This document shows positions 1-47,758 of a DNA stretch of 47,758 nucleotides, in pieces (position 1 is the stretch's first letter; each line of letters begins with the position of its first letter). The translations under genes and the position numbers were made by a program. The notes beneath the pieces were generated by a model that worked only from the letters and a program-made list of their open reading frames with translations, had not been told where the DNA came from and did not search any database. The DNA lies in IMG/VR virus record IMGVR_UViG_3300035698_010891, positions 1 to 47,758 of that record; one strand, 5' to 3'. This DNA comes from a virus.

Positions 1-444
1 GCTAAGACTGACAATATTCCCGCATTAGGTCAAGCTTTGGAAGCTGCTTCAACTCCAGTGGTGCTTACAGCTGCGCAAGAAACTACGCTCACGCCTCCCG
101 CTGCAATAACAGGATTCGCATTAGAGGGAGGTGGGAACCTTGCTGCAATTGCAGCCGCAGCAGAAAGTGGTCTGCCTGCTAGGGATACTGATGCTACGGG
201 AGCAGATGCGTATGCTACAGTGGTGACAGGTGAGGCTCGTGAGTATCACCACATCATTGCTATATTAGGTTCAGGGCATGATGCCATTATATCTCTTAAT
301 GGTGGCACGGGCGACCACATAGATATAGAAGGCGGGACTACCGTGACAATGGATGGCTTAAAAACTGGTTCATCGCCCGTTGTTCAAGCAAAGAACACCA
401 GTGCTGGTGAAAACTATACAAATCTTCGTATTATGATTTGGTAA
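1..444 (+). CDS. Putative virion-associated protein, 5' truncated
   Basis: The reading frame is open through the left edge of the window, so the gene begins upstream; the TTG at 37 is only an internal possibility. The visible part is 147 codons, rich in Ala, Gly and Thr, with no Cys and no membrane segment. It ends in a beta-strand-like tail (LRIMIW) typical of small phage structural proteins. The next gene begins 10 bases later with its own AGGAGT site. The virion role is inferred from position before tail-like genes; I do not recognise the family. Confidence 0.55.
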   Translation, partial: AKTDNIPALGQALEAASTPVVLTAAQETTLTPPAAITGFALEGGGNLAAIAAAAESGLPARDTDATGADAYATVVTGEAREYHHIIAILGSGHDAIISLNGGTGDHIDIEGGTTVTMDGLKTGSSPVVQAKNTSAGENYTNLRIMIW

Positions 445-454
445 GGAGTAAAAC

Positions 455-1000
455 ATGTCTGGCATTAGCTCAAATCCAAAGATAGACATGATTACTGGTC
501 AATTAGTTGTTCTCAGCACTGAACATCATGAGGTACATGAAGGCAAACTTTTCAGTGTGTATCATAGTGACATTGACAAAGGCAAGGGTGCTACCATAAA
601 TCTGTATATGAAGACACCAGCCAGTGACGTTCGTGCTCATGTGATATTTTCATGGGCATCATCAGGTGCAGCATATGCCTTTATCCGCGAGGCACCAACA
701 GTTACATCAGATACTGGCACTCCCGTGGCTATCATAAATCGTAATCGAAACAGTAACAATGTGACTACCATGTTAAATAACGCTGATCCCGTAATCATAG
801 GCGCTTCTACAGATGTGACAATCACAGAGGATGGTGGAAACATTTATGAGCGATTCTCTGGGGCGGCAAGGGCGGACAGTGCTCTTGTGCGCGGGGAGAA
901 TTATTTTGAGTTTCAACCAGATACCGTTTATTGTGCGGTTGTAGTAAGTGATGCGGCGGGATTAACACTTGCATGTGATTTTTGTTGGCATGAAGGATAA
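455..1000 (+). CDS. Putative virion/tail-associated protein
   Basis: A 181-residue protein starting at ATG 455 behind an AGGAGT site. It has no signal peptide or membrane segment, alternates short hydrophobic strands with Thr/Ser/Asn-rich turns, and ends in a hydrophobic Cys-containing stretch (LACDFCWHEG). This all-beta look suits a decoration, tail or fibre-associated protein, but no specific family is recognised. It sits in a compact rightward run with structural-looking neighbours, which is the main support for a virion role. Confidence 0.5.
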   Translation: MSGISSNPKIDMITGQLVVLSTEHHEVHEGKLFSVYHSDIDKGKGATINLYMKTPASDVRAHVIFSWASSGAAYAFIREAPTVTSDTGTPVAIINRNRNSNNVTTMLNNADPVIIGASTDVTITEDGGNIYERFSGAARADSALVRGENYFEFQPDTVYCAVVVSDAAGLTLACDFCWHEG

Positions 1001-1014
1001 ATCGAGGATAAATA

Positions 1015-1761
1015 ATGAGTAATGTAAAACCGCGAGATACGACAGTGCCTAAGACCGGTCAGACTACGAGTTATCGAGAAGGTGATGACGGAGATGTGGA
1101 AGCTGGTTATGTTGGCACAAGGTATATTGATACGGGGCATGGCACGATTGTTGACCTATCTTCATATTCAACACATCCACTGGAATGGGTGAAACAACCA
1201 GAATTAATTATTCCTGGAGCTACTGGCATTCACGCGACGAGCCAGATTCAGGTTGCTCGTGGAAACTGGGCGACTGAAACAGCGTATACGTTAGCTGACC
1301 TTGTTTATGAGGCCGTGGGTGAGAAGTATTATGTTTGTGCCGTCTCGCATACAAGCGGCGCAGTCAACTTCGCTACCGACATTGCGGCACACTCGACCTA
1401 CTGGCGTGAAACCATTTGGACAGCAAGTGCGGCAAACCTTACGACGCCGTCAACGATGACTTGGGATGATGCGATTGACGCTTGCCTTGCACTGGAATAC
1501 GCGGGCGATGATGACTGGCGACTTCCAAACAGGAACGAACTGTCGCTCTTGTTTGATTCTAGTGTGGCAGCACCTGGTGTTGCAATAGACTTGACTGTGT
1601 TTCCAAACACCCCTGCCATCAGCACCTATTGGACATCCACAACAAATGCTTCTCTTACAACTAATGCTGATGGCGTTGTATTTACTGCTGGATTCATGAG
1701 CACGTCAGTGCCCAAATTTGCTGATATATATTTACGCCCAGTTAGAGGAGGGTCATTGTAA
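1015..1761 (+). CDS. DUF1566 (Lcl C-terminal-like) domain protein, probable tail-tip or receptor-contact protein
   Basis: A 248-residue protein. The C-terminal half carries the hallmark DUF1566 pattern: a TWDDAIDAC helix, then DDWRLPNRNELSLL, then YWTSTT, and a terminal LRPVRGGSL. The middle part (around residues 80-125: GNWATETAYTLADLV, then YYVCAVSHTSG) looks like a small carbohydrate-binding module of the kind found in chitinases and phage tail proteins. DUF1566 domains occur in surface lectin-like and phage tail proteins, so a role in binding the host surface is a reasonable inference. It overlaps the next start by one base (TAATG). Confidence 0.7.
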   Translation: MSNVKPRDTTVPKTGQTTSYREGDDGDVEAGYVGTRYIDTGHGTIVDLSSYSTHPLEWVKQPELIIPGATGIHATSQIQVARGNWATETAYTLADLVYEAVGEKYYVCAVSHTSGAVNFATDIAAHSTYWRETIWTASAANLTTPSTMTWDDAIDACLALEYAGDDDWRLPNRNELSLLFDSSVAAPGVAIDLTVFPNTPAISTYWTSTTNASLTTNADGVVFTAGFMSTSVPKFADIYLRPVRGGSL

Positions 1762-1961
1762 TGGCAAATGTCAGAGAACATATCGAGATAGACTACTATA
1801 CGAATGGACGACTGGTGAAACATCCGTCCGGTGTGCAAAAGTTTGAGTTGCTTGAAACACTTCAGTGGTATATAGATAATGCCATATTAGGAACATGCTG
1901 GCATGCATCCTGCGAAACGGCAATCGCGAACTGCGAAGCCGCAGAGGAAGCATATGAGTAA
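1761..1961 (+). CDS. Small hypothetical protein in the tail module
   Basis: A 66-residue protein whose ATG overlaps the stop of the DUF1566 gene (TAATG), so translation is probably coupled. It has a hydrophobic middle containing LLETLQWYIDNAIL and an acidic Ala/Glu-rich C-terminus with several Cys. No family is recognised. Its size and position between a likely host-contact protein and a large tail protein suggest a chaperone or minor structural component, but this is only context. Confidence 0.5.
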   Translation: MANVREHIEIDYYTNGRLVKHPSGVQKFELLETLQWYIDNAILGTCWHASCETAIANCEAAEEAYE

Positions 1962-1977
1962 CTTAATTCTTGAAGTA

Positions 1978-2000
1978 GGGAGCGGCTAAATACCGCTCCC
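1978..2000 (+). terminator. Intergenic hairpin between tail genes
   Basis: An 8-bp GC-rich perfect stem (GGGAGCGG at 1978-1985, CCGCTCCC at 1993-2000) encloses a 7-base loop. It is followed by AAAATAAGG rather than a T run, so it is a poor intrinsic terminator in the rightward direction. It may instead protect the mRNA end or modulate expression of the large downstream tail gene. Confidence 0.45.
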
Positions 2001-2019
2001 AAAATAAGGTGAAGAATCA

Positions 2020-4653
2020 ATGAGAAATATTTCTATTCCGACATCTGGGAAAGCAAATACTCGATTAGGTACTGAACCTATTGTTGTATTACGTGTTCAG
2101 TGGGGCACTGGTACAAAATACTATGCTACAAAACCATTAACTTTTAATAGTTGTGAATGTGTACCACAGTTACAGTCTTTGTCGAATGTATCATATAATA
2201 CTCAATCTGACTTTGTTGGTGGATTCTCTACTTGTGATGTTACCATAAACGACGATGGGGGATTGTTAAAATCAAAATTTAATAGAAATATTTTAGAAAA
2301 TACTAAAGCAACTGTCTATATGTATTTTGCAGGGACAACTGCATCCCCATATCCAGCAGGGGACGCTATTGTTTTATTGTCAGGAAAGATACTAGGTAAT
2401 GCTTCATGGGTAGAAGGCGATAGACTTTTAACATTTAGTATTGAGTCAATAGTTTCAGATGCTGTTATTGGTTTTTTCTTTAAAAGTATGCAGGATAGTG
2501 AAGATATATACATTGAACCAACATGTATTGGAAAAGCATGGCCTATTTGTTTTGGAAATGTATATAAAAGCAAAGCTCTTCAAATTCAAGATAGCCATAT
2601 AGGAAAATTAATAAGTCGAGAAATTGGTACCAAAACTTATAACTATATAACAAGTCAAGCGGCAAGAATACCTTTCGATATTAGGAATGAAGATCTTTGG
2701 CAAACGCTACTGAAGCCTGAGTCTATTAGTATAATAATTCAAGGGATACGGTATGTTGGCATGTTTAATATGCCTACTTCTACTTTTAATGTTACAGAAC
2801 CTAATGCCAAATTTAATGCTACGACATATCATCCAGCCGATAGGGCAGGCGATAAAGACCCATTTAAAATGTTTCTACCGGAAGTTGAAGAGGTTTTACA
2901 GAATGTCGAAAAGAAATTCGTGTATATTCAAGATGCTGATGGAAATAAATATATGAATTATTGTAGATCTCAGATTGGAAATGAGGCTACATTTGTAAGG
3001 CCATGGGCAAAAGCTCGTGGAGTCCTGCATGAAGACGCTGGGGATAATAATATAATAATACTTCCTAATGCAACATTTACAGTCCTTGAAGTCCGGGGGT
3101 GGTGTTCAGAAGATTGGGAAGCAGATATGTATTTATATTTCCAAGATGAAAATAAGATAGCAGGTTGGGAATTTTCATTAGAGGGATATCCTGAGAATCA
3201 ATATAGGTATCTATATGCTACACACAAACTAAATAAGGCAGTTCCTATGAGAATAAAAACAGGGGCTGAGATACATTTAGATATTCCAGATATCTATATA
3301 TCTAATTTAATTCCGTCATCGAAGATTATGGCGGTTAGGGGTAGGCGAGAGAAAGATGGGGATCTTGAGTATATTCCTAGTAGATATTATACAGTAAAAC
3401 TTAACGAAGAATATATCGAAGGGCAAAATTCAACAGGCATAGAATTTAATACCCCACTAATGGCAAGAGCTGATGAAGATTGGGAAAAAGAAATATATGT
3501 TTCTTTGACATCTACGGTAGGTCCAAATAGTGTTGAGATAATAAATTGGCTTATTGAGACTTATACTGATTTTACGATCAATAATTCTACAAATCATTCA
3601 GTAACCGGGACTACGTATAGAGCAGTAGCCCCTTATCCAGCTAATTTTGTTGTGGCTGATAAAAAGAATGTATTGGAATTTTGCAGAGATATTTCATTTC
3701 AGTCTAGATGTGCTTTTGTTCTAGATAATAATGAAGTTTCATCAGTATATTTATCAAAATCTCCAGGGCTTGGTACTTGGACGATTCCAGAGTCTGAAAT
3801 AGCTTTAAAGACATTAGCACTCTCTTTTACAAGTATCGATCGTATTGTAACTGTATCTAATTGGAAATGGACTTCAACAGTAAAAATTTCTACTAAAAAA
3901 GACGAAAAAGACGAAAAAGACTCTGATACTATAGAACAAACTTATACTTATTCAGCTAATACTGAGATATTTGGAACTATTGAAAAAGATTTTAATATCT
4001 ATATTTATAATACTGAAAGAGAAGTAAAGAAGACAGCTCTTTTTTGGGGATATAGACTTGCAAATATTTGGAGAACGGCCACTTTAAATACTTTCTTTAA
4101 TAATATTCAATTGGAAATTTTTGATAGGGCTAGAATAACTACCTCTCAATTAAGCACATTAGCTATTGTTGGTGAAATTAATGATATATCTTTAGCTTTA
4201 GAAAAACCATCAATCAATATGCACTTTACATTAGCTTCAAAGTCTGGTGAGTCTTCAATGAGCGGTGAGCCAGTACGTGATGATGACTTTTGGCTTGGGG
4301 ATCCCGATTATGGGCAAACTGTATGGTATAGTTTGAATGGGGTAGAAGTTATAGCGATACATGAAAATGCTAGGGTTGAACCTGATGATGAGACACCATA
4401 TGATTGGTCGGATAAATATAAAGATAAATACGATACTGCAGCTGCTGGAAAAATTATAGAAGTTTATGAAGATAAAAAATGGATTGATGAACAATTTTGG
4501 ATTAGTATTGCAGCAGAAGTTAGTCCATTAGCAAGAGAAGCTATACGGTATGAACTTGCTAGACGCATACAGACGGGAACACCTCTTGAAGACTTACAGT
4601 CAACATTCAAGAATAACCCGTATATTTTACGCCAACTTAATAGTCTTGATTAG
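2020..4653 (+). CDS. Large tail protein (putative tail hub/tip)
   Basis: An 877-residue protein starting at ATG 2020 after an AAGGTGAAG site. It is a long, mostly beta protein without signal peptide or membrane segments. The N-terminal part (FNSCECVPQLQSLSNVSYN, then FVGGFSTCDVTINDDGG) and the region around residues 660-750 (FWGYRLANIWRTATLNTFF, then SINMHFTL) resemble the multi-domain hub proteins that cap siphovirus tail tubes. A short charged repeat (KDEKDEKDSD) occurs near residue 630. The last about 150 residues are acidic and end in a helical region. Tail function is inferred from length, composition and position; the exact family was not confirmed. Confidence 0.6.
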   Translation: MRNISIPTSGKANTRLGTEPIVVLRVQWGTGTKYYATKPLTFNSCECVPQLQSLSNVSYNTQSDFVGGFSTCDVTINDDGGLLKSKFNRNILENTKATVYMYFAGTTASPYPAGDAIVLLSGKILGNASWVEGDRLLTFSIESIVSDAVIGFFFKSMQDSEDIYIEPTCIGKAWPICFGNVYKSKALQIQDSHIGKLISREIGTKTYNYITSQAARIPFDIRNEDLWQTLLKPESISIIIQGIRYVGMFNMPTSTFNVTEPNAKFNATTYHPADRAGDKDPFKMFLPEVEEVLQNVEKKFVYIQDADGNKYMNYCRSQIGNEATFVRPWAKARGVLHEDAGDNNIIILPNATFTVLEVRGWCSEDWEADMYLYFQDENKIAGWEFSLEGYPENQYRYLYATHKLNKAVPMRIKTGAEIHLDIPDIYISNLIPSSKIMAVRGRREKDGDLEYIPSRYYTVKLNEEYIEGQNSTGIEFNTPLMARADEDWEKEIYVSLTSTVGPNSVEIINWLIETYTDFTINNSTNHSVTGTTYRAVAPYPANFVVADKKNVLEFCRDISFQSRCAFVLDNNEVSSVYLSKSPGLGTWTIPESEIALKTLALSFTSIDRIVTVSNWKWTSTVKISTKKDEKDEKDSDTIEQTYTYSANTEIFGTIEKDFNIYIYNTEREVKKTALFWGYRLANIWRTATLNTFFNNIQLEIFDRARITTSQLSTLAIVGEINDISLALEKPSINMHFTLASKSGESSMSGEPVRDDDFWLGDPDYGQTVWYSLNGVEVIAIHENARVEPDDETPYDWSDKYKDKYDTAAAGKIIEVYEDKKWIDEQFWISIAAEVSPLAREAIRYELARRIQTGTPLEDLQSTFKNNPYILRQLNSLD

Positions 4654-4663
4654 GGATTAAAAT

Positions 4664-6157
4664 ATGCAAATAATAAACAATACTGGTGCAGAACTTCCTG
4701 GTCGCTCGGTAGTTGAGATTGAAAAGTGGGTAGAAGGAAATTGTTATGTTATTCTTCCTACTATAGATTCTCAAGATTTAGGGCAATTAATTGTAACATA
4801 TAATAGGGTTATACCGATTTCAGGAATCGACGTTGGGATTCCAGCAGCTTTAGAAACATTAATCTTGCCGGTTGAAGGTCTATTTGAAATTGGAAATACT
4901 TTTGGAACAGTTGAGGATTCTTTGGAACTTATAAAAGAAAATACAGGTTTTATTTGTATTGGGAAATATGAAGATAAAGCAATTTTACACCCTCAAAATA
5001 GCCCATTAGTTGGCGGTATTGACCAAAATGCTGGTTCAGGTTGCTCTTTTTATAAAGATATTTTTGCCGGTATGGCGGCGACAGACGTTGAACAAATGCG
5101 TAGGGAAGTTGTAAATAGTATTAATTCTCATTTCTTCATGCAAAGTGTAACTGGAAGATGTTCAGGATATGTCGGCGCTTGGCTAGATAATACAATAGCT
5201 GCTGCTGAGGGGTCAACGCAATTAGTAATTTTACCGATGTTGATTCCATCATATTTACCTTGTCCTAGACAGGGTGAAACTGATACATCCTGTATTGAAC
5301 CCTACTTCCCCGATGGAACTCTTCCGAATGGTTGTTACCCATTTGCTATGGTTGGCCCAACATCTGGGTCATCGGCAGCATTCATGGTGCCTAAGGAAGG
5401 TATGCCAAGAGTAGCAAGCATGGTAGTTAGTAGTACTTGGAATATTGAGACAGGTGTAACAACATTAACGACAGATATTGGTACGCCTTTTCTTCTAGAG
5501 GATGTTGGACATGCTATACGAATACCATATCCCCCATATGCCGACGCATCGGAAAAGATTGAGTCATTTATATCTGCTACTCAAGTAATAATTGCAAATC
5601 ATTTTGACCCAGAGGTAGTTGGTCAAACAAGTTATCTCGGAGACAGCGACCACTGGGAGACTTATATGTCTAAGATTCTGCCTGGCGAGTCGGTTGTAAT
5701 CCCACGAACAGATGATTCCAACGATGTGCCACATTATGAGGCTGGGGATGGCGGTATTATTTTTAAGACAGCGGTAGATAGTGACTGGTATCTTACTCAT
5801 GGAAGTTATTCGAATTTTGACCCTCTTCACGACCCGCATTGGACATGCGCTCACTTAGCAAAAAAGACTAGTGGGATAATGGGAACATCTGGTATCGGCG
5901 GCACAGGTTTTGAGAGCGATGAGTGGACTGAAGTAGACTTAGATGCTGGATTATACAGCCAACCGAGATTATTTCAATCTGGGGGTGTTCACACTTGGTT
6001 AGAATTACCTGTTATCTTATCCAGTGAGGCAAACTGGGGTGTAAACAAATATCATGGAGAGGCTTTACGGGGCGATCTTGTTTCAGTAATTGCTGTAGCT
6101 GTTGGTACTGTAGCCATGGAATATGGTACTGCTGGAATCTTAATGGCAAATGTTTGA
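4664..6157 (+). CDS. Putative structural (tail/fibre region) protein
   Basis: A 497-residue protein beginning at ATG 4664, 10 bases after the large tail gene. It is rich in Gly, Thr and aromatic residues, with beta-type alternation and several scattered Cys (for example SGCSFYKDIF). It has no signal peptide, but a Gly/Ala-rich C-terminal tail (VIAVAVGTVAMEYGTAGIL). I do not recognise a family. Its position between the hub-like gene and the glycosyltransferases fits a distal tail or fibre protein. Confidence 0.5.
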   Translation: MQIINNTGAELPGRSVVEIEKWVEGNCYVILPTIDSQDLGQLIVTYNRVIPISGIDVGIPAALETLILPVEGLFEIGNTFGTVEDSLELIKENTGFICIGKYEDKAILHPQNSPLVGGIDQNAGSGCSFYKDIFAGMAATDVEQMRREVVNSINSHFFMQSVTGRCSGYVGAWLDNTIAAAEGSTQLVILPMLIPSYLPCPRQGETDTSCIEPYFPDGTLPNGCYPFAMVGPTSGSSAAFMVPKEGMPRVASMVVSSTWNIETGVTTLTTDIGTPFLLEDVGHAIRIPYPPYADASEKIESFISATQVIIANHFDPEVVGQTSYLGDSDHWETYMSKILPGESVVIPRTDDSNDVPHYEAGDGGIIFKTAVDSDWYLTHGSYSNFDPLHDPHWTCAHLAKKTSGIMGTSGIGGTGFESDEWTEVDLDAGLYSQPRLFQSGGVHTWLELPVILSSEANWGVNKYHGEALRGDLVSVIAVAVGTVAMEYGTAGILMANV

Positions 6158-6165
6158 GGAATAAT

Positions 6166-6408
6166 ATGAGAAAGCAAGGTGAATATATACTTTTTCCGAA
6201 ACGTGGCATACCCCCACAATGCCCGGAAGGGTATGAAAAAGAAATAAATGACCAATATATTTGTGTACGGATTTTAAAATCTTGTGAATATCGGGAAGTA
6301 ATAGTGAAAAAGACTTCTTGCTGTAATGGGAATACAGTTCGTTGGAAGTGTAAAAAAACAGGCAAACCTACTACTAGATTGGGGTGTAGGCAATGCAAAT
6401 TAGTGTAA
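6166..6408 (+). CDS. Small Cys-rich protein
   Basis: An 80-residue basic protein. ATG 6166 follows GAGG with a 6-base spacer; an upstream TTG at 6154 has no good ribosome site. Eight Cys residues are arranged as C...C...C...CC...C...C..C, with the last pair in GCRQCKLV, which could bind zinc or form disulfides. It overlaps the next gene by 16 bases. No family is recognised. It separates the virion genes from the glycosyltransferase block. Confidence 0.55.
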   Translation: MRKQGEYILFPKRGIPPQCPEGYEKEINDQYICVRILKSCEYREVIVKKTSCCNGNTVRWKCKKTGKPTTRLGCRQCKLV

Positions 6409-7316
6409 TAGCTTATTTAGCAACTTATGGTAATTCCCCACTTCTGTGTCATGCTCTAAGTCAATTAGGTCATGATGTTGAATTATTGATATGTAAGCAT
6501 GATATCTATAAGTTCCATGAAGAGTATCCAAATACGAAAATTGTCAAGCAAGTTACTTCAGAAATGATCGAGAAATCAGATTTTATTATATTAGTCGCTT
6601 TGCCTGTTTGGCAATTCTTACTAAGCCCAGAAGCCAAAGATATAGTAAAAACTAAGTCCGGAGTGTACATCTTATCCGGTTCGCATACTCTAAGGAATCC
6701 AGCAGAAACCCAACAGATTATATTAGAAAGTGGGTTAAAGCTTTTTGTAATGCCAGACTTAATAAAATATCTTGGTAATATAGAATCTCAAATGTATTTG
6801 CCCCCAATGAATATTCCTCCAAAAATTAAAAAAACTAAAGGGGGGATAATAATAGGACATTCGCCTGGAAAAAGTACTCGGCTACTTTGGAAAGGAACCC
6901 GCTCAATAGAAAGTGCCTTGAATAAAGTTAATGGTAGAAAGATCATAACGAAAATAATTATGGGACTCACCCACCAAGCTGCCATTATCGAAAGGTCAAA
7001 ATGCCATATCTTTATAGATCAAATCCATAAGCCATCAGTAGTATGCAATGCTTCATATCCTAGATATGTTGGAGGTCTAGGTAAATCAGGACTAGAAGCT
7101 ATGGCTAGTGGATGTGTAGTAATACATAGTGGTAAGCAATCTTACATCGACCCCAAGTATCCAGCATCAACAGTTATTGCTAATTCAAAGAATTTAGTAG
7201 GTGTTTTAAAGAAGACTATTAGTAGCTATACTCCAAGACAGGCTGACGTCTCCAGAAAGTGGGTCATAAATTGGTGTTCACCAAAAAAAGTAGCTACGAG
7301 ATTATTGGAGCAATAA
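6393..7316 (+). CDS. Glycosyltransferase-like protein (GT-B fold)
   Basis: A 307-residue protein. An N-terminal Rossmann-like start (VIAYLATYGNSPLLCHAL) is followed, in the C-terminal half, by the GT-B donor-site pattern GLGKSGLEAMASGCVVIHSG, where the Glu of the EAMASG stretch would contact the nucleotide sugar. It is shorter than the usual 350-400 residues of GT4 enzymes. It opens a block of three glycosyltransferase-like genes, and its stop overlaps the next ATG. Likely targets are virion proteins, modified DNA bases or host surface sugars; the sequence does not decide which. Confidence 0.72.
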   Translation: MQISVIAYLATYGNSPLLCHALSQLGHDVELLICKHDIYKFHEEYPNTKIVKQVTSEMIEKSDFIILVALPVWQFLLSPEAKDIVKTKSGVYILSGSHTLRNPAETQQIILESGLKLFVMPDLIKYLGNIESQMYLPPMNIPPKIKKTKGGIIIGHSPGKSTRLLWKGTRSIESALNKVNGRKIITKIIMGLTHQAAIIERSKCHIFIDQIHKPSVVCNASYPRYVGGLGKSGLEAMASGCVVIHSGKQSYIDPKYPASTVIANSKNLVGVLKKTISSYTPRQADVSRKWVINWCSPKKVATRLLEQ

Positions 7317-8164
7317 TGAATATTTTACATCTACACAGTACAACGCGCCCGTGGAGTATATCAAATAGGGCTAATAATCTTTCAAAAAGTCTTATAAAAT
7401 TGGGGCATACTTCTACAGTAATCCCAATAGCCTCTTTAGGTAATAAAATACCACAATCTGATATTATTCATCTACATACTTTGGGGGTAATTCCTAAAGT
7501 ATACCCAAGGCTTAGTAATCGTCGGTGGATTTTTGAGGTTGTTAGTAAACGAAGCATAAAGCCTTATAGGTTAAATTTTTCTGGTGCAGCAGGTTGCATA
7601 TTAAAAAATTTACGATTAAAGATAGATTATAAGTGCCCAACATTTTATATACCTAATGGTATTGATCCAAAAGTTTTTAATTCCAAAATTCGTATTGGGT
7701 GGGTAGGGAATCAAAAAGAAGCAAATCTTGAATATAAAGGTGTACATCTCATTGAACAGGCTGTAGTATTGTTAAAAGCTAAATATCCAAAAATGGATAT
7801 CAAATTTGTTTTAGACCCTGGTAAATATCCATTGCATATTTTGTCACATACCGAAGTAGCTAAATTTTATAAAAGTCTAGATGTCTCTATATGTGCTTCA
7901 ATAGCTGAAGGATGCAGCAATACGGTTCTAGAATCATTAGCTTGTGGTATACCTGTTATCACTGCGCCAGTTGGTATTTATAAAGAATTAGAGCATTTAT
8001 CTTTTGTGACAGTTTGCAAGCGTACTGTAGATGGAATTTTTGAAGCTTTAGACGGGGTATTAAAACCTAAAATTGATACCCATTTGGGGCTTTTAGAATA
8101 TACCTGGTTACAAATTGCGAAACAATATGAAGGAGTTTATAATGCCATATTGGGTAATGCTTAG
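7316..8164 (+). CDS. Glycosyltransferase, family 4-like (GT-B fold)
   Basis: A 282-residue protein. The start is the ATG at 7316, overlapping the previous stop (TAATG); an in-frame upstream TTG lies inside the previous gene. It shows GT4 features in order: N-terminal NILHLHSTTRPW, a central IPNGIDPKVFN (the linker typical of GT4 enzymes), then KIRIGWVGNQ and AEGCSNTVLESLACGIPVI with the conserved Glu-x7-Glu donor-binding stretch. It is compact but apparently complete. It probably acts with its two neighbours on one glycan or one modified substrate. Confidence 0.85.
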   Translation: MNILHLHSTTRPWSISNRANNLSKSLIKLGHTSTVIPIASLGNKIPQSDIIHLHTLGVIPKVYPRLSNRRWIFEVVSKRSIKPYRLNFSGAAGCILKNLRLKIDYKCPTFYIPNGIDPKVFNSKIRIGWVGNQKEANLEYKGVHLIEQAVVLLKAKYPKMDIKFVLDPGKYPLHILSHTEVAKFYKSLDVSICASIAEGCSNTVLESLACGIPVITAPVGIYKELEHLSFVTVCKRTVDGIFEALDGVLKPKIDTHLGLLEYTWLQIAKQYEGVYNAILGNA

Positions 8165-9110
8165 GTCGGCTCAGAAAAAGACTGCTAAGACAACTACTCT
8201 AAATACTAAACAGCAGCTAAAAGATATAGATGATATGTGGACGCTTCTTTTTTATAATATGCTAAAAGCCTCTGGGGCCACCGGAACAATTTGGAAAATG
8301 GGAAAGGCCGCTAGGATAAGATACGATGATACTTTAGAAGAAATTTGGTCACCAACTATTGAGAAAGCAAATTTAAGAAAACCAAATTTAATTTTCAATC
8401 GTGGTGGATATTCAGATTATTCACCATTTTTAGATAAGTACCCAAAGACATTTAAAATCTATTATGGTGCAGGTATGCGCTATGTTCCAAGTAGCAGGGC
8501 AGGCTATAATATTGTATATGTGGATAGTCTAAAGCAGGTCGCTAAAGTTAAAGACAAGATACCTAAGTGCCGTGTAGAACTTTTGCATAAACCGACGATA
8601 GCAAGTATCTTTAAACCCGTTTTTGTGCCAAAGATTTATGATGCTGTTTGGATGGCGAGTTCTGGAAATGATGCAAAAGGATATAGCTGGCTAACAAGCA
8701 AACTTCCTTTTGATTCTAAAATCTTAAGAATTGGCACCCCTGATAATTGGTTCAAGGGTGCTACACATTTAAATGTTGACTTTACAGGCAAGATAGAGCG
8801 GAAAGAGATACCCGAATGGGCTTGTAAAGCAAAAATAGGGATTGTATGTGACGATGGGAAATATGATAGTGGCCCAAGAATCTTGAGTGAGTATCTTGCT
8901 ATGGGGATACCAATTCTTGTGCGAGATACAGTTAGAACGGATTTAAATTTCTTTTGTAATGAGCAGACGGGGCGAATATGTAATGACAAGAACTTCGTTC
9001 AAGTCTTCAAGGATATGGTCTCAAACTTTGAAGCATACTCGCCCCGTCCATTTTATGAACAGCATCTTAAGATTGAGGATGTTGCCCGTCAAATGGTAGA
9101 ATCCATGTAA
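8142..9110 (+). CDS. Glycosyltransferase-like protein
   Basis: A 322-residue protein. ATG 8142 has AAGGAG 7 bases upstream and overlaps the previous gene by 23 bases. The C-terminal region has the GT-B-like pattern GPRILSEYLAMGIPILV followed by NEQTGRIC, matching the nucleotide-sugar-binding helix of glycosyltransferases. The N-terminal half is less recognisable. The gene ends 44 bases inside a convergent gene on the other strand, with no hairpin between them, so the two transcripts must overlap. Confidence 0.65.
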   Translation: MPYWVMLRSAQKKTAKTTTLNTKQQLKDIDDMWTLLFYNMLKASGATGTIWKMGKAARIRYDDTLEEIWSPTIEKANLRKPNLIFNRGGYSDYSPFLDKYPKTFKIYYGAGMRYVPSSRAGYNIVYVDSLKQVAKVKDKIPKCRVELLHKPTIASIFKPVFVPKIYDAVWMASSGNDAKGYSWLTSKLPFDSKILRIGTPDNWFKGATHLNVDFTGKIERKEIPEWACKAKIGIVCDDGKYDSGPRILSEYLAMGIPILVRDTVRTDLNFFCNEQTGRICNDKNFVQVFKDMVSNFEAYSPRPFYEQHLKIEDVARQMVESM

Positions 9111-10302
9111 GCGGTATTTTATCAACTAACTTTGTAATCAAGGCCTTATGCCTAAGAAATCGTTTTGGATCCCGACCACCCGCATTAGACTTTCTACCGA
9201 CACACTTAGCATATTCTGTATTCTTATTAATACAAGAATCAAAACTAATCATATGAAAGTCTTTAACTCCAAGAGACTTACAAATCTCAATAGCAAACAG
9301 CGCAGTTAGACTTTTCTTTATTTTTAATTTTAATTGTGAAGTATTATATGAGTATGTTGGACGATTATTGTAAAGATACTTAATACCTGAAGGTACAATA
9401 ACACCAGCATTTTTTACTTTATATTTCTTCATATCATAAACCATAAGAAATGTTGGATTTGGAAGACTTAAAGACTCGATTTTAGTTATACTTTCGTTGA
9501 TTGCTAGAATCGGCGAGCTCTCGTCAGCAAAAGCATCCGCAGTTAGATTATCAAGACTTGGGCCTTTGCCAATGATGTAGGCAGTTTTATTTTTGAAGAT
9601 ACTCTCAAGACTTTCTACCTTATTGTCATCAAGCATCTTAGGAATCCATTTTAATTTGCCTACCCTAGTAAATTGCATGTCGAATAATTTTTCTAAGTTT
9701 GCGTCTTTACGAGTTAAGATTATTGTGCCATCTGGTAAATGCCTCACGCCCATTCTAAAAACTCCTTTAAATTTGCGACTAGCTTGGTTGTGTTGGATTA
9801 CAGCCTTGCCCATTTTATGCCTATCAAATATGCGAACATACTCGGATGGGATGGACTGTATGTCTATATTGTAATTTTCTGACTCCAAGAGACCTTGCAG
9901 GATTCTTTGCCGCAATGACCTAAAGTCACGCCATTGTGCCTCGATCCAGTTTTTAAGTAGGCGGTGGATTTCAGGACAATTCCTCAGATACATTGTTCCA
10001 CCTAGCAGCTGTGTACCATTCAAATAATGGGCTCCAAGATCACATTTGATAGTATCAAAGAGCTTTGGATATTGCATGATTTCGGAATCAGCATCAGTAT
10101 ATACAACGTCTTTGTCTGGAAACCTCTGCATAATGTCGAGTATAAATTCAGGTCGAATCGCAACATTAAGATACCAATGCTTGCGGCTTGGCACTTCTTC
10201 AACAATATGCGGTAAATGGAATGTCTCTAAAGAGCCTATAAGCTTGGTTACAACATCTTTGTATTCTGGAGTAAAGTACGAACAGATGATATAATTATTC
10301 AT
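9067..10302 (-). CDS. Glycosyltransferase fused to an MptE-like (DUF115) domain
   Basis: About 411 residues from ATG 10302, which has GAGAGGTGG just upstream; ATGs at 10335 and 10377 are possible longer starts overlapping the preceding gene. The N-terminal about 160 residues look like a nucleotide-sugar transferase, with a DxD-type metal site in VYTDADSEIM (residues 68-76). The second part (from residue 238, TAYIIGKGPSLDNL, then PILAINESI) matches the MptE-like/DUF115 family seen near flagellin and cell-surface glycosylation genes. It is the last gene of the leftward operon and converges on the other glycosyltransferases, so it probably belongs to the same pathway. Confidence 0.65.
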   Translation of the reverse strand: MNNYIICSYFTPEYKDVVTKLIGSLETFHLPHIVEEVPSRKHWYLNVAIRPEFILDIMQRFPDKDVVYTDADSEIMQYPKLFDTIKCDLGAHYLNGTQLLGGTMYLRNCPEIHRLLKNWIEAQWRDFRSLRQRILQGLLESENYNIDIQSIPSEYVRIFDRHKMGKAVIQHNQASRKFKGVFRMGVRHLPDGTIILTRKDANLEKLFDMQFTRVGKLKWIPKMLDDNKVESLESIFKNKTAYIIGKGPSLDNLTADAFADESSPILAINESITKIESLSLPNPTFLMVYDMKKYKVKNAGVIVPSGIKYLYNNRPTYSYNTSQLKLKIKKSLTALFAIEICKSLGVKDFHMISFDSCINKNTEYAKCVGRKSNAGGRDPKRFLRHKALITKLVDKIPLTWILPFDGQHPQS

Positions 10303-10324
10303 CGGTTTCTTCCACCTCTCTAGA

Positions 10325-11617
10325 TTATTTTGCATTCTGGCTATCTCTTGACTCATAGACAGGGGTAAACAATCCATCTGCAGAGGCCGTTAGCTTCTTG
10401 ATGGCATGTAACTCGATATCATAAGACCAAGTTTTGACATGCTTCTTGCATGTCCCCCACATAATTTGTTTGGGGGTATTTATAGTTTTTAATTGGACAG
10501 TTGAATATGGCGATCCGCCAATCCAAGAACCATTCATAATTATCTGGCAATTGGGCGCCACATCCCATGCAGCCACATTGTGAAAGTGCCCACAGAGAGC
10601 CAATTTGATTGGTAATTCTAGAGCATTGACCATTTTTAAAACATCTCTACTGCGACCATAGAAGGGAATCCCCATCCACCCTCTAGTTTCATTGCCATGG
10701 GAGAGAAGAATATTGTGACCAAACACACTAGCAACAAGAGTCGTAGACATTGATAAGTGAAAAATAACATTAGTAATTCCTTTAGCTTTACAAGTGAGTT
10801 CAATAATTTTCCAAAATACGGAGTCCCAATTTGATCGAACATTACCCTCGCCTTTTGAACTTCCTGAACGCCCATGATTTCCCCAAACTTGGTAGATATG
10901 GATTTCAGGAAAGACTTGAGCCCAATGAATAAGCGTCTCAGTAAGAGCATACGCCCCATCTATTACTTGGTCGATGAGTGGCCTGTCTATATTGAACTGC
11001 TGCCCTTTGAAAATTAATTCGCCTTCAACATCATCACCCGCTGCCCATATATTGAGTCTTGGAATCGGATATGCTTTAGCCTGTAGTGCTGCAATATCTA
11101 CAACAGCTTTACGAAGTATTTTATTATTATTTAAGAAAGAATTAAAGTCATAGGCATTCTTACCCATAGTTTCAGCAAGAGAGAATTTAGTTCCAATCTG
11201 TTCGTCAGAAAGCAAAAGATTAGCATGTTCAAAGTGATCTTTTGTTTCTTTGATTTCTGGAATCTCTATTTTGATAGGCTTTACTTTAGCTAATGCTGCT
11301 TCGACAGCCATGACAACCATTTGTTGGAAATTCTTTAGCTTGACATTTTCCTTGACAAGAAGACTATTTTGTTTTGTCAAAGAGTCAAAAAGCTTTGGAG
11401 AATTTTGTAGATCATCAATAGCTTCTTTAGAAATATCCCCAGACTGCACTATAGCAGCTAGATTCTCGAAAGTTCTAAATCTACGACGAACAGTAGATGT
11501 GCCAATCCCTCCAGCATTATCCCATTCAATATGGGTTGGGATTCTTCCATATTTTTTAAATAAGGTATTAAATTTCTCGATAATTTTTTCATTTGTAACA
11601 GTATTTTTACCAGACAT
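10325..11617 (-). CDS. Calcineurin-like metallophosphoesterase with N-terminal helix-turn-helix-like repeat
   Basis: A 430-residue protein with AGGAGG before the ATG. The C-terminal two-thirds carries metallophosphoesterase signatures: GDDVEGE, WGNHGR (the GNH motif), LLSHGNE and CGHFHN, which would ligate two metal ions. The N-terminal about 55 residues (KYGRIPTHIEWD, then STVRRRFRTFENL) resemble the small DNA-binding repeat seen beside HNH homing endonucleases. A predicted coiled coil (about residues 60-110) links the two. Substrate could be DNA ends (SbcD/Mre11-like) or RNA or nucleotide phosphate. It lies downstream of a DnaQ-like exonuclease, which favours nucleic acid. Confidence 0.75.
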   Translation of the reverse strand: MSGKNTVTNEKIIEKFNTLFKKYGRIPTHIEWDNAGGIGTSTVRRRFRTFENLAAIVQSGDISKEAIDDLQNSPKLFDSLTKQNSLLVKENVKLKNFQQMVVMAVEAALAKVKPIKIEIPEIKETKDHFEHANLLLSDEQIGTKFSLAETMGKNAYDFNSFLNNNKILRKAVVDIAALQAKAYPIPRLNIWAAGDDVEGELIFKGQQFNIDRPLIDQVIDGAYALTETLIHWAQVFPEIHIYQVWGNHGRSGSSKGEGNVRSNWDSVFWKIIELTCKAKGITNVIFHLSMSTTLVASVFGHNILLSHGNETRGWMGIPFYGRSRDVLKMVNALELPIKLALCGHFHNVAAWDVAPNCQIIMNGSWIGGSPYSTVQLKTINTPKQIMWGTCKKHVKTWSYDIELHAIKKLTASADGLFTPVYESRDSQNAK

Positions 11618-11627
11618 ATTTAGCCTC

Positions 11628-12260
11628 CTAAGCTATTAAGCCTTGTTCGAGTAGTTTTTTGTATACAGCTGCAGCTTTAACAGCATCATACAGCGCATAA
11701 TGTGCTTGAGAAGAATCCCATTCAATATTAAGAGTATTACATATATAATGTAATGAATACTTTTGATGTGGAACTCTCTCAGCATGCATTGCATACCTAT
11801 CATTAAGATATGCTACAGCAACCATTGTATCTCTAGGAATATAAAAGAATAACTCGTCATATATTTCTTGACCAAGCCAAGCTACCAAGAAATTACGGTC
11901 AAACTGAATATAGTTGTGGCCCATAGGCATTATTTTCTTCTGATTTCCAAAATCAGTATATGGAAGGTCTAATTTCTTATACCATTCTTGAAGTAAGTCT
12001 TTGACTTTTTCACAATCAAAACCATTCATTAGTACATCAGCAAAACGAGTTTTAGTAATTGCTTTTGGATCAACACGTTCTGGAAATTCAGGGCGTATTT
12101 TTACAGAAAATGGTATAATATCTCGACGTACTTCTAGATTGGATGTTAATGGTATAATTGCTACTTCATAAATTTCATGATAACCAGCAATCAGTCCTGT
12201 TGTCTCTGTATCTATGGCACACATCTGGTGGCCGTTCCAATGTAGCATTGAGTGTTTCAT
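11628..12260 (-). CDS. DnaQ-like 3'-5' exonuclease (DEDDh type)
   Basis: A 210-residue single-domain exonuclease. Motif I is DTETTG (residues 17-22), motif II is in the MGHNYIQFDRNF stretch, and motif III is near the C-terminus in SQAHYALYDAVKAAAVY, giving the His and Asp of the DEDDh class. Length fits stand-alone RNase T/epsilon-like enzymes. The polymerase in this window has its own exonuclease-like N-terminus, so this enzyme may act in nucleic-acid turnover, RNA processing or extra proofreading. It starts immediately after the preceding stop and has no strong ribosome site, so coupling is likely. Confidence 0.85.
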   Translation of the reverse strand: MKHSMLHWNGHQMCAIDTETTGLIAGYHEIYEVAIIPLTSNLEVRRDIIPFSVKIRPEFPERVDPKAITKTRFADVLMNGFDCEKVKDLLQEWYKKLDLPYTDFGNQKKIMPMGHNYIQFDRNFLVAWLGQEIYDELFFYIPRDTMVAVAYLNDRYAMHAERVPHQKYSLHYICNTLNIEWDSSQAHYALYDAVKAAAVYKKLLEQGLIA

Positions 12261-12485
12261 TTATTCTGCCCCAATTCGCAAGGATTCTAAAGTCTTTAGT
12301 ACCTCATCATAGTCTATAATTATTGCTCCACTTTCTTCGTCGATAAGGGCAGGAGATGTTAGTATATTATTGAAAGAAGCTACTGTCAATGAGTCTATCT
12401 CATCTAGTATCTTTATAACATTTCCATACTTTTCTTTTAAAGGTTTGCATCGAGGACAATCTGGTAAGGCTATCATTTCAAACAT
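12261..12485 (-). CDS. Glutaredoxin/thioredoxin-like small protein
   Basis: A 74-residue protein starting MFEMIALPDCPRC, with a CPRC redox motif at residues 10-13 at the expected end of a first beta strand. A Pro-containing SPALID strand follows around residue 44, in the place of the cis-Pro loop of the thioredoxin fold. Phage glutaredoxins commonly serve ribonucleotide reductase, but none is visible in this window. The gene has AAAGGAGT upstream and sits between a methyltransferase and an exonuclease in the leftward operon. Confidence 0.7.
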   Translation of the reverse strand: MFEMIALPDCPRCKPLKEKYGNVIKILDEIDSLTVASFNNILTSPALIDEESGAIIIDYDEVLKTLESLRIGAE

Positions 12486-12489
12486 TAAA

Positions 12490-13374
12490 TTACTCCTTTA
12501 CCCAAAGAACTTCTTTATGATTTATACGACTCTCGGCAACATGTTTCAAATGCGACTTATAGTTTCCTTCTGTATAGGCTATACTATCTATAGAACAGAA
12601 ACTTTCCCATTCGTATCTATTATCCCAGTCTTGATCTTCATATAGTGGATTAGAATATCCTGATACGGCTACAAAGCCTTCAAGATTAAAGATGGTTGCA
12701 ATAAGAGACTTATGGTCGTTTAAATCCATCATATGCTTGAAGGTTCCACCTGTTGTTTCGATATATGGTGGATCAAGATAAAAGACTGTATCCGATGAAT
12801 CATAATCTTTGATACAGTCATACCAATCTTGATTCTCAACTTGGACACGCTTGAATCTTTTATGGATAGCCGGAAATAATTTTATATTATTTCGGATTTT
12901 ACCAGCAGGAGATGATCCTGAAATCGTTGATCGTCCAAAATTACGTCCTATTTGCCCAAAAGAATACTGTGTCATATAGTACCATCTGGCAGCTCGTTCA
13001 ACATCATCTTCGACATTTTGCCAAGTGTCGTGACAAAATGCCCAATCTTCACGTGAATGTATGGTATTTTTTAGCCAGTCTACCATAGCCTGCATCTTTA
13101 CTTCGTCGCGCATACAGCGATAGAAAGCAACAACACCCGCATATCTATCATTGAAAACATCCAACTTGCTTGAGTCCCTGGCTAAAAGAACAGCGGCAGA
13201 ACCACCGAAAGGCTCAACATAGACATTTTTATAGGGGAGGCATGGAAGGATATTCAATACAGAACGCGACTTGCCACCTGGATATCCAAATGCTGCTCTC
13301 AAGATGAGTTTCTTTTCCGTTGCATTGGCGTCCAGATTTTCAAGATCATTGAAAATAGACTCAAGATCAGACAT
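12490..13374 (-). CDS. Dam-like DNA adenine N6-methyltransferase (D12 class), copy 1
   Basis: A 294-residue protein with class-alpha order: FGYPGGK (residues 29-35), VEPFGGS (53-59, the AdoMet-binding motif I) and catalytic DPPY (201-204). Length and motif order fit Dam/M.DpnII-type GATC methyltransferases (MethyltransfD12), though the true target cannot be read from sequence. AAAGGAGT precedes the ATG, 5 bases after the stop of the second Dam-like gene. The two genes share their N-terminal pattern and are diverged tandem duplicates. Likely role: protecting phage DNA from host restriction or marking replication state. Confidence 0.9.
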   Translation of the reverse strand: MSDLESIFNDLENLDANATEKKLILRAAFGYPGGKSRSVLNILPCLPYKNVYVEPFGGSAAVLLARDSSKLDVFNDRYAGVVAFYRCMRDEVKMQAMVDWLKNTIHSREDWAFCHDTWQNVEDDVERAARWYYMTQYSFGQIGRNFGRSTISGSSPAGKIRNNIKLFPAIHKRFKRVQVENQDWYDCIKDYDSSDTVFYLDPPYIETTGGTFKHMMDLNDHKSLIATIFNLEGFVAVSGYSNPLYEDQDWDNRYEWESFCSIDSIAYTEGNYKSHLKHVAESRINHKEVLWVKE

Positions 13375-13379
13375 TTAAG

Positions 13380-14201
13380 TTACTCCTTTATCCATAAAAC
13401 TTCTTTGACAGTACTTCGTTCTGTGCGGCAGATAGATACATTCTGTTTCCATTCTATTCTATCTGTCCAAAAGGTTTCGTCGTCATACAAGGGATGGGCA
13501 TATCCAGATATGGCAACGAATCCTTTTAGTTTCTTTATTGTTGTAATAATCTTTCTATGAGCCTCTTCAGTATGTAGCCTATTAAATAGGTATCTTGGGT
13601 CAGCGCCAAGATATGGCGGATCAAAATAATAAACAGTATCTGGCGAATCATATTCCAATGTACTCTGTAGCCAGTCTCCGCATTCAAAGACGACATTCTG
13701 AATACGCTTTGTAACATCGGGAAGTTCTTGTAATCGTTTATCAAGTGTGGTGGAGCATAACGGGGAAGTAGTACTCCGCGAATAGCCCAACCCACCACTT
13801 GAAAATGAATATACCATAGAATAAAGAAAACAAGCAGCCTGCTCGATAGGATCAAGATTAGCTTTCATTACTTGGTCATGGCAATATTCAAATTCTTCTC
13901 TAGAATTTACTGTTAGCTCTAGACGTTCTATCAATTGATCCAAAATGTCGGGCATCTGAAGCGTTTTGTAAAAGGATATGATACCAAAATGCATATCATT
14001 AGCGATTTCAAAATCCGACTTAGTTCGACGTAATAATATCGCGCAAGATCCGCAGAAGGGTTCTACATACGTCTTCCTATAAGGAAGATGCGGTAGAATC
14101 TTTGCTGCCATCTTGAGTTTGCCACCAGGATATCCAAATGGCGGTCTAAGAGGCTTTGAATCACCCTCTAATTCATTTAGGATATTTTCAAGATTATTCA
14201 C
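13380..14201 (-). CDS. Dam-like DNA adenine N6-methyltransferase (D12 class), copy 2
   Basis: A 273-residue protein with FGYPGGK at residues 22-28, VEPFCGS around 46-52 and DPPY at 194-197. I choose the GTG at 14201: it overlaps the previous stop as GTGA, and it yields a start (NNLENILNELE) that aligns with SDLESIFNDLE of copy 1. The ATG at 14219 would add six extra residues. It has its own divergent target-recognition region between motif I and DPPY, so the two copies may recognise different sites. It is followed directly by copy 1. Confidence 0.88.
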   Translation of the reverse strand: MNNLENILNELEGDSKPLRPPFGYPGGKLKMAAKILPHLPYRKTYVEPFCGSCAILLRRTKSDFEIANDMHFGIISFYKTLQMPDILDQLIERLELTVNSREEFEYCHDQVMKANLDPIEQAACFLYSMVYSFSSGGLGYSRSTTSPLCSTTLDKRLQELPDVTKRIQNVVFECGDWLQSTLEYDSPDTVYYFDPPYLGADPRYLFNRLHTEEAHRKIITTIKKLKGFVAISGYAHPLYDDETFWTDRIEWKQNVSICRTERSTVKEVLWIKE

Positions 14202-14515
14202 TTCGTGCGTACCGAACATGCACCAAGTCTAGGGCAATATATTCTGTCTTTCTTTTCACATTCTTCATGCTTAACAGCTTGCCTCTTTTCATATTCTGAC
14301 TTTTTTATTAAGTCATTGCCACATTTCGGACATACTAGCTCTTCGACATAGCTTGTATATTTTAGGAATAGACTCCGAAGTCCTGTAGCAAGATTATCTG
14401 CTGCTCCATTCGATGGACATTGAACAAGTATCCTCATTTCTCCCTCTATAATTTCTACAGCAGGTATGTTACCAATTAGCACTGTTCCTGAATTTATATT
14501 AATTTTATTAGGCAT
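14198..14515 (-). CDS. Zinc-ribbon protein
   Basis: A 105-residue protein. The N-terminal half is a small beta domain; the C-terminal half contains ELVCPKCGNDLI and later HEECEKKDRIYCPRLGAC, giving four or more Cys suited to a zinc ribbon. Its start overlaps the preceding gene by 8 bases and its stop overlaps the Dam-like gene as GTGA, so the three are translationally coupled. No specific function can be read. Confidence 0.6.
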   Translation of the reverse strand: MPNKININSGTVLIGNIPAVEIIEGEMRILVQCPSNGAADNLATGLRSLFLKYTSYVEELVCPKCGNDLIKKSEYEKRQAVKHEECEKKDRIYCPRLGACSVRTK

Positions 14516-15059
14516 TTTTTTCTTCTACTCCTATAATACTTCCACGTTCAGCCATCTCCATCTTGATTTCTTCAATCAACGACGGATGCAACTTATCCGT
14601 TAATGAGAATGGGAGCAATCCGCTAATGACTTTCTCCCGTGTTTCTAGGTAGCAAATCATGTTCCATGCAGCGGCACGGTCGTGCCTTTCGTCGGTCAAG
14701 CCGCCCGCGAGTTTGGTTGCATGTCGGAGGGCCGAGTCGATATAGATATAAAGAGGCAGACCTTTCTCCCAATTTCTATCTTCATATTTGACAGCCCCAT
14801 CGGCGAAGTGGGCGGCCAATTGTTGCAAGCCATAGAATGGCAATAGGTCAAAGCGTCCTTTTCCAGGAGCCATGTCCCGCAACGCTCCGGTATTGGCAAC
14901 ATCAGAACGATCACCAGAATCTGCTAGACCACGAACTTTATTAAAGTAGAAAGTAGCTACGTCCTTTTCTGACATACTTCGGAAGTCCTTTTCTGGAATA
15001 CAAACCCCCTCAAAGCTAAATGCGCAGGTGTACCCATGGTATCTCCAGTCACTTTTCAC
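14508..15059 (-). CDS. dATP/dGTP diphosphohydrolase-like protein (DUF5664/MazZ-like)
   Basis: A 183-residue protein from a GTG start with AGGAG 7 bases upstream. The conserved core GKGRFDLLPFYGLQQLA, then KYEDRNWEKG, then ALRHATKLAGG and DRAAAWNMICYL matches the dATP/dGTP diphosphohydrolase (DUF5664) family. Its all-helical metal-binding site is formed by Glu/Asp/His residues. Some members (MazZ) support 2-aminoadenine genomes by hydrolysing dGTP or dATP; others just adjust pools. The PurZ partner of the Z pathway is not in this window, so only a nucleotide-pool role is claimed. Confidence 0.75.
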   Translation of the reverse strand: MKSDWRYHGYTCAFSFEGVCIPEKDFRSMSEKDVATFYFNKVRGLADSGDRSDVANTGALRDMAPGKGRFDLLPFYGLQQLAAHFADGAVKYEDRNWEKGLPLYIYIDSALRHATKLAGGLTDERHDRAAAWNMICYLETREKVISGLLPFSLTDKLHPSLIEEIKMEMAERGSIIGVEEKNA

Positions 15060-15074
15060 GATTGTCTCCTTATT

Positions 15075-15944
15075 TTAAAGTTTTCCCATTGTTCGTAGGA
15101 CTCTTTTAATCTTAGTATTAACACATTTTTGTAATAATTTGAAGTTGAGAGTCGGCATCTTATGCTTCTTTACGATGTCCCATATTTCTTCTTGGACGAA
15201 GTCATACCACACTATGCCGAGTAGTTGTGGCATAAGACTTGTTGACCAGCCGCCATTTTGGTTCTCAATTTTAGCAAGAACTTTCAAAACAATCTCGTCC
15301 GTTAGATGCTCGTCTACAATATTAGCTTCAAGTTCATCATTTCTTTCTTTAGGAGTTTTCTCTATCTTGGGCTGCTTAATAACCATCTTAGCCCATGTTA
15401 TTCTACCGTAGCGATTCATAAAATCATAGTTTTTAATAACGATGCCTTCACCTATTTCTCCTTCTTGCATTAGCCATACATTTGCATCTCGGCACATTTC
15501 TAATTCAGTTATTGATGGGTAGTCTAAAATAGCAACATGTGGGATTGCATAAATTTTAAAAGGATATAGTTCTTCAAAGTATTCTTCATGGCGTAGAAAC
15601 TTACCGTCTTCCCAAACATCGAAAACATAAAACTTACGCCAAGAAGTTTCATGATATGTGCGCAGCGTATGGGGTACAAGCCACTCACCATATAGCCTGC
15701 GATTAGGATATTTAGTTAGATAGTCTTTGATGCCTTCATGCCCATGAATATATTCTGCAAAGCCTTGTAGGCCCTCTTCGCCGAGTTCATGATTTCGAGA
15801 TCCACAACAGACGATACCGTTATTTAGGTATGCGGAGGCGTTAGCCCCATCGATTTTTGGGAAGATGTGGCATTTGCCGTCAAGAATGCCCTCCACTTCA
15901 GATGACCCTATACGTTCGAGATGGATGTATTTCATGAAGTTCAC
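15075..15944 (-). CDS. RNA ligase (Rnl2/PF09414-like)
   Basis: About 289 residues from GTG 15944, which has AGGAG 7 bases upstream; an ATG nine bases downstream is the alternative. Nucleotidyltransferase motifs appear in order: motif I FPKIDGAN with the adenylated Lys at about residue 30, motif III-like RRLYGEWLVPH with FYVFDV, motif IV EGIVIKNY, and motif V TWAKMVIK. The rest is helical and lacks an OB fold, as in RNA ligases rather than DNA ligases. A DNA ligase is encoded separately at 37818. A role in tRNA or mRNA repair after host anticodon nuclease attack is plausible but inferred. Confidence 0.85.
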   Translation of the reverse strand: MNFMKYIHLERIGSSEVEGILDGKCHIFPKIDGANASAYLNNGIVCCGSRNHELGEEGLQGFAEYIHGHEGIKDYLTKYPNRRLYGEWLVPHTLRTYHETSWRKFYVFDVWEDGKFLRHEEYFEELYPFKIYAIPHVAILDYPSITELEMCRDANVWLMQEGEIGEGIVIKNYDFMNRYGRITWAKMVIKQPKIEKTPKERNDELEANIVDEHLTDEIVLKVLAKIENQNGGWSTSLMPQLLGIVWYDFVQEEIWDIVKKHKMPTLNFKLLQKCVNTKIKRVLRTMGKL

Positions 15945-15954
15945 TTGTATTCTC

Positions 15955-16371
15955 CTAATCAATACTAAATGGTTGATTAACATATTCAGTTGTTGGGGTA
16001 TATGGAAAAGTAACTAGAGTGCGGCTCTTGGAGTTTGTATAACATGCACCGTTCGGTTCTCGAAATACACGACCATCAATATCGTATGAGCCATTAGCGT
16101 CTTTGAATACATTACTGCAACGTTTGTGTTGAAACAGCCCTTTGCCATCAACTTCAATCCACTGGTCGAGTTCGTCGGTAATGGGCGTAAGCGTTTCGTA
16201 GGCGGCTACTTTGTTAAACAACTGGCGGCATCTTGACGCAGACATACCAGAGTGCTCTTGTTCGGCAAATACCTTAATCAATTCCATTACTGCCTCGCCG
16301 ATTGCGCCATCATAGTCAAAGAACCCTGCCAACCTCAACTCTGTTTCTGCAAACTCTATTAAATTACTCAT
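15955..16371 (-). CDS. Hypothetical phage protein
   Basis: A 138-residue protein with AGGAG before the ATG. The first half is helical and acidic (EFAETELRLAGFFDYDG, then AVMELIKVFAEQEHSG). The second half is beta-rich with Cys and Tyr/Asn residues. It resembles conserved early-region phage proteins of unknown function, but I cannot name a family. It lies between a methyltransferase and the RNA ligase and ends 11 bases before the ligase GTG. Confidence 0.6.
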   Translation of the reverse strand: MSNLIEFAETELRLAGFFDYDGAIGEAVMELIKVFAEQEHSGMSASRCRQLFNKVAAYETLTPITDELDQWIEVDGKGLFQHKRCSNVFKDANGSYDIDGRVFREPNGACYTNSKSRTLVTFPYTPTTEYVNQPFSID

Positions 16372-16383
16372 TAATCATTCTCC

Positions 16384-17619
16384 TTATTTCAGTAGCTCAT
16401 TAAGAGCGGTCTTTGGGTCTAATCCATATAGTATTCTTGCTTTTGCTATCTTGACATATTCGATCTCCAAATCAATTCCTATAAATCTGAATCCTTCTAG
16501 CACCGCCGCCTTGCCCGTCGAGCCACTGCCCATGAACGGGTCGAGGATAACGCCATCGGGCGGTGTGATTAGCTTGCACAGATACCGCATGAGCGCCGTC
16601 GGCTTGACTGTTGGATGATCGTTACAGCGTGTGCTTCTTCGCGGATTGCCACTACCGGTTAGGAAATTACCATCATCAATATTACCCTGCATTGAGCCGC
16701 TACGTTTTGCCTCGAAGCCGTCTAGCCCCTCGTCCCTATCCTGCTTGCTTGCTTTAGCTTGGTAGAAAAAGCGGGCGGAGTCATTCGAGAATACCTCTGT
16801 TACCTCGTCGCTCCCGTCGTGGATGATATTCGCGGGGAAGCGACCTTGATTACCTCTAGATACTGCCTTGAAACCCCATCCTTGCTCATTAGTGTCTAAG
16901 GCATGCCCGTCAGAACTTGTGGATAAATCCTCATTATGTTGCACCCTGCACCCGTCAACGTTTATCCCGCCCGTTCCGTGCTGTAGGACATTATTGGCTA
17001 CTGTGCCGACGATGGGTTTGCGGGCGAGGATTATCGGCTCCCACGCGGGCTTGAGTGCCGTGCCCCAACCCGACCACGACTTCGCCGCATCGGTTGCGGG
17101 CGCGGTCAGTCGTCCGGCATTTTCACCGCGCACTTCCATGCCCCCGTCTTTTTCCCTGTCTCTTTTAGATTCACGCCAGTTAGGTGATACCCCTAAATCA
17201 ATCGGCGTTGCTCCCGCCTGCTTATCAATCGCCTTTGATATGTCCATTGATTTCGGGAATCCGCTACCGTAAAGCCATCCGATGGTGTCGCGTATCTGCC
17301 AGCCCGCGTCCTCGATTGCGACGGCGAGCCGGTGGAATGTCCTTGTCCCGCCGAACGCCAGAATGTGTGCGCCCGGCTTCGCAACCCGCAATGCCTCGCG
17401 CCAGAACGCCACGCCCGGCACACCATGATCCCAACCCTTGCCCATGAATTCTAAGCCATATGGCGGGTCGGTAACAATGGCATCGACACTATCGGCGGGC
17501 ATGTCTTTCATCATGTCGAGACAGTTACTGAAGAATAGTGTTACCTTATCGCTTTGATAGTATAGAGTATCAACACCATTCTCTGTACTCAGTAGGTCGT
17601 GTAGAGGATTTTCACCCAT
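16384..17619 (-). CDS. Site-specific DNA methyltransferase (N4-cytosine/N6-adenine, beta-type order)
   Basis: A 411-residue protein with DPPYG early (residues 51-55) and FMGSGSTG late (about 362-369), the motif order of the N6_N4_Mtase (PF01555) family. HPTVKPTALMRYL lies just before the AdoMet motif, as is typical. The middle (SWSGWGTALKPAWEPIILA) is common in phage and prophage members. Its DNA is strikingly GC-rich compared with the AT-rich genes around it, suggesting recent transfer. Together with the two Dam-like enzymes it gives the phage three methyltransferases. Confidence 0.88.
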   Translation of the reverse strand: MGENPLHDLLSTENGVDTLYYQSDKVTLFFSNCLDMMKDMPADSVDAIVTDPPYGLEFMGKGWDHGVPGVAFWREALRVAKPGAHILAFGGTRTFHRLAVAIEDAGWQIRDTIGWLYGSGFPKSMDISKAIDKQAGATPIDLGVSPNWRESKRDREKDGGMEVRGENAGRLTAPATDAAKSWSGWGTALKPAWEPIILARKPIVGTVANNVLQHGTGGINVDGCRVQHNEDLSTSSDGHALDTNEQGWGFKAVSRGNQGRFPANIIHDGSDEVTEVFSNDSARFFYQAKASKQDRDEGLDGFEAKRSGSMQGNIDDGNFLTGSGNPRRSTRCNDHPTVKPTALMRYLCKLITPPDGVILDPFMGSGSTGKAAVLEGFRFIGIDLEIEYVKIAKARILYGLDPKTALNELLK

Positions 17620-17630
17620 TATTTAATTCC

Positions 17631-17885
17631 TTATTTCAATAGGTCAGCTAATGCCGTTTTCTTAACAACATCTATTTTCTTGCATCTTAGCGTTCGTCGG
17701 CTATTTTCGATTACCAAATCAATAAATCGATCAACGATGATTTTGCCGTTTACATTGCCTTTAGTTGCTTTTTCAATGATTTCTAGATCCACTAACGAAG
17801 AGGCCACATCCCAGAGCGCCGAACAAAGGAAGTGTGGCTCTTCATCATAGCAACCTAGTTTCTGTAGGATTTCTTTAGTGGTCAT
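17631..17885 (-). CDS. Small hypothetical protein
   Basis: An 84-residue mostly helical protein whose ATG overlaps the stop of the preceding 52-residue gene (TAATG), with AAAGG 8 bases upstream. No Cys cluster or membrane segment is visible. The C-terminus (KIDVVKKTALADLLK) resembles the end of the adjacent methyltransferase (KTALNELLK), which hints at a short shared tail by duplication. No function is recognised. Confidence 0.55.
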   Translation of the reverse strand: MTTKEILQKLGCYDEEPHFLCSALWDVASSLVDLEIIEKATKGNVNGKIIVDRFIDLVIENSRRTLRCKKIDVVKKTALADLLK

Positions 17886-18043
17886 TAGTATTTGCCTTTA
17901 CGATGCTGACTGGTGTTGATTGCTTTAGCTTGCGCTAAGGCGTCAGCTTCAGTATTGTGACCGCCACCATCTACAGCAGTTCCAGCTTCATTCTTAGTTA
18001 TTTTTTCAGAGTCACATTCAATAACTCTCCATTTTTTACCCAT
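17885..18043 (-). CDS. Very small hypothetical protein, 52 residues
   Basis: I read a 52-codon frame from ATG 18043 to TAA at 17885, beginning MGKKWRVIECDSEK and ending TSQHRKGKY. The start overlaps the previous gene by 8 bases and the stop overlaps the next ATG, so it fills the only gap in this operon exactly. The N-terminal strand WRVIECDSEK and Gly/Ala-rich centre look like a DUF2188-type fold (GGRNTEADALAQAKAI-like centre), but this is tentative. Confidence 0.6.
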   Translation of the reverse strand: MGKKWRVIECDSEKITKNEAGTAVDGGGHNTEADALAQAKAINTSQHRKGKY

Positions 18044-18266
18044 CTTTGCTATGCAATTTGGCATTATCTTTTTCCTTAATTACTAACTCGCCATAAGCCC
18101 AGAATCCTGCTACCTCAAGAATCCTTAGATTCTTCGTCGGTTGAATGTGGACGCCTAAAAACTTTCCAAGAGGCAATTCTATATATTGGGCGAATCCCTC
18201 TTCAAAAGCTATCATCAATTGATCGCGCTCACTAGACGTTAGATTATCGTAGATTTCACGAATCAT
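18036..18266 (-). CDS. Small hypothetical protein
   Basis: A 76-residue protein whose ATG overlaps the primase-helicase stop by 4 bases (ATGA), so it is probably coupled to it. The N-terminus is helical (IREIYDNLTSSERDQLMIAF) and the C-terminus is basic. No family is recognised. Its coupling suggests an accessory to replication, by context only. Confidence 0.55.
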   Translation of the reverse strand: MIREIYDNLTSSERDQLMIAFEEGFAQYIELPLGKFLGVHIQPTKNLRILEVAGFWAYGELVIKEKDNAKLHSKDG

Positions 18267-20959
18267 TCGGGTGCTCCAATAAGGTAGCCATCTTTTATGA
18301 TATAGCGTGAAGGGGCATCCTCGTCAATTTCTGCGCCCCGCCACATAATATTTCCTATATGCATCTGACCGTCGCAAGACTTGCGCGCTCTAGGAAATTG
18401 CGGCGGGAGCTCCTTGCCTACACGGATTTTGCTCCAGTTATGGGCCTCATTTGGGTCTAAATATTCAATGAATCTCTCGTAGAATCGTGCAAAGAGTAGC
18501 TCCTGACCCAAAGTATGTGTGCATTTCTCACTAATGAAGACTTCAAGCTCAGTCTGATTTAGCTGTTGCGCGGCCGTCTTGTCGTCAGTCTCCAAACAAG
18601 GAATATTAAGACGATCATTGGATTTAGGAATCTCTAATTTAAGCACTGAGCCTAGAAAGTCCGGTGCTTCCTTTTCTAAGAGATCAATCAAGACCCTCTT
18701 AGGTATCAATTCCATTGGGTCAAGAGTATCAACATAAGACATAGTGATTCTGGAATCGCCAGAGAATATAGGACATGATTGATAATCGTTGGCACACTGA
18801 ATAAAATGTAATGTATTAGGAGACTGATGGTATGGGGTTTCGCCCTTTGGGTGGATTAGAAAATCACGGCTCGTCACCCAGTCTTTGATCCGGTTGTATG
18901 CCGTCTTATTTTTTCGTAAATCAGTCTCTTCAACGACACCCAAGATAGCACCTGCCAATTCACCATTGAAACCTTGTTGATTCATGAGCGCAGCATCAGC
19001 CCGCGCATAGCCCTTCGTTAAGAGTAACGATATAGCCTCATGGAAGATTGATTTGCCACTATTTTGCGGCCCATAAAGAAATAAGAATGGCAAAGGCTCA
19101 GTAGGGAATTGTAGTAAAGACGCTATCCAACATTTAAGATAGTCCGAGCCTTTGATTATTCCGTTCGCCTTACACCACCCATTGCTTCTAACAGCATCAT
19201 CAAGCCCTTTTCCACAATGCTCAAGAATCTTGATCCATGAATTATAATGTAAATCTTCATTCTGTGATGGAACAAATCTAAGTTGAGCTGCTCGACGATT
19301 CCACTGTCTATTGCCAGGATATTCTGGTTGAAACGGTTTATTTACTATCTTCCAACAACGAAATATTGAGGAACCTAATACGGCAGTTTGTTCTTTAGGT
19401 GTTAATCCTAATGAGCCAAGAGCAACACGGATATGGTTCAAAGGTTCAGCCTGCCATATGAGACCAGATTTTATCATCCAACCACAATCTTCATTAGTCT
19501 CCGAGATCAAATGCCTAACTAAATCATCATAATTAGAAACTTCAGGCTCCGAATTGATAGATGTTTGAGCCATGAAGAGTTTTGACCATTTATCTTTTTT
19601 CGGGAGCCAACCTTGCATCTCGTCACTGGTATCTTGATCCTTCTTTGTAACGTATGCAATGATACGTCCGTCTTTATGGACTTTTAAATGTGTCTCACGC
19701 CCCGATACGAGATTCCCAAAATCAAGCTTAATCCCCATTAACAAAGCAGCTTTGCCAGCTATCTCCGCTGTCTTGAACATGAAGCCGCCTTTTGGGTCTT
19801 CGAGACCCTCATAAGATCGGCAGGCTGTGCCAAAGTCGGCTTCTTTATTGAAGTAGCATCGTGTCCATCCTTGACCATCTTGATCCCAAGATCGATGTTC
19901 TTCAACACCTTGTGTATAACGCCGAATAGACCACGCGCCTTTACGCATAGGGTGTAGAAAACAGTTCTGTTCATTGAGGTTGGTAGCTGGTGAACTTGTA
20001 TCAAAGAATCCTTTAAAGCCTAATTTGACGTGCGCCTTCTTAAGATGCACGGTATGGGTAACAAGCATATTATGATCTTGATCCCACCACCATAAAGCAT
20101 TGGATTCTTTGAGATAATTTATAAGTTTTTTATGTTCGTTATCAAGAGGAACCGTAGGACGTTGACCACACATTTCTTCAAAGGAGTCTTCTTTTCCCGA
20201 TTCTAAAATCTCTTGAGGTAGATTCTTGCGGCGGGTTCCTGTAATAACTGGAAGATGATCTCGCCAGTTGGGGGAGATTTCACCTAACGAGGAACCAGCC
20301 TTCAATATTGTAAAACCTTCTGGGCAGGAAGCTAATTTCCTGTGCCATACCCACATGTTGCCGCCACACATATCGACTTTTGAATTAAAGTCCATACCAG
20401 TAAGCGCGGAGAGTTTGCCCAAGATACTGCGGGCAAGGGCTGCATGTTCATTATGATTAGCGGTAGGGATATTATCAAGGAATACGTATATATGAAGACC
20501 CGACCCTGATGTTGACTTTCGAATCGTTACCCAATCGATATTTTGTAACGACGACACAATCTTGTCTAATTCTTCATTTGTCAATTTTTTATTTGAAGAC
20601 GAGGAGGCGTGGCCCATCATTGCATCAAAGTCAAAAGCTACCCACTTACTTACACGATTTTTCCAATCCCATCCTGTCATACCAATTGCTTCGACATGTT
20701 CCTCTAGGTCAAAGTTCATTTCACTGTCGGTATATTCTGGCTCCCTATTGGCATTATAAGGAATACGAAAAGATTTCCATGTTGATAATCCGTCTGTCCA
20801 CCCATGCCACTTCTTTCCCTTATAATCTCCTTCTGTCCTTTCGCCACCATCTTGAGCTACATTGACTTGACATTCCATATCATGGGAATAAAGATTTGCA
20901 AGATCAGGTAATGTTTTTGCCTCTAAGAAAAGGATTATAGCTCTAGTTTTTGTAGGCAC
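18263..20959 (-). CDS. Primase-helicase (AEP-like primase with SF3/D5-type helicase)
   Basis: An 898-residue protein starting at GTG 20959 with AAAGGA 8 bases upstream. The N-terminal part has archaeo-eukaryotic primase-like features: FDFDAM (109-114, metal-binding Asp pair) and KSTSGSGLHIYVF (about 148-160, the sxH-type nucleotide site), as in TOTE/phage primases. The C-terminal part has Walker A GPQNSGKS (about 630-637), Walker B-like VVEETD (about 673-678) and a later arginine-finger region with SGDSRITM, typical of SF3 helicases. It is the first gene of the leftward operon, 110 bp from the inverted-repeat promoter region. It probably starts phage replication. Confidence 0.85.
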   Translation of the reverse strand: MPTKTRAIILFLEAKTLPDLANLYSHDMECQVNVAQDGGERTEGDYKGKKWHGWTDGLSTWKSFRIPYNANREPEYTDSEMNFDLEEHVEAIGMTGWDWKNRVSKWVAFDFDAMMGHASSSSNKKLTNEELDKIVSSLQNIDWVTIRKSTSGSGLHIYVFLDNIPTANHNEHAALARSILGKLSALTGMDFNSKVDMCGGNMWVWHRKLASCPEGFTILKAGSSLGEISPNWRDHLPVITGTRRKNLPQEILESGKEDSFEEMCGQRPTVPLDNEHKKLINYLKESNALWWWDQDHNMLVTHTVHLKKAHVKLGFKGFFDTSSPATNLNEQNCFLHPMRKGAWSIRRYTQGVEEHRSWDQDGQGWTRCYFNKEADFGTACRSYEGLEDPKGGFMFKTAEIAGKAALLMGIKLDFGNLVSGRETHLKVHKDGRIIAYVTKKDQDTSDEMQGWLPKKDKWSKLFMAQTSINSEPEVSNYDDLVRHLISETNEDCGWMIKSGLIWQAEPLNHIRVALGSLGLTPKEQTAVLGSSIFRCWKIVNKPFQPEYPGNRQWNRRAAQLRFVPSQNEDLHYNSWIKILEHCGKGLDDAVRSNGWCKANGIIKGSDYLKCWIASLLQFPTEPLPFLFLYGPQNSGKSIFHEAISLLLTKGYARADAALMNQQGFNGELAGAILGVVEETDLRKNKTAYNRIKDWVTSRDFLIHPKGETPYHQSPNTLHFIQCANDYQSCPIFSGDSRITMSYVDTLDPMELIPKRVLIDLLEKEAPDFLGSVLKLEIPKSNDRLNIPCLETDDKTAAQQLNQTELEVFISEKCTHTLGQELLFARFYERFIEYLDPNEAHNWSKIRVGKELPPQFPRARKSCDGQMHIGNIMWRGAEIDEDAPSRYIIKDGYLIGAPE

Positions 20960-21000
20960 GATTTTTGTCCTTTGCTTGATGATTTATGAATCATAGACTA

Positions 21001-21038
21001 TGATTTGATTTTGAGAATACGTTGTCAAAATCAAATCA
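21001..21038 (-). promoter_or_regulatory. Inverted repeat in the leader of the primase operon
   Basis: Perfect 14-bp arms TGATTTGATTTTGA (21001-21014) and its complement (21025-21038) with a 10-base loop, between the promoter-like element and the primase start. The same core ATTTGATTTT recurs in other leaders of this window, so it may be a repressor or ParB-like protein site, or an RNA hairpin controlling the leader. Confidence 0.55.
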
Positions 21039-21072
21039 ATTTTAAGTGGGATAGTGGGATAAGATAAAGTTC

Positions 21073-21112
21073 CCGATATAGTATAATATCCGAATGGACA
21101 TAAATCGTCTAA
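21073..21112 (-). promoter_or_regulatory. Inverted-repeat promoter element, left copy (leftward)
   Basis: A 40-bp element that matches the inverted copy at 21301-21340 at 38 of 40 positions. Read on the minus strand it offers a TTAGAC -35-like box and a TATTAT -10-like box 18 bases apart, facing the primase-helicase gene, with a leader of about 110 bp. Placement on the outer side of a symmetric region supports a promoter role. Confidence 0.55.
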
Positions 21113-21300
21113 CAAATTCTGTAAACTCTTTTATAGCAACATATTACATTTTACGTTCTTATGTTTTTTAACCATTTGGTGAAAAAAAAAGAAAAGAAAA
21201 AAATATACAGTAGTAATTGAGAATGCTCTATCCAGAAGACTGTAAGACCGAAATCAAATCATATTCCTATACCTTATACATGTAACTATTTTAAAATACT

Positions 21301-21340
21301 TTAGACGAATTATGTTCATTCGGATATTATACTATATCGG
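21301..21340 (+). promoter_or_regulatory. Inverted-repeat promoter element, right copy (rightward)
   Basis: Inverted partner of 21073-21112 (two mismatches in 40). On the plus strand it holds TTAGAC (21301-21306) and TATTAT (21325-21330), 18 bases apart, pointing to the ParB-like gene about 115 bp downstream. Conservation of the whole 40 bp, beyond the two boxes, suggests a shared activator or repressor site overlaps the promoter. Confidence 0.55.
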
Positions 21341-21393
21341 CTTTCTGTCGGCGGTAAATGTTGCCGCCGGCGCAGGCAAATGTTGCAAGTGTG

Positions 21394-21431
21394 ATTTGAT
21401 TTTGATAATGCAACGATTTGCCAAATCAAAT
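21394..21431 (+). promoter_or_regulatory. Inverted repeat in the leader of the ParB-like gene
   Basis: Arms ATTTGATTT (21394-21402) and AAATCAAAT (21423-21431) enclose 20 bases, just upstream of the ribosome site at about 21438. The left arm belongs to a 14-base TGATTTGATTTTGA copy identical to that in the primase leader. It mirrors the hairpin at 21001-21038. Confidence 0.5.
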
Positions 21432-21453
21432 AATTTAGTTAGGAGCTTGTAGT

Positions 21454-22440
21454 ATGGCAGATTTGAAAACCTTGAAGATTTCTGAAATCAGAGAGAATCC
21501 TGTCGCCCTGCGTAACGTGCAGAAGGATTCTGAGCAGTTTCAGGGTCTTGTAGACTCGATTCGAAAATCGGGTGTGATGAATCCTATTTCAGTTCGTCGG
21601 AGTACTGACGAAAAGACTAACGAAAAGTTCTACGAGCTTATCGATGGTTTGCATCGTTTTGCAGGAGCCAGAGAAGCGGGACTCACCGAGATTCCCGTAA
21701 TCATTCTCTCGATGAACGAAGATCAGCTTCTCGAAGCGCAAATTATGACCAATATTCACAAGATTGAAACAAAGCCTTGCGAGTATTCGGCACAACTTCG
21801 TAGGATTCTTGGACGCAATCCATTGATGACGGAATCAGAACTTGCTGAGAAATTGGCGAAGTCTGCAACGTGGATTAAGGATCGCCTTAGTATCAATAAG
21901 ATTGCTGATAAGAAAACTGGCGAGCTTATTGATGAAGGTCGTATTTGTCTTGTCAATGCTTATGCGTTGGCGAAACTTCCGCCCAATGAGCAAGCTGATT
22001 TCCTAGAGCGTGCAATGACCCTTCCGCCTGGAGAATTTGCGGCGGCTGCTAATGCTCGCCTCAAAGAGCTTCGTGAAGCGGCTCGCAAGGGTAAAGATGC
22101 AACTCCCGCTGAATTTCAGCCTGCTGCATTTATGCAGAAGATTAAGGCCATTAAGGATGAGATGGAAGCCTCAAAAGTTGGCGGCGGCCTGATTAAGAAA
22201 GTCGGTGCAAAGTCGGCAGTCGATGGTTGGAATCTTGCTCTTCGTTGGGTTATGCATGTTGACCCGATGAGCGTTGAAGCTCAAAAAGCAAAGCATGATG
22301 CGCAGATGGCTGAAAAAGCAGAAGCCGCCAAGCGTCGTGAGATCAAGAAAGCTGAAGCTAAAAAGGCAAAAGCGGAAAAGGAAGCTAAAGAAGCCGCAGT
22401 CATTGCCGATGAGGTTAAGGCTAATTTCGAGAAGAAGTAA
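21454..22440 (+). CDS. ParB-like DNA-binding protein 1
   Basis: A 328-residue protein with TTAGGAG before the ATG. The N-terminal ParB/Srx domain has KISEIRENP, LVDSIRKSGVMNPISVR and the box II-like ELIDGLHRFAGAREAG. A KorB-type helix-turn-helix follows (MTESELAEKLAKSATWIKDRL). The last about 60 residues are a highly charged Lys/Ala/Glu helix, probably a coiled coil or DNA-contacting tail. No ParA is seen. It is the first gene rightward of the divergent control region and may bind the repeats there; roles could be partition, transcription control or replication. Confidence 0.82.
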   Translation: MADLKTLKISEIRENPVALRNVQKDSEQFQGLVDSIRKSGVMNPISVRRSTDEKTNEKFYELIDGLHRFAGAREAGLTEIPVIILSMNEDQLLEAQIMTNIHKIETKPCEYSAQLRRILGRNPLMTESELAEKLAKSATWIKDRLSINKIADKKTGELIDEGRICLVNAYALAKLPPNEQADFLERAMTLPPGEFAAAANARLKELREAARKGKDATPAEFQPAAFMQKIKAIKDEMEASKVGGGLIKKVGAKSAVDGWNLALRWVMHVDPMSVEAQKAKHDAQMAEKAEAAKRREIKKAEAKKAKAEKEAKEAAVIADEVKANFEKK

Positions 22441-22463
22441 TTCTATATCAAAGACATACAAGC

Positions 22464-22496
22464 TAGGGGCGGGTGACATGAACCCGCCCCCTATTT
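22464..22496 (+). terminator. Intrinsic terminator-like hairpin after the ParB-like gene
   Basis: GGGGCGGGT (22466-22474) pairs with ACCCGCCCC (22482-22490) around a 7-base loop, followed by CTATTTTAC. The GC-rich stem plus T-containing tail 25 bases after the stop fits a partial terminator that would reduce read-through to the next gene. Confidence 0.6.
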
Positions 22497-22522
22497 TACA
22501 TTACTTTAGGAGAACCTTGAAC

Positions 22523-23203
22523 ATGACCTTTAAATCTATCTTTTCTGATGATGAAAATCTTTTACCTTCACTTCCTGAAGATGCCCCTTTAGACAAATAT
22601 TCCAATGAGGATTTGACAAATCTTGCCAAGTCAGGTGACTATCTTCCAAGACTCCAACTAATGACTTCTAATTCTAAGCCTTGTAAAGATGGAAAGTTTC
22701 CGATAAATCATTATGCTTGCATCGAAGGTTCTGAACATTTGGACTTAGGGGAAGAAGTAGATGTTCTAGTAGTTACTTGGCGGCCAAAAGCTCTTGAAAT
22801 GGGTAAGGATGCAGTAATTTCTAATTATGACCAAGAGAGTGCTACATTCAAAACTATACAGGACAAATCACTTATAGATAATAGTGGGTGCATGTATGGC
22901 CCAGAGTTTTTTGTTTGGATTCCAGCAATCAAGAAATGGGCTGGATATTTCATGGGTTCTAAGACTGCTCGAAATGAAGCTAAGAGCGTGTCCGCTAGAC
23001 TCAAGAAAGCCGCCACATTAGGTAGCCGAAAGATCGAAGGTAGTAAGCATACTTGGTACGGCCCCTTTGTTACAGCTTGTACTACTCCTTTCGAGTTGCC
23101 AGACCAAGAAGATCTTATTGAGCAAGTAAAAAAATTCAATAATCCGCCAGCCCCTACGGCGGAACTTGCTGATAAGCCAGATGAAGATGCCCGTAGCAGG
23201 TAA
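22523..23203 (+). CDS. Hypothetical protein, replication-region
   Basis: A 226-residue protein starting at ATG 22523 after TTTAGGAG; the frame extends upstream but that part is out-of-frame overlap with the ParB-like gene. An acidic N-terminus is followed by a beta-rich core (EEVDVLVVTWRPKALEM, then GPEFFVWIPAIKKWAGYFM) and a Pro-rich acidic tail. The compact beta core with aromatic residues and its place between replication genes make a single-stranded-DNA-binding role conceivable, but I do not recognise the family. Confidence 0.6.
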   Translation: MTFKSIFSDDENLLPSLPEDAPLDKYSNEDLTNLAKSGDYLPRLQLMTSNSKPCKDGKFPINHYACIEGSEHLDLGEEVDVLVVTWRPKALEMGKDAVISNYDQESATFKTIQDKSLIDNSGCMYGPEFFVWIPAIKKWAGYFMGSKTARNEAKSVSARLKKAATLGSRKIEGSKHTWYGPFVTACTTPFELPDQEDLIEQVKKFNNPPAPTAELADKPDEDARSR

Positions 23204-23210
23204 CTATTTA

Positions 23211-23250
23211 GAGAATCGGGTATGAGTCACACCATACCCGATTCTCCCTT
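23211..23250 (+). terminator. Terminator-like hairpin
   Basis: A perfect 14-bp stem (GAGAATCGGGTATG at 23211-23224, its complement at 23233-23246) with an 8-base loop, followed by CCTTTATTTAAG. It lies 8 bases after a stop codon and 20 bases before the next start. It is likely a weak intrinsic terminator or mRNA-stabilising hairpin. Confidence 0.6.
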
Positions 23251-23266
23251 TATTTAAGAGGGTCTA

Positions 23267-23770
23267 ATGGAAATTTTCGCTTTAGCGACGACCAATGTGC
23301 ATTGGGAAACCTTCATAAAGACATGTCAAGAGTCTCTTGGCTTCTCACCCACACGGGGTATAGATAAACATAACATTAATCCAAAAGAAGCTAAAGCCTA
23401 TGTCGCAAGCCTAGATTTGAGAAATCAGCCATTAGAATGCTTGCGGACGGAGTTGAATCCAGTTTTTAAACATGTTCACCTTTCGTTCGTTGGCGATTTG
23501 GAAGATGACTTAGTTACACAGATACGCGGAGTAGATATTCTAGTTGTTTCATCGTCTAAGAAAACATCATATACAATAATGACCGCAAGTATTTTTTACT
23601 GGTATATTTTTATTATTGTATCATTAACAATGCCAAATACAAGTAAGGAACTTAGACTCTTAGCCGATAATATTATATGCAAGCTTGAGACTGCAGGATT
23701 TCGCGATCTATTTAATAATTATACGAAACACGATTTACAAGATGGTACTTTTGAATTGGAGAAGTCATAA
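23267..23770 (+). CDS. Hypothetical protein with hydrophobic segment
   Basis: A 167-residue protein with AGAGGG upstream. The N-terminal two-thirds is mixed alpha/beta. A very hydrophobic stretch (about residues 105-123, TASIFYWYIFIIVSLTM) could be a membrane segment or a buried helix. Its stop overlaps the helicase ATG by one base. No family is recognised. Confidence 0.55.
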   Translation: MEIFALATTNVHWETFIKTCQESLGFSPTRGIDKHNINPKEAKAYVASLDLRNQPLECLRTELNPVFKHVHLSFVGDLEDDLVTQIRGVDILVVSSSKKTSYTIMTASIFYWYIFIIVSLTMPNTSKELRLLADNIICKLETAGFRDLFNNYTKHDLQDGTFELEKS

Positions 23771-25620
23771 TGGATATCAAATTACGTATTGGGAGATATA
23801 TGATACCTGTTACAATAACCGAACAAGGCTCTCGCCTCTTTGTCCAATTCAGATATAATAAATCTTTGCTTGGGGAAATCAAGTCAATGGAAGGAGCCAA
23901 GTGGCATGGCTTTGAAAGTCCACCTAAAAAAGTATGGTCGATAGCTAATTCTTTTAGGAATCAGTTTCAACTCAAATTTTTAATGGGCGAAAATCCTTAT
24001 GCCCATTTCGATAAAGATTTGAGTGACAAAACTTGGGAAACGATTAGGCCATTATATGCTCATCAGAAGCATATGGCTATCTTCGGATACCATAGACATT
24101 ATTGTATTTTAGCCTGTGAAATGGGAACGGGCAAGACACTAGCTGCAATAGAGATACTGGAAAAAGCGGGTATGAAAAATTCAAGTGATGTGTGGTATGC
24201 TGGCCCGCGAGCAGGTGTTGTTGCGGTTAATCGAGAATTGCTTAAATGGGATTGTAAAATCAGACCACGTATGTTGACTTACGAAGGGCTTGTTGGGGTT
24301 ATGAAAAATTGGCAACCAGGAGTTCCGGCTCCAAAAATGGTTATCTTCGATGAAAGTAGCAAGATAAAAACACCTACTGCCCAACGGTCACAAGCAGCTA
24401 AGAAACTTGCTGATAGTATCAGAGAAGAATATGGCGAAAATGGATATGTGATTCTGATGTCAGGAACACCTGCACCCAAAGAACCAACAGACTGGTGGCA
24501 TGCTTGTGAGGTTGCTTACCCTGGATTTATTAAAGAAGGGCATCCAGCAAAATTCAAAGCTCGCCTATCTTTGGTTGAGCAAAGGGAATCAATAACAGGT
24601 GGCGTTTATCCGCATTTAATTACGTGGCTTGATGATGAAAATAAATGCGCAAAATGTGGGAAACTTGACTACGAGAATCCTGACCATAGACTAAACATTA
24701 TGGAGTCTGGTCACAAGTTTCTTAAGTCAAAGAATGAAGTCCAATTTCTTTATGAAAGAATGAAAGGACTTGTTATTGTTTTATTCAAAAAGGATTGTTT
24801 AGATTTGCCCGACAAGCGTTATGAGATTGTAAAAATCAAACCTACAGTTGAAACATTGAGAACGGCAAAATTAATTGCTAAGGTTGCCCCCAGAGCAATA
24901 ACGGCACTAATGCTTTTACGGGAACTAAGTGATGGCTTTCAATATTCGCAGGAGAAAATTGATGAAAAAGATTGTATCTGTGCTGGTGGGAATCCCGAAT
25001 GTGATATGTGTGGTGGATCTGGAAAAATTGCCATATATGAACGTATCACAACTATTGTTGAGTCGCCTAAAGACCAGTATTTTATCGACGACCTCGACCA
25101 GCACGAAGATATTGGACGATATGTTGTTTGGGGCGGTTTCGAGGGGACGATAGACAGGCTAGTTACTATTGCCCATAAACAGGGGTGGGCTGTATTACGC
25201 ATAGATGGTCGTGGCTATTTAGGTGAAATGGCCACTGGTGAAAAAATAGATTCAGATATATTCCTCAATGCAATGGATAGATCTCATAAAGATTTTAAAA
25301 ATCTTTTAGAACAATATCCTAAAATTTGTATAGTTGGAAATGCTGGCGCTGGCGGTATGGCAAATACTTTTACAGCAGCCCCAACGATGTTATTTTATTC
25401 AAATACATTTAACGGTGAGCATCGTATGCAAGCTGAAGATAGATGCCATCGAATAGGCATGGATACTAATAAAGGTCTAGTAATTAAAGACTTAATACAC
25501 TTGCCAACAGATACTTTAATTCTTAAAAATTTGAAGCAAAAGAAAAAGTTACAGGCATTATCTATGGGTGAGCTTGCAGAAGCTCTTGATAAAAAGGAGA
25601 CAGAAGATGAAAGTTATTGA
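23770..25620 (+). CDS. SNF2-like SF2 helicase with DnaJ-type zinc cluster
   Basis: A 616-residue protein. Motif I is EMGTGKT (117-123), the Walker B-type box is DESS (194-197), motif III is LMSGTPAP, and the C-terminal RecA domain ends with GGMANTF, then EHRMQAEDRCHRIGM (the QxxxRxxR arginine motif). SNF2-like phage helicases share this pattern. Two Cys insertions are present: a CAKC around residue 293, and CICAGG...CDMCGGSG at 402-418, which looks like one DnaJ CxxCxGxG unit. It probably remodels or unwinds DNA in replication or recombination. The last 14 bases overlap the next gene. Confidence 0.85.
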   Translation: MDIKLRIGRYMIPVTITEQGSRLFVQFRYNKSLLGEIKSMEGAKWHGFESPPKKVWSIANSFRNQFQLKFLMGENPYAHFDKDLSDKTWETIRPLYAHQKHMAIFGYHRHYCILACEMGTGKTLAAIEILEKAGMKNSSDVWYAGPRAGVVAVNRELLKWDCKIRPRMLTYEGLVGVMKNWQPGVPAPKMVIFDESSKIKTPTAQRSQAAKKLADSIREEYGENGYVILMSGTPAPKEPTDWWHACEVAYPGFIKEGHPAKFKARLSLVEQRESITGGVYPHLITWLDDENKCAKCGKLDYENPDHRLNIMESGHKFLKSKNEVQFLYERMKGLVIVLFKKDCLDLPDKRYEIVKIKPTVETLRTAKLIAKVAPRAITALMLLRELSDGFQYSQEKIDEKDCICAGGNPECDMCGGSGKIAIYERITTIVESPKDQYFIDDLDQHEDIGRYVVWGGFEGTIDRLVTIAHKQGWAVLRIDGRGYLGEMATGEKIDSDIFLNAMDRSHKDFKNLLEQYPKICIVGNAGAGGMANTFTAAPTMLFYSNTFNGEHRMQAEDRCHRIGMDTNKGLVIKDLIHLPTDTLILKNLKQKKKLQALSMGELAEALDKKETEDESY

Positions 25621-26431
25621 AGTCCCACTTAATGAAATTGATGCCGATTCTGAATTTAATTGTAGGGGTGCAATTACACCTATTGATGTTATTGATTTGG
25701 CTAAAGATATTGAGAAGAATGGTTTGATACAGCCTGTAACAGTATGCTTGTTCAATGCTGTTGAGCAAGAAAGAACAGGGCTAAAGTGGAAACTTCTTGT
25801 TGGTTTTAGACGTTATTATGCTCATCAGGTTTTAAAGAAATTAACAATACACGCTACAATCCATGAACATATGGATGAAGTATCTGCAAGAATGTTCAAT
25901 CTCGCAGAAAATCTTCAACGCAAAGATCTCAACATTGTTCAGGAAGCAAAAGCAATAAAGAAGCTAAAGGATTTAGGAATCAAACAAGAAGAATGCGCTG
26001 AGAAACTTGGAACATCTCGTGGTTGGGTTCAAGTTAGGTTTATGCTTCTTGAGCTTCCAGAAGAAGTTCAGGCTGAATTTGCAATTGGTGCAATTGTGCA
26101 AGGGGGTGTTCGAGAACTTTATACTGTATTAAATAACTTCGGTAAAGAGGCTTGTTTCTCGGCCGCAAAGAAACTTAAAGACGGTAAAGCTCGTGGGATT
26201 CCTGCTACTGTATCCCCAACAAAGATGAAGGGGACGGCAAAGTATCATAGGAAACGACAGGAAATCTTTAAGATGATTGAGCATATCATAAAGCATACTA
26301 GCCCAAGTCTTATGACACGCGCATTAGCTTGGTGCGCTGGTGAAATTACTAACGATGAATTTGAAAGTGATATTCTATTAGAGTATCCTAGTTACGTAGT
26401 TAAAGATTGGACAAGGATTTCCGATGAGTAA
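25607..26431 (+). CDS. ParB-like DNA-binding protein 2
   Basis: A 274-residue protein starting at ATG 25607 with GGAG 7 bases upstream, inside the end of the helicase gene. The ParB/Srx domain shows PLNEIDAD, DLAKDIEKNGLIQPVTV, LLVGFRRYYAHQVL (box II) and NLAENLQRKDLNIVQEA (box III). A helix-turn-helix follows (KQEECAEKLGTSRGWVQVRF). It is more canonical than the first ParB-like protein in keeping a LQRKDLN motif. Its DNA target and partner are unknown. Confidence 0.82.
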   Translation: MKVIEVPLNEIDADSEFNCRGAITPIDVIDLAKDIEKNGLIQPVTVCLFNAVEQERTGLKWKLLVGFRRYYAHQVLKKLTIHATIHEHMDEVSARMFNLAENLQRKDLNIVQEAKAIKKLKDLGIKQEECAEKLGTSRGWVQVRFMLLELPEEVQAEFAIGAIVQGGVRELYTVLNNFGKEACFSAAKKLKDGKARGIPATVSPTKMKGTAKYHRKRQEIFKMIEHIIKHTSPSLMTRALAWCAGEITNDEFESDILLEYPSYVVKDWTRISDE

Positions 26432-26435
26432 TAGA

Positions 26436-26594
26436 GCAAGCAACCACTAATTTAAAGAGTGGCTGTGACGACAGGTCTGTAAAAGTCCGACAGAGCTTGT
26501 ACTAGATGCGAAGTTAGGATAGGTGCTAAAGTCACCACCAATCCAATTTCACGGGCCCCGATTGGGCAGGTGAGACACCTGCTCCTCTTCGCAT
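26436..26594 (+). ncRNA. Putative structured RNA between ParB-like gene and tRNA-Trp
   Basis: Two stem-loop domains are visible in a gene-free stretch. The first (26436-26500) has outer GCAAGC/GCTTGT and inner CCACT/AGTGG stems. The second (26506-26594) is closed by a perfect 8-bp stem ATGCGAAG/CTTCGCAT and contains three hairpins: GGTG/CACC, CCAAT/ATTGG, and GCAGGTG/CACCTGC with an AGA loop. That is a four-way junction like a cloverleaf, but without tRNA consensus loops or CCA. Likely a co-transcribed structured RNA or tRNA-cluster leader. Confidence 0.4.
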
Positions 26595-26599
26595 TTATA

Positions 26600-26674
26600 G
26601 GGTAGATAGTTTAACTGGTAGAACCTCGGTTTCCAAAACCGAAGATGGGGGTTCGATTCCTTCTCTGCCCGCCA
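26600..26674 (+). tRNA. tRNA-Trp (anticodon CCA)
   Basis: A complete cloverleaf: acceptor GGGTAGA/TCTGCCC (one G-T pair), D arm GTTT/GAAC, anticodon stem TCGGT/ACCGA with loop TTCCAAA giving CCA, and T arm GGGGG/CCTTC with TTCGATT. Discriminator G and CCA are encoded. It is the first of four tRNAs in the cluster. Confidence 0.93.
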
Positions 26675-26678
26675 TGAC

Positions 26679-26755
26679 AGTGGAGTAGCTCAGTTTGGTG
26701 GAGCATCTGCTTTGGGAGCAGAGGGTCGCAGGTTCGAATCCTGTCTCCGCTACCA
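26679..26755 (+). tRNA. tRNA-Pro (anticodon TGG)
   Basis: Acceptor AGTGGAG/CTCCGCT with one T-G pair, D arm GCTC/GAGC, anticodon stem TCTGC/GCAGA with loop TTTGGGA giving TGG, and T arm GCAGG/CCTGT with TTCGAAT. Discriminator A and CCA are encoded. Only 4 bases separate it from tRNA-Trp, so both are processed from one transcript. Confidence 0.92.
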
Positions 26756-26756
26756 T

Positions 26757-26829
26757 AGGGCGGTAGCTTAAAGGTTAAAGCGCCAGATTGTCGATCTGGA
26801 GATTGCGGGTTCGAGTCCCGCCCGCTCCG
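26757..26829 (+). tRNA. tRNA-Asp (anticodon GTC), atypical acceptor end
   Basis: The D arm GCTT/AAGC, anticodon stem CCAGA/TCTGG with loop TTGTCGA (GTC), and T arm GCGGG/CCCGC with TTCGAGT are all good, and the discriminator G fits Asp. The acceptor AGGGCGG/CCGCTCC pairs at six of seven positions, with an A1-C72 mismatch. The bases after the discriminator are CCG, so no CCA is encoded. Confidence 0.85.
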
Positions 26830-26833
26830 CCGA

Positions 26834-26933
26834 CGTGGCGGTCGTTTAATACGTGAAAGACTTATGTGACCAAGGCATCTTTACTAGTGATTTGCGCAAT
26901 CGCATAAAAGACAGTAAAACCTGTCCCGTCACG
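26834..26933 (+). ncRNA. Putative tRNA-like structured RNA between tRNA-Asp and tRNA-Gln
   Basis: An 8-bp closing stem, CGTGGCGG (26834-26841) with CCGTCACG (26926-26933, one G-T pair), encloses about 84 bases. Inside, GACAG/CTGTC sits exactly where a T arm would be, GATT/AATC resembles a long variable arm, and ATGT/GCAT with a 7-base loop sits where an anticodon arm would be. That loop lacks the T33 needed for a normal anticodon, and the T loop is not canonical. It may be a decayed or specialised tRNA. Confidence 0.35.
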
Positions 26934-26935
26934 AA

Positions 26936-27009
26936 TGCTCAGTAGTGTAGTGGTAGCACCCCAGACTTTGATTCTGGTAACTAAGGTTCGAGTCCTTGCT
27001 GAGCAACCA
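26936..27009 (+). tRNA. tRNA-Gln (anticodon TTG)
   Basis: Acceptor TGCTCAG/CTGAGCA with the T1-A72 pair typical of tRNA-Gln, D arm GTGT/GCAC, anticodon stem CCAGA/TCTGG with loop CTTTGAT giving TTG, and T arm TAAGG/CCTTG with TTCGAGT. Discriminator A and CCA are encoded. It closes the tRNA cluster. Confidence 0.93.
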
Positions 27010-27109
27010 CCTATAGCGGTGTGGGCGCAGTAGGCGCACCCAAAAAGGCCGGCATCTTGGTAGGCGCCGGATCAGGTAAACAACTGCTGCATAGGATAGG
27101 AGAATTGAG
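27010..27109 (+). other. Gene-free GC-rich spacer after tRNA-Gln
   Basis: About 100 bases with short stems such as CCGGC/GCCGG (around 27052-27077) and GCGC repeats, just before a small basic ORF. I see no tRNA and no convincing ORF; the only in-frame reading starts at a GTG and runs out of frame through the next gene. Confidence 0.3.
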
Positions 27110-27250
27110 ATGCCTAGACGCGATGGAACGGGGCCGGCAGGTAAAGGTGCAAAGACCGGTGGACAGAGAGGAAAATGTCCAGGAGCAAAACCTGGACCTA
27201 GACCGAAGAGCGGTGTAGGAAAAGGCAAAGGAAGCGGGCGTGGGCGGTAA
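27110..27250 (+). CDS. Tiny basic Gly-rich protein (DUF5320-like)
   Basis: A 46-residue protein from ATG 27110 behind TAGGAGAAT. It begins MPRRDGTGPAGKG and continues with TGGQRGKCPG, then a Gly/Lys/Arg tail. The start resembles the DUF5320 family, which typically opens MPxxDGTGPxGxGPxTG. One Cys and an extreme net positive charge suggest nucleic-acid binding. It sits alone between the tRNAs and the DNA polymerase leader. Confidence 0.65.
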   Translation: MPRRDGTGPAGKGAKTGGQRGKCPGAKPGPRPKSGVGKGKGSGRGR

Positions 27251-27444
27251 TTGATTGAAAAATCAATAATACAAGGTAGGTCATAACATTTAGCCCAAAG
27301 AATGCGGCCTACTGGGACAACAAGAGTACACGCTTGTTGTCCCATTATTAACAAGTGGCAGACACAAACCATAAGAACTCCACTTGTTGGGCGGCGTAGA
27401 GACAACACTGCGCCACCTACTAAATATTAGGAGAACGAAAAGAT
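27251..27444 (+). promoter_or_regulatory. Hairpin-rich leader of the DNA polymerase gene
   Basis: The 194 bases before the polymerase start contain three stems: an 11-bp perfect stem GGGACAACAAG (27314-27324) with CTTGTTGTCCC (27333-27343), followed by ATTATT and so terminator-like; AACAAGTGG/CCACTTGTT (27350-27358 and 27380-27388) around 21 bases; and GGCGTAG with CTGCGCC close to the ribosome site TTAGGAG. The layout suggests termination or attenuation before the polymerase gene. Confidence 0.45.
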
Positions 27445-29850
27445 ATGTTTTTCCTGGACTCGGAGACTTGTGGATTTCACGGTTTGGCAGTCTTACTACA
27501 GTGGGCTGAGGATGAAGGAGAAATCAACCTTCACTCCATTTGGCATGAACCAATCCAAGATACTCTTGAACTCATTGAACGTTTTTGTGATTCCACAATC
27601 TGTGGCTTCAATTTGACTTTTGATATGTTTCATCTTTGTAAAATTTACACAACATTCTATCAGGCTCCTAATAAGAAATATTGCCCATTAGATTACACAA
27701 TGGATGAAATCGTTGAATGGGAGGACTCCGCAAGATTTGTGGATCTTTGCCTCAAGCCGCAGGCAGCTGTAGACCTGATGTTAGTCGCGAGGAAGGGGCC
27801 GTATCAAAGCACGATGAAGCGAAAGGATTTAAGAATCCGTAAAGTCCCAACAGCATTGGCTTGGCGGCTTCGAGATGAATTAGATAGCCGGATACCTCTC
27901 AAGGATATCTATTTTACAAGAGCAAAAAATCGGCACGAAAGATGGCAGGTGCAGGATATCGCGGATGATTTTGGTGACATCAACCCTTCTCTGAAAGACT
28001 TAGTATTAAAGTTTTCACCATCATCGGCTCTCAAAGCATTGGCTGTAGATGCCGGTGTTGCGCGGGAGCATAGACTTATGTATGGGGATATAGCATTACC
28101 AACTGCAGCAATGCCATTTGAATTTGGATATGCCCCATATGCTAATGCTATCAAAAAAGCCAAAGAAATCTGGAAAGGGACAAAGAAGATTCGCGAAATC
28201 ACAAATAACGGTTGGCCGGAGATGATACATATGCACATTCAACACTGGGCATTTAATACCCTTGCTAGGGAATATGCTTCTGACGACGTAGCAGATACAA
28301 GAGCTTTGTATCATTTCTTTGAAGACCCACAACCAGATAATGACAGTAATATTGCTTGCGCAGTAGGTGCATCGAGATGGGCTGGATTTGCTGTTGATAC
28401 TGATGGTATCGAAAAACTTCGCCAAGAAAAGAAGAAACAGATTCAAGAAATCAAATTTAACTTCAATGCGCCACAGGTGTGTAAGAAGTATATCATGGAA
28501 GTCATGACACCAATAGAAAAACTTAGCCTAAAATACAACGATAAAACAAGCACCAAAGCATCTATCCTTGAAGCCATATCCAAATGGCGAGCTGAAGTAA
28601 TATGTGACAAATGTGAAGGTGAAGGTTGCGACCAGTGTGGTGGTGAAGGGGTATTACCAACAGGCGACCCGCACCCTGCAGCTAGTAGAGCTCAAGAGAT
28701 TTTAAAAGCTCGGCGAGCAAAGAAGGAACTAGAAATTTACGAAAAGCTTCTAATAGCTGGCCGCCTGCAGCCTGATTTTGTAATCGTAGGAACACGATCT
28801 AATCGTAAAGCAGGAACAGGTGGGCTTAATCCACAGGGCATCAATAAAGCAAAGTATGTTAGAAATAAATTTCCACTTGCAGATGGTGGTATGGTCTTAT
28901 GTGGTGGTGACTTTGATGCTTTTGAAATTACATTAGCAGATGCCGCATATAATGATGAAACATTACGTAAAGAATTAATGGAAGTTAAAACCTGCCACAA
29001 ATGTGGCGGGAAGGGTTGTCCTAAATGCAAAGGAACTGGGAAAGTCCGAGCATCCTTTCACGGGATTTTAGGATCATTCTTCTTCGCACCAATGACTTAT
29101 GAAGAAATCCTAGCAACAGATGGCCTTCCTGGCGATAAAGATATTTACAAGAAGTCCAAAGGGTGTACATTTTTAATTTTATATGGCGGTGATGATAAAG
29201 CGCTTGTAATTCGTTTAGGAATACCTGCTGATAAAGCAACGGAAGGCTATAATAATTTCGTATTAATGCACCCACAATGGGGCGCTGAGCGAAAGAAAAT
29301 TTTTGATGAGTTTTGTTCAATGCGTCAACCAAATGGTATAGGAACAAAAGTAGAATGGCACGAACCTGCTGAGTATATTGAGTCAATGCTTGGCTTTAAG
29401 AGATATTTTACTCTTGAAAATAGTATTGTTAAAGCCCTTTTTGATATGGCTGAACAACCGCCTAAAGAATGGAAAGAGATACGGTATAAGATAGTACGGA
29501 GAGATAGGGAACAAACAGCACATGGAGCGTTACGATCTGCAATACTGGGCGCAGCATTTCAGATTCAAGCTGCAAATATGCGGGCGGCAGCAAATCATGT
29601 AATACAATCAACAGGAGCAGAATTAGTAAAGGAATTAGAGATGCGCCTACTAGCATTGCAGCCTGCAGGGGTCAATAGGTGGAGGATAAAATTATTGAAT
29701 GAGCACGATGAATTAGAAGTTTGTACATTACCCTCTTTAATACCAGAAGTTTCTGATGTTGTTAGAGATTTCGTCACTGAGCATAAAAAAACTGTGCCCC
29801 TACTGGGCATAACTTGGAAGGAGTCTATGAATACATGGGCAGACAAGTAA
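27445..29850 (+). CDS. Family A DNA polymerase with two zinc-knuckle insertions
   Basis: An 801-residue protein. An N-terminal exonuclease domain shows LDSET (D5, E7), GFNLTFDMFH and SDDVADTRALYHF. The polymerase domain has motif A GGDFDAFEITLAD (catalytic D489), motif B KGCTFLILYG (K572, F576, Y580) and motif C EHDE (753-756). It is divergent: motif A is DFDAFE instead of DYSQIE. Two DnaJ-like CxxCxGxGC clusters occur: CDKCEGEGCDQCGGEG (387-402) before motif A, and CHKCGGKGCPKCKGTG (517-532) between motifs A and B. Such inserts are unusual in family A polymerases. It should be the main replicative polymerase. Confidence 0.88.
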   Translation: MFFLDSETCGFHGLAVLLQWAEDEGEINLHSIWHEPIQDTLELIERFCDSTICGFNLTFDMFHLCKIYTTFYQAPNKKYCPLDYTMDEIVEWEDSARFVDLCLKPQAAVDLMLVARKGPYQSTMKRKDLRIRKVPTALAWRLRDELDSRIPLKDIYFTRAKNRHERWQVQDIADDFGDINPSLKDLVLKFSPSSALKALAVDAGVAREHRLMYGDIALPTAAMPFEFGYAPYANAIKKAKEIWKGTKKIREITNNGWPEMIHMHIQHWAFNTLAREYASDDVADTRALYHFFEDPQPDNDSNIACAVGASRWAGFAVDTDGIEKLRQEKKKQIQEIKFNFNAPQVCKKYIMEVMTPIEKLSLKYNDKTSTKASILEAISKWRAEVICDKCEGEGCDQCGGEGVLPTGDPHPAASRAQEILKARRAKKELEIYEKLLIAGRLQPDFVIVGTRSNRKAGTGGLNPQGINKAKYVRNKFPLADGGMVLCGGDFDAFEITLADAAYNDETLRKELMEVKTCHKCGGKGCPKCKGTGKVRASFHGILGSFFFAPMTYEEILATDGLPGDKDIYKKSKGCTFLILYGGDDKALVIRLGIPADKATEGYNNFVLMHPQWGAERKKIFDEFCSMRQPNGIGTKVEWHEPAEYIESMLGFKRYFTLENSIVKALFDMAEQPPKEWKEIRYKIVRRDREQTAHGALRSAILGAAFQIQAANMRAAANHVIQSTGAELVKELEMRLLALQPAGVNRWRIKLLNEHDELEVCTLPSLIPEVSDVVRDFVTEHKKTVPLLGITWKESMNTWADK

Positions 29851-30170
29851 AGTCTCTTGAAGAAGTTAGAATAGATTTGCACAATCAAATTCTTGAATTA
29901 AGGAGTATTGAAGGTTTTATAAATAGGCAGGCTTTTGAGCAAGTTTGGAATGAATCTACTGATGAATCTAAAGAAGCGGCATTATTATATATTGGGGTGT
30001 GTGATAAAGGCTCATTACAAGACTGGGTAAAAAAGCATCCATCTAAGGATATTGGTGAATTACCTGTAAGTAGATTAAAACAAATTGCTGCAAAAATGCG
30101 TATTGTCGGTTATTCACGTATGTCAAAACGTGATTTAGTTTCAACTATAACAAAAGGAGCCAAGAAATGA
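29835..30170 (+). CDS. Small protein with Rho N-terminal-like (SAP-like) domain
   Basis: A 111-residue protein from ATG 29835, with AAGGAG upstream inside the end of the polymerase gene. The C-terminal part LPVSRLKQIAAKMRIVGYSR and then MSKRDLVSTI (about residues 76-107) closely follows the Rho_N/SAP pattern used for nucleic-acid binding. The N-terminal helices may mediate dimerisation. It overlaps the next gene as ATGA. Confidence 0.6.
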   Translation: MGRQVKSLEEVRIDLHNQILELRSIEGFINRQAFEQVWNESTDESKEAALLYIGVCDKGSLQDWVKKHPSKDIGELPVSRLKQIAAKMRIVGYSRMSKRDLVSTITKGAKK

Positions 30171-30613
30171 GGAGCAAGAAGTATTATTGTGAGAAGATTG
30201 AAAAGATCACTCATGAGCATCAGATAACTGCAAAACGTGCTGATTTGGAACTATATTGCCCAGATAAAATGAACACCTTAAAAGCAGAAATATTGCATGA
30301 TGCCTATATGTGGCTTAAAGATAGGGCTTTAGCATCATTGAATGACTATGCAAAGATTCGAAGACTATGTTCCGAAGATGTTTGGGAATTTTACGAATCA
30401 ATGGGAGACTGTGAAGATTTAGCCGAAGTTCAATTACTCAAAAGAGCTAGGATTAACCTCAAGAAAGTTATTACTAATAAATTTCGTCCGGTATTATTTA
30501 AGAAAAGGAAGATAAATGAAGTGCTCCGAAAAAATGAAAAACGACATAAAGCATCTGCAGGAAATTATAAAGCACATGGCAATACTTCTGCAACTTCAAA
30601 GTCGGATTCTTGA
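30167..30613 (+). CDS. Hypothetical basic helical protein
   Basis: A 148-residue protein overlapping the previous stop (ATGA). It is strongly helical and basic (about residues 100-130 rich in Lys/Arg), with a low-complexity C-terminus (AGNYKAHGNTSATSKSDS) that overlaps a possible gene in another frame. That unstructured tail may reflect overlap coding. No family is recognised. Confidence 0.55.
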   Translation: MRSKKYYCEKIEKITHEHQITAKRADLELYCPDKMNTLKAEILHDAYMWLKDRALASLNDYAKIRRLCSEDVWEFYESMGDCEDLAEVQLLKRARINLKKVITNKFRPVLFKKRKINEVLRKNEKRHKASAGNYKAHGNTSATSKSDS

Positions 30614-30710
30614 AATCTTAAAACAAAAAGGATACTATAATGAAAACGATCTCCGCTACTTCAATAGCGAAAACATTAAATCAGGCCAAGTTCAATCCAA
30701 AAAAGAGTAA
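30516..30710 (+). CDS. Possible overlapping helical protein
   Basis: A 64-residue frame from ATG 30516 behind AAGGAAG, overlapping the previous gene by 98 bases and the next by 71. It reads as an amphipathic helix (HLQEIIKHMAILLQLQ) followed by a polar tail. It could be a real overlapping gene, because the competing frame is low-complexity here, or a chance frame. Confidence 0.35.
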   Translation: MKCSEKMKNDIKHLQEIIKHMAILLQLQSRILEILKQKGYYNENDLRYFNSENIKSGQVQSKKE

Positions 30711-30870
30711 GTCTTTGAGGATTATTGTTGACGTTGGTAATTACAATTATTATCTTACTCAAGCTCAAGTATTGATTGAAGACGCTAAAAAGGGGCAAGC
30801 AAAACCAACTATCCTCAAAGCAATACAAATGCTTACTTTAGCTATACTTGTTTTTGAAGAAAAGGAATAA
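30640..30870 (+). CDS. Small hypothetical protein
   Basis: A 76-residue protein from ATG 30640 with AAAGGA upstream. It is basic at the N-terminus, with a beta strand (LRIIVDVGNYNYYL) and a helical C-terminus. Three bases separate it from the VRR-NUC gene. No family is recognised. Confidence 0.55.
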   Translation: MKTISATSIAKTLNQAKFNPKKSKSLRIIVDVGNYNYYLTQAQVLIEDAKKGQAKPTILKAIQMLTLAILVFEEKE

Positions 30871-30873
30871 TAA

Positions 30874-31230
30874 ATGGATCCATTCAGCCCTAAACGAACA
30901 AAGAAAGGTGGGCCAGAATCAAAGATTCAGTCTTCTATTCTTGCAAAACTACGGACGAATGGCTGGTATGCTATCGTGACACATGGAAACATGTTTCAAT
31001 CTGGGCTACCAGATATTTTTGCTTGCCATTCAAAATATGGACAACGTTGGATAGAAGTCAAAGACCCAAAAAGAAAAGGTGATGTTTTTACATCAGCCCA
31101 ACATGAAGTATTTCCGAAACTATGTGCCAACGGTTCGGGAGTCTGGGTATTAGTTGGTTCGATAAACTCAGAATACGAAAAACTATTTACACGCCCCAAT
31201 TGGGCATGGTATTTGGAGGCTTTGAGATGA
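30874..31230 (+). CDS. VRR-NUC endonuclease (Holliday-junction resolvase-like)
   Basis: A 118-residue protein. The core GLPDIFAC (from residue 44) followed by RWIEVKDPK (about 58-66) gives the PD and ExK elements of the PD-(D/E)XK VRR-NUC family. A GGPESKIQ entry helix precedes it. It likely cuts branched DNA during replication, recombination or packaging. Its stop overlaps the next ATG (ATGA). Confidence 0.82.
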   Translation: MDPFSPKRTKKGGPESKIQSSILAKLRTNGWYAIVTHGNMFQSGLPDIFACHSKYGQRWIEVKDPKRKGDVFTSAQHEVFPKLCANGSGVWVLVGSINSEYEKLFTRPNWAWYLEALR

Positions 31231-31697
31231 AGCAAATTGGTGTTTATATGGATATATCGAATCTTTATTATTGTGTAAAGCAGAAGTATGAAGGTAGAAA
31301 ATTAGACTATAGTAAATTTCTTCAGCATATAAAAGATCTAGGAAATCTTGTTAAGGCAGTAGCTTATGGTATCCAGATGAAAAATGAAGCAAGTCCATTT
31401 ATCAGGTCATTGCAGAAACAAAATATAGAAACAAAATATAAAGGGCCACGAGAAGATTGGTCAGTAGGTATTGTAATCGATATCATAGATGATTTAGAAA
31501 ATCATCGAGTAGACACTGTATTTATTGCATCATCTAATCGCGACCTTGCCCCATTTATCAATCATATGCGGTCAAAGAATATTGATATCATTATCTTTGC
31601 TGCTGGTATCTCAAATGAGCTAAAAACACTATGTCAAACAATTGAGATTCCAGAATCTCTTTTAGAGGATACCAAAGATGGAGAATCTAAAGAATGA
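31227..31697 (+). CDS. NYN-domain ribonuclease-like protein (LabA/DUF88)
   Basis: A 156-residue protein from ATG 31227 (ATGA overlap; GGAGG upstream). GVYMDISNLYYC gives the first Asp and the NL pair of NYN/PIN-like nucleases, DWSVGIVIDIID gives the middle acidic residues, and FIASSNRDLAPFI matches the SxRD-type motif. NYN proteins are usually RNases acting on RNA processing. Here it lies in an operon with a C39-like protein, with both stop/start pairs overlapping. Confidence 0.75.
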   Translation: MKQIGVYMDISNLYYCVKQKYEGRKLDYSKFLQHIKDLGNLVKAVAYGIQMKNEASPFIRSLQKQNIETKYKGPREDWSVGIVIDIIDDLENHRVDTVFIASSNRDLAPFINHMRSKNIDIIIFAAGISNELKTLCQTIEIPESLLEDTKDGESKE

Positions 31698-32179
31698 ATT
31701 TACAAACTATGGACGGACCATTTTGTATGGTATATTCGTTTGCAATGGCAATGAATATATCAGCAGAAAGTCTAATCCAAGAAATCGGTCATGATGGCAC
31801 AGAAATTGTTTGGCCCGAGTTAGTTGGAAATGCCAGATTCCGCGGGCATCATATCGATGAAATGGTAGATGTATGTTTGAATCATGAGTTAGCCCCAGTA
31901 GGTATAATCTGTATACCAAAAACCCGCCCATGGTCTGATAATGATGTCAAACCTATTCAAAGTCTTCCCGAGCAAAGATTCTGGAATCATATATATAAGT
32001 CAAAGGCATCAGTGATAGTTGGGGAACTATTCACTGGGGCTGGGCATGCTGTTGCTTGTGATGGTATTTATATATATGACCCACGAGGTATGAAATACCC
32101 ATTAACATCCTATAATTCGATCTTTAAATCAGCAGAAGATGCTTGGTTAATCATTAAAATTGATTCTGAAAATCATTGA
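31694..32179 (+). CDS. C39-like cysteine peptidase-fold protein
   Basis: A 161-residue protein, overlapping the previous gene as ATGA. DGPFCMVYSFAMAM gives a potential nucleophile Cys11 at a helix start, and AGHAVACDGIYIYDPRG gives His118 and Asp129, in the order Cys-His-Asp of papain/C39-like peptidases. It has no signal peptide, so it would act in the cytoplasm, perhaps on a host or phage protein. Alternatively it is an inactive fold relative. Confidence 0.6.
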   Translation: MNLQTMDGPFCMVYSFAMAMNISAESLIQEIGHDGTEIVWPELVGNARFRGHHIDEMVDVCLNHELAPVGIICIPKTRPWSDNDVKPIQSLPEQRFWNHIYKSKASVIVGELFTGAGHAVACDGIYIYDPRGMKYPLTSYNSIFKSAEDAWLIIKIDSENH

Positions 32180-32238
32180 AATGAAATCATCTTTTCGGAT
32201 TATTGGAATCATAAAATCATTTTATTCCTCAAATACAG

Positions 32239-32267
32239 TTGACTTTCCGCGAGCCGTCGGATATACT
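32239..32267 (+). promoter_or_regulatory. Sigma70-like promoter
   Basis: TTGACT (32239-32244) and TATACT (32262-32267) are separated by exactly 17 bases, close to the bacterial consensus, and face the small-gene block. A second weaker candidate lies 56 bases downstream, so tandem promoters are likely. Confidence 0.72.
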
Positions 32268-32294
32268 GTATATAGGTAATGTGCGCGGACACTG

Positions 32295-32324
32295 TTGACA
32301 TCAGAGCGCACAATTTGATTTTAT
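32295..32324 (+). promoter_or_regulatory. Second promoter candidate
   Basis: A consensus TTGACA (32295-32300) is followed 18 bases later by TTTTAT (32319-32324), a modest -10 box. The box overlaps an ATTTGATTTTATGATTT stretch like the repeats in the divergent control region, so a regulator could block it. Confidence 0.5.
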
Positions 32325-32377
32325 GATTTCAATAATAGACGTTAGTGATTTTAAGATCATCTGAAAGGATTGGGCAA

Positions 32378-32425
32378 ATGGACAAGGAAGTCTATGATTT
32401 GCTCAATCCTATAGTCTCATATTGA
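32378..32425 (+). CDS. 15-residue mini-ORF, possible leader peptide or gene remnant
   Basis: ATG 32378 follows AAAGGA by 8 bases and encodes MDKEVYDLLNPIVSY. Its first six codons are identical at DNA level to ATG 32900 of the sigma-like gene. It is either a leader peptide whose translation controls downstream genes or the leftover start of a duplicated sigma-like gene. Confidence 0.35.
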   Translation: MDKEVYDLLNPIVSY

Positions 32426-32530
32426 AAAAGGAGATGATTGAATGAGTTAGCCAAAATGCTGGAAGTTATCCAGCAGGTTGTGGTGAAGAGCTGGAAAAAG
32501 TAGCATCTCATCTTAACATGGAGAACGACA

Positions 32531-32746
32531 ATGCTTGAAGCAGGAGACTTGGTAAGAGTTAACGTTACCAGAGATAGTGAGCATATGGACGAAGAGCTGT
32601 GGAAAGTTATTTTGAGAGCTGATTTTGTCGGATTGATTTCAGAAATATTTAAAAATCGACAGTGTCCATACGCTGTCTTATTCGAAGATGCCTACGAAGG
32701 CGACGTGACTATTTTCTTTTCAGCGGATGACATCGAAGCATATTAA
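32531..32746 (+). CDS. Small SH3-like/KOW-like protein (paralogue family)
   Basis: A 71-residue protein beginning MLEAGDLVRVNVTRDSEHMD and containing PYAVLFED near the middle, a small beta barrel pattern of the SH3/KOW type. It is clearly related to the proteins at 35843, 39975, 41957 and 47290 (GDxVxVxV start, then xxGxI and PxxV). ATG 32531 follows GGAGAACGACA. Function unknown; such barrels often bind RNA or proteins. Confidence 0.6.
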   Translation: MLEAGDLVRVNVTRDSEHMDEELWKVILRADFVGLISEIFKNRQCPYAVLFEDAYEGDVTIFFSADDIEAY

Positions 32747-32757
32747 ATATACTCCAT

Positions 32758-32803
32758 CCTTGTCAGTATGCTAGACAACATGTAGTCCAGCATACTGACA
32801 AGG
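32758..32803 (+). promoter_or_regulatory. 15-bp inverted repeat upstream of the sigma-like gene
   Basis: Perfect arms CCTTGTCAGTATGCT (32758-32772) and its complement (32789-32803), loop 16. No T run follows, so it is more likely a repressor-type operator or an RNA hairpin than a terminator. It lies 85 bases before the sigma-like gene. Confidence 0.55.
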
Positions 32804-32887
32804 AGAAACTGCATCCTATTTGAAGTAGTCCGGTCATTAAAGAAGGTATGGCTCTGGGTTACTCAAACCTTTTCGAGGTGAGGCAAA

Positions 32888-33409
32888 GTGACTTTGATAA
32901 TGGACAAGGAAGTCTATAAATTAGCTCGTCGCTCGGCACTTTGGGCACGTTCAAGATTCAAAAATCAAGATGTTGATGATCTTGAAAATGAAGCTTTAAT
33001 GGTTTCTGTAGAATATTTATCAAGATATCCTGACGCCAATCCTTTCACACTACGAAAAACAGTCTATGGACACTTACGCAAGTATTGTGTAGAAAATAGA
33101 CTTATTCGCGTTCCAAATTCTACTATCCACGATCATGACTTTAGCCTAATGGTCTATTGTCGATCTTTGAATCATTCTGGGGATGATAATAATTCTACAG
33201 ATAGTGCTGAACCTTCCGTTGAAGATGTCAATGTATTTGGCGTGTCTGATATTATCAAAATGTATAAGATTTCAGAGGTCGAACTTGCCATCTTAAATTT
33301 GCGTATTGCTGGATACTCTTTTGATGAAATAGCACAAAAACTTGGTATGGGCGCATCAACAGCAAAGTGGCATATTACCAATGTGAAAGAAAGGGCTGGT
33401 GGTCAATGA
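32888..33409 (+). CDS. Sigma-factor-like protein
   Basis: About 173 residues from GTG 32888 (GAGGTG upstream); ATG 32900 is the alternative. Residues about 17-75 (WARSRFKNQDVDDLENEALM, then FTLRKTVYGHLRKY) resemble sigma region 2, and about 130-168 (LAILNLRIAGYSFDEIAQKL, then GASTAKWHITNVKER) the region 4 helix-turn-helix. Size fits ECF-type sigma factors. It could redirect host RNA polymerase to phage promoters such as those in this window. The linker (HSGDDNNSTDSAEPSVED) is acidic. Confidence 0.75.
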   Translation: MTLIMDKEVYKLARRSALWARSRFKNQDVDDLENEALMVSVEYLSRYPDANPFTLRKTVYGHLRKYCVENRLIRVPNSTIHDHDFSLMVYCRSLNHSGDDNNSTDSAEPSVEDVNVFGVSDIIKMYKISEVELAILNLRIAGYSFDEIAQKLGMGASTAKWHITNVKERAGGQ

Positions 33410-33615
33410 GATGCTGTGACTGCAAACAAGAAATTGTAGGGGATGTATACAAACATCCATATTTCAAACGATCTGCCTGTGTGTTGTGTGCTGGTAGAGT
33501 GTGTGTTAGGTGCGGCTTGGGAGTCCATGTCTCCCAAGTCGCGCTTATTAATAACCAGCCGTTTTGTCTCAAATGCGCAAAGGAGATAAACAATGAAAGT
33601 ATGGAGCGATCGTGA
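33406..33615 (+). CDS. Small multi-zinc-finger protein
   Basis: A 69-residue protein from ATG 33406, overlapping the sigma-like stop (ATGA). Cys pairs are arranged CxxC (MRCCDCKQ), CVLC, CVRC and CLKC, enough for two treble-clef or LIM-like zinc sites. Its coupling to the sigma-like gene suggests an anti-sigma or co-regulator, but that is only context. Confidence 0.6.
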   Translation: MRCCDCKQEIVGDVYKHPYFKRSACVLCAGRVCVRCGLGVHVSQVALINNQPFCLKCAKEINNESMERS

Positions 33616-33715
33616 AATCAAAGCTATCCGTAAAGCAATGATAATGGCACACAACGACGCAAAGAAACGGAGACCAAAATGCCGGCCTCAGCAGAACTTG
33701 CTCAAGTTTTCATAA
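33593..33715 (+). CDS. Tiny basic protein, 40 residues
   Basis: ATG 33593 with AAAGGAG upstream opens a 40-codon frame (MKVWSDREIKAIRKAMIMAH start, then KKRRPKCRPQ). It overlaps the previous gene by 23 bases and the next by 37. Strongly basic, so nucleic-acid binding is possible. Confidence 0.45.
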   Translation: MKVWSDREIKAIRKAMIMAHNDAKKRRPKCRPQQNLLKFS

Positions 33716-33936
33716 ATAATGCGGCTCCGCATCTTGGATTTCTTACAAGAAAATGGCAAGATGAATATGACTTTGGCGGACTCGACGATGAATACAAAGA
33801 AGCCATTGAGTTATTGGCCCCGCCATTTGTCGAAGATATCAAAATGCTGGAAACAGGAGAACAGCTATGCGGAGAAAAGTTTGGGTTTGATTTTCGAATC
33901 GGTCAGAAGTGGTTTCGATATAACATGTCATATTGA
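33679..33936 (+). CDS. Small acidic hypothetical protein
   Basis: An 85-residue protein from ATG 33679 after CGGAG. Acidic helical centre (GGLDDEYKEAIELL) and an aromatic C-terminus (FDFRIGQKWFRYNM). No family is recognised. Confidence 0.5.
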   Translation: MPASAELAQVFINNAAPHLGFLTRKWQDEYDFGGLDDEYKEAIELLAPPFVEDIKMLETGEQLCGEKFGFDFRIGQKWFRYNMSY

Positions 33937-33947
33937 GGTAATTGACA

Positions 33948-34247
33948 ATGGATATTGAAGAGATTGTTGACAAGGTTAAAAATAAACACTACGAAGATGA
34001 TGCAGACTTGAGAGATGATCTTGCAAATTTTGTGAATATCGAGCGTTTTGGCGCTTATGACATTGGATATACAAGTGGTCGTGATTCCGTCAATTTTGTT
34101 GCAGATATCGAATCAAAAAATACTATCCTGCTTTTAGAGAGCTTCTGCGAAAAGAATCACATCGCCCTGCCTTTTAGTAGCAACTTCGATGAGGGACGAG
34201 CTCAAGTGATTTGTTCAATCCTACAGGGATATTTTGAGAAAGGGTAG
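33948..34247 (+). CDS. Small hypothetical protein
   Basis: A 99-residue protein from ATG 33948 (GAGG upstream). It contains AYDIGYTSGRDSV, a helix with G-x3-G spacing that also appears in the frameshifted gene near 47491 (YDEGHADG). Probably helical. No function is recognised. Confidence 0.55.
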   Translation: MDIEEIVDKVKNKHYEDDADLRDDLANFVNIERFGAYDIGYTSGRDSVNFVADIESKNTILLLESFCEKNHIALPFSSNFDEGRAQVICSILQGYFEKG

Positions 34248-34251
34248 ACAG

Positions 34252-34521
34252 ATGAGAGTAGAACGTGGTACCTTGGGCATTGATCCTTTGGATGGCTACT
34301 ATATTCCAAAAGTTGGAGACACCGTGTATGATATTTTTGATGAGGAGCTTGTTGGGCTTATCGACATCATCATAACGCAAGAAAGCTCTTGTGGCGCTTG
34401 CGGCGACCCTGTCTTTATCGCAAGGGTGGTGTGCAACTGCGACAGGACAGCTGTTCACAGTCCTGGAGACTATGTAATCCTTGTTGGTTACGGAGTCGAA
34501 GGACTAATCTTGGAGAAATGA
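34252..34521 (+). CDS. Small hypothetical protein with Cys cluster
   Basis: An 89-residue beta-rich protein from ATG 34252. SCGACGD and VVCNCD provide four Cys that could hold zinc. It overlaps a longer shadow frame; I chose this start for its position 5 bases after the previous stop. Confidence 0.5.
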   Translation: MRVERGTLGIDPLDGYYIPKVGDTVYDIFDEELVGLIDIIITQESSCGACGDPVFIARVVCNCDRTAVHSPGDYVILVGYGVEGLILEK

Positions 34522-34523
34522 CA

Positions 34524-34727
34524 ATGCTGACAATTGATGAAACCAAAGAACTGCATCGTATTTTCAAAAAGAGCTTGTCATACTCTGCGATAGTAATGGT
34601 GCACTATGGCGTAGAGAAGGCGCTAGAGCATGTTCCATATATGATTGACCTAACAGAAGAGCAGGCAAGAAATCTTTCTAGCGAACTCAAGGCAATTCGT
34701 CAAATACTACAAACTGCAGGAGAATGA
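34524..34727 (+). CDS. Small helical protein; its 3' end is duplicated downstream
   Basis: A 67-residue protein from ATG 34524 with TGGAG upstream. Its last 19 codons lie in the left copy of a 59-bp direct repeat (34669-34727), repeated at 35545-35603 after the cassette gene. Its stop overlaps the cassette gene start (ATGA). Confidence 0.5.
   Translation: MLTIDETKELHRIFKKSLSYSAIVMVHYGVEKALEHVPYMIDLTEEQARNLSSELKAIRQILQTAGE
34669..34727 (+). repeat. 59-bp direct repeat, left copy
   Basis: Identical over 59 bases to 35545-35603. It covers the end of the gene at 34524 and the ribosome site GCAGGAGA. The two copies bracket the GC-rich cassette gene, as expected from insertion by recombination with duplication. 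Confidence 0.9.
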
Positions 34728-35539
34728 TGATGTGCAGGTCAGCAAGTTTTATCGTAACTCGTAATGGCGTCTTTTGGGACAAGAACGGCGACAGTCATGA
34801 GGATATTATCAGCGAACGCGCGCTCAACGATTCGTTGCACGGCGGCGACTTCGTGCGGTGCGAAATCGTGCCGCCAGATAACGATTACTCGCTCCCCCTC
34901 AAGCAATGGGTGTTTACCCTCGGCCAAACCGTTACGCCCGAATGGTGGAACGCGAGGTGGGGCGAGAGAGAGTGCCGCAAGGCATTGACGGTTTGGGCGA
35001 AATACCACCTCATCAAACGTGGCAGGGGAACATGCAAACAGGGGCAGACGCGGATGGCTATTGGCAAAGCACATATCACCGTGAGCGGCGGCACGGCGCG
35101 GTTCTACGGCGCCAGCACCGGCACCATGAGCGGCGGCTTCGCGCATTTCTACGACACCAGCACCGGCACCGTGAGCGGCGGCATAGCATTGTTCCATGAC
35201 ACCAGCACCGGCACCGTGAGCGGCGACAGCATGGCGCAGTTTCACGACACCAGCACCGGCACCGTGAGCGGCGGCGTGGCGCGGTTCTACGACACCAGCA
35301 CCGGCACCGTGAGCGGCGGCTACGCGCGGTTCTACGGCTCTAGCACCGGCACCGTGAGCGGCGGCTTCGCGCGATTCCGCGACACCAGCACCGGCACCGT
35401 GAACAGCGGCTTCGCGCATTTCTTCGACACCAGCACCGGCATCGTGAACAGCGGCTTCGCGTATTTCTACGGCACCAGCACCGGCGCCGTGAGCGGCGGC
35501 GTGGCGCGGTTCTGCGGCTCCAGCAAGCATTTATCATAA
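34724..35539 (+). CDS. Repeat-rich beta-helix-like protein in a GC-rich inserted cassette
   Basis: About 271 residues; ATGs at 34724, 34727 and 34730 are all possible starts, the last being best spaced from AGGAG. The N-terminal about 115 residues form a mixed domain. Then come ten units of about 15 residues with consensus VSGGxAxFYDTSTGT, encoded by 45-bp tandem repeats from 35081 (one unit has an extra codon). Each unit should form one turn of a beta-helix or solenoid. The coding DNA is far more GC-rich than the flanks. It lies between perfect 59-bp direct repeats, so it is almost certainly acquired. Role could be adhesion, mimicry or antifreeze-like binding. Confidence 0.75.
   Translation: MMMCRSASFIVTRNGVFWDKNGDSHEDIISERALNDSLHGGDFVRCEIVPPDNDYSLPLKQWVFTLGQTVTPEWWNARWGERECRKALTVWAKYHLIKRGRGTCKQGQTRMAIGKAHITVSGGTARFYGASTGTMSGGFAHFYDTSTGTVSGGIALFHDTSTGTVSGDSMAQFHDTSTGTVSGGVARFYDTSTGTVSGGYARFYGSSTGTVSGGFARFRDTSTGTVNSGFAHFFDTSTGIVNSGFAYFYGTSTGAVSGGVARFCGSSKHLS
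35081..35527 (+). repeat. 45-bp tandem repeats (ten units)
   Basis: Units of 45 bases, each encoding a VSGGxAxF-type turn, differ mostly in one or two codons; unit 4 has 48 bases. High GC and near-identity invite slippage and copy-number variation. Confidence 0.85.
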
Positions 35540-35544
35540 AGGAC

Positions 35545-35603
35545 GAAATCTTTCTAGCGAACTCAAGGCAATTCGTCAAATACTACAAACTGCAGGAGAA
35601 TGA
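35545..35603 (+). repeat. 59-bp direct repeat, right copy
   Basis: Identical to 34669-34727. It restores the ribosome site upstream of the next gene at 35606. Because the copy begins 6 bases after the cassette stop, the original gene order before insertion was probably 34524 followed by 35606. Confidence 0.9.
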
Positions 35604-35605
35604 CA

Positions 35606-35827
35606 ATGCTTAAAGACGACAAAGACGGAATTTGGGAAGCAGAACTCGGGGAAAAAGTGGATGAAATCTGGTCAGGAGTTGATACAACTTTTCGGAGCAC
35701 TTCATTATCGTATAAAGTGGCAATTAACCAAACGGTAAGACTGCTGAAAGAAGTATGGAGAGAAGGTCACGATGAAGCTAGGCGAAAGATGGAAAACTAT
35801 CTTAAGAGTGATTTATCAATCACCTAA
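35606..35827 (+). CDS. Small hypothetical protein
   Basis: A 73-residue protein from ATG 35606, 7 bases after CAGGAG in the right repeat copy. Helical, with an RRKMEN tail. No family recognised. Confidence 0.5.
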   Translation: MLKDDKDGIWEAELGEKVDEIWSGVDTTFRSTSLSYKVAINQTVRLLKEVWREGHDEARRKMENYLKSDLSIT

Positions 35828-35842
35828 ATAAGGAGAGTGACA

Positions 35843-36259
35843 ATGTTTGAAGGCGACATGGTAAAAGTTAAAGTATCCAAAGACGCCGAGCATATATCAG
35901 AAGGTAGATGGAAGACTATCTCGGAAGCCAATTTCCTCGGAACGATTGTATTAGTTCTTGAACACACCGAGTATCCATATGCTGTCTCATTCGAGGACTC
36001 TGATGGAAACGAAAATACTATCAATTTCACAGCGGCTGAAATCGAACTGTATCATACACCGACAACAGAATTCAACGGGGTATTAGAAGTAGACTCCGAA
36101 CGTGGGGTGATTCTTTTTCACCTTTCAGACCAGAAAGATATAGACTCTTTGCAGGTTATAACTTTCCTGCGAATTGCTAACTTGCCTGTTCCATTCCCAA
36201 CCGACAAAAAAAGCGTGTTGGACATCATGCATATGGTCAGCTGTAATTGGGGAACTTAG
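35843..36259 (+). CDS. SH3-like protein with C-terminal extension (paralogue family)
   Basis: A 138-residue protein from ATG 35843 (AGGAG upstream). Residues 1-70 (GDMVKVKVSKDAEHISEGRW, then YPYAVSFED) match the protein at 32531. A second domain follows. It is the longest of the five related SH3-like genes. Confidence 0.6.
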   Translation: MFEGDMVKVKVSKDAEHISEGRWKTISEANFLGTIVLVLEHTEYPYAVSFEDSDGNENTINFTAAEIELYHTPTTEFNGVLEVDSERGVILFHLSDQKDIDSLQVITFLRIANLPVPFPTDKKSVLDIMHMVSCNWGT

Positions 36260-36312
36260 AGTAATAAATAGGAGTATATATTGAGTAGCTTAAAGACAAA
36301 CTGGGAATTCAA

Positions 36313-36414
36313 ATGACTTTCTGCGGTATCTGTAAACATCGCGTAAAGAAATTTCTTACAAATCCTTGCAAACTATGTGGAGCTCCCGTTTGCGGGGTGT
36401 TGGGGGGAAAATGA
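36313..36414 (+). CDS. 33-residue zinc-finger miniprotein
   Basis: From ATG 36313: MTFCGICKHRVKKFL then CKLCGAP and a final Cys. The C4/C7 and C19/C22 pairs suit one zinc ion. A preceding TTG frame ends at its start (ATGA), which may couple it. Small but well ordered. Confidence 0.45.
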   Translation: MTFCGICKHRVKKFLTNPCKLCGAPVCGVLGGK

Positions 36415-36479
36415 ACTGAAGCAAATTTGTAAGAATTGTGTAAAATCTGATTGAAGAAATCAAATTTTGGAGAATGTTA

Positions 36480-36746
36480 ATGTTCAAGTGTGGTGCTTGT
36501 AAGCAATTTGCAAAGAAACCCAATATGCTTGTTAGGATAATACGCCGAGTCAAGTATTATCATGGCAGTAAAGTATCAAACGGCTTTGAAACTATCAAAG
36601 AAGAAAAGTTATGTGACAGCTGTTTCAAATTTTTAAAGGCTGTTGACGTAACTATATCCCCAAATATTAGGAGAATAACCGTTGAAGACCACCGTAATGT
36701 GTCTAAGATGCAGAAAAGACTTCGAGAGCAAAGATCCGAGGCATAA
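36480..36746 (+). CDS. Zinc-ribbon protein
   Basis: An 88-residue protein from ATG 36480 with TGGAG 7 bases upstream. FKCGACKQF at the start and LCDSCFKFL in the middle form a four-Cys zinc site. Basic C-terminus. It overlaps the next gene by 65 bases. Confidence 0.55.
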   Translation: MFKCGACKQFAKKPNMLVRIIRRVKYYHGSKVSNGFETIKEEKLCDSCFKFLKAVDVTISPNIRRITVEDHRNVSKMQKRLREQRSEA

Positions 36747-36870
36747 TAGGATATGTAAAAAATGTCAAAGAAAAGGAATAATCTACAGTATAAGGGATGA
36801 AGGTTTAAGAGTAAAACTTCCCAAGAAGCAACATCCATTACGTGATGATGCTGACTGGAGAAATGAATGA
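36682..36870 (+). CDS. Zinc-ribbon miniprotein with TTG start
   Basis: A 62-residue protein. TTG 36682 has AGGAG 8 bases upstream; ATG 36697 is the alternative but lacks a site. CLRCRKDFE and ICKKCQRKG supply four Cys. The overlap with the previous gene is large for a phage gene. Confidence 0.5.
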   Translation: MKTTVMCLRCRKDFESKDPRHNRICKKCQRKGIIYSIRDEGLRVKLPKKQHPLRDDADWRNE

Positions 36871-37118
36871 GGATGGAAAATACTCTTGGACAAATAATTA
36901 CTCTTAAGGATGTAACAAATGAAACCTTAAAAATAACTATAAGAGAAGAAGCAGTTAAAGGGCATTTTCGAGTTATAGGCTATTTTAATATGTCTGGATC
37001 TAAAATTTGGACATGGCACCATATTCACGAATGGTTACGATTGCCGGAATCAACATTAAGTGAATTAGCGATCATTTGTTATGAATTGAATCTTATAACA
37101 AAAGGAAAACAAATATGA
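36867..37118 (+). CDS. Small hypothetical protein
   Basis: An 83-residue protein overlapping the previous stop (ATGA). It contains a Trp/His-rich stretch (WTWHHIHEWLRLP) and an N-terminal beta part. No family recognised. Confidence 0.5.
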   Translation: MRMENTLGQIITLKDVTNETLKITIREEAVKGHFRVIGYFNMSGSKIWTWHHIHEWLRLPESTLSELAIICYELNLITKGKQI

Positions 37119-37369
37119 CAAAATTCGACGAACCAGAAGTTTTAAGAGAGTTCCAAGAGGTTTTTAAAGCTTATTCCCCAACACCAGAGGAAATGATGTG
37201 GCTGATTAAGCTAATCAAGCATATTCGTGGACGTTGTAGAAGTAATGTTGCTCTTTATTCCTATCTACGTAGAAATTTCCCAGCTCTCTATTTCATGATA
37301 GATGATAATGACCAGCTAAAGATCGGATACAGGACGTCCGAAGATAGTGAATTAAATGGCATTCCTTGA
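37115..37369 (+). CDS. Small helical hypothetical protein
   Basis: An 84-residue protein overlapping the previous gene as ATGA. Basic helix in the middle (KHIRGRCRSNVALYSYLRR). No family recognised. Confidence 0.5.
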   Translation: MTKFDEPEVLREFQEVFKAYSPTPEEMMWLIKLIKHIRGRCRSNVALYSYLRRNFPALYFMIDDNDQLKIGYRTSEDSELNGIP

Positions 37370-37658
37370 AGAAATAAAATATACTCTTTTAACCTATCCA
37401 ACTAATGTATTAGTATCCAATACTATAATAGGTATTGGGTATCTATGGATAGGTGACTCTTTTACTGAAGATGAAATAGAGAAAAGAGCTGAAACATTTG
37501 CTTCAGTGCTTATCAGTATTGACTCATATTGGACTGCATTTATAGTGAATAGGATTTCAAAAATCAAGAATATAGAAGATGCTCTCAAATTACTTGACTA
37601 TGAAAATCCTGTCTGTAGGCTCTTGATTGAATCCTATCAAAAAGAGGAAATATTGTGA
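37356..37658 (+). CDS. Small hypothetical protein
   Basis: A 100-residue protein overlapping the previous gene by 14 bases. Hydrophobic N-terminal half (VLVSNTIIGIGYLWI) could be a short membrane or core segment. Its stop overlaps a GTG start (GTGA). Confidence 0.5.
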   Translation: MAFLEEIKYTLLTYPTNVLVSNTIIGIGYLWIGDSFTEDEIEKRAETFASVLISIDSYWTAFIVNRISKIKNIEDALKLLDYENPVCRLLIESYQKEEIL

Positions 37659-37831
37659 TTTATACTAAAGAACAGGTATCATGTATACTACGAAGTAATA
37701 CTCCAATATGGTCAATAAAAAAGATCACTCATTTGGTTGATCTTTTCTTCTTTATGATTCAAGAAACAGATGAAGTTGCAAGAGAAGAAACTATCAAACA
37801 ACTAAAGGAGCCAAAGAATGGCAAAGCGTGA
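37655..37831 (+). CDS. Small protein with GTG start, 58 residues
   Basis: Read from GTG 37655 (GTGA overlap) to TGA 37831. It has a helical Phe/Leu-rich centre (LVDLFFFMIQ) and an acidic/basic C-terminal helix. It overlaps the ligase gene by 14 bases and carries the ligase ribosome site. Confidence 0.5.
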   Translation: MIYTKEQVSCILRSNTPIWSIKKITHLVDLFFFMIQETDEVAREETIKQLKEPKNGKA

Positions 37832-38894
37832 ATTTGTAATGCTTGCACAAAAATATAATCCGACTAAGTGTTGGGTTACAGACTGGTATATGTCCGAGAA
37901 ACTCGATGGTGAACGCTGTTTTTGGGATGGCGGAATTTCAAGAGGGATTCCTAAATTAAAAGTCCCGTGGGCAAATATTACGAAAGATGATAGGTATGTC
38001 AAAGAGCAGATTGCAACAGGCATGTGGACACGCTATGGGCATGTGCGGCATGCTCCAGAATGGTTCTTGGACACCTTGCCTATAACACCCTTGGATGGTG
38101 AACTATTCAGCACCACGATGTCGAGACAAAAATTGTTTTCGATCTTGAAAAGGAATCCCGAGAATATGGGTGACTGGTCGGAGATAGACTATAATATCTT
38201 CGATTCTCCAAGTTTCGATCAAATTTTCGGAGCAGGGGCAGTAGATGCTTGTAGACGGTATTTTGACTACGGGGCTATACTTAGTTTCATCAATGAGCGT
38301 GGCTATGAGTTCATTATACATAACAGATCTTTCGAGGAGACTCTTACACATTTGTCCGCCAGCCTGTCGCCATCATCAGTGGCAATCATCCACCCACAGG
38401 AGAGACTCTCAATAGTCTACAATGCCGCAATGACCAGAATTAACGAACGTGTTGCTGAGATTATTGCAAAGCCCCATGGCGAAGGGGTGATTTTAAGATC
38501 ACCTAAGTCAAGATGGTTTCCTGAACGATCGTGGAATTTGTTGAAGGTGAAAAAAGCCGACGATATGGAAGGAACTGTTATCGGGTATACCACTGGACGA
38601 GAGACCGACAAGGGTAGCAAACTACTCGGAAAAATAGGGGCATTGATCTTGAAGCTAGAAAATGAAAAAACATTTAAGCTTTCTGGTTTCAATACTCTTA
38701 ATGGTGAGCGTGACTTCGCTACTCTTGAAGCAACTAATTGGGCTATCGAGCATCCAAATATGGTATGCCATGACTGGATAACATCGAATATGTTTCCGGT
38801 TGGGTCGCGTATAACTTTTACTTATCGTGGATTAACCGACGAGGGTATTCCTATTGAAGCAAGATACCTGCGTCCTAGACCCGAAGGAGAGTAA
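37818..38894 (+). CDS. ATP-dependent DNA ligase
   Basis: A 358-residue protein with AAAGGAG before ATG 37818. Motif I is SEKLDGER with the adenylated Lys at 28, then LDGELF, motif IV EGVILRSP, and motif V NLLKVKK, followed by an OB-like tail. Size fits compact phage DNA ligases. It should seal nicks made during phage replication and recombination. Confidence 0.9.
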   Translation: MAKREFVMLAQKYNPTKCWVTDWYMSEKLDGERCFWDGGISRGIPKLKVPWANITKDDRYVKEQIATGMWTRYGHVRHAPEWFLDTLPITPLDGELFSTTMSRQKLFSILKRNPENMGDWSEIDYNIFDSPSFDQIFGAGAVDACRRYFDYGAILSFINERGYEFIIHNRSFEETLTHLSASLSPSSVAIIHPQERLSIVYNAAMTRINERVAEIIAKPHGEGVILRSPKSRWFPERSWNLLKVKKADDMEGTVIGYTTGRETDKGSKLLGKIGALILKLENEKTFKLSGFNTLNGERDFATLEATNWAIEHPNMVCHDWITSNMFPVGSRITFTYRGLTDEGIPIEARYLRPRPEGE

Positions 38895-38896
38895 CT

Positions 38897-39055
38897 ATGG
38901 TAGAAGTTTTTTGCCCTAAATGTGGTTCAGATGATATCGAGTCTTTTGGCGATGGCGAGTATACTTGTAATGCTTGTGGCTGCATCTTTTTTGAAGACGA
39001 AGACGAAGACGAAGACGAAGACCCTGATGATTTCTTTGGAGACAATAATGAGTAG
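38897..39055 (+). CDS. Zinc ribbon with poly-acidic tail, 52 residues
   Basis: From ATG 38897: VFCPKCGSDD and YTCNACGCIFF form a zinc ribbon, then a run of alternating Glu/Asp (FEDEDEDEDEDPDD). Acidic tails can mimic DNA or bind basic proteins. It overlaps the next gene by 8 bases. Confidence 0.6.
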   Translation: MVEVFCPKCGSDDIESFGDGEYTCNACGCIFFEDEDEDEDEDPDDFFGDNNE

Positions 39056-39236
39056 AAAAACTGCTCGCGGAAAGTTCAAAGACTTAAAGATGGCATCTTT
39101 AACCCTTATCAAAAAGGCATGGAAAAAAGAAAGGAGAGTTGATAAACTGGTAGAATGGGTTAAGAATCTTGAACACAGAGATCTTTATAAGTTGAAAAGG
39201 CGTGAAGCCACTTTAATTGAAAGGGTACCGAAATGA
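39048..39236 (+). CDS. Small basic protein
   Basis: A 62-residue Lys/Arg-rich protein from ATG 39048 with TTGGAG upstream. It directly follows the poly-acidic zinc ribbon, so the pair has opposite charge. It overlaps the next gene as ATGA. No family recognised. Confidence 0.5.
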   Translation: MSRKTARGKFKDLKMASLTLIKKAWKKERRVDKLVEWVKNLEHRDLYKLKRREATLIERVPK

Positions 39237-39502
39237 TCGAGCAAAAGAATATAGTTGCTCTGCGTCTTGCAGCAGATGCTTTGACTTCTACGCCAAAAAG
39301 CTGGCATATTAAATTCAAGAACTGGGTCGAAACGCCAAAAAACCAGATTGCCATTGATAGTATGCGAGTTGCAGCCCGGGCTATTCTCGCAGATCCTCCG
39401 AATCTAGATCATTTAACCTATGTAAGTGCCGAGCAACTTGGTGCCTTAATACGCTATATTGCAGAAACTCTTGAAGGGGTGTCAAATGAAGTTTCTTTGT
39501 AA
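39233..39502 (+). CDS. Small hypothetical protein
   Basis: An 89-residue protein overlapping the previous stop (ATGA). Ala-rich helices (ALRLAADAL, then MRVAARAILA). No family recognised. Confidence 0.5.
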   Translation: MIEQKNIVALRLAADALTSTPKSWHIKFKNWVETPKNQIAIDSMRVAARAILADPPNLDHLTYVSAEQLGALIRYIAETLEGVSNEVSL

Positions 39503-39731
39503 AATCGGACTACATAAGTTTTGCGACTGGTATCTTTTGACAAACTGTCGTATTGGGCAAACTTATGAGCAACGCTGCTGTTACTATTGCGAGAAAACTC
39601 AATCCAGAGAATGGGACTTATTTAAGGAATGGGACTTACTTAAGAAGCATAAAAAAGGGCTTTTGGTAAATTTTTATTGTCTAGCAGGCGCGATAAAGAA
39701 ATGGGCATCAAACATGGGGTTGATGTTATGA
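39486..39731 (+). CDS. DUF1660-like zinc protein
   Basis: An 81-residue protein from ATG 39486. FLCKIGLHKFCDWY and RCCYYCEKTQS resemble DUF1660-type phage proteins (Cys, His-Lys, then CxxC). A short duplicated phrase (EWDLFKEWDLLKK) follows. It overlaps the next gene (ATGA). Confidence 0.55.
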   Translation: MKFLCKIGLHKFCDWYLLTNCRIGQTYEQRCCYYCEKTQSREWDLFKEWDLLKKHKKGLLVNFYCLAGAIKKWASNMGLML

Positions 39732-39982
39732 CTTTATTTGAAGTCGATAATGACAATATTGTTGCTCCCGAAATATTGATTATACGCCTACGGAATAGTC
39801 GTGCGTTTAAATGTTATCTGTGCGGACAACATTCACCACGATCTATAAATCAATATACCTGCAACGGGAGACAGTTTTATTATGCAGTATGTCAAAGCTG
39901 CAAGCAGGAAGATGATTGGCAAAATCGTATTGAGCAAAAGATCAAAGTCGAGTTACCTATTAGGAGTGGCAAAGATGTTTAA
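39728..39982 (+). CDS. Small zinc-finger protein
   Basis: An 84-residue protein from ATG 39728. KCYLCGQH and AVCQSCKQ give four Cys. It overlaps the previous stop (ATGA). Function unknown. Confidence 0.5.
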   Translation: MTLFEVDNDNIVAPEILIIRLRNSRAFKCYLCGQHSPRSINQYTCNGRQFYYAVCQSCKQEDDWQNRIEQKIKVELPIRSGKDV

Positions 39983-40196
39983 AGTAGGCGACATTGTTGA
40001 AGTATCTGTGACCAAAAGATATACCTTTTATTATCCAGATGAAAGGAAACGTTTCAAGAATATTGGAGTAATTACCAATATCGAAACCAGACGGGGCGTT
40101 GGGCCTTATCCAATTGAAGTAAGATCAAGAAAGAACAACATTTACATGGGCTGCTATGATGCCAAGAGTCTGACTCTTATCAAAAAAGGAAAATAA
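39975..40196 (+). CDS. Small SH3-like protein (paralogue family)
   Basis: A 73-residue protein from ATG 39975. VGDIVEVSVTKRY, then NIGVITNIE and PYPIEVRSRKNN follow the same barrel pattern as 32531 and 35843. It is closest to the proteins at 41957 and 47290. Confidence 0.6.
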   Translation: MFKVGDIVEVSVTKRYTFYYPDERKRFKNIGVITNIETRRGVGPYPIEVRSRKNNIYMGCYDAKSLTLIKKGK

Positions 40197-40199
40197 ACA

Positions 40200-40412
40200 A
40201 TGGCTTATACTAATAAAAATTACAAGACAAAGAAACAGATGAAAGAGGACTTCAAGAACGGTATTCAGATACCTGTTTACCAGCCAGGATTCTTTGGACC
40301 TGATATCCAAGATGGTTTGTGTGCTATCGAAGGGCCACATTATCCCGCTCCCCATACGTGGTATGCAAGCGTTGAAGTCAAGGATGGTGTGATTATAAAA
40401 ATTAAGGGATAA
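40200..40412 (+). CDS. Conserved small phage-like protein
   Basis: A 70-residue protein with AAGGA upstream. It contains YKTKKQMKED and PAPHTWYASVEVKDG, a pattern I associate with small phage proteins of unknown function. No domain recognised. Confidence 0.5.
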   Translation: MAYTNKNYKTKKQMKEDFKNGIQIPVYQPGFFGPDIQDGLCAIEGPHYPAPHTWYASVEVKDGVIIKIKG

Positions 40413-40416
40413 AACT

Positions 40417-40620
40417 GTGGATGACAAAAATACTATTGACTTCTTGCGCGAGCTAGTTAAGGATCTTGATAGAGCAAGCAAGCATAAGGGCATTAGGATT
40501 GCATACTTGAAGAATGCTCTTAAGATTATTGAAGAAAAGGCTACTAATCCACTTATTGAAACTATTGGAATAGTCCTTGAAGAGATTCGAGAAATCGCCA
40601 AAGAGACTATTAGGGAATAA
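40417..40620 (+). CDS. Small helical protein, GTG start
   Basis: A 67-residue helical protein from GTG 40417. Charged heptad-like pattern suggests a coiled coil. No family recognised. Confidence 0.45.
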   Translation: MDDKNTIDFLRELVKDLDRASKHKGIRIAYLKNALKIIEEKATNPLIETIGIVLEEIREIAKETIRE

Positions 40621-40624
40621 GACT

Positions 40625-40828
40625 ATGGATGCATTCTTAGAGAAACTTGACGCGAAAATTCAAGATAATATTGTTAACTATTACGGACTTGTTGCAGAGT
40701 ATGACACGCTTACTGATGCGACAACAGTAGGTGAAGTAGAAAAATTATTGTCGCGAATGAACTTTTGCTTAGTTAGGGATCGGGTTCTTGCAGAAATAAA
40801 GACAATATATCTTGAATCCCAGAGTTAG
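40625..40828 (+). CDS. Small helical hypothetical protein
   Basis: A 67-residue protein from ATG 40625, 4 bases after the previous stop. Acidic to neutral helices. Its stop lies inside the hairpin at 40821-40847. Confidence 0.45.
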   Translation: MDAFLEKLDAKIQDNIVNYYGLVAEYDTLTDATTVGEVEKLLSRMNFCLVRDRVLAEIKTIYLESQS

Positions 40829-40887
40829 GAACCGCGCACCTAACTCTGTTCCGAAGGGGCGGCGTCCTCCCTTTCCGCCGCCCCTTC
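40821..40887 (+). terminator. Tandem terminator-like hairpins
   Basis: First hairpin AGAGTTAGG (40821-40829) with CCTAACTCT (40839-40847). Second, stronger, GAAGGGGCGGCG (40853-40864) with CGCCGCCCCTTC (40876-40887) around 11 bases. No T run follows, so termination may need Rho, or these protect transcript ends. They split the small-gene block. Confidence 0.6.
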
Positions 40888-40906
40888 ACTTATCCAAGAG
40901 GTAATC

Positions 40907-41083
40907 ATGCTTGAAGAAAAAACTTATCAAATTTATCGAAAGATTGCAAAAACCAAAGCTGAGATATATCTTATAAATATTGCCATCGAAAAGATGGACA
41001 AAGAAGCAAGGATTTTCAAATCAATAATACTCGTATCAGTATTCTTCATTGTATTTGGTATTACCTATATCTTAGGAAGCTAA
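40907..41083 (+). CDS. Small membrane protein, 58 residues
   Basis: ATG 40907 with AAGAGG upstream. The first about 36 residues form a charged helix; residues 39-56 (SIILVSVFFIVFGITYI) form one membrane segment, with the charged part probably cytoplasmic. It could be a host-membrane modulator. Confidence 0.6.
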   Translation: MLEEKTYQIYRKIAKTKAEIYLINIAIEKMDKEARIFKSIILVSVFFIVFGITYILGS

Positions 41084-41098
41084 CTGAGGAGACTTGAA

Positions 41099-41512
41099 AT
41101 GAACATGGATTTATATGGTCGTAATCCGAAGAATGAAATTGGCATGGACTTTCGAGCAAACATCTGGTCTTGGCGTCCTATATGGGATGCTATCAATGAA
41201 ACAGGTATCATAGATCAAGCTATGATGGACTCGATGTCTTTCAAGGATGGGGCTGGTCCAAAGGATCAAGAAACCTGCGACAAACTTGCAGATGCTCTTG
41301 AAGAAATGATAAAGGATTATTCTGATTCTCAAAGTATACATCTCGCAGAATTTGCATCCGAAACCGTGCGTAAGATAGTCCGTGAAAGAGAAAAAGAACT
41401 CGCTATCTCAATGTTTTGTCAAAAGGAAGAAGTACTCTATGCAACCGACGGCAAACATTTGCGGGAGTTTATAGCTTTTTTACGTAATTGTGGTGGCTTT
41501 GAAGTTTGTTAA
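41099..41512 (+). CDS. Tandem paralogue A (DLYGRNPKNE protein)
   Basis: A 137-residue protein with MDLYGRNPKNEIG, then SWRPIWDAI, and a C-terminal YATDGKHLREFIAFLRNCGG shared with the next gene. A clear tandem duplicate. Found in phages as an unknown conserved protein. Confidence 0.65.
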   Translation: MNMDLYGRNPKNEIGMDFRANIWSWRPIWDAINETGIIDQAMMDSMSFKDGAGPKDQETCDKLADALEEMIKDYSDSQSIHLAEFASETVRKIVREREKELAISMFCQKEEVLYATDGKHLREFIAFLRNCGGFEVC

Positions 41513-41524
41513 GGAGACTTGAAA

Positions 41525-41947
41525 ATGGGTATGGACTTACATGGCCGTAATCCGAAGAATGAAGTTGGTAAATACTTTAGAGCAGATATCTGGTCTTGGC
41601 GCCCTATTTACAGCGCGATTGTCGAATCAGAAATAATCAAAGACTACAAGATGCTTGACTTAATGTCTTACAACGAAGGCGCCGGCCCTGAAAACCAAGA
41701 GACCTGTGACAAGTTAGCATTCTGGTTTGAGGGACGAGCGATAGGCTACGGGGATCATGACCTAATTGGCCTTGGTGAATTTGCCAGTGGCAAATGTCGC
41801 GACATGATCAACGAGCAGATTAGCATTATTGAAGAGACAATTCCTGCGTCTTTTAAGGGCGATCGGCCAGTATATGCAACCGACGGTGCGCATTTGCGGA
41901 AGTTTATAACTTTTTTACGTAATTGTGGTGGCTTCAGAGTTTATTAA
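41525..41947 (+). CDS. Tandem paralogue B (DLHGRNPKNE protein)
   Basis: A 140-residue protein starting at ATG 41525 with AAGGAGACTTGAAA. It keeps GRNPKNEVG, SWRPIYSAI, GPENQETCDKLA and the C-terminal RKFITFLRNCGG. Identity with copy A is high at both ends and lower in the middle. Confidence 0.65.
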   Translation: MGMDLHGRNPKNEVGKYFRADIWSWRPIYSAIVESEIIKDYKMLDLMSYNEGAGPENQETCDKLAFWFEGRAIGYGDHDLIGLGEFASGKCRDMINEQISIIEETIPASFKGDRPVYATDGAHLRKFITFLRNCGGFRVY

Positions 41948-41956
41948 GGAAAGACA

Positions 41957-42175
41957 ATGTATAAGAAACCTGAACCTTTCAGCATAGGCGACAAAATTAA
42001 AATAAAATTGTCGAAAACACATAGCCATTATGCCCCTGTGTGGCGGGCTCGATTTAAGAATCGTGGGGTGGTAAGGAAAATTATTTTAGATAGTAGATAT
42101 CCATATTATGTCTACTCCCGTAAAGAAGGTTATTTTATTGGCAGATTTGCTTTTAATGAATTAACGAAAGGATAA
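41957..42175 (+). CDS. Small SH3-like protein (paralogue family)
   Basis: A 72-residue protein: IGDKIKIKLSKTHSHY, then NRGVVRKIILDSRYPYYVY, matching the proteins at 39975 and 47290. Basic. Confidence 0.6.
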   Translation: MYKKPEPFSIGDKIKIKLSKTHSHYAPVWRARFKNRGVVRKIILDSRYPYYVYSRKEGYFIGRFAFNELTKG

Positions 42176-42179
42176 CATT

Positions 42180-42617
42180 ATGCCATCAGGACGTTGGGTG
42201 AATCATTTCTTTGAGATTTGCGAGGCAGTAGCCAAGATGTCTGAGGATAATTCATCAGGAATTGGTTGTGTAATTACTAAAGACCGTGTAATCTTAGCAA
42301 CAGGATACAATGGACACCCCCGTGGTGTTAAGCATCGTGACTTTGTATCAGGAGACCCTGAGAAATATCTTTATACAGAGCATGCTGAGCGAAATGCTAT
42401 ATACAATGCGGCACGAATAGGTGTATCGCTTGTTGGCGCTGAACTCTATGTGCTTGGACGCCCATGTGCTGATTGTGCGCGAGGGATTATACAGTCGGGA
42501 ATTCGGCGTGTATATATTAAAACTGAATATCAACTCCATAAAAGATGGAAAGCATCTTGTGATGCCGCCCTTATTATGATGGGCGAAGCAGATATCGAAA
42601 TAATATTAGGAAAATAA
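42180..42617 (+). CDS. Deoxycytidylate (dCMP) deaminase
   Basis: A 145-residue protein with TEHAERNAIYNAA (zinc ligand His68 and catalytic Glu70) and GRPCADCARGI (zinc ligands Cys96 and Cys99), the dCMP/cytidine deaminase signature. It makes dUMP for dTTP synthesis. No thymidylate synthase is visible nearby. Confidence 0.9.
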   Translation: MPSGRWVNHFFEICEAVAKMSEDNSSGIGCVITKDRVILATGYNGHPRGVKHRDFVSGDPEKYLYTEHAERNAIYNAARIGVSLVGAELYVLGRPCADCARGIIQSGIRRVYIKTEYQLHKRWKASCDAALIMMGEADIEIILGK

Positions 42618-42632
42618 AAAAAGGAGACAATA

Positions 42633-43508
42633 ATGCCAAAACCAATAACATATCTATCGCCGAGTTCTTTGATGCTTTTTGAACGTGACCCTGAATACTT
42701 CTATAAAACGAAAATTCTTGGACACGCTAAGGAAGAACAAACCAAGCCAATGGTAGTTGGAACAGGTTTTGATGCCTTTGTCAAACACGCTATTGATCCA
42801 GAGATCAATGCGTATGAAATGATAAAAGATGGCGTTGATTCAAATGACCTTATGGATTTTGCAATCAAAGGCGGCAAAGAATGCTTCGGATTCTACAAGA
42901 ATTCTGGAGCTCTTGCCTCTTTGATGCTCGAAATGGGGGCGTCGAAACCTGATGTAATTGGGCAGGTTAATAGAATGGTCAAAGGCGTCCCGCTTCATGG
43001 GCGCCCTGACTTGAAGTTCATACTTAAGTCCGACATCATTGTCATAGACTGGAAAGTTAATGGCTTTTGTTCAGTAGCTTCACCGGCTCCAGAATACATC
43101 AAGCTATGGGATGCTCTTGGAAATGAAAAAGGTGCGCATAAGAATGCAACACCAATGATTACAGAATCAGGTATCATAGTAAATGCTTCCAGTAACTTGG
43201 AAGATATTAATAAAAACTGGGCAACACAGTTAGCAACATATTCTTGGGTTCTTGGCATCGATGTTGGGGACACTGACTTCATCGTAGGCCTCGACCAGAT
43301 TGTTTGGAGCAGGAAGCATGAACCACGATGCGCGAAGCATCGGTATCGAATCAGCGCTGAGTTTCAATATGGCCTGATGGACCGTTACAAAGATCTTTGG
43401 GATAAGGTGCAAACAGGTAAGTTTCTGGGCGAAAACACAGAAGCTCGAAGTCAAATTCTTGAAGACTCAGAGAATATTCCAAATGACTGGCTTAAACGAG
43501 CTCGATAA
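42633..43508 (+). CDS. PD-(D/E)XK exonuclease (RecB/DUF3799-like)
   Basis: A 291-residue protein with AAGGAG before ATG 42633. LSPSSLMLFERDPEYFY is the entry motif. VVGTGFDAFVKHAID resembles motif I of the family, GRPDL (about 123-127) and IDWKVNG (138-144) give the catalytic D...DxK, and QLATYSWVLG gives the QxxxY helix. These are lambda-exonuclease/RecB-type features, so it should degrade DNA ends in recombination. Confidence 0.82.
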   Translation: MPKPITYLSPSSLMLFERDPEYFYKTKILGHAKEEQTKPMVVGTGFDAFVKHAIDPEINAYEMIKDGVDSNDLMDFAIKGGKECFGFYKNSGALASLMLEMGASKPDVIGQVNRMVKGVPLHGRPDLKFILKSDIIVIDWKVNGFCSVASPAPEYIKLWDALGNEKGAHKNATPMITESGIIVNASSNLEDINKNWATQLATYSWVLGIDVGDTDFIVGLDQIVWSRKHEPRCAKHRYRISAEFQYGLMDRYKDLWDKVQTGKFLGENTEARSQILEDSENIPNDWLKRAR

Positions 43509-43524
43509 TTTAGGAGATAGTAAA

Positions 43525-43773
43525 ATGAAGATTACTATAGATACTATAGATCATGCACCTGCATGTTATGCCCTATGTATTGTTACTGAACAGGGTTTTT
43601 GGGATGCTGATGATTCTAGCATCCTAATTCAAAATGACTCCGAGTTCACGCAATTAGCAATAGACTTTGGGTGGTTTGACACCAACATGCACGATATCGA
43701 TGGGGCGATAAGCTATTTAGATAGTATTGTTGGTTCCGGTATCGTGATTGATGACCCTGGATATTTTACTTAG
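43525..43773 (+). CDS. Small acidic hypothetical protein
   Basis: An 82-residue acidic protein from ATG 43525 with AGGAG upstream. Beta-rich with Asp-rich turns. No family recognised. Confidence 0.5.
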   Translation: MKITIDTIDHAPACYALCIVTEQGFWDADDSSILIQNDSEFTQLAIDFGWFDTNMHDIDGAISYLDSIVGSGIVIDDPGYFT

Positions 43774-43781
43774 GAGACAAA

Positions 43782-44090
43782 ATGAGTAAAGAATTTGACT
43801 TCGACATATTTAACTCACGTTGGGTAGATGTCAAAGAAGAAGTGGTTAAGATGTGTTGCGATGCCTATAGCGAAGGCATTAAGGCATCCACTACAGTGGC
43901 TGTGGATACTAAAGTGGCTGTGGATACTAAAGTGCTAAATGAAATCATAGACAAGTTAGAAAATGTCTGTTTGCATCATGGTATCAAAATAGCGCATAGA
44001 CTAGAACACGAAACCAAAGAAAAATTTCTTATCTTTTCAATTACTAACTTGATTACACGGCTTGATCAATACTTGGAGACGAAAGAATGA
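43782..44090 (+). CDS. Small helical protein with internal repeat
   Basis: A 102-residue protein with AGGAG upstream. A tandem repeat (VAVDTKVAVDTKV, from 43896) marks a recent 18-base duplication. It overlaps the next gene as ATGA. Confidence 0.5.
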   Translation: MSKEFDFDIFNSRWVDVKEEVVKMCCDAYSEGIKASTTVAVDTKVAVDTKVLNEIIDKLENVCLHHGIKIAHRLEHETKEKFLIFSITNLITRLDQYLETKE

Positions 44091-44914
44091 GTAAAGGAAT
44101 TTTGATCTTGTGGATCATATTATCCATAGGATGTAAAACGGTTCCAGTAGTAAGACCCGCGCCGCAGGCTCAGTTCAAATCGGCGGCGGACTTGACTACA
44201 ACATTGAAGAATGATGCTATAGGAATTAAAGAGAAAGGAACAGAACCCCAGAGTGTGGAGTCTAAGAGGCTAGTAACTGGACTGGATGTTATTCAATTGC
44301 TTACTGGGCCTGGAAAAGTTATACTGAAAATGACACCACAGGAACTTGAAAAGATCAAGCAAAATGTCATTGTGGAACTTGTCGATAGGCAAGTTGCTTT
44401 AGAGACAAATGAAACAACACAGGCACAAGCCCACGCAGATATTGCTGACCAAGTTTTGAATACAAAACAAAAGGATATTAGATTTCATCTTATTACGATA
44501 TTACTTACTACGCTTTTGACAGTGGGCGTCATGATATGGTGGTCGCCTACACGGAAGTTTGCTCCATTTGGCGCTATTGCTGGTATTGGGGCATTGGTTT
44601 TTGTGATTTTAGGATCGATAGTTAAGGATATACTGCTTGTAGTTGTTGTAGCAGGGGTTCTTGGCGGGGTATATCTGGTTATTTTGTATATCCTAGAAAC
44701 TCGGAAAGCTAAAACCAAAGCCACAATGGTGGGTGTCATGGCTATAGCTATCGAAAATACTAAGGATAAAGTTCTTAAAGATAAAGTGGCAACTATTTCT
44801 AGAATTGCGGGTGTATCCGATAGCATGCATAGAGAACTTGTTAAACATGATCTTGCTAAAAACTCTATCGAGTTTCCTGTTAGCGATCAAACTATTGCCG
44901 GCTTTAAGAAATAA
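44087..44914 (+). CDS. Putative lipoprotein with three membrane segments
   Basis: A 275-residue protein. The N-terminus has a short hydrophobic stretch and a lipobox LSIGC with Cys at 16, typical of lipoproteins. After a charged region come three hydrophobic segments (about 135-152, 160-178, 180-203), then a basic helical tail. A periplasmic or membrane role in lysis, superinfection exclusion or envelope modification is possible; the sequence does not decide it. Confidence 0.6.
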   Translation: MSKGILILWIILSIGCKTVPVVRPAPQAQFKSAADLTTTLKNDAIGIKEKGTEPQSVESKRLVTGLDVIQLLTGPGKVILKMTPQELEKIKQNVIVELVDRQVALETNETTQAQAHADIADQVLNTKQKDIRFHLITILLTTLLTVGVMIWWSPTRKFAPFGAIAGIGALVFVILGSIVKDILLVVVVAGVLGGVYLVILYILETRKAKTKATMVGVMAIAIENTKDKVLKDKVATISRIAGVSDSMHRELVKHDLAKNSIEFPVSDQTIAGFKK

Positions 44915-44927
44915 GGGGGGAAAGGCT

Positions 44928-45395
44928 ATGAGAAAAGTAGAATTAAATTTGTACTCTTATGAAGAACTTTCTGACGAAGCAAAGATCATTGCACGAGATA
45001 TTTTCGTGACAACAGGCCAATATCCTCCTGAAAACTGGACAGATTCTTTTTTGAATGTAATGTGGAATATTGGTGTTCAAATCTTCAACTATAGGTTTGA
45101 TAACTCTACTGTTACTATCAAGTATCTGGATGATGCAACTTCAACTGCTCAGATGATTTTAGAATCGTACGACTCTGAACATCCACTGCATGTTATTGCT
45201 ATTGAGTTCAAACGTAATGGAATAATGGCCGGTGCTCGCGTTTTTAATGACGGTATATGTGACTATATTATTAGATACCTAGCTATGGTGTACTTAAAGA
45301 TAACTACTGAAGAGGAATTTGCTGCCTATGCCATTTCTCTAAAGTATGAGTTCTTTGGAAGTGGGCATCATTTTGGAGAGTATCTAAAATGTTAG
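44928..45395 (+). CDS. Phage protein with antitoxin-like N-terminus
   Basis: A 155-residue protein from ATG 44928. The start LYSYEELSDEAKIIARD resembles phage proteins annotated as antitoxins of toxin-antitoxin stability systems. Its first two-thirds are beta/alpha mixed. No toxin partner is apparent nearby. Confidence 0.5.
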   Translation: MRKVELNLYSYEELSDEAKIIARDIFVTTGQYPPENWTDSFLNVMWNIGVQIFNYRFDNSTVTIKYLDDATSTAQMILESYDSEHPLHVIAIEFKRNGIMAGARVFNDGICDYIIRYLAMVYLKITTEEEFAAYAISLKYEFFGSGHHFGEYLKC

Positions 45396-45631
45396 GAATC
45401 AAGGCTCCACATATCATAACTAGAGTTGCTATCGATATTCCAGCATACTGTTCTTGGGCAAGTTTCTTTGTTATCGTCGAGCAACAAGTTCATGGAGACA
45501 TAGAGGTAACATATTTCTATTTCGATAATTACGCAAAAGCATGCACCTTTGCTTTTGCTATCAAAGAGGTATCTGGTGACTTGGATTTAGGAATCATCAA
45601 TAACATTCCGAAGGAGAAACGAATATGGTAA
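45389..45631 (+). CDS. Small hypothetical protein
   Basis: An 80-residue protein overlapping the previous gene by 7 bases. Hydrophobic beta core (YCSWASFFVIVEQQV). No family recognised. Confidence 0.5.
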   Translation: MLGIKAPHIITRVAIDIPAYCSWASFFVIVEQQVHGDIEVTYFYFDNYAKACTFAFAIKEVSGDLDLGIINNIPKEKRIW

Positions 45632-45828
45632 TAGCTAGAATTCCTATTACATTGTATAATGGTAATGAGTGCAATGGATGCCCATGTCTGGATAAAAATG
45701 GATGTTTTGGTAGCCCTTTTTGTATAGCAAAGATGGGTAAGATTAAGATGAAGTATATAATAAGGCAAGGTTTCGAGCGTCTTATCTTTATCCGCCCGAT
45801 GACATGTAAAAAAAGGACACAAAGATGA
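45625..45828 (+). CDS. Cys-rich paralogue 1 (NECNGCPCLD family)
   Basis: A 67-residue protein with ITLYNGNECNGCPCLD, FCIAKMGKIKMKY and a C-terminal MTCKK. Closely related to the following gene; both start after a short overlap. Cys spacing suggests zinc or iron-sulfur binding. Confidence 0.6.
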   Translation: MVIARIPITLYNGNECNGCPCLDKNGCFGSPFCIAKMGKIKMKYIIRQGFERLIFIRPMTCKKRTQR

Positions 45829-46058
45829 AGATTAAAGTTCCCATTACGTTACATGATGATAATGAATGCAATGGATGCCCCTTGCTAGATAGGAATACTC
45901 GTTTCAATAAGCCTTTTTGTCTAGCAAAAATGGGTAAGATTACGATGAAGTTTAAAACTATCAATAAGACACATGGTGGCGGTTTCGAGTATCTTGCCTA
46001 TGTTCGACCTATTTCTTGTAAAAGAGGATATAAAAAAGATGAAGAAAATGTTAATTAA
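45825..46058 (+). CDS. Cys-rich paralogue 2 (NECNGCPLLD family)
   Basis: A 77-residue protein overlapping the previous stop (ATGA). Shares NECNGCPLLDRN, FCLAKMGKITMKF and RPISCKR with paralogue 1. A more distant third relative is at 46247 (CEGCKLL). Confidence 0.6.
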   Translation: MKIKVPITLHDDNECNGCPLLDRNTRFNKPFCLAKMGKITMKFKTINKTHGGGFEYLAYVRPISCKRGYKKDEENVN

Positions 46059-46257
46059 AGCTTTGGATATTTTGATGTTTGGCTTTTTAATTGGCACCAT
46101 AACAGCATTTGCTATATATAGAATCGGGTTAATCTTTATTTGGATAACCCTTAATTTTGGAATACTGGGGCTTACATCTGTGATAATTGGCCTACTGATG
46201 AGTGTGTATGCCATTCTCGCTTCAATAGGGTCGGAGATAAAAAGATATGATTTATAA
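46039..46257 (+). CDS. Small two-segment membrane protein
   Basis: A 72-residue protein from ATG 46039 (AGAGGA upstream). Two membrane stretches: LMFGFLIGTITAFAIYRIG and a second ending in LLMSVYAILA. Possibly a holin-like or envelope-acting protein, but charge pattern and context do not prove it. Confidence 0.55.
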   Translation: MKKMLIKALDILMFGFLIGTITAFAIYRIGLIFIWITLNFGILGLTSVIIGLLMSVYAILASIGSEIKRYDL

Positions 46258-46441
46258 AATCATAGTAGATTTAGATCTTAATTTTAAAACCAAATGTGAA
46301 GGATGCAAACTGCTTAATATTGATGTTACTACTTGGGGTAAGACCCAGGCAATTTCATACAAGTGTATGGCAGGTTTTAAGTTGAATCGTATAACCTTCA
46401 AGCGCCCAAAAGCGTGTATCAATAAGGAGATTAAAGAATGA
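46247..46441 (+). CDS. Small Cys-containing protein (distant third paralogue)
   Basis: A 64-residue protein with VDLDLNFKTKCEGCKLL and a C-terminal KRPKACINKE. The CxxC...C...C layout matches the pair at 45625 and 45825 loosely. Confidence 0.5.
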   Translation: MIYKIIVDLDLNFKTKCEGCKLLNIDVTTWGKTQAISYKCMAGFKLNRITFKRPKACINKEIKE

Positions 46442-46665
46442 AGATTACTAGAGTCACCGAAAGATACAATAATGATTTTTGTGCCGATATGATTTGTGAA
46501 CATTGTGGTGCTTATTATCATCTAACATCAGGATATGCCGACCATCACTACATGAATAGGGTAATACCCGCATTGACCTGTCTCACTTGTGGCAAGAATA
46601 GGGCGGGTGAGACTACTGCGCCCAACCCTCACGGTTTCGGGCATGTTTCAGGAGCTAAGTCATGA
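46438..46665 (+). CDS. Small zinc-ribbon protein
   Basis: A 75-residue protein overlapping the previous stop (ATGA). ICEHCGAYYHL and LTCLTCGKNR supply four Cys, plus several His. Basic. No family recognised. Confidence 0.55.
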   Translation: MKITRVTERYNNDFCADMICEHCGAYYHLTSGYADHHYMNRVIPALTCLTCGKNRAGETTAPNPHGFGHVSGAKS

Positions 46666-46892
46666 GCTATTGGGTAATTGAACAATTGGGTGCAGTAGAC
46701 TATGATGAAACGGCGGGTTTTGTTATCGAAGCAGAATCAGAAAAGGAGGCACGCGACCTTGCTCATGAAGAAGGATCACACGGGTTCGGCGGAACTTGGG
46801 AGGGGTGGCTTGATCCGAAACTGGCATCTTGCACAGAGTTAAAGTGCACAGGCAAGACACGAGTTATACTTATTGATTATAAGGCGGGATAA
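46662..46892 (+). CDS. Small acidic phage-like protein
   Basis: A 76-residue protein overlapping the previous stop (ATGA). Acidic helix (EAESEKEARDLAHEEGSH) followed by a Gly/Trp-rich part. I recognise the style of small phage proteins but no named family. Confidence 0.5.
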   Translation: MSYWVIEQLGAVDYDETAGFVIEAESEKEARDLAHEEGSHGFGGTWEGWLDPKLASCTELKCTGKTRVILIDYKAG

Positions 46893-46939
46893 AGCATACA
46901 AGTTGATGCTGGAAAATACTAAAAAAGAAGGAGAGGACA

Positions 46940-47275
46940 ATGGCTGATCGTAGAATCTTTACATGTGCCGGGTGTGGCCAAAATGTTGAAGCTGGAGTTG
47001 TAAAGACGCATATTTGCAAGAAGCCAATACCAATGGATCTTAAATGGGGCGACCTATTTGTTTTAAATATCAACGACGCCCAGTATACTGGATTCCTAGC
47101 ACATGAAAACTGTGATGGGGCTAAGCGTTCCTGTGGTGTTATTCTTACAGAAGCTGGTTACTGGCAGCGCATATATGGCACTTCTGTTTCAGTCCACGAG
47201 TCTACACCACCTTGTGAAGTATTACATTTGTGGTTGAGTCTTACAGGTTATACTTTCTATAAAATGTCAGACTAA
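46940..47275 (+). CDS. Small zinc-binding protein
   Basis: A 111-residue protein with AAGGAG upstream. TCAGCGQNV at the start and KTHICKKP form a CxxC...HxxC zinc site. C-terminal half beta-rich. No family recognised. Confidence 0.55.
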   Translation: MADRRIFTCAGCGQNVEAGVVKTHICKKPIPMDLKWGDLFVLNINDAQYTGFLAHENCDGAKRSCGVILTEAGYWQRIYGTSVSVHESTPPCEVLHLWLSLTGYTFYKMSD

Positions 47276-47289
47276 AAAGGAGTAGACAA

Positions 47290-47490
47290 ATGCTAAAGGT
47301 TGGTGATAAGGTTGTGATTCGTAAATTTGGACTGCCAAAAAATGTACAAAAGAAGTGCCGGCAGTATCATTGGAAGGGTGTTATTAGTAGCCTCCATCTA
47401 GAAATTGGCCACCCATTTTTTGTTGTTAGTAGGAAAGACCGTAATGTAATTTCAGTTTTTCATCCAAGCGAATTGCTAAAGGAGGTATAA
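47290..47490 (+). CDS. Small SH3-like protein (paralogue family)
   Basis: A 66-residue protein: LKVGDKVVIRKFGLP, then HWKGVISSLHLEIGHPFFVV, matching 39975 and 41957. Its stop touches the next ATG. Confidence 0.6.
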   Translation: MLKVGDKVVIRKFGLPKNVQKKCRQYHWKGVISSLHLEIGHPFFVVSRKDRNVISVFHPSELLKEV

Positions 47491-47653
47491 ATGGAAAGTA
47501 TTGATTTTGAAAATCTGCTTTGAAGCTTATGGTGTATCGCCTGAAATAACTAACTTCAAAGAACTTTGCGAAAAACTTGAGGAAATCCTTTTGAATGCTA
47601 AGGATCGTTCCTATGATGAGGGTCATGCAGATGGATGCCTACACATCGATTAA
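47491..47653 (+). CDS. Small gene with apparent +1 frameshift at CTT TGA
   Basis: ATG 47491 has AAAGGAGG upstream but the frame ends after 10 codons at TGA 47521. Skipping the T at 47521 joins a 43-codon frame ending at 47653, giving a coherent 53-residue protein (MESIDFENLL then EAYGVSPEIT...). The junction CTT TGA is the same codon pair used for +1 frameshifting in release-factor-2 genes, but a sequencing or assembly error in the TTT run is the simpler alternative. Confidence 0.5.
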
Positions 47654-47758
47654 CTTGGCAACTAGATTTACTATGCCTTATGGTAAATATCAAGGCAAGA
47701 CACTCGGAGAGATTGCAGAATCCGATGAGGGTCTTGAGTATTTATCTTGGCTACGGAA
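47631..47758 (+). CDS. DUF3820-like protein, 3' truncated
   Basis: From ATG 47631 (GAGGGT upstream; ATG 47625 also possible), open to the right edge. The segment TRFTMPYGKYQGKTLGEI, then LEYLSWL, matches the small domain found in phage proteins and at the C-terminus of exonuclease X (DUF3820-like). It starts within the end of the previous frame. Confidence 0.6.
   Translation, partial: MDAYTSINLATRFTMPYGKYQGKTLGEIAESDEGLEYLSWLR

Follow-up and report, generated by a model that had tools for sequence, protein, structure and literature searches.

The window analysed here is the whole 47,758-nt stretch of the virus record IMGVR_UViG_3300035698_010891. Two divergent genes flank the region of interest. 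The first gene of the left arm encodes a primase-type protein (DUF5906; 18263-20959, minus strand), and the first gene of the right arm encodes a ParB-like protein with ParB_N and HTH domains (ParB1; 21454-22440, plus strand). A second ParB-like protein, ParB2, is encoded at 25568-26431 on the plus strand. An earlier note on this DNA had placed a primase and a ParB-like gene at the head of the two replication arms, and the domain assignments bear this out. The left operon also includes a Tad3-type (anti-Thoeris) protein at 15955-16371 (Pfam 1.1e-34), with DNA methyltransferases and an RNA ligase near it. Four clustered tRNA genes (Trp, Pro, Asp, and Gln) are located at 26600-27009.

Between the primase and ParB1 genes, a 40-bp element at 21073-21112 recurs in inverted orientation at 21301-21340. 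The copies differ by two mismatches (38/40, 95% complementary) and are separated by 188 nt. Each one carries the outward pair TTAGAC-18-TATTAT, as the earlier note described. In the right arm (plus strand), which faces the ParB-like gene, the promoter-like boxes are -35 at 21301-21306 and, after 18 nt, -10 at 21325-21330. The left arm (minus strand) faces the primase gene and has the same element, with -35 at 21112-21107 and -10 at 21088-21083. The promoter scanner called TAGACG-17-TATTAT in these arms, which is the same site. From arm end to start codon there are 113 bp on each side (GTG at 20959; ATG at 21454), close to the previous estimate of about 110 bp. The inverted pair scores 35, compared with a maximum of 12 in dinucleotide shuffles; none of 60 shuffles equals it. 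Identity drops abruptly at both edges, to 64% across 72 aligned positions including the flanks. No third copy of the arm exists in the 47,758-nt window, where the next best 40-mer has 15 mismatches.

We gathered 100 related loci through primase and ParB searches. Nearly all are IMG/VR contigs, and one comes from a Planctomycetaceae bin. Cultured phage records gave no match to the window primase, and the matches of the SNF2-like helicase, in Xanthomonas and Pseudomonas phages, do not exceed about 28% identity. A divergent ParB neighbour lies within 3 kb of the primase in 81 of the 100 loci (82 with the window). ParB1 was found wherever the architecture was scored, as the loci had been chosen for that. 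After removal of near-duplicates, 70 distinct regions remained, and the 55 of them with a length of 150-700 bp formed the scored set. An inverted pair was considered significant when at most 3 of 60 shuffles equalled it. Such a pair is present in 52 of the 55 distinct intergenic regions. By inspection, the best pair is a promoter-type arm in about 43 regions and an operator-type repeat in about 9 of the 52. The repeat, looked for in relatives with the same gene order, is thus present in about 43-52 of 55, with a different sequence; this outcome favours the proposed architecture. A score of 16 was reached by 36/55 regions versus 0/220 length-matched control windows taken from the same loci, and ten divergent gaps of E. 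coli K-12 scored no higher than 9.5.

The arms are near-identical within a genome (33/33 in L026, 38/38 in L080, and 41/42 in L077). Between genomes they are mostly unrelated, close relatives excepted, and an exact 22-mer of the window arm had no match in viral contigs. It means that the arm pair changes in concert. Among the variable columns of related-genome pairs, 169 were concerted, 41 side-specific, and 12 cross, a concerted count somewhat favoured by choosing the arms as the best inverted pair. The closest pair, L037/L038, has mainly side-specific changes (6 vs 1), and the more distant pairs have mainly concerted ones. This rise with divergence is as would be expected of concerted evolution. 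In L006, L037, and L074, the inner arm part forms a perfect or near-perfect 26-bp palindrome (GTAAGTCACGTAATTACGTGACTTAC), and the changes in L074 are matched on both sides.

The common features of the arms are concentrated around the -10 box. In 21 of 47 genomes, versus 5.8 in shuffles, both arms match TATAAT at 5/6 or more positions with the same offset. The outer arm edge mostly falls 0-11 nt past this box, about where transcription would be expected to begin. Among 4-mers common to both arms, CGTA is the most enriched (15/48 vs 2.0), and TATA is also frequent (22 vs 9.3). On the -35 side, no common sequence exists across genomes, and most lack a good -35 box; compared with TTGACA at 16-18 nt, the window has TTAGAC and most relatives have a weak match. 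A single universal arm motif was rejected, as Gibbs sampling yielded only a weak -10-like motif. The earlier note took conservation beyond the promoter boxes as the mark of a regulator. The arm sequence turns over between genomes and is identical only within each one.

The same pattern could come from recombination or template switching between the inverted copies, with identity beyond the promoter boxes having no regulatory meaning. Template switching homogenises the arms of inverted repeats (PMC8604942). Like those repeats, the arms described here are alike within and drift between lineages; unlike them, they coincide with promoter-like elements, and some genomes have a distant third copy. 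The growth of the concerted pattern with divergence is compatible with homogenisation, as is the inner arm length, which varies from 15 to 88 bp. However, the outer edge sits just past the -10 box across lineages. Moreover, the ParB2 promoter region of L072 (about 1050-1130) carries a third promoter-arm copy together with a TGATTTGATT operator, and so does that of L005 (15158-15260). In L072 this matching copy is about 4 kb off, at parB2, and is not one arm of a short inverted pair. Template switching can also invert the spacer, and no such inversion was seen between relatives. The regularity of the outer edge, like the third copy in L072, speaks for function; the variability of the inner edge speaks for a mutational process. 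We regard homogenisation as a possible explanation, though not the probable one.

A second element, absent from the earlier note, consists of inverted half-site pairs (TGATTTGATT...AATCAAATCA) in both leaders and one half-site in the centre. The left-leader operator is the inverted pair TGATTTGATTTTGA...TCAAAATCAAATCA (21001-21038) and the right-leader operator is TGATTTGATTTTGA...AAATCAAATAA (21392-21433). The lone half-site AAATCAAATCA lies between the promoters (21251-21261). The 14-mer TGATTTGATTTTGA, allowing up to two mismatches, has no other occurrence in the window. Between the right promoter and the right-leader operator lies a GC-rich hairpin without a T run (21348-21372). An Rfam search gave nothing above threshold.

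This operator is frequent in the relatives. Of 62 genomes, 37 contain AATCAAATCA or TGATTTGATT, where 0.2 would be expected. Counted over these regions (45.5 kb), TGATTYGATT has 98 occurrences, versus 11 in the remaining 891 kb of the loci, an enrichment of about 170-fold. Half-sites look like tandem pentamers, with spacers from 0 to about 24 bp, and copies can also be single, direct, or divergent. Genomes without TGATTYGATT often have a different repeat, laid out in the same way, in one leader or in both. Some genomes (e.g., L011, L032, L075, L082, and L095) have no recognizable operator. Loci without an adjacent ParB (L022, L023, L025, L027, and L028), mostly the most distant relatives, have none upstream of the primase. 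The sequence common to different genomes is the TGATTYGATT-type operator and not the arm. As architecture, the earlier proposal that one regulator switches both arms has good support; the shared regulator, though, is marked by this leader operator and not by the 40-bp arm.

In whole records, most genomes show a second, distant operator cluster (the reversed control gave about 0). Of 13 such places fetched, 11 contain a homologue of the window gene at 31694-32179 or of its neighbour, and a sigma-factor-like gene then follows in most of those 11. The window has this arrangement, which the earlier note does not mention. An operator-like arm, ATTATTGGAATCATAAAATCA (32199-32219), lies upstream of a sigma-70-type promoter, TTGACT-17-TATACT (32239-32267, plus strand), and a downstream operator-like arm, TGATTTTATGATTTCAATAAT, follows (32316-32336). 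The sigma-factor-like protein (phrog_1740; 32888-33409, plus strand) is weakly similar to the products of the relatives' sigma genes. The repeat at the window site is a diverged form of the operator (TGATTTTATGATT). A near-consensus sigma-70 promoter lies between both sigma-site operators in L107, L109, L110, L112, and L119. In some relatives no good promoter was found between them, and the best match is no better than chance. Two other repeats are found near the sigma-like gene of the window. A 24-nt direct repeat (32377-32400 and 32899-32922) takes in the ATGGACAAGGAAGTCTAT start region of the gene; the copy 522 bp upstream of it resembles a truncated duplication of that start. Just before the gene, 32757-32804 is a near-perfect palindrome of two 24-nt arms without a loop.

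If a drifted regulator uses the variant leader repeats as its operators, each repeat should also be present at the sigma gene of its own genome. We tested this prediction. Variant operators appear at both the divergent and the sigma loci: GGTCTGGTC in L084, GATGTGATGG in L059 and L060, and TGATTCTGATTC in L067. In L084, the sigma site has GGTCTGGTC and a GGTCTAGTC copy around TTGACA-17-TATACT. Each variant sigma-site repeat adjoins the same upstream gene, and 3/4 are near a recognizable sigma gene. Such joint drift of sites 11-17 kb apart points to a single trans-acting DNA-binding protein in each genome. Since the same operator family is found upstream of the sigma gene, one such protein would control both replication arms and the sigma gene.

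The most likely binder of the operators is predicted to be ParB1, the product of the gene directly behind the right-leader operator. The closest solved folds to its predicted structure (moderate confidence, mean pLDDT 74.6) are ParB, Noc, and KorB. When columns are ranked by covariation with operator class, residue 142 of the expected recognition helix comes second; other columns rank as high, and the covariation is confounded by descent. ParB2 or another protein could be the binder instead. The window protein has the ParB_N fold and HTH of ParABS systems. In contrast to them, no ParA was found among the scanned proteins neighbouring the window ParB-like genes, there is no parS-like fixed palindrome, and the sites are at promoters. 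Half-site spacing is variable here, compared with the fixed palindromes of known ParB proteins.

Phage lambda has a divergent early control region, PR/PRM, whose promoters are not copies of each other. Both regions have back-to-back promoters and operators common to two transcription arms. The promoters of the window, unlike those of lambda, are mirror duplicates kept identical within each genome. Another parallel, in the regulator, is KorB of plasmid RK2, for which defined OB operators and a KorA partner are described (PMC11790492). As in the KorB regulon, a ParB-family protein with an HTH (here, ParB1) would act through one operator family (here, predicted) at several promoters, the one in front of its own gene among them. 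On the other hand, there is no single palindrome of fixed spacing in these phages; spacers range over 0-24 bp and the operators drift between lineages.

The locus is probably a divergent early control region in a lineage of uncultivated phages, with matched promoters and a co-drifting operator regulon that includes the sigma gene, and with ParB1 as a KorB-like autorepressor. Two mirror copies of one promoter, back to back, would drive the primase arm to the left and the ParB-like arm to the right. Each leader has a predicted operator of inverted TGATTYGATT-type half-sites between promoter and first gene. The host polymerase would start transcription of the sigma gene; with or without the help of a phage factor, it would also fire both mirror promoters, so that the two replication arms start together. 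ParB1 would then accumulate and shut off the early set through the common operators. The inverted pair and its spread, the match within genomes and turnover between them, the operator enrichment, and the co-drift of operator variants at unlinked sites are observed directly. Promoter activity of the arms, ParB1 as the binder, repression rather than activation, and the order of events are inferred.

The arms could depend on an initiation factor particular to each lineage, in the simplest case the fast-evolving sigma of the phage itself, or on an activator. Both arms must then carry the same sequence and drift with that factor. The close match between the two arms of a genome across the -35 and spacer region agrees with this, and so does the enrichment of CGTA near the -10 region. 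The sigma genes share about 20-44% identity versus about 50-67% for the primases, and the sigma gene has its own host-type promoter. Nevertheless, the arm sequence was not found at other promoters of the window or of most loci; it was also looked for at the sigma-gene promoter and not found. Furthermore, the Tad3 anti-defence gene of the left operon is expected to be expressed at once by the host polymerase. A dedicated factor is conceivable, and we would not call it likely. A broader form would be a private code per lineage. In it, the phage's own fast-evolving sigma or activator reads the promoter pair, the ParB-like protein is a master repressor of drifting operator specificity that switches the sigma gene and both replication arms, and the arms, the operators, and the two proteins co-evolve in every genome. 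We put this forward tentatively.

The region could also be a replication origin, with mirror-image initiator sites around an AT-rich centre and with the promoters as secondary elements. This is compatible with the promoter reading. The region lies between replication genes, and the GC skew changes sign here. However, the sign changes at 9 kb as well, together with gene direction, so that the skew tracks the coding strand. A homopurine tract occupies the centre of the AT-rich spacer (21181-21203, plus strand), and a purine run reaches significance in 23 of 46 relatives; the AT content of the centre is not above that of the arms. As single-stranded DNA, the region folds far better than shuffles (z -9.7). 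Ladders of ACTN tetranucleotides (ACTNACTNACT; for example, ACTGACTTACT) have 20 matches in these regions versus 5 in 891 kb elsewhere, but the window has none. They are found in the centres of relatives such as L031, L046, L065, and L077, and it is possible that they are initiator sites. The third arm copy at parB2 is not origin-like. Altogether, we find an origin as the main role of the region rather unlikely.

The leader palindromes may be RNA hairpins and not DNA operators. They are in presumed transcribed leaders, fold well, and vary in half-site spacing. Against this, one copy at the sigma gene is upstream of the promoter, single, direct, and divergent copies occur, and some pairs change without compensation (e.g., TGATTCGATT with AATCAAATCA in L034). 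We judge this very improbable. Finally, inverted repeats flank the 188-bp spacer, and recombination between them could make an invertible switch, which is scarcely credible: a flip would leave both promoters unchanged, no recombinase was found among the scanned proteins, and inversion was rejected on the common orientation in which the spacers of related genomes align.

Operators shared by divergent promoters and ParB-family repressors such as KorB are already known (PMC11790492). In the open-access literature searched, we found no description of mirrored promoters of this sort. Specifically, we came across no account of a mirror-duplicated promoter pair that is matched within genomes while its sequence turns over across a phage group, and that co-drifting operators tie to a sigma gene. 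The mirror promoters clearly illustrate how regulatory DNA can evolve in concert within a genome. The early-region reading gives a predicted early circuit for a large phage group with no cultured relative found by primase. Likewise, it makes phage ParB-like proteins, which are common and mostly unexplained, directly testable as regulators. The natural operator variants, together with their ParB-like proteins, would constitute a data set on the evolution of DNA recognition.
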